DNA from: Pilasporangium apinafurcum
Lineage: Eukaryota > Oomycota > Peronosporomycetes > Pythiales > Pythiaceae
Direction: 5' to 3'
NCBI GenBank assembly: GCA_001600495.1
Contig: BCKE01000113.1
Location: 1 to 36,633 of the forward strand
Length of the DNA stretch: 36,633 nucleotides
Below are positions 1 to 36,633 of this stretch, piece after piece; the first letter of the stretch is position 1; each line of letters opens with the position of its first letter. Both the position numbers and the translations under genes were made by a program. The notes under the pieces are model-generated. The model did no database searches, was not told where the DNA came from, and saw only the letters and a program-made list of their open reading frames with translations.

Positions 1-1257
1 GCATAACAGTGTAAGCCAGTAAAAGGGTTACCCTTTTACAGGAGTCCTGTTTTTTATTTATTGTTGGAGTGTCCTATTTTTTATAATTCTTTCTACTGAT
101 CACCAGCATTTACCCAAAAAATTTCAAAAAAAATATTTTTATTTTTTGTGATCTATAATTAACTGAGGTTGATCCAAGCATGTGAATTTGCAAACAGTGA
201 TTCTCTTATTGTTATTTTGTTCTACTTTGGTATCTAAGCGCAACATTGAGTCTAGAGTATTGCATTGCATATTATACCCATATACATCCCTTATATGAAT
301 CTGTAGCTGCTCTGCTTCTTGGAGTAAAAAGGAAAGTGTTTTATTGATGTGTAGCTATGGCCTAGTCAGGTTAACTTACTATTCTGCACACTCTGATCTA
401 ATGTCCTCAGCGACGTTCTATGTATCTTATCCAATATGGATCTGATATATATGTTCTGATCTGCTCATGCATCCTGATCACTCTGGCGGCCACAGAATGG
501 AAATGAAGATAATAGTCAACAAAATTACAAAAAAATAAAATTACAGCATATAGAAATCTTATATTTCTTAAATGGCAAACTCGTTAGCAGTCAACAGAGA
601 ACTATTAGTGCGATTTTGAAAAAAAACGAAGCCTGGTTCGCGAATTTTCAATTTTGGATTTCGTTGTTAGCGAATTTTTCCGAACAAGTCTATTTTTTTT
701 CGAAATGGAGGGCTGATCTTGTTTCGCCAGGGCTGTTCTCAATACCGGTTTCCGCAGCTCGATACTGAGAAGCTTGTGGTGCAGCAATATTCTTCTAATC
801 CAATTGTTTCAAGCATAGGCATCTTCGGTGTTACAGTAAAGCGCCGTCGCTTTGTTCAGTGGCATTATACATCCCGGGAGGACGACGAGAGATTAGTTTA
901 GTTGTGAATTTAACAGCAGGATTGAAATGGTTGTCCTGGTTTCATCTATAGTACACCTCTGATGGTACCACAGTTCTGGATCTTTTTGTTCATCGCTTGC
1001 TGGTCGTCGTTGTAAGCAATCGTGCTGTTGTGGGGAGTGCGTTGGATACGCGCGTGGGGGCGGACTGACGTTTGAAGATACGGCGTTTAAAACCCAAATA
1101 TTCAGCGCACGTATCCACCAATGAGCGCACCGAACACATAAAACCCATCCGTCGTCCAAAAAGATCTTTCCTGCAGCAGTGGTGCATACTACCGCCAGTG
1201 TATTTCCCAATCGCCTCGCTCACGCAGACACAACGCAACGCACATAGACGCGTGACC
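1..1257. other. AT-rich flank without a confident gene
   Basis: No gene is supported here. The first 600 bases are AT-rich with stops in all frames. Between 719 and 901 the plus strand has a 60-codon open stretch without an ATG start (it contains FGVTVKRRRFVQWHY) that could be a remnant exon, but no splice partner or family was recognised. The last 350 bases presumably hold the promoter and 5' leader of the FYVE gene. Confidence 0.5.
19..39. repeat. Short perfect inverted repeat
   Basis: GTAAAAGGG and CCCTTTTAC form a perfect 9-bp inverted repeat around a 3-base centre. It could be the tip of a mobile element lying mostly outside the window, or chance. No gene end is visible next to it. Confidence 0.4.
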
Positions 1258-3147
1258 ATGGCGACGTCGCTGCCGCTCCCGCGCGGCTTCTTCGATGCGA
1301 ACGTGCGGCTCTCGGAGGAACAGCGACGACAATACATTGAGTATGCCGAGTCGTCCATCCGCAAGATCTTCGCGCTCAGCGACTCACATAAAAACAGCTG
1401 GATCCCATCGCGCGAGAAGAAAGGTATCGCTGTCTTTCGGAACTTTGGTCAGCTGCGCGGCGCCACGGCTTACAAATCCAACATTGCCGAAGTGGCATGC
1501 AAGAGCGAACTGCGCGCGTCGCTGGAGCAGATCGGCCGCGCGTACGCTGCACATGACGACGCGCTCTTCCGTCGCCTGATGAAGAAGCTGAATCCAAACG
1601 TGATGGATGCCGCTGTGATCTTGACGATCGTACCGCGCACGCCACGCACACCCTTTCGATACATTGGGATCAAATGGTACGCAGTGAAAACCCCTACACC
1701 GCTGGTCTCACATCGCGACTACTGCTGTCTCGAAGTGCAGGACAAGATCGTGGATGCGTATGGAAACGAAATGTTTATCCGCATTCTGAATTCTATTGAT
1801 GTGAACGAATGTCCATCGCTGGAGAACTCACATGGGCTCGTACGCGCGAAGATCCTCGCCGGATTCATCTATCGCACAGACCGGTCGGAACCGAATCTCA
1901 TCCGTGTGCATCATTTAGCGCGGTTGGACCCATCAGGATATTTTCCGTCACAATGGGCGTTCAAAACGGCCGAAGCGCAACTCGTAAGTAGTGTCGTTCA
2001 GACGCGACGTATCGTTGAGAAGCAGCAGATGAACGCCTGTACATTTGTCGACAAGAAGCAATGGGTGCCGAATCATGAGCGTCAGCATTGCGCGGTGTGC
2101 AGTCGCGCCTTTGGAACTTTTCGTCCACGTCATCATTGCCGCTGCTGCGGAGAAGTGATCTGTGGTAAATGTAGCGTCATCAAGTCTGTTCACGTCCCCG
2201 GCACATCCCTGAAGAGTGTACGCATATGTTCCATTTGTAACATGGGCGTCCAACGAGCCGCCACGACAACGAACAACAATGAAGGCGAGATCGAGAACGA
2301 CGTGGACGACGATAGCATGTCGGACATTTCGTCGTCATCGATTACGTCCAGCAGTACCGTTGGACAGAATGAGATGAACATGATGGATCTCTACATGAGC
2401 GCCAACAACCCAGGCACGCCATCTGCTTATTCGAGCGCCTCTACACAGTCGAATTTGTCTATTCGTTCCACGGCGTCATCTCGATCGGTGTATGACGCAC
2501 GCAGTCGAGGTCAAAGCGGACTTTTTCGGGGCCATTACGGCTCCAGTCGCACACCGCGATCTCACTATAATGACGGCAACACCCCCCGATCGTATATCGC
2601 CAACAATCTTACATCTAGCCATGGTGCTGTCGGTTTTGGTGGCAATGTCACACCCAGATCTGAAGACACTAGCGGTGCTGATACACCATCGTCATCCGCA
2701 GCATCACAGAGAATGTCAGCTTTCAAGCATAATCCGCTCGATCTGGGCTACTTAGGCAATTCAATCAATGGATCCCACGACCGGACTGAATCAGCTGCGT
2801 CATTGTTGCCTCCTACCGATACGCAGCAGGTGGACACTGCTGATGCATTGGAGACAGAAAATACAACAGAAGCAGAAACGGAGCCTGTGGAGACAGTAAT
2901 ACAACAGAATGACAGAAAAATACTCTCTTCACCTGATACAGAGGAAAAGGAAAATGATCAGGACTACGCACAGCCGCAGCAAACAGCTCCGCGTGCCTCG
3001 GAGAGTCCACGATCGAGTCGGTCGTCCACTATTCGACCGTCATTGAAAGATGAGATAAGTAGTGGCAAGAAGTCGTTCCTTGGTAGCCTTTTTTCACGTG
3101 GACGGGGACTGTCCGTTGGAAACCTCAGTGCACGAGCAGCATCATAG
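1258..3147 (+). CDS. START/FYVE-finger protein
   Basis: Single-exon gene for about 629 residues. The open frame extends upstream to 1072 but has no ATG before 1258, where GACCATGG gives a good start context. A FYVE zinc finger lies at about residues 268-325 with a WVPNHERQHC lead and the basic RPRHHCRCC core followed by further CxxC pairs, the signature that binds phosphatidylinositol 3-phosphate on endosomes. The segment before it (about residues 20-260) has the size and position of the START-like lipid-binding domain that oomycetes often pair with FYVE; this was not verified by fold. The C-terminal 300 residues are Ser/Thr/Pro-rich, acidic in places and probably disordered. The expected role is endosomal membrane recruitment and lipid binding. 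It ends 89 bp from the convergent coiled-coil gene. Confidence 0.88.
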   Translation: MATSLPLPRGFFDANVRLSEEQRRQYIEYAESSIRKIFALSDSHKNSWIPSREKKGIAVFRNFGQLRGATAYKSNIAEVACKSELRASLEQIGRAYAAHDDALFRRLMKKLNPNVMDAAVILTIVPRTPRTPFRYIGIKWYAVKTPTPLVSHRDYCCLEVQDKIVDAYGNEMFIRILNSIDVNECPSLENSHGLVRAKILAGFIYRTDRSEPNLIRVHHLARLDPSGYFPSQWAFKTAEAQLVSSVVQTRRIVEKQQMNACTFVDKKQWVPNHERQHCAVCSRAFGTFRPRHHCRCCGEVICGKCSVIKSVHVPGTSLKSVRICSICNMGVQRAATTTNNNEGEIENDVDDDSMSDISSSSITSSSTVGQNEMNMMDLYMSANNPGTPSAYSSASTQSNLSIRSTASSRSVYDARSRGQSGLFRGHYGSSRTPRSHYNDGNTPRSYIANNLTSSHGAVGFGGNVTPRSEDTSGADTPSSSAASQRMSAFKHNPLDLGYLGNSINGSHDRTESAASLLPPTDTQQVDTADALETENTTEAETEPVETVIQQNDRKILSSPDTEEKENDQDYAQPQQTAPRASESPRSSRSSTIRPSLKDEISSGKKSFLGSLFSRGRGLSVGNLSARAAS

Positions 3148-3236
3148 AATTCCCTCTAGATTTGTATCAGTACGTAGAAGGGAAAAAATAAATAAGTAGA
3201 TTTCAGCAAAAAATCCGCAATAATATCCTCAAACAG

Positions 3237-5386
3237 CTATTTTTTCTCCAGCGCTTGCTGTTTTTGTAGCATTGACTCCAGTTTTCTTGCTCCGTCCAGG
3301 AAATACCTGGATTGGATGCGTTGCTTCGCCACCAGCAGCCGCTCGTGCTGCAATTGGAGTGCTGTTTTTTCTAAACTCTCTTTCTCTAATTGCATCTCAC
3401 GGGTATGTTTCTCCGAGCTCTCGAATTTCAGTTTGAGATCCTCCATTGCCTTCTTCACAGACACCAGCTCTGCTTTTAGTTCTTGATAATCGGCCATCTT
3501 TTGCGTTAAGAGATGTGTTTTCTCAAGGGTCTCACGTCCTAATTTCGTCAATTCGCTCTTCCGTACTTCTAATGTATTCTCCTCCTCCATCAGGCGTGTA
3601 CATCGTTCCTCCAGATATATTGACTTGGTTTCCAGCTCTGTACGTTCCTCCATAAGCTTCATCTGCCGAACTTCAAGCTGCGCGCGTATTGCGTCCAGTT
3701 TTCCGCGTTCCTCGTCAAAGCGAGCGTTGGTGCGAGTGACAGATACTAGCAGCTCACGTCGCTGGTCGTCGACGGCTTCTCGTTCACGTGTAATCTACGA
3801 TAAAGACGGCATTAAAATGATAAACATTAGCATAAAAACTTCCGCATAATGACTTGGCAACGCATAGCCTCTTACCTTGCTTAGTTCCTCTTGAACTCGC
3901 TTCTCAGCCCTCTCCTCCGATTGCTTTTTCAGTTCCCAGACCTTCGTCAACTCACTTTCTTGCTTAGCCGTTTCTCGAGCCAAATGAACTTCCATCTCTC
4001 GCACCTGCTTTAACAGTGTAGCCTCCAGTTTTTCATATCGCTCCTTCTCTGCATCCAGAATCATGCGGTAGTTCGTTGGTAGCGTCAGGCGTTCCTCCGC
4101 CCGACTCTCTCGCTCCATTTCCAGCGTTTTCTACGTGGTAATATTGGTAAATGTGTCTAGGAATGCAAATTTAAGGTTTACAATAAACACTCAGATACCT
4201 GAATGGCCTCAATCTCCACGCGACATTTATGCTCCAATATCTCCATCTCTACGCGGTGAGCACCCACCACCTCCTCCATTCGTTTCTCAACTTCTAGTTT
4301 ACTATTCACTGCTTCTTCGAACTTAAGACTTAGCTCATGGAAGCAGCTCAAAGTGGCCTGCAGTTTGTCTGCGAGTGCGAAATTTCGCTCTTCCACTGCT
4401 CGCTTCTCGGTTTGTAGCGTGAGAAGACTCGCCGTGAGTTGGTCATGATCATGTATGGAGTTTTGGTGACGTTGGTTCATTTCTACCATTTTGTTGGTCA
4501 TTTCCACTAGTTCCATCTTGAGTCTGTCAACCATTCGTTCATGTTCGCGCCGTCGATCGTTCGCACGTTTCTTTTTCTTTTCCAGCCGCGATTTGCGCAT
4601 CTTCAATTCATCGCGATGCATTCGCAATTCTGATTTCAATTCACGTTCTTTCCAGGTCAGCAGAGTGTTTTTCTCACGTAGCTCCTCAATCTCATCTTCG
4701 AATTTGCTTTCAACTTTTCTCAACAGTAATGTAAACTTTTTTTCTTCTTTCTCCGGAATTACAAACATAGGGGCAGGGGCTGTCACTGTTGGATCTGGCA
4801 ATGTTGTTGTCGGTGACAGAATGGCCATTGGTTTGGTGGGGATTGTAGGGTTCATTGTGAGCGAATTGATGTTTTGCTGCAAAACAGCAGACTTGTACAA
4901 AGCAGTGGAGCTATCATTTCCATTGCTGACAGTCTCCAACTGGAAAGTGGGAGAGCTTTTTGACACTGGGACAGAGAGATTCACGATATGATGTTTGGTT
5001 TGACTGGCGCTCTGCGATCGTCGGCTCTCCTCTTCGAATGACGCCTCACCGTACTCCACGTCTTCTTCTATGATAAAGGGCTTGGCTGCAGATACTGGTT
5101 TCTTCAAAGGGCTCGGCACCTTAGTGCTATTCTGTTTAGTGATCTCTTCTTCTGCTTCAAAGTCTACACTGTACCCCTCGTCGTCCTCCTCATAGTCGTC
5201 GTCGTCATACGCATCCGACGCCACCGAAGGGGTTTTCACAGCAGAGGTTGTTGCTGACACAGGAGGTTTTGATAGGCGACCCTCATCAGTGCTTTCTTCG
5301 ACTTCACTGGCAATTGCACTATCCTCTTCGTATGCGTCTTCCGCTTCTGATGCAATCTCTGACGCACCCGAGTCGTCGCTATACAT
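3237..5386 (-). CDS. Long coiled-coil protein, three exons
   Basis: Exons 5386-4199, 4130-3876 and 3794-3237 are joined by GT..AG introns of 68 bp (4131-4198) and 81 bp (3795-3875), both in phase 0, giving about 666 residues. The open frame reaches 5407, but that codon is GTG and the first ATG is at 5386. The first 170 residues are acidic and Ser-rich (repeated E/D/S runs such as YDDDDYEEDDEG). From about residue 220 to the end the protein is almost wholly charged heptad-like coiled coil (Glu/Lys/Arg/Leu-rich). No catalytic motif is visible. The layout resembles cytoskeletal, centrosomal or ciliary transition-fibre proteins such as FBF1, and oomycetes make flagellated zoospores, but that link is a guess. 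The family is not identified with confidence. Confidence 0.8.
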
Positions 5387-5723
5387 TCCGACGTGAATGG
5401 CGAACACGTTTGGTGTTTATCAGTGTCAAAGAAACCGCCAGATTAGTACTAAACGTCTCTTCAGTCACCTGTAACAACACAATCATTGCTTGTGCATCGC
5501 ACTACCATCATCATCAAGTGGTAGGAGTCAACACTAAGACACATGGAGAAAAAAACCAGCGCATCAGCGGAGCTATGGATTAACATAAGTTGATTTTGGA
5601 ATATGCTACCGCCAGAGTTTAGAAACACGACGACGACCACTAGAGAGATGTTGTGTCTCCTGCCTCTACGACCATTAAGCCACCGGTTTCACGCGAAAGA
5701 GAAAGCGCAGGGGATCCATCCGC
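5387..5723. other. Spacer between two minus-strand genes
   Basis: This 337-bp gap lies between the start of the coiled-coil gene and the stop of the ubiquitin-eS30 gene, both on the minus strand. It must contain the 3' end of the ubiquitin-eS30 transcript and the coiled-coil promoter. No RNA gene or repeat was recognised. Confidence 0.5.
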
Positions 5724-6320
<597 letters not shown>

Positions 6321-6588
6321 CCTTCTGCGTTAGTGTTTCTTTCCTTCGCAAATTCCAATTACTCGGCTTTAAAAGCAAAACGCCACAGAGCTGCCGCCAC
6401 TCAGTCGCCACCACCATCCAATTCCACTCGTCTACCCTAAACACAGCTTTTTTACTTTTTTACAATACGTAATTACTGTTTTCTTGAATGACCATCATTT
6501 TCAGAACCAGGACCGGTTTACGAACCGAACCGTCACATCCACCACAGTCATAAAGACGAAGAGGAGGATCAGGCAGTTGAACAGCAAA
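6321..6588. promoter_or_regulatory. Shared divergent promoter region
   Basis: The 268 bp between the start codons of ubiquitin-eS30 (minus) and the lipoyl-like mitochondrial protein (plus) must hold both promoters and leaders. It contains an AT-rich run near 6440-6480. No specific element can be named with confidence. Confidence 0.5.
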
Positions 6589-7667
6589 ATGCGCGGATTA
6601 TTGTTGCAGAAGTTCGCACGTGGCGTGCGTCCACCGCTGCGTGCACTCTGTGGACCGGCACTACAGAATGTCTTAAGAGTACAACGCTCGCTCTCTTCCA
6701 CTTCAGACGCGAGTGTACTGCCAGCGCATATCAAGTTCCGCATGCCCGATCTCGACTTTGAGGTGCGTTGTCTATTTATTGTTCTCATAGTTGAAACAGC
6801 AGCTCCTTCTCTAAATCGAAGATGAATGGATGTGTCCGTAGGTGATTTCATCTAGTGGTAGCGGAGGAGTGACGTTATCCAAATGGCACATTCAAGAGGG
6901 TGACGAAGTGAAGGACGGGGCGCAAATGTGCGAGGTCAAGTCAATGACATTAATACATGGTGCTGTTGGTGGTGGATTTAAAGGAAAAACAACCAAACTG
7001 ATTCATAGGGCTCTCTACATGCATAACAGATTGATACTCCTGATCTCTGCTTTGTGTTGGAAGCTGGTGACGAAGGGTTCATCGCCAAGATACGTACGTT
7101 GGATTCAGTATGTTAGTATCATCAGCGTAACGAGTACTAAAATCTCTGCATTGGTGACTCAGTGGTAAAAGAAGGCGCAGAAAACGTTACACCAGGCCAA
7201 CCGCTAGCAATCATTGTCCCCACAGAGTCTGCCATCCAAGTGTTTTGTAATGCACTGAAGGCGAACCCTACAGCAATTGAAGGTATGATTTTGACGATAG
7301 TATCGAAAACAGCTTATCATAATTGATGTTCTGTGAAATAATGATAGGATATGTGGATTCTACATCGAAATCTAAATCGAATTCGTCGTCAGCAGAATCC
7401 AGTACACCTTCCATTGACACGGCAGAAGGAAGCGATGTGCTGAAAGTATTGTATAAATTGCAGAAAGATGGACGACTGAACGACGAAAAACTGTTGAAAG
7501 TGTTGAAATCACTTGCGCGAAAAAACGATCCACAATTAATCATGACTTATAAAGGCAGTTTTGATGGGGAAGAAATGGACGACGCAGCGTTCAACACAGA
7601 TTTTTTTGTTGAAAACGCATTGGAGCTAGCAGAAGAGGCTCTGGCAGAGGACACCCAAGGCAATTAG
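6589..7667 (+). CDS. Mitochondrial lipoyl/biotinyl-domain-like protein lacking the attachment lysine
   Basis: Five exons, 6589-6762, 6842-6934, 7030-7093, 7163-7282 and 7348-7667, give 256 residues with every junction in frame. The N-terminus (MRGLLLQKFARGVRPPLRA) is Arg-rich and Asp/Glu-free, like a mitochondrial targeting peptide. Residues about 48-130 match a lipoyl domain: FRMPDLDFEV, then SGGVTLSKWHIQEGDEVKDG, then CEIDTPDLCFVLEAGDEGF, IAKILVKEGAENVTPGQPLA. This is the fold of the swinging-arm domain of 2-oxoacid dehydrogenase E2 subunits. The usual ETDKA hairpin reads DTPDL, so the lysine that carries lipoate is absent. No acyltransferase catalytic domain follows; the C-terminal 100 residues are Ser-rich, then acidic and helical. 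A structural or E3-binding-like role is possible; catalysis is unlikely. Confidence 0.85.
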
Positions 7668-7744
7668 ACGAAATTGGACTTTATGCTATCTCATTGCTGT
7701 TATCGTTTTAGTTGTGTTCTTTTTTCTATTCATCCACCAAGCCC

Positions 7745-10700
7745 TTATGAACCAGTAGCATATATGGAAATGATTGCCGATGCCATTGCTACTCTCGGCC
7801 CTCCGGACCCGGTGAAGCCGTTGTCGTCCACGTAAATTGTAAGATAGTCCTGCGTGCTGTCTTGGCATTCGTCTTGAACAAAGCAACCATACTCAAATAT
7901 GCTGAAGATCTGAGACGACGACGCAATGGAAGACGCAAATTCGAGCGTATTTGAGTCCCCATCATTCGCATTCAGATTGCTGACGTCTTTGGTATCGGCA
8001 CGCAGTTTACCGCTGGCAACGGTGATTTTGAAATAAAGAAGACCGTTGCCCGCGTCTGGATCCGAGATCATAATTCCTTTCAGCGCAACCCATGCATTCT
8101 GAGGTGCGTGGTACTGAGACGGCAGATGAACCACAGGAGGGTCGTTAATTGCGATTATTTCTATAGGAATCCTTTTCGTGACTGCATATCCACGACCATC
8201 ATCTGTGTCGTCCATTGGCCGATCATCCTCAAGCATAACGAAAATATTGTCCCATCCAGTTTCTTGTGGGTTCGAATGGTAGTTCACCTGCTCAACGGCG
8301 CAATTCAACGCATCAACATGACCTGACACTTTTATCACGTGATCACAAGTCAAGTTACCCTTAATGATGGAAATGCCGTCACAATGGCGACCCAGGCTTA
8401 GCCATCCCTTTGAGCAGTTTAGAGATAGCGTGAAAGGGAAGTTTGCGTCAGAGGAGTCGAGGGCCTCAACTGTTATCGAACGCAAGTAACTTTGAGCATC
8501 TGCTGAATTTGTCTGCTCATGAAAAGCGTGACTGTTGCTAAGACCCACACCGAAATAGAAAAATGATGGCGACCCGATGTTTACCAGCTGCGGCATCGCC
8601 ATTTGATCCATCGCAAGTGTGTTGATATGACCAATCTCTCGTGATCCTGGAAAAAGCTTGACCGTCCCAGCTACAGTTCCATCTGTCTCCCAAAACTCCG
8701 TTTGCTGATCTCGTTCCGCCTGCGCACTAAAGACTATTCGATCCAATGGTCCAAAAGGCAGCACCGTAAGATAACGAGGTCGAGATCCTGACACCCCTGG
8801 TGAGAGATCGACGAGCATAAATGTTCCAGCCTGGGTTCCATCTGTTACCCACAACTCGGGCCCATAGCGCCCGTCATCTGCTTGAAAGAACACGCGATTC
8901 GAAAATGCTGTCAAGTACGATGGCGACGAGCCAGCCGCTTCGGCATTGATATCGACCAAAAGAAGAGTTCCTGCAGCAGTTCCATCGGTTGCCCAGAGTT
9001 CGGGTCCATGGATGCAGTCGTCTGCTTGGAACAATAGGAGTGAGCCATCATTCATAGCTGTAAAGGACCTTGGATTGGAGGAACCAACACCTGGACAGAT
9101 ATCCAAGAGAAGACCAGTGCCGACGTGTGAATGATCAAGCGCAAAGTTGTTCCGTGGTTGCCCATCTGAAAACCATAGTTCTCGTCCAAAGGCTTGAGTC
9201 TGCGCTGAAAAGAACAACCGATCGCTGAGTACTGTCAGATCGCGGGGCTCGGAACCGCGCTCTCCGAACTCAATATCAGCGACAAAGAACGTTCCAGCTT
9301 TGGTGCCATCCGTTGCCCAGAGTTCTGCGCCATATGCTGGTGATGTAGCTTGAAAATAGAGGAGGTTGTTGAACTCGGTCAGAAATGCGGGATCGGAACC
9401 TTGAGGGTGTGAACTAATGCGAACTACTCGGTGTGTGCCTTCTGAAGTACCGTCTGTCGCCCATAATTCTCTCCCCCACCCGAAATTGGCGGTGTCTTTA
9501 TCTTGGATACAAACAATTCCTGCAAACGCCTCTGTTTGGAAGCCTGTGTCCACGCGATACGAGTCACGATAGCCGGCGTGCTTAAAAGCGCCGCTCGCCT
9601 ATTCATAAGCAATAAACAAATATTAGGCCACCCACTCAACGTTTGGCACTGACAAAAATGGCACCTTGGAGTCTGCAAAACGGAAATACTTTCTCTCGAC
9701 TCCACCCCACACATATCCATTCCAGCCGCATTGATCATAGTATGCAAGCGGCTCCTGGCCATGGCCGTCTAGTGGATTGGATCCAAGGAAAACAGAATTT
9801 GCTTCGGCTGTGGACATCCAGCGGAATCCGACTGGGCAATTATACGCCTATTTGTGGAACATAGATAGAGTTACATTACAATACACGCTATTGAGTATCG
9901 AGGAATAGTTACTACCTCGTCCACATCCCACATGTTGTTTTCTGCCACTGCAAAATAGACATTTGGAACAAAGGAGCTCTGTCGGAAACTCTGACAGTCA
10001 TCCACATAATCGCTTCGGATTTGCCATGAAAGGTGTGGACCCTCTGCGGAGAAATAAACACGGTTATCGACTGAAAATGGAGTCAAATATGCTGGTTTTG
10101 AGCCACGAATGCCTGGATAAATATCTTTCAATAGACTTGTTCCAGCCTCCGATCCATCACTATGCCACAGTTCTGCTCCAAATCTATTATCATTCCCACT
10201 AAACAGCAACCTTCCATTATGTGCCAATAGATACGATGTCGTTGAAAAGTCTGGTCCAAAAAAGTTGTGCAAGTTGTAGAGCCGAATCGATGATTCAGTG
10301 GCGTATGGGTTGGCTGCCATTAATGTCCAACGCGGTAACTTTGTCTGCGAGCATTGGTTCATCTGCTTTTCCGAAAGAACCTGCAACGGTGGAGCTCCTT
10401 GGAGTAAAACGGACGAGTTCTCTGCAATTCGAAGGAGAGGCTGACGGGAGCCATAGGGTGGGAGATGAATGTCCGGTCTATAATTGACGCCGCGAACATG
10501 GACACCGAGAGCATATGTCGTAGTCTGAGGACCTCCTTTCCCGTAGTTCCCCAAATCGGAAAGCATGATGACAACAAACGCTACGCCATGGAAATCTTTT
10601 CGTGTGCGAAAGATGAGGTTGCTCAGGAATCCGTCATTCACTGCTGCGGGACTCCCGTGGACAATGCATTGCCTGTCGAGTGGGTGATTATGAGAATCAG

Positions 10701-13700
10701 TTGGGAGAAATATGAGTCCGTCATGTTTGACTTCATTGTCCGTCATCTGAGATATGCGAATGGTGCAGTCCACACAGGTAACATTGACGAGCAAACGCAG
10801 AGATGAGGCACTTCCATCAGTAGTCTCCTGGTCCGGGTCATAGACCTCCACAGAGTTGAGAGAGTGCTCTGAATCTTCAATCACTTCAAGAGCATAAGGG
10901 ACTAATACCGGCAAGTCTTGTAGGGAGTGTAACGATAAAATTTTTACAAAAGGCTGGGAAAGCAGAATAGGAGCATCATTCACAGCTTCCACACGCATAC
11001 GGATGGTCAAGAGTCTACCTTCACCGAAACTATCACCGTCACACCCTCCTGTGGCCCGAAAAATGATCGCATCAACTGTATTCCCATTCGAGTTATAATT
11101 GGTGCTTGGTCTGAAGATCAACCCACGAAGAGCAGTATTGATATCTTGGAGTCTCCCAGTGAAGACAAGTTCCGAAAAGAACAGACGAGACGTGAAAATT
11201 TCGTCATCAGCAGGTGGTATCTTGCTGTCGTGAATCTTCGCATAGACCTGGTGGGTAACGAGTAGGCCCTTCAACGTAGCTAACATCACTCCACCGTGAA
11301 GCGCTTGGATGGATATCGTTACCTCTCTACGATCGGCATCCTGATCTGCTGTCGTTAGCGACAATGTGTCCACGAGCACATCACTATCTTCGTCGAGCAT
11401 AAGAACGTCCATGAACTGTGTTGAATGCCATTGGGGTTCATCGCATGTAGGTGCAACAAAAAGGTAAATAGAGGCAGCGGTAGTTCGCCCCGTAGTTTCA
11501 TCAGTAATAGATATTGTCAGTTGCTCTGATCCATACCAGTTTACAGATGGGAAATATGCGCTTCCATTTAATGCCGTATTGAGCTGAGGAAGAAAACCTC
11601 GGAGAACGATGATATTTGATTCATTCCGCACAATCTGAATCCCTAGCGTGGATCGTACCGCGAAACTTCCATTGGTAGCAGTGATCGTCACTTCCAACAG
11701 CACAGGATGTCGCGCAGATTTTGAGTCATAAAGCTGAATCACTCCATCGAACGTGACAAACGTATCTTCGTCTAGATAAAGTACGTCTGTCGGAGCCTTC
11801 AGTTCCAATTTATCTGAGTGCCAAGCGACTGGAGAAAACCTAATCGTAGTTGTGCTCACATGTGGACCACCCTTCCCATATGTGCCACGGTCATCAACAG
11901 TGAGCATTAGATGAATGTTCCCCCCCTCGAGGAATTCTATGTCGGAATCCTCTATTTCGAAGATGAGCTCTGACAACGCGTAGTTGAGCTCCTGCTGTGT
12001 CCCAGAAAGTAAAATATATCTAGAAGTTTTGATCGCTATATCAACTTCCTCCGCCTGCGGGAGTGTTATAACACCATGACTTGTCTGAAGTATCAAATCG
12101 AATTCACATGACACACAATCATTGCCGAGAGTGTCGATGTCTTCAAAGGACACACCATGCATAAGGATTGGGCTTCCTTTCTCAACAGTCAGAACAGAAG
12201 GATATCCTGTTTCCCACGATGGCGGATCGTTTATGGGATCAATTTCGATGGGAATATTGATAACCGTGTCGAGTGTGTACTGGAATGTGTTCTCATCCTT
12301 CGTATTAGCCGTTATGATTAGAGAGTCCGTACCGTAGAAATTTCGGTTGGGAAGATACCGCAGATTCTGAACGCTCTTATTGACGTTGGCAATGGTACCT
12401 CTAAACTTAAGCGATTTCGCGCCGTTGTGAGTGTCGTCCAGAAATGAGATGCCAATGATTCCGGAAAGCTCAAGGGTTCCATTTTGGACGCTCATACTCA
12501 CTTGAAGACTCGTGTGTGATGTCTCGTCAGGACTACTGAAGGACAATCCGTGCGTGATAATCCATATATCCTCATCGCCGTGCAGACTGCCGGATGGCTT
12601 GTCGACATGGTCACCACTTACGATATTGCCATCGAAATGAATCGCAACTGGATCGGGTGTAGGAATCACATACACAAATAGCACCGAAGTCGACGAAGCA
12701 TTGAATGAGGAGCACTCAGTGACATGGATCTTGATAGAGTCGAACCCATCATCGATATCTGAATCGAGGCTATAAGCGAGACTGTTCCAGTCTTTTGCCG
12801 ACGTGTAGACAACGGAGGAGATGGCCCAGTTGATGTTTCTTAATGTTCCTTGAAACGATAGCCTTTCATTAGCCGCAGATGGTACCACGTGGATCCCATC
12901 ATGCCTCAACAGAGCTAGAGATCCAAATGCAGCATCCATCGTGACAGAAACGAGCGTGTCTTCAGATATATCAAGATCAACAATGCGAATGTCCTCAATC
13001 ACAAGTGGTAGATCCTCCTCACTCTCGTAAAACGTAGAAGAAATAACAAAGGGGGCGTCATTGATCTCGCGTACATGAATAGGGATCGCAGCAGTTTCTG
13101 ACAGCCCATTGAAGGAGCTCGCCCGGATCTGTAAATAGTCAATACCGCTGAAATTTGGGTCACTCAAATATATCAACGACTTCACAATACGATTCAGACA
13201 CGATAATTCACCGCGAAGCTCGATGGTGTTGGGTGCTTGCTGTCCCGAAAATTGAGTAATGCAGCTTGTATCGCTCAAAGTCAGTGTTCCATGTAATACT
13301 GACATCTTGAGCTCAAATAGAGCCAATGCGTTTGAGGGTTGAACTTTCTGCATATCCGCAATCCGCACTGTAAAACCATCTAACGCAATGGGGGTGTCTT
13401 CATCGCACTCAATTGGTGAACATTCCAACCGTTGATGGGACAGAAAATCATCCATCGATCGTGGCGGATACTGAATGAAAGATGGCACTGTGACCACTGG
13501 AGCATCCGCGCGTGGAGTGATCAACAAATAAGCATATGTCTCGTACAATTTATCTTCATGAGAGACTGTGAACGTCCATTCCACGACGTGATCATTTATG
13601 CTTTTTTCGCTGTTCCAATTCAGAGGTGGGTAATAGACCAACCGACCTAATGATTCGAGCAAACCCTCATGTGAGTCAGATAGTGTGATGGAGTTTGTCG

Positions 13701-16700
13701 AATCCTTTATCACTTCATCGTTCAAAATACTGGGGATAGAAATTGAGCCTACATTGACATGAATGCGGAGTTGATATTCGATGTGACTGACAAAGTGATT
13801 AGTAACAGCTGACCATGGTTCGACATCGACAAAGAAATAGACAGCATTCTTGAAGTGAAAGACCGATCCAGCAGTACCAACTGGTTGCTCAAAACGAATG
13901 CGGTGATTCGCATTGAATATGCTGTCCAAGACAGGCAGGAATTCAGCTTTCGTATCATCGATTTTCCAAATATTTTTCCTTTCGTTGGCATCGTTTGCAG
14001 TGAAATAGAGATCTTCATCGATCATAGTGCCATCTTCACGTTTCAAAACAATAACAGAAAGATGGGTGGGTCTGGAGCCCACTGAACCAGGTATCAAATC
14101 GACGAGAAGCTTCGTGCCGATCTCTGTGCCATCACTTACATACAGCTCACGTCCAACCGAACTATCAACTTCTGCTTGAAAGTAAAGTTTGTTCTTGTAC
14201 ATGACTAAATCCGTCGGGTTGGATCCGCTCTCTGTTGCAGTGTTAAGGTCCTTCACCATTCGCGTCCCAGCAATCGAGCCATCCGTGATCCATAGCTCTC
14301 GGCCGTGAATACAGTCCGTCGCTGCAAAGAAGACACCGTTGGAACCGGACACGAGGAACTGTGGGTCCGAAGAGCCACTACCAATGCAAATGTCGTGTAC
14401 AAGAAACGTTCCAACAGACGCCACATTGCTATTACTTAACGATGTCTTTCGATTTCTTTCCGCCGAAAAGCTTGAGTGCGCATCCGTCGCCCATAGTTCG
14501 CGTCCACTTTCAGCTGTGGCAGCAAAGTACATACGCCCGTCTCCCGCTACCCATTCGGCAAAAAAACTTGGATTAGAACTTCGTGGACCGCGCCAAATGT
14601 CTTCGACTATCATGGTACCGCTCATGGTCCCATCTGTTTTGAAGAGCTCGGTCCCAAATTCGTCCGTTGTGGCTTGGAAAATTAACCATTGTGATCGAAA
14701 TGGGGTGTAGAACTGTGGATTCGTGCCTTTCGAGCCGTCTCGGATACCCATCACACGAGTTGTATGGCTTGGAGTGCCATCAGTACGCCATAGTTCTCTC
14801 TCCTTAGTATTCCGTAAACTACCTCCCTTCTCTGACTGCGTATTTCGAATACAAACAATTCCGGCAAAATCAGTCGATGCGAACGAGACTTCCACTGGAG
14901 CGGAGTCTTGTCGTCCAGCATGTTTGAGTGCTCCAGTGATATGCGAGTCCGAAAAGCGAAAGTATACTCTGCTGACTCCATTAAACACATATCCGTCCCA
15001 GTTGCAACTATCCCAAAACACATACGGTTCAGTTGCGCTCATTTGTATGTTGGATGGAAAAAGTCTGAAGGCGTCATCTGTAGATGCCCAATACGATCCT
15101 GGTGGGCAGTCATACACTGTGGATGGAATCCAAGTGTTATCCTTTGCCACAACATAGAAAACGTTACTGCTCACGGAGCTTGACCGCAATCCATTGCAGG
15201 TTTTTGTATCGAGGGCCCAGCTCAAGTCAATCCCAGATGCTGTGAAATAGAGCCAGCCATTCAGCACGGAAAATCCACTCGGTGATGATCCATGAGGACC
15301 TGGCTCCAGGTCAACAAGCATCCGAGTACCCGCATTCGATCCATCAGAAACCCAAAGCTCTTCTCCGTGTGTGCTATCGCTACCACGAAAGAAAAAATAG
15401 TCGCCCATTGCACAAAATGTCGAAGCAGATGTCATGTTTGGGAAATCAAAAATCCAATCAAGTTTCCAGAAGTCGGACGCTCCAGTTAGATAGGGAAATG
15501 TAGCACTCCAGAGCTGAATAATAGTAAACTTGGATTTTGACGCGTTTCTTGGCTTTGTAAACTCTAACGAGAGATCCGGAAATTGGAAAGCCGTGTCTTG
15601 TCCGCTAAAGTAGGTGTTTGATCCTAATAGCACACGCGGAACAGCTATCACTTCTGTGATCTCAATAATTATGGTTCGATAGTGTGCTGCAACTGGAAAT
15701 GTGTTTTGGTTATAGACGGAAAGTGAAATGGTATCCCGAAGGTGATAGCTTTTGTAATACAGCCATCGAAGCGCTTCATTTATTGCCTGCATCTCCCCAC
15801 GGCAAGTGAGAATTGCACCGCTAGTATCCATGTGAGTAATCTGAATAGTGATTTGGTCCGACTGAGCAAAAAACAATTCGCCAAATTCTGTTCGCGCCTC
15901 TAAAACCACCTCATCGTTTCTTTGAGATATAGACTTGCTTATATCTCCGACTGAGACCCCAGAAATGAGGATTTCTTCTCCTTTCTTGGCTTGAATTGTC
16001 CAAACTTCCCAATGTGCGGATGTAAACGGGCCTAAGAAACGTAGACAAGGTCATAGGACTGAAATAGAGATAAGAATACCAAGTGCCATGTATACCTTCA
16101 ATAGATCCCTCGATGTGAAGCAATGGGTGCAGTGGAGGCATGCTAATTAGTAATACGAATACACTCTTCCCCAAATTTGCTCCATCAACGTCAAATATAA
16201 CTGTGGACAAATAATCGACTTTTGCATCGTTTAGGAAAGAAGTGTACTGAACATTCCGCAGCTGTTTATTAATGTTTGCCACTGTTCCGTTGATCCACTG
16301 AACTTCGTCTGCGCTGGTCGAAGTCATTCTGCCAACCGCAAGTATTCCGTTGTCTGTTTCAACTTTTAAGTGAAACCATGCTGTACTCCTACATTCTGTA
16401 GTACAGATGAGACGAAGTTCCTCCAAAACACGAGTCTGGCCCCTCGTGACATTAATGGCATCTGTAGATGTTGTGAGCTCCACTGCCACTGCTGGTATAC
16501 TACACGGAACGCCAACCTCTGAACTTACTAAAGTATCCAGTAGCTCCTCCATCCCTGGACGGGTCGAACTGTTCATAGACAAAGCAAACAGGATTTGAAC
16601 GTATCCACACCAATTGTCTGGAAGGTGATATGTGAGCCGTTGAACGTAAGGATTCATATCTTTTGCGTATCCCACAAGAGAATGACTTTTGACAGACTGG

Positions 16701-19700
16701 TGGAAATTCAAGTTCTTCATCCAGCCTTCCGTAAGATGTCGATCGTCACCAAACTGGAATGCTCCTTGATAAGAACGTATCTGAATTGAATCAACTCGAG
16801 CATAGGCCCCAACACCAGTCAATGAGTTTCCATCTGCGATAAGAAGGGGTTGGATGCCTTCAGAATTAATCATTGGAGCTGTAATGTCATCGATAAAGAG
16901 GATAGCGTACCGATATCCATTCTCTGCTATACTACTACGAGCCTTTCGCACGACCACATGGCCCAATCTAAATGCATCTGAATATACAGACGGCAATTCG
17001 TTCAAAATGTGTTCAATACTCTCCGCACTTGCGTTTGCCGGAATGGGTGGTGTGAGTTCTGAACAGTAACTGAGTGTAAACGTACCACCAACTGGATTCG
17101 AAGACTGTCGTACTGTGATTTCGACGTTAGCATTTTCCCCTCTCATGTTGTCAGAATTGGCGACAACGAGCTTTGGGAAATCGAATGGAGCTTCTTTAAA
17201 CGTAATCAGCCACTCCACTGAACCTACTACACTCAATGGACCATGGGTAACATAGACCTTAACGTCACGATGGCGTTTGTTCAATCTTTTGATCGCCTGT
17301 TCGATCTTGTTCTGCATAGATTCTCCCATTCTTTGGCCAATTCCATAGGAAATGCCTTCGTCTCGTTTCATGGCTACAGCATTAAACGCAATGGGGCTGG
17401 AAATGGATAGTAGTGGAGAATTCGGATCGTTTAGCTCTTGAAAGCCGACGTTAAACTCCCCATAAATGATTGTATCAGCACTGGTAACCAGCGCGTATAC
17501 TGGTTCAATCGCAGATGCGCCGACTGTGACCTCGTAGAGATTCCCTTGTCCGTATCCTTTCAAGATACGTTCAACGTCAACAAACGCACCACCCTTCAAT
17601 ATTTTACTTGTTGCATCATCGGAAATTTTAGCGAAGGGACGAAGTAAATCAGATTTCCCACGAAGTAGTGGGATGTTGTCTCCTGGGCTGAAGAATGTAA
17701 TTTCCCATGTGACGGAGTCTATCTTTGCGACCTTTGCAGTTTCTACTGTAGAAAGTGCCTCTAAAGCATCTTGAACGTCCATATCACTCGCATCGAAAGC
17801 TATGGCTTCTGTTGTCTCGTCATGCAATTGCAAACGAAACGACCCATCCAATACGGCAGTCGCAATATCACTATCTACAAAAACATCGCAGCAACCTGGA
17901 CCACCAACAAGGTTGGACGTTGATATTGTTGGAGATGGTAGAAGCATTGGAGGATCAGTGATGTAAACTGTCCAAATCAATCTCTGTGTTAATGGACCAG
18001 CCCAAGTTCTGACAGCGTGAAGGTTGATGGAAGAGCTAAGCTTTAATGCGCCAAATAGTGATCGGAACTGTGCTTCAATTGACGCTGATGGAGATCTACC
18101 ATTGTTCATTTCCCCAAGTACTTCGTCTGTAATCATTGCAACTGCATCTGCGTAAATGTGGAGAGTCATATAGCGATTAATGGCTGAAGAACCCAAGTCA
18201 AATCGAAGCTCCAATGTTCCTGTGGTAGATGTTACAGAACCAGTTCGTGTTGCTAATGTGATCGTCATAGTCTGCAACTGACTTGGTGTATGGATTGTCA
18301 CTCGTTGGACCTCAAGGTCGATACGAAGTCTACTCGTAGTCTGCAATCGAAGCAACTCCGCGGCAGATTGATGGAATTCATCACTAGCGCTTTCATCAGA
18401 GCCCTTAATTGTTAACTCATAAAGCGAGAGCTGCCTCCTCATGACGTCCAATATGGCATACTCTTCTGGAAGTGCCAGACCAATATTTCGATAATTGGTT
18501 ATGCATCCGGTTACAGTCAGTAAGGTTGAGACTTCTTGCGCTTCCCATCCTTGTATCCCATGTCCACGATCATTCACAACCACCAGCAACTCATTTTGGT
18601 CGAAGCAACTCGAACTTTTGTGCCTGGGCACATATAACACTCGAGCTAGCGCTTTGTTTGCATTTGCCAGTGTTGCTTCAAATGCCAAGTGTGTATACCC
18701 ATGTGCAGCTTCGTGCATTTTAAGGATCGTCACTTGATGAGCTGCTGCTCTATCAATCAGAAATGCTCCGGATGAGGTCGACAGATTCACTAAAAAGAGA
18801 TCAGACGATACGGCCAAGTCATGGCTATCTATATCTACATCGTGGATTCGAATCCGCTGTTCGAAGTAGCTGACGTTGATGTACGGATCCGAGATGCTTT
18901 GATACCTTACTATGGGTGGATCATTAACGGGCTGGATCAGAACAAGGACTCGATGTTTAAGTGGTGTTGGGGATGGCTCAGCATACTTTTGTCGAACATC
19001 AAGCAACAGAATATCCTCACCAGATGCATCGCGGTCGGGCTGGTAGATGGTTGCAGCTAATGCATTAATGACGGCAGGGATTGTTCCTATGATGATGATT
19101 TCCCGCTTACTACTTCCAGATTGTACTTCTACACAACACACACTCTCTGGAACGACCAAAGACCCCAGTTCTACATTTGCTGTTATGGCGACCAATAGTT
19201 CATCACTTTCATAGCCTCCCTCGATAGCAATCAACTCACCAAGTTCCATAGGCTCATCTTCGTTCACATGAATGGCTTGATCTTGTTTCTTCAACCAAAA
19301 ATTTGGTACATTTAGCGTAGGTTGGTAGTACAGATGAAGCAGAGTGGTTATTCTCGCTTCGTCACGGTTTTCAGTTTCCTTAACCGTACAATGCAGATTG
19401 ACTCGACTTACAGGATGATATGTGTCCAATGACACCGCAATTCCCGCAAGAACCCGATTTATTTGCGCTCGTGTAGTCGAGAACTCAATTGGATTCTCAT
19501 CAGGCCCGCAAGGTTTATCTAATCGTATGATACCTGGCGTATGTAAGCTTAAAAGTGCTTGACCAGCAGTACACTCAAAGCGAACGGTAAGATGGAGATC
19601 TAATTCTTTATCTCTACCTTGCACTTCCACGCCATGAAGACGTGCTGTGTTGTCGACACCATCTGCGATCATGTCATTGCGATAAATTTTCCAATGCAGC

Positions 19701-22700
19701 GGTGTCAATTCCAGAACATAGTAAAAAGAGACACTGGCCATGTCATTCCATTTGTGATGATTACGAATGTCTTCCGAACTTACAGACGAGATGGAAATGA
19801 CGATCATTTCCTCCATATTGTTTGAAATTTTTGGGTCAAGAGCCATCTCCAGAGAATGCACGACAGGCATAAGGTCATCACACTTCCCTAAAAATTGAAG
19901 GGAAGAGTCATGCAGTGCAGCAAATTCATATGATATACCTGGAATCAGCGCTTCGTATATCCACTGACATCGCAGGCATGTGACATTCAACTCCAGTATG
20001 GGAGCTTCTTTACTAGCCTTTTTGTCTTCTCGTCCATCATCATCATTGTTGCTGATGTTTATTGCAAGCAGCGAGGATAAACTTTTCCGCTCATTTTGTC
20101 GCCAATACAATGTGGCCATTTCGGACAAGTTCCGCACACTTAATCGATATGGTGGTTCCGAGGCAACCACCGTAATATCCAGGCTTGCTGCTGCTTGCCA
20201 CTGCATTTCATCATCAAAGAGTTCCAGAGTTATGGTTGCGTTGTTAGGGGCAGGATATGCATCATCGCTCTTAAACACGATAGAAGAAAGAAAGAGATTT
20301 AGGCAATCGATATCACGAGCATACACCATTATGGTTGTGCCGACACGATGATCATCAACTTCACTTGGTTGATTCGCTTCGTAAAAGTTTGCACAGTCCT
20401 GTGGGCTCACGGAAATATCGCCAAACTGTGCATCAATCCTCAGAACCAGTGGAATCTCACGACTGCCTTTCTGTGCATCTACATGAAAAGCACCTGAAAG
20501 ATCCAAAGAGCTACCACTACCCATGATCGCTGAGATCTTTGCTTGTTCTCGAAGTATAATGCTGTAGAAGCGAGTACGAAATGGCAGAAAGAGCTTGTGG
20601 CATGCCGTATCTGTGCCATCATTGACACAAATGGTGATGGTTGCTTCATGGGTTGCATAAACGGACTGATCCAGCACTTTTGGTAATATCCGTACTGTTG
20701 TCTGCGCGAATAGGTGATTGAGGAGGGATAGCGACGACATGAAGCGGATGAAAGTGGAGTTGCGGGTAATAGCGACTGTAATTCCATCAAAGCGCGGATC
20801 CGAAGGATTCTCTACACGTAAGAATCCCTTGGTAGCTTCTATTTCAACCCGAAACGGATCGTCCTCGTCTGGATCCAGAATATGAAGCCTGGGGAGAAAA
20901 ATCTTCAGCTGATTGACTTGTTGCTCCCATTCTTGAGTGCTTACATCTACTTTTGGCGGATCATTCACGGGTTCAACACGAATGTGCAACGAGTTTGTCT
21001 TTCCGTGATGCTCAAAATCTACTCGATCAACTCCATTAAAATTTGGATTTGGGACATATCGCAACAACAGCAATAGTCTACGTTGGCTCTGAAAATCAGG
21101 AGCTACAATCGTGAGTGATCTGTTTAGAAGTAAAGTAGTTTTGATATCTTCGTGCATTATGTACAATACGCCATGCTGAGCAATAGCAGTCACACTTCCA
21201 AGCACGCTGTTGTCAAAGCTATCTGCTCTTCGTAAATCACATAAATGACCGATGAGAACATCTGCGTCTTCTAGTGTTGTAAGAGCATTCTGCATCAGGA
21301 TAAACTCAGTTTCATCAGTTAAATTTTCATATTTCAAGTGGACCATCGCAGACGAAAACACATCGTCCGTGGTTGGCGACGCTGCAGCATTTACACGAAT
21401 TGTGATATTCGCAGAAGTCAATCTTGGTGCATCACAACGGTACTTTACGGAGGAAAACGAGTGACTGAGATCACGTACAGTTCCGATCAAAACTAGTTCA
21501 CTTCCTCCTTCCTGCTTTTGTCGGCCCTGCACTGTATCATGAAAGACGGACCCCGATGTGGTATGAATTACCATTCGAAATCCTTTGTCGTCCTGGAAAA
21601 ATCCAACATCTTCATCCTTTTCAATATGTAGCGCTGGTAATGACATCTCAGACAAAGCTGGCATCGTCATAGAGAGGAAGTTCGAATCACTTCCCACCCA
21701 GGTCAAACGAGGCGGATCAGGGATTGGCGTGACAAATACTGGCAGGATGGCAGTCGTTTCTTCCAGTAGAATATCGTCGTCCACTTGACTTTCAAGGATT
21801 TCTTCCACCGTCACCAGTATTTGATCTGGGCCGTTAAAATTGCGTTCCGGCTGGTATTCAAGAGCGTGAAGGAAGGCATTTGTTTGAGCAACAGTGCCTG
21901 TAAAGTGAACCATCTGATTGCCTGATGAGTTGGCTGACGATCGCTTTGTTGCAGACAAAAACAACCCATGTTCTGCTCTAAGCGATATATTGAGAAGGAT
22001 ATTTGCTTCTTGAGTTTCACCATTACCCGTACGGATAGTTATGTTCCGAAGTGATTGGGCAGTGTCCTCTGGTGTGACAAGAAAGTCTCGCTCATCTATA
22101 AATCAAATATGTTACCATGTTAGGTACATACCATAGAACTAGTGTGGGGACACGCAGCAACTTACTGATCGTGCTTCCATCGAACAACACCAAGATCGGT
22201 TGAGGGCGCCGCACTATCTGAATCGCTAGAGTAGAGAGAGTTGACGCTGAGGTATCCATATGATCCTTTCTATGAGCTAAGTCGACAGAAAAGGTGATGG
22301 TATCTTCTGCAGGAGTCACATCATTGACGTATCGGTATCGTAATGCATCTAAAGCCATATTAACAATAAGGGGGGTGCCACGTAGCTCCCAGACCATCTT
22401 TACCTCCTTGGACACGCTATGGAGCCTCGTTATATGTGTCATACTAGGAGATAACGTCAGGTATCCAAGTCCCGTTTCCAGATAAACGCTAATTACGCTG
22501 TCTAGAGTAGAGCAGCAATAATTTGAAGGGTAAGAGTTGGTTGGAATTGATAATGTGATTCCGTGAATTTCGACTTCCTCATTTTGAAATACGGTCATCG
22601 ATTTTGCAGAAAGACTTAACATTGGTGGAGTAACTGGGAAGATAATTTCGATTGGAAGGACTTCCTGTGCTTTGACATCAAGCCCTCGAAGATGAATGCT

Positions 22701-25700
22701 GAGTTCATCATAGCCAGATGCTTCGAGATCGGGTGTGTAGACAAGATGATGGGATTTCAGTCTGTGATTCAACTCCAACATTGATCCTTCTAAATGTAAC
22801 TCCTCGTAATGCTGTTCGAGAGCACCATTAGGGTGAAACTGTGTAATTTCCATTGGATTTTGGTCCCGTGGAATTAATGATAGTTTCCCTTTAGAGCACG
22901 ATACAACCAGCTTCACCTCGTTTCCATATCCATACAACATAATCCCGTCCACCAGCAAAGGTTGGCTCACATTTGCTCTGAGAAATGACATACCCAGACT
23001 AATACTCAAACTCTCTTTCTGATTTACCACATGCACGTCAATGGTGGCAAAATCCAGCAATCGATGATCTTGGAGAGTATATACTGACAGTTGCAAAGTG
23101 TCTACTACAGGAAGGGAGTGATTCACTTTTCCCCAGAGACTGCTTGACTCAAGATAAATAGTGGACATTGCAGTAGCAAGATCTCCCAGAGTTCCTTGTA
23201 GCTCCAACTCATGGTTGGAAGGCTGACGAATTTTCAGAGACGATGCACGAGGATTATATTGCCAATGAATGTTGACAAATTCACTCCGCACTCTCCAGTG
23301 CAGCATAATCTCCTTCATACTTCCATCAGCATATGATCTATTCGCAACAGAAACTTGTGTGACCAACGGATGAACTATTGATACTGAATCTAAGAAGAGA
23401 AACTCATCCTTCTTAGTTATTAACTGATCATTGACAACCAATCTCACGTCCACATACGTGGAGACAATATTTAAAGCCAGTCGAGCTTCAAGATTGTCGG
23501 TGTAGGTCTCGATGTCTATCTCCGCTTGTTGAATGATAACTTTTAACTGGTTTTGGCTCCAGGAACTTATGCCTGGTGAATAAAGCGATAGTGTAGACAG
23601 AGTTGCCGCAACGGCATTCTTATCTCCCTGGAGAACCAGACTCGGACTTGCCTTTCGTATCAATGTTTGAGCCTCAGAAATAATCTCCACAGCGTGCACT
23701 AATGACCCCGGCAGATTCCAGATGTGCCACGCCCTTGACTCTGGATATCGCATCACTCGTGTATGGTGGATGCTCTCTCCGTGTGTAGCAATTGCATTAA
23801 TCGCACGTCCAATCTCGATATCTGAGCTCCCTTGGTGGAGGATGGGAGAGATAAGAGAATAACACTCATTCACTGATGCACATGCCGTTCTAATGAGCTG
23901 AAATTTTGCCTCACTGTCGCTGATTTCTTCCCCAAACTCAATAATTAGCATATTCCTCGGTGGATACCTGTCATTTTTTCTTTGCAGACTCGAGATTGCG
24001 GCCCGGTTCATTGGAGGAAACGCGTCAAGATACACTGTAGGGATATTTTCCAGTTTGGTGGTATATTCGATCACGCAAATTTGTTGGTGACGATCACTAG
24101 AACAGTGTGCCTCACAGTTCAGATCAGTTAACACACTAACTGTGTGCTTCAGCTGCTTTTCGGTAAAACGATACGGAAGCGAAGCAGTCCGTTCTGAAGT
24201 CCAGGTACTATGTTTACTCTTCAACTGGATAACGCCCATGAACCTAGTGTCGTCTAGATAAGAAAACAATTATCATAAAAAATCTTAGAGACCCCATCTG
24301 CATATTAATTTAAATAACCACTTACCTTCTGTTATATCCACCACTAGTCCCGATCCGCGTAATGTATTACGAGAAACGTCAAAAGTAGCCCAAGCAGTTG
24401 TATCATCATCAACAATGATTTTCCACGAGCAAGCCAACTGGGGATCTTCACAGGCAAGCACTGAGAGATCAAAACTTCTAGCAAGAGGTAATGGTAATTG
24501 GTGTTGCAGCATCGATTGGATTTTGGAAATGGGGGAATCAGCAGATATATCTGCTTCGTATGTCGTATTTAGATAACCAAAATGCAGTTGAAACACTCCC
24601 GAGAGACCAACACTGCCTTGGTCAATAGTGCGGTGCTGTAACTGATCAATGCCTGTTGCCGGGCTTGAAAAAGCGGAGCATGACTTGCAGTACGAGGCCC
24701 CATACGGATGATCAACGTGATTCCATATTGGAACAATCACCACTTTGCTGTTTTCGCCAAGTGCCGTGTCTGTCAAGAACGTTATCAGCCATATCCGCTC
24801 ACCCTCAGGACCAGCTGACAGAGTTACTTCGACTTGATCGAGACCGGTTGTTTCCTCTAATGCGGCTTCAAGGTCAGTAGATAAGGCATCAAACGATATC
24901 TTTTGAGTGACTCCACGCAACGCTGGGGGATTGACAATGCGCAACGCAAATTCACCCGAGACAAGTGGAGAATCCGCCGATAATATGAGCTGATCAATTT
25001 GTGGTCGCACTGTTCCCTCTGCTAGACGTTGCACGGAAATCTTACTACCTTGGCCAGACCACTGGCCAGGAAATGACAAGATGTTCACATCAAGCAATGG
25101 AATATTGGGTCCTGATAGAGTTTCAAACGTAATCACCCACAACAGCCCTTTGCTCCATTCTGATGTGCCACGTGAAACCTTCACTCGGCCTGCGTTGGAT
25201 AGAGCATTTAACGCGTCTTGTAGGTTTCTATCTGATTCGAGTGCAGGTGACAAATCGATAGCAACAGTGGAGATTACATCAGCGTACGTTAACGCTAATG
25301 TGATTGTAAACTTGTCAAATGACTCTCCCTCATCCAACCGGGCCGCTAGAGTCTGGACTTCTTTTTGAAACCCAGTCGAGAGATGCAGTAGTTGGGAAGT
25401 TAACCCAGGAAGTAGAGACATCTGATGAGATACATCAATAACTGTGAGTTGTTGAGTATAAGTAGTGATGGGATCGTTTGGAGCCATTATTCCAAAATAA
25501 TCTTCAATCCCAACTAGAGTGCCATCGTCATGTTGCAGCTGAACCTCAGCATACACTTGATCAATGTTACCAGGAATATACTGAACATCTAGTCGAACAG
25601 AGGCATTCTGCAGTTTTATCACTTCGCTTTCTGCCTGCATGTTTCCTTCGATGCTACCGACATCCAAGAGAGGTATAATTTGAATGGGAATTGAAACGGA

Positions 25701-26827
25701 AGCAGACAGTGGTTCTGCAATTTTTACACCATAGAATCCATTGTCAGAAAGAGTGATGCGCAATCCAGCTTTTGCAGATGAACTGTGTAAAGAAGTGCAG
25801 TATCTGATTGCGCTGACGAATGTCATGAGACCGCCAATAGTTCCATCTAACTCGACAAATGTCGCATTCACCTCGGGATTTTCCAAGTCAATCGACTGGT
25901 TCACAATTCGAACACCATTAATTAGTCCTTCTCGTTGATTCAAAAGGATATGGCCTTCATTTTCGATCTGAAGCTGGAGCGTCATCACTGGGACGAAAAA
26001 ATCGCTTTCATTTTCCAAAAGGATTCCGTCTGGATCAGATAATTGGAGTTCTGGAAGGCTAGTGCATTCTCCCTGAACGACAACGAGATCACGATGGGAT
26101 GTAAGCATGATGGATGGAGCACTATTGATGCTATGCATAAAAATTTCCACTTCGTGGATGATGGCTTCCGAAGAAAATAGTTGTCGATCGCAGGTGTCAG
26201 GTACTTCACGTAGCGCTATTGGTTCACTCCTCTCCAAAGTGAATAGCACCCTTCCATGGCCTTGTACGACGCTTGAGAATGTTGGATTTGCTGCATTTGC
26301 CCAATCAGAGTGGTAATTGGCATCAGGTGTGTAGGTGAGCGCCGACAGAAGCTGCTGCGCTTCTGTAATCTTCGTGTACGCAGTTAGAGATCTCTGTGGA
26401 AGTGTGACGTCACTTGAGTCAGAGCAAACGAAGGATGTTGTGATTAGCTTGTCTATTGTGTTCTGGTCGACTGATAGACTACCATGCTCACATGATATCT
26501 ACACAACGTAAACGTTTTCACTTAGTACCGGCGAATCAAACAGTCGCACAATCGCAGACTTTCGAAACACACCACAAGACGGACTGAATCATCGCTGGAA
26601 TAATCAGCACTGTCAAGTGATGCGAGAATAATCGGATCAAACCTGTAGCCTTGGTTTTCATCGATTACAACGTGCTGAGGCTCCTGGATATGTGGATTTA
26701 GTCAACCATTACCATCTCCAAATAACATTCATACATTACAATATCTTACACTCGTGAAACGGAGCTGCGCAGCAACGAAGAGATACCAGTATCCGAGAAG
26801 ATGCACTGCCAAGTAAAAGCAGTTCAT
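7745..26827 (-). CDS. Giant secreted protein with cadherin-like/tandem-95 modules and two ELWxxDGT repeat blocks
   Basis: Eight exons: 26827-26750, 26683-26573, 26498-24326, 24253-22166, 22095-16096, 16031-9916, 9847-9665 and 9598-7745. Seven GT..AG introns of 64-74 bp join them, and all phases agree, giving about 6,200 residues. The start was chosen because the 26-codon first exon is a classic signal peptide (MNCFYLAVHLLGYWYLFVAA) with a donor GTAAGA. The mature protein starts with beta-sandwich modules resembling tandem-95/cadherin-like repeats, with ends such as PVNDPP, REINDAP, EAVNDAP and AINDPP and cores such as GTLxxINxAL..LxYxPxxNFxGxD. It also has repeats ending in W-[EVL]-ITF, two ELWxxDGT blocks, and a last cadherin-like pair. 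No C-terminal membrane anchor is visible, so it is probably secreted or wall-bound. The expected role is adhesion or matrix; this is inference. ELWxxDGT repeats are best known from bacteria. Confidence 0.85.
8620..10260 (-). repeat. ELWxxDGT block B (seven repeats)
   Basis: Seven repeats in protein order: ELWHSDGSEAGT, ELWATDGTSEGT, ELWATDGTKAGT, ELWFSDGQPRNN (irregular), ELWATDGTAAGT, ELWVTDGTQAGT and EFWETDGTVAGT. Order, spacing and irregularities match block A one to one, including CIHG before repeat 5. The block spans exons 6-8; two introns fall inside its cysteine-containing insert. Confidence 0.88.
9520..10040 (-). other. Cysteine-containing module inserted in ELWxxDGT block B, split by two introns
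   Basis: The counterpart of the block A insert: NVYFAVAENNMWDVDE, then (next exon) AYNCPVGFRWMST, DQCGWNGYVWGG, RKYFRFADSK, then (next exon) ASGAFKHAGYRD and FAGIVCI. Introns 9848-9915 (68 bp) and 9599-9664 (66 bp) interrupt it, both in phase 0. The splice joins were set by matching to the uninterrupted block A copy. Confidence 0.82.
10330..13860 (-). repeat. Cadherin-like/tandem-95-type modules between the two ELW blocks
   Basis: Roughly eight modules of about 120-150 residues. Each opens with an acidic ED/EDE strand (CDEDTPIALDG, SEEDLPLVIED, LDEDTFVTFDG, LDEDSDVLVD). Each then has a V-G-x-L strand, a GTL..IN..L.Y.P.. segment (e.g. GTIANVNKSVQNLRYLPNRN), and a closing strand ending in INDPP/INDAP/VNDAP. 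These are calcium-site-like motifs typical of bacterial and protist adhesins. Confidence 0.75.
13900..15450 (-). repeat. ELWxxDGT block A (seven repeats)
   Basis: Seven repeats of about 45-70 residues, in protein order: ELWVSDGSNAGT, ELWRTDGTPSHT, ELFKTDGTMSGT, ELWATDAHSS (irregular, with an insert), ELWITDGSIAGT, ELYVSDGTEIGT and the degenerate NIWKIDDTKAE. Each is followed by a DL/DI..G..GS.P stretch and a VYFxA strand. Seven repeats fit a seven-bladed beta-propeller (inference). Repeat 1 is separated from repeat 2 by a cysteine-containing insert. Confidence 0.85.
14860..15230 (-). other. Cysteine-containing module inserted in ELWxxDGT block A
   Basis: About 120 residues between repeats 1 and 2, uninterrupted by introns. 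Landmarks in order are NVFYVVAKDNTWIP, YDCPPGSYWAST, DSCNWDGYVFNG, RVYFRFSDSHITGALKHAG and FAGIVCI. It matches the block B insert along its whole length. I could not name the family; the paired cysteines suggest an extracellular disulfide-bonded fold. Confidence 0.75.
16850..18000 (-). repeat. Tandem beta modules ending in W-x-ITF (set 2)
   Basis: Exon 5 holds further copies of the same unit, e.g. DGSFRLQLHDETTEAIAF followed by DALEALSTVETAKVAKI and TWEITFF, a unit with VEWLITFKE, and one starting GGTFTLSYC. They are separated from set 1 by cadherin-like modules, so the units were dispersed within the protein. Confidence 0.55.
24326..25400 (-). repeat. Tandem beta modules ending in W-x-ITF (set 1)
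   Basis: Within exon 3, three to four tandem units of about 100 residues share one pattern: SGEFALRI or SGVFQLHF, a Thr/Ser segment, a helical stretch such as DLEAALEETTGLDQVEV, then LWVITF or IWLITF. The pattern recurs in exon 5. I know it only as a loosely defined repeat in large protist surface proteins and give no family name. Confidence 0.6.
26768..26827 (-). other. Signal peptide of the giant protein
   Basis: The first 20 codons from the ATG at 26827 encode a hydrophobic stretch (LAVHLLGYWYLFVAA) preceded by Met-Asn-Cys and followed by QLRFTSEPQ. A VAA-Q junction fits a signal-peptidase site. It is encoded almost entirely by the small first exon, a common arrangement for secreted proteins. 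Confidence 0.72.
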
Positions 26828-26909
26828 GCTTTTTTCCAGTAAAGACGAAATGTGATTGACACATGTATCCACGAAGATCCGCTCATGTGGTCCACAAGAT
26901 TGCGACCCT

Positions 26910-27252
26910 TCAAGATCGTGCCAAGGTCTTGATTGCAAAAAATCTAGTCACTGCTGACTGATGCTCAAACAAATATGCGTGTCCGATTGAATCATGAAGG
27001 AGATCTGCTAACTCCTGAAAGGTAGACCTTAGATCGATCTAGCGATATTCCCAGTCTTGGGATGCTGGAGTACCCTGATAGTGCTTCCGTGCATGTGCCT
27101 CCAGCTGCGCGTGCAAATGTGCGTAGCGTTCTTTATTGTGATCCTCAGTCGTTCTACCCCGTTATTCTCGTCCGTTTGTGACATTTTTTGTGCGCTCTTG
27201 TACACTGTTGTCCTTCTACTATTGTAGATGCTGGAGGAGGGAGGGAAGTCAT
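26910..27252 (-). CDS. Small 73-residue protein, three exons, unknown function
   Basis: Exons 27252-27206 (47 nt), 27153-27074 (80 nt) and 27004-26910 (95 nt), with introns of 52 and 69 bp, join in consistent phases (2, then 1). The product runs MTSLPPPASTIVEGQQ, TTEDHNKERYAHLHAQLEA, HARKHYQDLLHDSIGHAYL, FEHQSAVTRFFAIKTLARS. It has no membrane segment or signal peptide. The centre is His/Glu/Lys-rich and probably helical, which suggests a small subunit of a larger complex. Competing open frames overlap the first two exons, so this model rests on phase agreement and sequence coherence. The stop lies 82 bp before the start codon of the giant gene on the same strand. I do not recognise the family. 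Confidence 0.62.
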
Positions 27253-28100
27253 TTCTTAGGTCCACATCCTTCTTGGAACGCGTTCTCGCATCTTATATAT
27301 TTGATACCGCGTCACTGTTACTCAGCACCATGCGACCAAAATGCACAAAATATGCTTTGTCTCGAACAACCTAAAGGACGGATAGCCACTTCCAAATAGA
27401 GATTCTTGTGTTTCTTTCCACTGAGCAAAATGATAATATGTCATCTGGGCATCAAAACATGATGGATGTGAAGGAAGAGGAGGCGAAAGTGCAGCAAGAT
27501 CATCTCCGAATTAGTTGCCATCTCGTTCGTCTTCTTATATACATAGCAAACAGTCCAATTCTCCATCAAAGCTCCATTTCGATGTCTGGCTAGGTCAACT
27601 TAATCTTCGTGTTCCCGTTCTCCTGTAACGATGGTCATATGCATGAGAAAAGATTCTACCGTAACAAGAGTATTCTTTCTGTCTAATTTCGCGATGCTCG
27701 TGTGGTGCAACTGAAGAGAGCATGCTATCCGCACATAACCATGGTTTAAAATCTTAGCGTTTAACTCCAAAAATCATCGTTTCGTAGTTGAACCGTAGTA
27801 CATCATGCCACCTGCTGTTACAGGACGAGTTCAGTGACTCCGATAGCCATCCGAGTTCTGGCTGCAGCCGCAAACCTGGAGTAATCTCAACACACCAGTG
27901 CTCATGCTGTCCACACTGTTCCAACGTCATGTGAGCAGCACTATGTGGACCCATCGAAAAACCTATAATACCTATCATTACAATTATTAATTAACTTCCA
28001 GAGGTTATTTAATTTTAAGGTGGTGATCGGCGCTTCCAGTCGTTTAGTGATTGAATGGAATGGATTGATTGATCCATTTGGGCAGTCGTGATCGAGTGCG
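27253..28100. other. Spacer with unresolved short open stretches
   Basis: About 850 bp between the 73-residue gene and the NAT10-type gene, whose promoter must lie here. Several short open stretches look protein-like but were not assembled into a gene. On the minus strand there are 75 codons at 27978-27754 (contains LQPELGWLSESLNSSCN) and a stretch after a strong pyrimidine tract at 27447. On the plus strand there are 48 codons from the ATG at 27228 and 51 codons ending at 27593 (MMDVKEEEAKVQQDHLR). They may be exons of an unmodelled gene, relics or chance. Confidence 0.4.
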
Positions 28101-31100
28101 ATGGTAAAGAAGAAGGTAGATGCACGCGTGCGCGTGCTGCTGGAGAACTGCATCAAGGAGAACTTCCGCTCTTTTGTTGTGCTGGTGGGCGATCATGGCA
28201 AGGACCAAGTCATGAATTTGCACTACATTTTGTCGAAAGCGGCCGTGAAGGCACGCCCTAAAGTGCTCTGGTGTTACAAGAAAGAGCTCGGGTTCTCCAC
28301 ACACAAGCAGAAGCGCATGCGACAGATTAAGAAACAACAGCAGCGCGGCCTCTATGATCCCAACAAGGACGATCCATTTGAGCTTTTCATTTCCTCCACC
28401 GACATCCGCTGGTGCTACTACAAGGAAACGCACAAGGTGCTCGGTAGCACATACGGTATGTGTGTGTTGCAAGATTTTGAGGCGATCACTCCGAACATCA
28501 TGGCGAGAACCATTGAAACGGTCGAAGGTGGCGGTGTCGTTGTGTTGCTATTGCGTACGATGTCCTCGTTGAAGAAATTATACACGATGAGCATGGATGT
28601 GCACGCGCGTTTTCGCACAGAGTCGCATCAGGACGTCGTTGCGCGCTTTAACGAGCGATTTATTCTTTCACTCTCCTCCTGTGAACGATGCATCGTGCTG
28701 GACGACGAGCTCAATGTGCTGCCCATTTCTAAGCACGCGCGAAAGATTGAGCTGCTCCCGCCAACCGATTCGGACTCGGAACTCTCGAAAGACCAATTGG
28801 AACTGAAAGAATTGAAGGAATCTCTTCGCGAAACTCAACCGGTTGGCGCTCTAGTTGAGCAAGCACGCACGCTCGATCAGGCAAAGGCGGTTTTGACGTT
28901 TGTGGAAGCCATTTCGGAGAAGACACTGCGCTCGACTGTCGCGCTGACTGCTGCACGCGGGCGCGGGAAATCGGCGGCGCTAGGCATGTCACTTGCTGCG
29001 GCGGTAGCCTACGGCTACAGTAATATCTTCGTCACTGCCCCCACTCCCGAGAATCTCAAGACCGTGTTCGACTTTATTTTCAAGGGTTTTGACGCACTCA
29101 AGTACAAGGAACATCTGGATTATGAGATCATCCAAAGCACGAATCCAGAGTTTAACAACGCCATTGTTCGAGTGAATATCTTCCGAGAGCACCGTCAAAC
29201 GATTCAGTACATTCAACCGAATCACCACGAGAAACTGGCGCAGGCAGAACTCTTGGCGATTGATGAAGCAGCAGCCATTCCATTGCCTGTTGTGAAGAAC
29301 TTGCTTGGTCCATACTTGGTCTTCATGTCGTCCACTATTAATGGATACGAAGGAACGGGACGATCGCTGTCACTGAAACTAATCCAAAAACTGCGAGAAC
29401 AGCAAGGAAACGCCACTGATGCGGCAGCTCAAGCAGTGTCTGGCATTCGTGGGGATAACAAGAAACGCAAGGGCGAGCGCAAGCTGCACGAGGAACGGTG
29501 GCAAGCAGCCAATGACGCTGCCCACTCGGCTGTGTCTGGATCGACGACTGGTCGAGTATTGCGTGAGGTGTCACTGGAAATTCCCATTCGTTATGCACAA
29601 AATGATCCCGTAGAGAAATGGCTGAATGAATTGCTTTGCTTGGATGCAACCAGTCAGTCACATCGCATCGTTGCCGGTACGCCCCATCCAAAGGACTGTG
29701 AGCTGTACTATGTCAATCGCGATTCGCTCTTTTCGTATCACAAATTGTCGGAAAGCTTCCTACAGCGCATTATGGCGCTCTATGTATCGTCGCACTACAA
29801 AAACCAGCCAAACGACCTCCAGTTGCTGTCGGATGCACCTGCGCATCACATCTTTGCTCTCTTAGGACCAGGTGCTGAGGCACAAGGTAACGCTGGTCAA
29901 CTACCAGACGTATTGTGTGTCGTGCAGGTGGCGTTGGAGGGTGAGATATCAAAGGAATCAGTCAAAGCACAGTTGGCGAGAGGACAGCGTGCGTCTGGCG
30001 ATTTGATTCCGTGGACCGTCTCACAGCAATTTCAGGATTCTGAGTTTGCTTCACTTTCTGGTGCGCGAGTGGTTCGCATTGCGACGCATCCTGACGCAAC
30101 AGGCATGGGCTACGGCTCTCGCGCCATTGAGCTCTTGACAAAGTACTACCAAGGAGAAATCACTATTGATACCCAAACGGAAGAAGGATCTACTACGCAA
30201 TCCAAAGAGGAAGAAAATGATGAAGAAGAAAGCGATGGCAAGTTGCTCAAGGAGAAAATCAAGCCACGCAAAACGCTTCCACCTTTGCTGCTTCCTATCG
30301 ACGAGCGGCCGTGCGAGCGTCTCCATTGGTTTGGTACATCCTTCGGTCTCACTCTCTCATTGCACAACTTTTGGTCTCGCGGTGGGTTTAGATCCGTCTA
30401 TATTCGTCAAACAGCCAACGATCTCACGGGTGAACATACTGCGATCATGCTGCGTTCGCTCAAGTGTGATGATCTTCCTGAGGCTCCTGCCTCTGGTTGG
30501 TTGAATGAGTTTGTCGCCGATGCTCGACGTCGGTTCGTCTCACTGTTGTCATACGAGTTCTCTACATTTCCATGTGCGCTTTCGCTCAGCCTGTTAAGCG
30601 ATCAGACTGAAGTGAAGGATGGAGAAGAAGCAATTGTTGCAACGCTTCAGCGCAGTGCAACGGGTGAGATCAGCTCCCAGGAGCTAAATATGGTACTGAC
30701 ACCGTACGATGTCAAGCGCCTCAAGTCTTACGCGAAGAACCTGGTAGACTATCACATGATCGTGGATCTCATTCCATCGCTCGCTCGCCTCTACTTCTTG
30801 CAGCGCTTGCCACAAATGACACTCTCGTATTTGCAACGTGCGATTCTTGTGAGCATTGGTCTCCAGCACCAGTCGGTAGATGTGATCCAGAAGGAAATTG
30901 GTGTGCCGTCAAACCAATTGCTGGCGCTGTTCAACAAGGCCATTCGAAAATTTCTCACCCAAATCGAGACGATTATGGAGAAGGAGATTGAGGCAGAGCA
31001 GAAACCACGGGACGAGAAAATTATGCAAGTTGCAGCGATCTCTCAGGGCATGAAACCCACGGAGCAAAGTCTGGAGGAGGAAATGCGTGAGGAAGCCTCT

Positions 31101-31355
31101 GAAACGAAGAAGAAGCTACAGCGGGAGATGTTGGAGAATCTCAACCTCATGAAATACGCTGTACGTGGTGATGATGCCGATTGGGATGAAGCGTTGTCAA
31201 GCGCGACGGCAGATGGCGTCGTTCAAGTAAAGAAGAAAAAGAAGCAAAAGCGATCGGAAAGTACGGGTGATGAAGACGCTACTGTCGACAGCAAAGCCAA
31301 CACCAAGGCACGGAAGCGACAGAAGAAGTCCAAGTACGCCAACATTAACAAATAG
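28101..31355 (+). CDS. NAT10: RNA cytidine acetyltransferase (NAT10/Kre33 type)
   Basis: Intronless gene for 1,084 residues, slightly longer than the roughly 1,025 of the human protein. It acetylates cytidine in 18S rRNA and certain tRNAs using acetyl-CoA and ATP, and is needed for small-subunit assembly in the nucleolus. The N-terminal TmcA-type domain (residues 1-220) starts VKKKVDARVRVLLENCIKEN. A RecD-like ATPase follows, with a Walker A loop TAARGRGKSAALG near residue 283 and a Walker B-like LLAIDEAAAIPLP near 383. The GNAT domain has the acetyl-CoA loop ATHPDATGMGYGSRAIELL near 659. A tRNA-binding-type C-terminal region follows, ending in a Lys/Arg-rich tail that should act as a nucleolar signal. 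The start is the first ATG. An acidic insert (EEENDEEESDGK, about 700-715) interrupts the GNAT region. Confidence 0.96.
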   Translation: MVKKKVDARVRVLLENCIKENFRSFVVLVGDHGKDQVMNLHYILSKAAVKARPKVLWCYKKELGFSTHKQKRMRQIKKQQQRGLYDPNKDDPFELFISSTDIRWCYYKETHKVLGSTYGMCVLQDFEAITPNIMARTIETVEGGGVVVLLLRTMSSLKKLYTMSMDVHARFRTESHQDVVARFNERFILSLSSCERCIVLDDELNVLPISKHARKIELLPPTDSDSELSKDQLELKELKESLRETQPVGALVEQARTLDQAKAVLTFVEAISEKTLRSTVALTAARGRGKSAALGMSLAAAVAYGYSNIFVTAPTPENLKTVFDFIFKGFDALKYKEHLDYEIIQSTNPEFNNAIVRVNIFREHRQTIQYIQPNHHEKLAQAELLAIDEAAAIPLPVVKNLLGPYLVFMSSTINGYEGTGRSLSLKLIQKLREQQGNATDAAAQAVSGIRGDNKKRKGERKLHEERWQAANDAAHSAVSGSTTGRVLREVSLEIPIRYAQNDPVEKWLNELLCLDATSQSHRIVAGTPHPKDCELYYVNRDSLFSYHKLSESFLQRIMALYVSSHYKNQPNDLQLLSDAPAHHIFALLGPGAEAQGNAGQLPDVLCVVQVALEGEISKESVKAQLARGQRASGDLIPWTVSQQFQDSEFASLSGARVVRIATHPDATGMGYGSRAIELLTKYYQGEITIDTQTEEGSTTQSKEEENDEEESDGKLLKEKIKPRKTLPPLLLPIDERPCERLHWFGTSFGLTLSLHNFWSRGGFRSVYIRQTANDLTGEHTAIMLRSLKCDDLPEAPASGWLNEFVADARRRFVSLLSYEFSTFPCALSLSLLSDQTEVKDGEEAIVATLQRSATGEISSQELNMVLTPYDVKRLKSYAKNLVDYHMIVDLIPSLARLYFLQRLPQMTLSYLQRAILVSIGLQHQSVDVIQKEIGVPSNQLLALFNKAIRKFLTQIETIMEKEIEAEQKPRDEKIMQVAAISQGMKPTEQSLEEEMREEASETKKKLQREMLENLNLMKYAVRGDDADWDEALSSATADGVVQVKKKKKQKRSESTGDEDATVDSKANTKARKRQKKSKYANINK

Positions 31356-31495
31356 ACTTGAAGACGGCGCTAGGAGATAGAGACAGCATTTTACTTTTGC
31401 TTCTGATAGATTGAATCCATCAATATATATATACATTCTCGCGTTCACACAATCCACGTCATTGCAACAGTACTGCAAATGCACTAATGCATTTA

Positions 31496-31890
31496 CTAAT
31501 CGTGCGTTTCTTGTTTTGGTTGGCCTTTGGGTCGTGGTGGGTCTCCTGCACGTCGACCCTGCCATGTGTTGGTTCGGAAATCCCAGTCAGGATCCACACC
31601 GACATCCTTCGAGCCAGAGTTCATGTATACCCCACGGCGGATCTGCGACGCATTTAGTGCCTTTTCCTTTGAATTAAGGTTCTCTGTCTACATCCAATAT
31701 GATCATTTGTCAATACCGATCGTCCTTGATATAGAACCTGTTCGTGTCAATGCAATCGACGTACTTTGGAGAAATGAGCCATGAAGGGAACTGCAAAGAA
31801 TGCTGCGCCCACCAGTACAGCGAAGGCCGCGACACTGCCGTTGTTCGCGCGTGCTCGCGTTGCGGATGATGTCCGGATCGTCTTCACCAT
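31496..31890 (-). CDS. Small single-pass membrane protein (103 residues), two exons
   Basis: Exons 31890-31765 and 31681-31496 are joined by an 83-bp phase-0 intron whose acceptor is GAG rather than the commoner CAG/TAG. The N-terminus is basic (MVKTIRTSSATRARANNGS) and precedes one membrane segment at about residues 20-38 (VAAFAVLVGAAFFAVPFMA). The rest is soluble: SKEKALNASQIRRGVYMNSG, then SKDVGVDPDWDFRTNTWQG and a Pro/Lys-rich tail. Arg-rich start plus one membrane segment suits a mitochondrial inner-membrane protein. The NSGSKD..DPDW core looks strongly constrained and I have the impression of similar small plant and protist proteins, but I cannot name a family. It converges on the NAT10-type gene across 140 bp. 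Confidence 0.8.
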
Positions 31891-32193
31891 CAGAACAAGA
31901 AGCTGCTGTGTGAACCTTTGATACCTGGATCACACAAGCCCTACACCTGTTGGTTTTAAAAAGTATTTAGTCCAATAAAAACGCGCTAATTGAATAATTT
32001 ATTGGATTATTAGATTGTTTAAATGTGTACTGTTTCCTGTTATCCAATCATCACATCATATTTGTCCTCGTCAAGATCTCAGTACAGAATTACGTAGTCA
32101 TTTTATTCTGGTGGATGGTGAAGATTACGTAGTCCGCACCTATTTTAGCACACAGATCATTCATTAATTCTCTTCAAGAGTGGCAGCTACAAC
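31891..32193. promoter_or_regulatory. Divergent promoter region
   Basis: The 303 bp between two divergent start codons (small membrane protein on minus, ADP-ribosylglycohydrolase-like on plus) must contain both promoters. It is AT-rich around 31970-32020. No specific element was identified. Confidence 0.45.
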
Positions 32194-33321
32194 ATGTGGG
32201 GCGCGTTCGTGCAACTCAACAGCTTCCAGCAACGTTTGCTACTCGGGATTTGCTTTCTGGTAATTGGGTCGTGGCTCTTCAATGCCATTGTCTTCACTTC
32301 TCATCCTGCGTCGTATAGTACAAGCAGCTCAAGCACGCAAGCAATACCAACTGCTGCTACATCTTCATATCAACATTCAATTTCCATGTCGCTCGCTACC
32401 AAACAGACAGCAGTTGCCGCTATTATTGGTGGTTTCGTCGCGGATGCGGCGACCATGGGCCTCCACTGGATCTACGACGACAACAAAATGAGAGAGCTCG
32501 TGTCCAAGACCAACCACCAGCCAGAATTCCACGAGCCGCCGTCTTGTCCATTCTATAGTTACAACAGCGGTGCCTTCTCGCCCTATGGTGACGAGGTCTT
32601 CCCGCTTCTAACGGACATGGCTACGCGTGGAGAGTTTGACCCGGAAGCGTTTGCGATCGTTTCCTACCAAGCCGCAAAATCCTACACTGGTCGCTTGAAC
32701 CATGTTTTCAAAGAGCTCGTGGTTAAAGGCGACGCGGGTAAGAGGTATCCAGAGCTAGCTACGGAGAGTAAAGATCTTCATGGAGGCATCAAAGTGCCGA
32801 TGTTAGTAGCTACCTACTACGCCAACACTCCCGTGTTGCTTCAAAAAGTTCGTGAGGCAACAAAAGTTCATCAGATTGGCGAAGAAGCAGAGGAGGCAGC
32901 CGTGGCTTCAGCTTTGCTGCTCCAGCAAGTGGTGCTTGGTGTGTCCATCCCAGACGCAATCAACAGTCTTACCACTAACGACCATGTGGGCAGCGCCACT
33001 CGCGCAACCATCCAGGAGGTAGTGGATATCGTGGCAGCAAAGACGTATCCGGATGCAACTGCGGCGATTGCGCAATTCGGCAAATCCTGTGGATTGCCAG
33101 GTGTGCTGAAAGGGTCACTCTTCGTCCTGTTGACCTCCAATGGATACGTGGATGCTATTCGTGCCAACATCGTTGCAGGAGGTGACAACTGCAGTCGTGC
33201 TATTCTCATTGGTGCTATCACTGCTGCTGCAGGTGGGAACGACCAGGTTCCACAGACGTGGAAGGATAAAACTACCCAGTACACTGCTGTAAAGAAGTTC
33301 GCGGAACAACTCGTCAACTAA
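32194..33321 (+). CDS. ADP-ribosylglycohydrolase/J1-crystallin-like protein with N-terminal membrane anchor
   Basis: Intronless, 375 residues. Residues about 13-33 (QRLLLGICFLVIGSWLFNAI) form a membrane anchor, followed by a Ser/Thr-rich stalk to about residue 64. A second ATG at 32386 (MSLATKQ) would give a soluble form. The domain from residue 68 matches the ADP-ribosylglycohydrolase superfamily: GGFVADAATMGLHWIYD, an YNSGAFSPYGDE loop, and near residue 329 GGDNCSRAILIGA. Catalytic members have GGDTDT-type metal ligands here; only the Asp is kept, as in J1-crystallin-like members, so hydrolase activity is doubtful. The substrate is unknown. It is divergent from the small membrane protein and convergent with a glycosyltransferase relic. 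Confidence 0.83.
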   Translation: MWGAFVQLNSFQQRLLLGICFLVIGSWLFNAIVFTSHPASYSTSSSSTQAIPTAATSSYQHSISMSLATKQTAVAAIIGGFVADAATMGLHWIYDDNKMRELVSKTNHQPEFHEPPSCPFYSYNSGAFSPYGDEVFPLLTDMATRGEFDPEAFAIVSYQAAKSYTGRLNHVFKELVVKGDAGKRYPELATESKDLHGGIKVPMLVATYYANTPVLLQKVREATKVHQIGEEAEEAAVASALLLQQVVLGVSIPDAINSLTTNDHVGSATRATIQEVVDIVAAKTYPDATAAIAQFGKSCGLPGVLKGSLFVLLTSNGYVDAIRANIVAGGDNCSRAILIGAITAAAGGNDQVPQTWKDKTTQYTAVKKFAEQLVN

Positions 33322-33480
33322 AACGCAGATTTGATCAACTAGGGATTTGCAGCGAGTAGGTTTTATGTCGTTATGTACCAGATCACTATCCGAATATGCA
33401 TTATCTCGTTTATTTTTGACATATTAATGGTCCTGATGTCATTTGTAGAGCTCATACTTCAATTCGCCACCGTTGTCGAA

Positions 33481-34050
33481 CTATTTATAGTTGACTGGCT
33501 TGGCAAACGGCGATAACGCGTCAACGCCGGAGAACTTGTCCAGATTCGTGTAGCCGTAGTCGTCTTTCGAGACTGAAAGCTTCAGAGTAGTGCGAGAGTG
33601 ACGCCTAGAAACCTGTAGCACTGGGCAGCGCTCGTTCCAATCCCGATCCCAAATCTTCTTGTGCGTTTTGTACCTATGATTCCCAATATCACCACATGGA
33701 AGGTAGAAATTGCATCCATGAGCCCATAGTCGCGTGGCTCAATAGTGTTTTTCTCCGTAGAACACAAACGACGAGTAAGGGTCACTGCATACCTCTTTGA
33801 TGTTCTTACTATGGCCAAAATTGAGTCTACCGGTCCATTGAGACATCAAGCGCGGCTTTGGGGTGCTTTTCTTCTTGATCCAGACGGTCGCAAGAAACTG
33901 AAGTATGACATCTGAGTCGAGAGTTTGTGATAATCATAAAATGAGAAGCGGCTTTCTCCGTCGATTGATATCGTCTCCATCTCTCGTTTGGTGGTGTACT
34001 TGGTCGAGGACACTAGTCAGTGTCGAGTTTGGTAGCATCTTTCACATGTT
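33481..34050 (-). pseudogene. Relic of a GT60-type glycosyltransferase
   Basis: The minus strand reads in one frame as a decayed copy of the C-terminal half of the 34682-36081 gene. It has KSTPKPRLMSQWTGRLNFG (intact: KTVTKPRLMSQLAGGFNFG), DPYSSFVFYGEKHY, then a stop, then ATRLWAHGCNFYLP and IWDRDWNERCPVLQ. It ends FSGVDALSPFAKPVNYK with a normal stop at 33481. In-frame TGA codons lie at 33739-33741 and near 33934, and about 14 codons are missing before FSGVDAL compared with the intact gene. Similarity fades near 34050. The N-terminal half and the membrane anchor are absent, and a terminal-repeat element begins 50 bp further on. Divergence from the intact copy is large, so this is an old duplicate. 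Confidence 0.85.
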
Positions 34051-34097
34051 TCTGGGAAATAATACACCATTTTTCGAAAGGGTAATGATATTTCTAC

Positions 34098-34386
34098 TAG
34101 GGATGCGAGAAGTATTTAACGCGTTAAATAATTTTTTCGTTAAAAATAGTTAATAACTGTTTTTAAAAGTATTTAAACGTTAAAAAAAGCCCCATATGAA
34201 ATATTTCCTTATCCCTCACACTTGGCCCAACAGAAGCAGTTTTGTTTAGGAGAGTGTTGGTAAATTTCGTGCTGATTTCATTACTGAATTTTAAAAGTTA
34301 TTAACAGTTAAATATTTTGTGGAAAATTTGCACGAAACTGTTATTAACCAATTTTACAGTATTTAACGTGTGAAATTGCAACCCTA
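34098..34386. mobile_element. MITE-like element with TAGGG..CCCTA ends (hAT-like)
   Basis: A 289-bp AT-rich non-coding block starts TAGGGATGCGAGAAGTATTT and ends with the reverse complement of TAGGGTTGCAA. Just inside both ends lie related TTTAAC motifs. Its last 163 bp recur exactly, inverted, at 36471-36633, which shows a mobile or dispersed repeat. The ends resemble hAT-type termini, but no clean 8-bp target duplication is visible, so the class is tentative. It sits between the glycosyltransferase relic and the intact gene. Confidence 0.7.
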
Positions 34387-34387
34387 C

Positions 34388-34476
34388 AAAAACCCGCTCA
34401 TTTTTCAAACAGAGATCATAAAAGAAACCTAAAAAAAATATTATATGATCTCTGTTTGAAAAATGAGCGGGTTTTT
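34388..34476. repeat. Perfect 33-bp inverted repeat (hairpin)
   Basis: Arms 34388-34420 and 34444-34476 are perfect reverse complements (the left arm starts AAAAACCCGCTCATTTTTC) around a 23-base AT-rich loop. The left arm starts two bases after the end of the 34098-34386 element. An RNA copy would fold into a long perfect stem. It may be a second tiny transposable element, an insertion scar or a small-RNA precursor. Confidence 0.85.
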
Positions 34477-34681
34477 AGTCATATTTGAGTCCCGTATTCT
34501 CAAATTCCTAAAATAGGGTGGTCTTCCAGTGGAATCGCACTATACCGAGGTCGAATTTGTACATTTTTTTTCGCAGCGCGTGGCAGTCAGTCAGTGCGTC
34601 AATTAGGCTGAAGAAACGCACAACGAGTCACCAAACAAACAGCGAAAGGATCTGTCTGTCTGGTGAGGGGAGAAATTCAGA

Positions 34682-36081
34682 ATGAACCAGTACCAGCAGC
34701 CCTATGGACGTGTCAGCAGCCGCGATCGAGAGCGACGGCGCTCCGGATTGGACACGCGCTTTGCCGTACTCATGGTCTTTCCAATCATCTGCCTCGTTGT
34801 CGTCCTCTACGAGTTCCTCTACCTCCAACAATACACGGCCAACGAAACTCAAGAACAGGAACAAGCTGCTCGTTTACGTGCTAATGACGAACTTATAGTA
34901 CCCACTATCGCGCCCACCAAAGCGCCTACACTGATTAACGGACGTCGAACGATCGTGCTGATTGCCAACTACCGTGACTCCACAAGGTACGGACAACGAA
35001 TGCAATTTCTGTTGGAGCGTGTTACTGACAGTACCGAGTATATGGTGTTGGGTATATAGGTGCTCGGAAACGATTCGCTCTATTTTTGATAATGCAGTGG
35101 AGCCTGATCTGATCAAGATCAGTATATTCGATCAGATATATGCTGCGGAGGGAGAGCGTCCATGCATAGAACTATATTGCAAGCTCATGGGGGAAGAAAA
35201 CTGCCGTAGATCACAGCTCGTTTCTTCCCAAATCGACGCTGCCGATGCAAAGGTGTGTATTTTTCTATTGGGTTTCACTTTTGTGGGTTGGTGATTAACT
35301 GTGATGTATAATTGTGTTTATCTAGGGCCCTACCGCAGCTCGTTATGAAACAGAGAAAGCCATTACTGATGAGGATTTCGCTCTAGCGATTGATTCACAT
35401 ATCGTGTTTATCCCGAGATGGGACGAGAAGCTCATTGGCCAGTGGGATTCGTTGGAGAATCCAAATGCTATCATCACGGTGTATCCCAAGTCGACGGAAC
35501 ATCTCGAGGGCCACGCGGTCGATGACAAATTGCAGCTAATGTGTGTCGCTCGTATTGAAACACAAGACAAGGACGCAATGGTGCAGTATGGAGCACCTAT
35601 TTGGATCGACAAGAAGACGGTAACCAAGCCACGCTTGATGTCCCAATTGGCAGGAGGTTTCAACTTTGGTAGCGGCAAGCAAGCACGAGAGATCCGCAAC
35701 GATCCATATACTCCGTATTTGTTTCATGGAGAAGAGTACTCGCGCGCGGCGCGGCTCTGGACCCACGGCTACGATTTTTACACGCCTTCGGAGGACGTGG
35801 TCTACCACTGGTACGAGAAACGAAAAGTGGTATGGGAACGGGACTGGAGTGAGCGCTACGTGGTGCAGCAGTCGTCCAAGCGTCGGATCCGCTACTCCCT
35901 TGGGCTTCCTGTTACTAAAGAAGACTTTAATCGTACCGATATCGAGAAATTCCGCATCGGAACAAAGCGCACAATGGAACAATGGAAGGAATTTTCCGGA
36001 ATTGATCCACTAGCACCATACATCAGTGCAGACGCCGAACAGTTTAAGAACTGCCGCGAGTTGGAGTATGTGCCCTATTAA
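34682..36081 (+). CDS. Type II membrane GlcNAc-transferase-like protein (GT60 family)
   Basis: Exons 34682-34986, 35060-35252 and 35326-36081, with two 73-bp introns, give 417 residues. After a short basic cytoplasmic tail, one membrane anchor lies at about residues 27-48 (FAVLMVFPIICLVVVLYEFL), followed by a stalk. The catalytic domain has the family landmarks: IVLIANYRDSTRCSETIRSIF near residue 91 (the first splice join restores the Arg codon), AIDSHIVFIPRWDEKLIGQW near 187 with the Asp-Ser-His metal site, QLAGGFNFGSG near 275, and HGEEYSRAARLWTHGYDFY near 300. These match the family of the Skp1 hydroxyproline GlcNAc-transferase. A Golgi-anchored location, rather than cytosolic Skp1 modification, is implied by the anchor; substrate unknown. 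A broken paralogue lies upstream on the opposite strand. Confidence 0.88.
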
Positions 36082-36470
36082 CGTCATTAAATGCAGTTGA
36101 TGTATGGAGCAAGAAAGATATCTGAGATGAATTACGATTTTTATGGAGATGCTTGTGTGTTACCATTGAGTGAGAACAAATACCAAAAAAATTTCGTGTG
36201 ATGTGGTCCGTCGATTCCTTCCCCTGGGAATTTAATGAGAACGACAGGATTACTTTGTTGCATAGGATGGCGTGCATGCAACAGTGCAATTAGCTTCAAA
36301 ATAGTGCTGCTCATTGTCGCAATGTGACACAGAGTGGAGAGTTTTGAGAATGCTCGATCAGCTGGCCTTGTATCCCATCCGTAAATCTACATAGAGCGTA
36401 TTATAATGTAGTACCACGGTAGGTAAAAGTGTTGCACAATAAACAAAGAGCAATCTGTATTTGTTTATTC
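36082..36470. other. Spacer after the glycosyltransferase gene
   Basis: About 390 bp with stops in all frames, presumably the 3' untranslated region followed by AT-rich spacer. No gene or RNA was recognised. Confidence 0.5.
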
Positions 36471-36633
36471 TAGGGTTGCAATTTCACACGTTAAATACTG
36501 TAAAATTGGTTAATAACAGTTTCGTGCAAATTTTCCACAAAATATTTAACTGTTAATAACTTTTAAAATTCAGTAATGAAATCAGCACGAAATTTACCAA
36601 CACTCTCCTAAACAAAACTGCTTCTGTTGGGCC
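36471..36633 (-). mobile_element. Inverted copy of the TAGGG-ended element, cut by the window end
   Basis: Starts TAGGGTTGCAATTTCACACG and is the exact reverse complement of 34224-34386 over all 163 bases that I compared. It continues past the window. With the copy at 34098 it flanks the glycosyltransferase gene in opposite orientation. The lack of differences suggests recent movement or gene conversion. Confidence 0.8.

Follow-up and report, generated by a model that had tools for sequence, protein, structure and literature searches.

Oomycete zoospore and cyst adhesion and coat formation are central to host settlement, but only a handful of the large proteins behind them have been identified. 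Nonagonal cadherins of stramenopiles, reportedly described by Fletcher et al. in 2016, are said to have a nine-pass membrane topology. Among 80 prokaryotic ELWxxDGT loci that we examined, one (L066, from a Rhodothermales MAG) combines tandem-95 modules with ELWxxDGT motifs, with 10 stretches of the former and nine of the latter in one 2,233-aa frame. The part of PMC2926784 available to us states that true cadherins of Pythium ultimum carry LDRE and DxND calcium motifs, and the available part of PMC3869178 states that a glycoprotein of >400 kDa, contained in the large peripheral vesicles of Phytophthora zoospores, is retained at encystment and not secreted. In this study, we analysed a window of 36,633 nucleotides, the whole stretch of DNA considered, from Pilasporangium apinafurcum, whose genome is that of an elicitin-rich, flagellate oomycete.

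One spliced gene and its N-terminus

On the minus strand, splicing from the ATG at 26827 to the stop at 7745 gives a single open frame of 6,200 residues (686 kDa, pI 4.8), which bears out the original prediction of one 19-kb gene for a protein of about this length (Table 1). The predicted chain of eight exons and seven short introns, running from a signal-peptide-like exon to a stop, also held, as the frame stays open and all seven introns are GT-AG. Keeping any one of the seven leads to a stop after 7 to 62 codons; each junction offers 6 to 16 frame-open GT-AG pairs of 50-110 nt, so that the exact splice sites are not unique. Introns 6 and 7 fall within the second of two propeller copies, and the copies align gap-free over both splices at 43-44% identity. 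As the first copy has no introns, this alignment independently confirms both. Read from the sequence, intron 2 joins SVRLV to ISCEHGSLSV, resembling the same site in other modules, and introns 3, 4 and 5 are based on frame continuity and motif.

The N-terminus is hydrophobic (best 19-residue mean hydropathy 1.39, best 15-residue mean 1.65) and has no positively charged n-region. As judged by hydropathy, secretion, which had also been predicted, fits the sequence. Only aa 2482-2502 exceed a hydropathy of 1.6 in the whole protein (2.03), and they are not taken as membrane-spanning because they lie inside a predicted module; the hydropathy scan revealed no convincing membrane anchor in the 6,200 residues. 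A nonagonal cadherin was rejected on this ground, with one such stretch, inside a module, against nine passes.

It is most improbable that introns 3, 4 or 5 instead separate several adjacent genes. These three introns do sit outside recognised domains, as such a split would suggest, but the intergenic gaps would measure only 64-72 bp, GT-AG motifs in each gap restore the frame, and the first methionines after them (aa 793, 1545 and 3551) are followed by no signal-like hydrophobic stretch, with best 15-residue means of -0.35, 0.71 and 0.42 against the 1.65 of the real N-terminus. One intact gene encoding one protein is thus supported by the sequence. Without splicing the locus does break into separate frames, as had been claimed, though into five ORFs of 150 aa or more and not six genes; a sixth and a seventh are counted only with a 74-aa ORF (exon 7) and a 72-aa frame (exon 1). 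The five main stop-to-stop frames have 617 to 2,063 residues, and the longest other frame among those listed between 7000 and 28000 has 148. The locus illustrates how easily giant genes fragment into separate gene models.

Table 1. Features of the gene in the window (aa, residues of the spliced product)
Feature	Position	Strand	Basis
Whole gene, ATG to stop, 8 exons, 6,200 aa	7745..26827	-	spliced translation
Exon 1, aa 1-26, hydrophobic signal-peptide-like N-terminus	26750..26827	-	splicing and hydropathy only
Intron 1, GTAAGA..CAG, 66 nt	26684..26749	-	splicing, retention test
Exon 2, aa 27-63	26573..26683	-	splicing
Intron 2, GTGTGT..TAG, 74 nt	26499..26572	-	splicing, retention test; module pattern runs across
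Exon 3, aa 64-787	24326..26498	-	splicing
Intron 3, GTAAGT..TAG, 72 nt	24254..24325	-	splicing, retention test
Exon 4, aa 788-1483	22166..24253	-	splicing
Intron 4, GTAAGT..TAG, 70 nt	22096..22165	-	splicing, retention test
Exon 5, aa 1484-3483	16096..22095	-	splicing
Intron 5, GTATAC..TAG, 64 nt	16032..16095	-	splicing, retention test
Exon 6, aa 3484-5522	9916..16031	-	splicing
Intron 6, GTAGTA..TAG, 68 nt	9848..9915	-	confirmed by intronless paralogous domain
Exon 7, aa 5523-5583, middle of insert domain 2	9665..9847	-	splicing, copy alignment
Intron 7, GTGCCA..TAG, 66 nt	9599..9664	-	confirmed by intronless paralogous domain
Exon 8, aa 5584-6200, and stop	7745..9598	-	splicing
Modules 1-2, aa 30-345	25653..26674	-	self-trained profile
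Three repeat copies, aa 455-545, 571-655, 690-773	24369..25325	-	profile
12-module array, aa 1114-2684, first weak	18494..23276	-	self-trained profile; NF012211 below cut-off in exon-5 ORF
Three repeat copies, aa 2894-2965, 3022-3130, 3147-3229	16859..17866	-	profile
Three modules, aa 3261-3616, first weak	15634..16765	-	self-trained profile
Beta-propeller 1, aa 3690-4180	13942..15414	-	profile, copy alignment, structure model
Insert domain 1, blades 1/2 junction, uncatalogued, intronless	14842..15225	-	copy alignment
8-module array, aa 4217-5337	10471..13833	-	self-trained profile; Cadherin_4; structure model
Beta-propeller 2, aa 5418-5900, spans introns 6 and 7	8648..10230	-	profile, copy alignment
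Insert domain 2, split by introns 6 and 7	9503..9904	-	copy alignment
Two C-terminal modules, aa 5945-6200	7748..8515	-	self-trained profile

Modules, propellers and the shared repeat

Most of the chain length is made up of 25-27 tandem-95/cadherin-like modules recognised by a self-trained profile, and aa 4632-4757 were modelled as a beta-sandwich with a pLDDT of 93. The bacterial cadherin-like family Cadherin_4 (PF17803) matched one stretch of the exon-6 ORF at 32.5 bits, above the gathering cut-off of 25.1, and the exon-5 ORF at 15.7 bits, below it. The tandem-95 family NF012211 scored 42.7 bits (E 4.2e-11, exon-5 ORF) and 63.3 bits (E 1.6e-17), indicating relatedness at scores that do not reach the curated cut-off of 90 bits; the places listed by its genome search at E<=0.001 are in C32 and C1, none of them in the 19-kb gene. 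True cadherin identity was rejected, since PF00028 gave no row for the five focal ORFs (E<=1) and no match in the genome (E<=0.001), and the protein contains 0 LDRE and 0 DxND, following the motif definition in the available part of PMC2926784.

ELWxxDGT beta-propellers were found nowhere else in the genome; the protein has two, which occupy roughly 60-67% and 87-95% of its length, and TIGR04534 recognised them in two ORFs at 327 and 275 bits, above the curated cut-off of 65 bits. A regular expression found five and six ELWxxDGT motifs in the two copies, or about seven blades per copy if degenerate motifs in the copy alignment are counted. The blades, of about 48 aa, are contiguous, except that blade 1 is set apart by an uncatalogued insert of about 125 residues, present in each propeller and not detected in the 80 prokaryotic ELWxxDGT loci (best E 3.9). 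In copy 1, blades 2-7 were modelled at high confidence and the insert at low confidence. The two propellers arose by internal duplication. The predicted mixture of tandem-95/cadherin-like modules with ELWxxDGT blocks was thus recovered by profile matches, the modules not being true cadherins; it is indeed unusual for a eukaryote, as had been stated, but has a bacterial precedent in L066.

The predicted fold of copy 1 matches solved propellers structurally, the nearest being S9/DPP4/prolyl peptidases, which might suggest a secreted protein associated with signalling or enzymes, whose propellers act on peptides or glycans. This is very unlikely, as the identity is about 10%, propeller likeness is common to many unrelated families, and neither a peptidase nor any other catalytic family was among the matches listed for the five focal ORFs. 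The propeller fold alone does not reveal the ligand.

Six copies of a repeat of about 80 residues, without a Pfam match, are interspersed among the modules, and three further giants encoded in this genome contain it as well; it had been missed in the earlier reading of the locus. A broad profile was built from 14 repeats of three giants, and a narrow one from the six focal copies. Against the phage tail protein gp23 (PDB 9d93), these gave E 4.6e-30 and 1e-12, respectively, the alignment spanning about 50 of 76-83 profile positions. The PHROG tail sheath/major tail families phrog_2839 and phrog_10909 each match 4 of the 14 repeats; a single focal repeat gave no PHROG match, and reached E 0.5 or worse against phage tail sheath genes. 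The 14-repeat profile also matches 9ufe, a tubular mastigoneme protein, at E 0.0038 and OCM5 at E 0.015, and the organism is flagellate, which would agree with a component of a flagellar mastigoneme or other appendage. We regard this as quite unlikely, because the 9ufe match drops to E 0.61 with the focal repeats alone and phage tail proteins are the stronger match.

Tentatively, and with less than even odds, giant surface proteins of oomycetes may share a kit of this repeat (related to phage tails and possibly to heterokont mastigonemes), bacterial-type tandem-95 modules and, in this gene alone, bacterial-type ELWxxDGT propellers with a new insert. If so, a eukaryotic coat or appendage and the tails of bacteriophages would have a building module in common, with the 6,200-residue protein as the glycan-binding member of the class. 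Through the repeat, several giant proteins of oomycetes can be connected with solved structures from phages and possibly from mastigonemes.

Proposed function and comparison with known systems

We consider it probable, at roughly 60%, that this one intact gene encodes a secreted, acidic and rod-like protein of the matrix or adhesive type whose propellers are lectin-like; what we infer are its secretion and localisation, its rod shape, its adhesion and its binding of calcium or glycans. The putative signal peptide would route the protein into the secretory pathway, the beta-sandwich modules may act as a long spacer, and each propeller, together with its insert, may serve as a head that binds glycans or partner proteins. 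Once outside the cell, the product would serve as matrix, cyst coat or adhesive material, in a role possibly comparable to that of the adhesins and giant vesicle glycoproteins found in oomycete zoospores. Points against this reading are the absence of the calcium motifs of true cadherins, the missing positive charge of the n-region and the tandem-95 scores below cut-off. There is a small chance that the protein is instead a zoospore vesicle storage glycoprotein like PnLpv, neither adhesive nor matrix, in line with the Phytophthora precedent of >400 kDa (PMC3869178, available part) and the flagellate host; the duplicated propellers with conserved inserts rather suggest binding. Under the matrix or adhesive reading, the gene is a defined, testable candidate with binding-type heads.

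Like the true cadherins of Pythium ultimum, as far as the available part of their source describes them, this is a large oomycete protein of extracellular adhesion-type modules, but it differs from them in lacking their calcium motifs and in coming from a genome unmatched by PF00028. It shares cadherin-type modules with the nonagonal cadherins reported from stramenopiles, but hydropathy gives it no series of transmembrane segments. The repeat is common to gp23 and the PHROG tail families, which, unlike the focal protein, are virion proteins. With NF012211/PF17803 proteins it shares module pattern and family matches, and differs in scoring below 90 bits for NF012211 and in having a eukaryotic host. 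Bacterial TIGR04534 proteins such as L066 likewise have ELWxxDGT blades about 48 residues long. In contrast to these bacterial proteins, the oomycete protein is spliced, had no T9SS tail listed in the profile scan, reaches 6,200 aa and bears two propellers, each with an insert, providing a clear case of bacterial-type ELWxxDGT propellers within a spliced eukaryotic gene.

Gene structure and product

Once seven GT-AG introns of 64-74 nt are removed, the focal gene reads from ATG to stop as a frame of 6,200 residues, and the retention of any one of them gives rise to a stop after 7 to 62 codons. Introns 6 and 7 interrupt the second of its two ELWxxDGT beta-propellers, and the first propeller, which is 44% identical, contains no introns. 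The alignment of the two is gap-free across both junctions, and this internal comparison is the strongest evidence of splicing. Together, these observations bear out the original prediction of one spliced gene with an intact frame. Since 6 to 16 alternative GT-AG pairs per junction (50-110 nt considered) also keep the frame open, the splice sites of introns 1-5 are best-motif choices, and the joins at introns 3-5 depend on continuity, very short gaps and the absence of any signal-like start further downstream.

The computed product has a mass of 686 kDa and a pI of 4.8, with 74 cysteines. The N-terminal end is hydrophobic, with 1.39 as its best mean over 19 residues. Hydropathy exceeds 1.6 only in windows that start at residues 2482-2484 (top 2.03), within a predicted tandem-95/cadherin-like module, and no hydrophobic stretch was detected at the C-terminus in the same scan; therefore, the protein is likely secreted.

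Genome setting and the shared repeat

The genome comprises 36.47 Mb in 136 contigs, the window being the entire contig C113 of 36,633 bp. It yielded 50 elicitin matches and three radial-spoke-3 matches, two of them above cut-off. Since elicitins are proteins of oomycetes and radial spokes are components of flagella, the host is a flagellate oomycete. The genes adjoining the focal gene are ordinary eukaryotic ones by family matches (FYVE, NAT10, ADP-ribosylglycohydrolase and GlcNAc transferase). We also observed that third-position GC is low (0.40-0.46) in the focal gene and in the very long frames ("giants") of C1 and C32, which are alike in codon use (correlation 0.82-0.88), and that four neighbouring genes differ from them (third-position GC 0.55-0.60).

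Focal gene and further loci of the same genome
Feature	Contig	Coordinates	Strand	Observations
Focal gene	C113	26827-7745	-	ATG at 26827, stop at 7745
Giant (L115-L117)	C45	261763-289356	+	Uninterrupted open frame, 9,198 codons, larger than focal protein; many TIG/IPT domains; shared repeat
TIG-repeat giant (L024, L025, L122)	C32	83531-109972	+	Two long frames (823 and 7,866 codons), assumed to be one gene; three modules of the focal type; eight hydrophobic stretches, codons 6980-7472 of second frame, that may span the membrane
Giant	C5	336895-348156	-	3,754 codons; FG-GAP_2 and Calx-beta; shared repeat
Giant	C1	316909-333114	+	5,402 codons; YHYH domain; shared repeat
Head-to-head frames (L022)	C1	346320-347477; 347764-348993	-; +	Span 346320-348993; common stretch near starts, identical last 30 residues as listed; apparent inverted duplication
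Elicitin match	C19	220632-220880		Within 1,065-codon frame, large for family
Thrombospondin-type match	C70	100358-100495		Within 2,619-codon frame, large for family

Six repeats of about 80 residues occupy part of the inter-array regions of the focal protein. Their profile found 13 stretches in other giants at E<1e-3, with no matches in a reversed set or in any of five locally shuffled sets. In reverse, a profile of the C45 repeats recovered the six copies of the focal protein without exception (E from 1.6e-13 to 0.015). It also found six copies in C5, three in C1 and, in C45, 24, some of which had served to train it; one focal repeat as sole query came no lower than E 0.1-0.3 for C5 and C45.

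Of the 14 repeat members compared with Pfam, none matched a family at an E-value lower than 0.02. Against the PDB, the 14-repeat profile matched 'Tail tip cage, gp23' (9d93; E 4.6e-30, three copies), a major capsid protein (9d9w; E 2.5e-4), both phage structures judging from molecule names, and two mastigoneme chains (9ufe; E 0.0038 and 0.015). With the focal copies alone, the tail match persisted (E 1e-12) whereas the mastigoneme match was lost (E 0.61), which disfavours a simple mastigoneme reading. The PHROGs tail sheath and major tail families (phrog_2839 and phrog_10909) each matched four of the 14 members, the first focal member having no match there, and tblastn with that member reached phage tail sheath genes (Gordonia phage) only at E 0.5 or worse. 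The repeat module of the giants appears to have relatives among phage tail and capsid proteins, and the search pattern counts in favour of what may be a widely shared structural module.

Possible role and prokaryotic relatives

We consider a role in the extracellular matrix, a coat or adhesion the most probable, at roughly 0.6, the rival readings being storage, an appendage component and an enzyme-like protein. Oomycete parallels include the vesicle glycoprotein PnLpv (>400 kDa) and the adhesin and coat proteins released upon encystment (PMC3869178), and true cadherins in P. ultimum (PMC2926784). Within the open literature searched, no use of 'ELWxxDGT' was found, and none of the nine papers that mention 'tandem-95 repeat' concerns an oomycete, judged by titles. 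The domain types are already known; their combination and the host are new, and for two of the domains the analysis found no counterpart in the libraries.

The blade query gave at least 590 pattern matches in prokaryotic sequences, 578 of which were confirmed and 80 kept for examination, all bacterial by title save one archaeal MAG. Blade spacing in these frames was mostly about 48 residues, and a VNDPP-type motif occurred in two. The oomycete module profile matched one locus at E<=1e-3, the Rhodothermales MAG locus L066, with a single weak match in L091 (E 0.0049). Among the three loci scanned with NCBIfam (L066, L091 and L098), tandem-95 was listed in L066 alone, with nine ELWxxDGT stretches, ten tandem-95 stretches and a T9SS tail. 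The mix of domains, originally described as unusual for a eukaryotic secreted protein, is therefore not unique to the oomycete as far as the combination itself goes. The ~125-residue insert within each propeller (best E 3.9), the splicing and the scale were all unmatched in the prokaryotic sample of 80 loci; in joining tandem-95 with ELWxxDGT, the focal protein resembles the bacterial L066.
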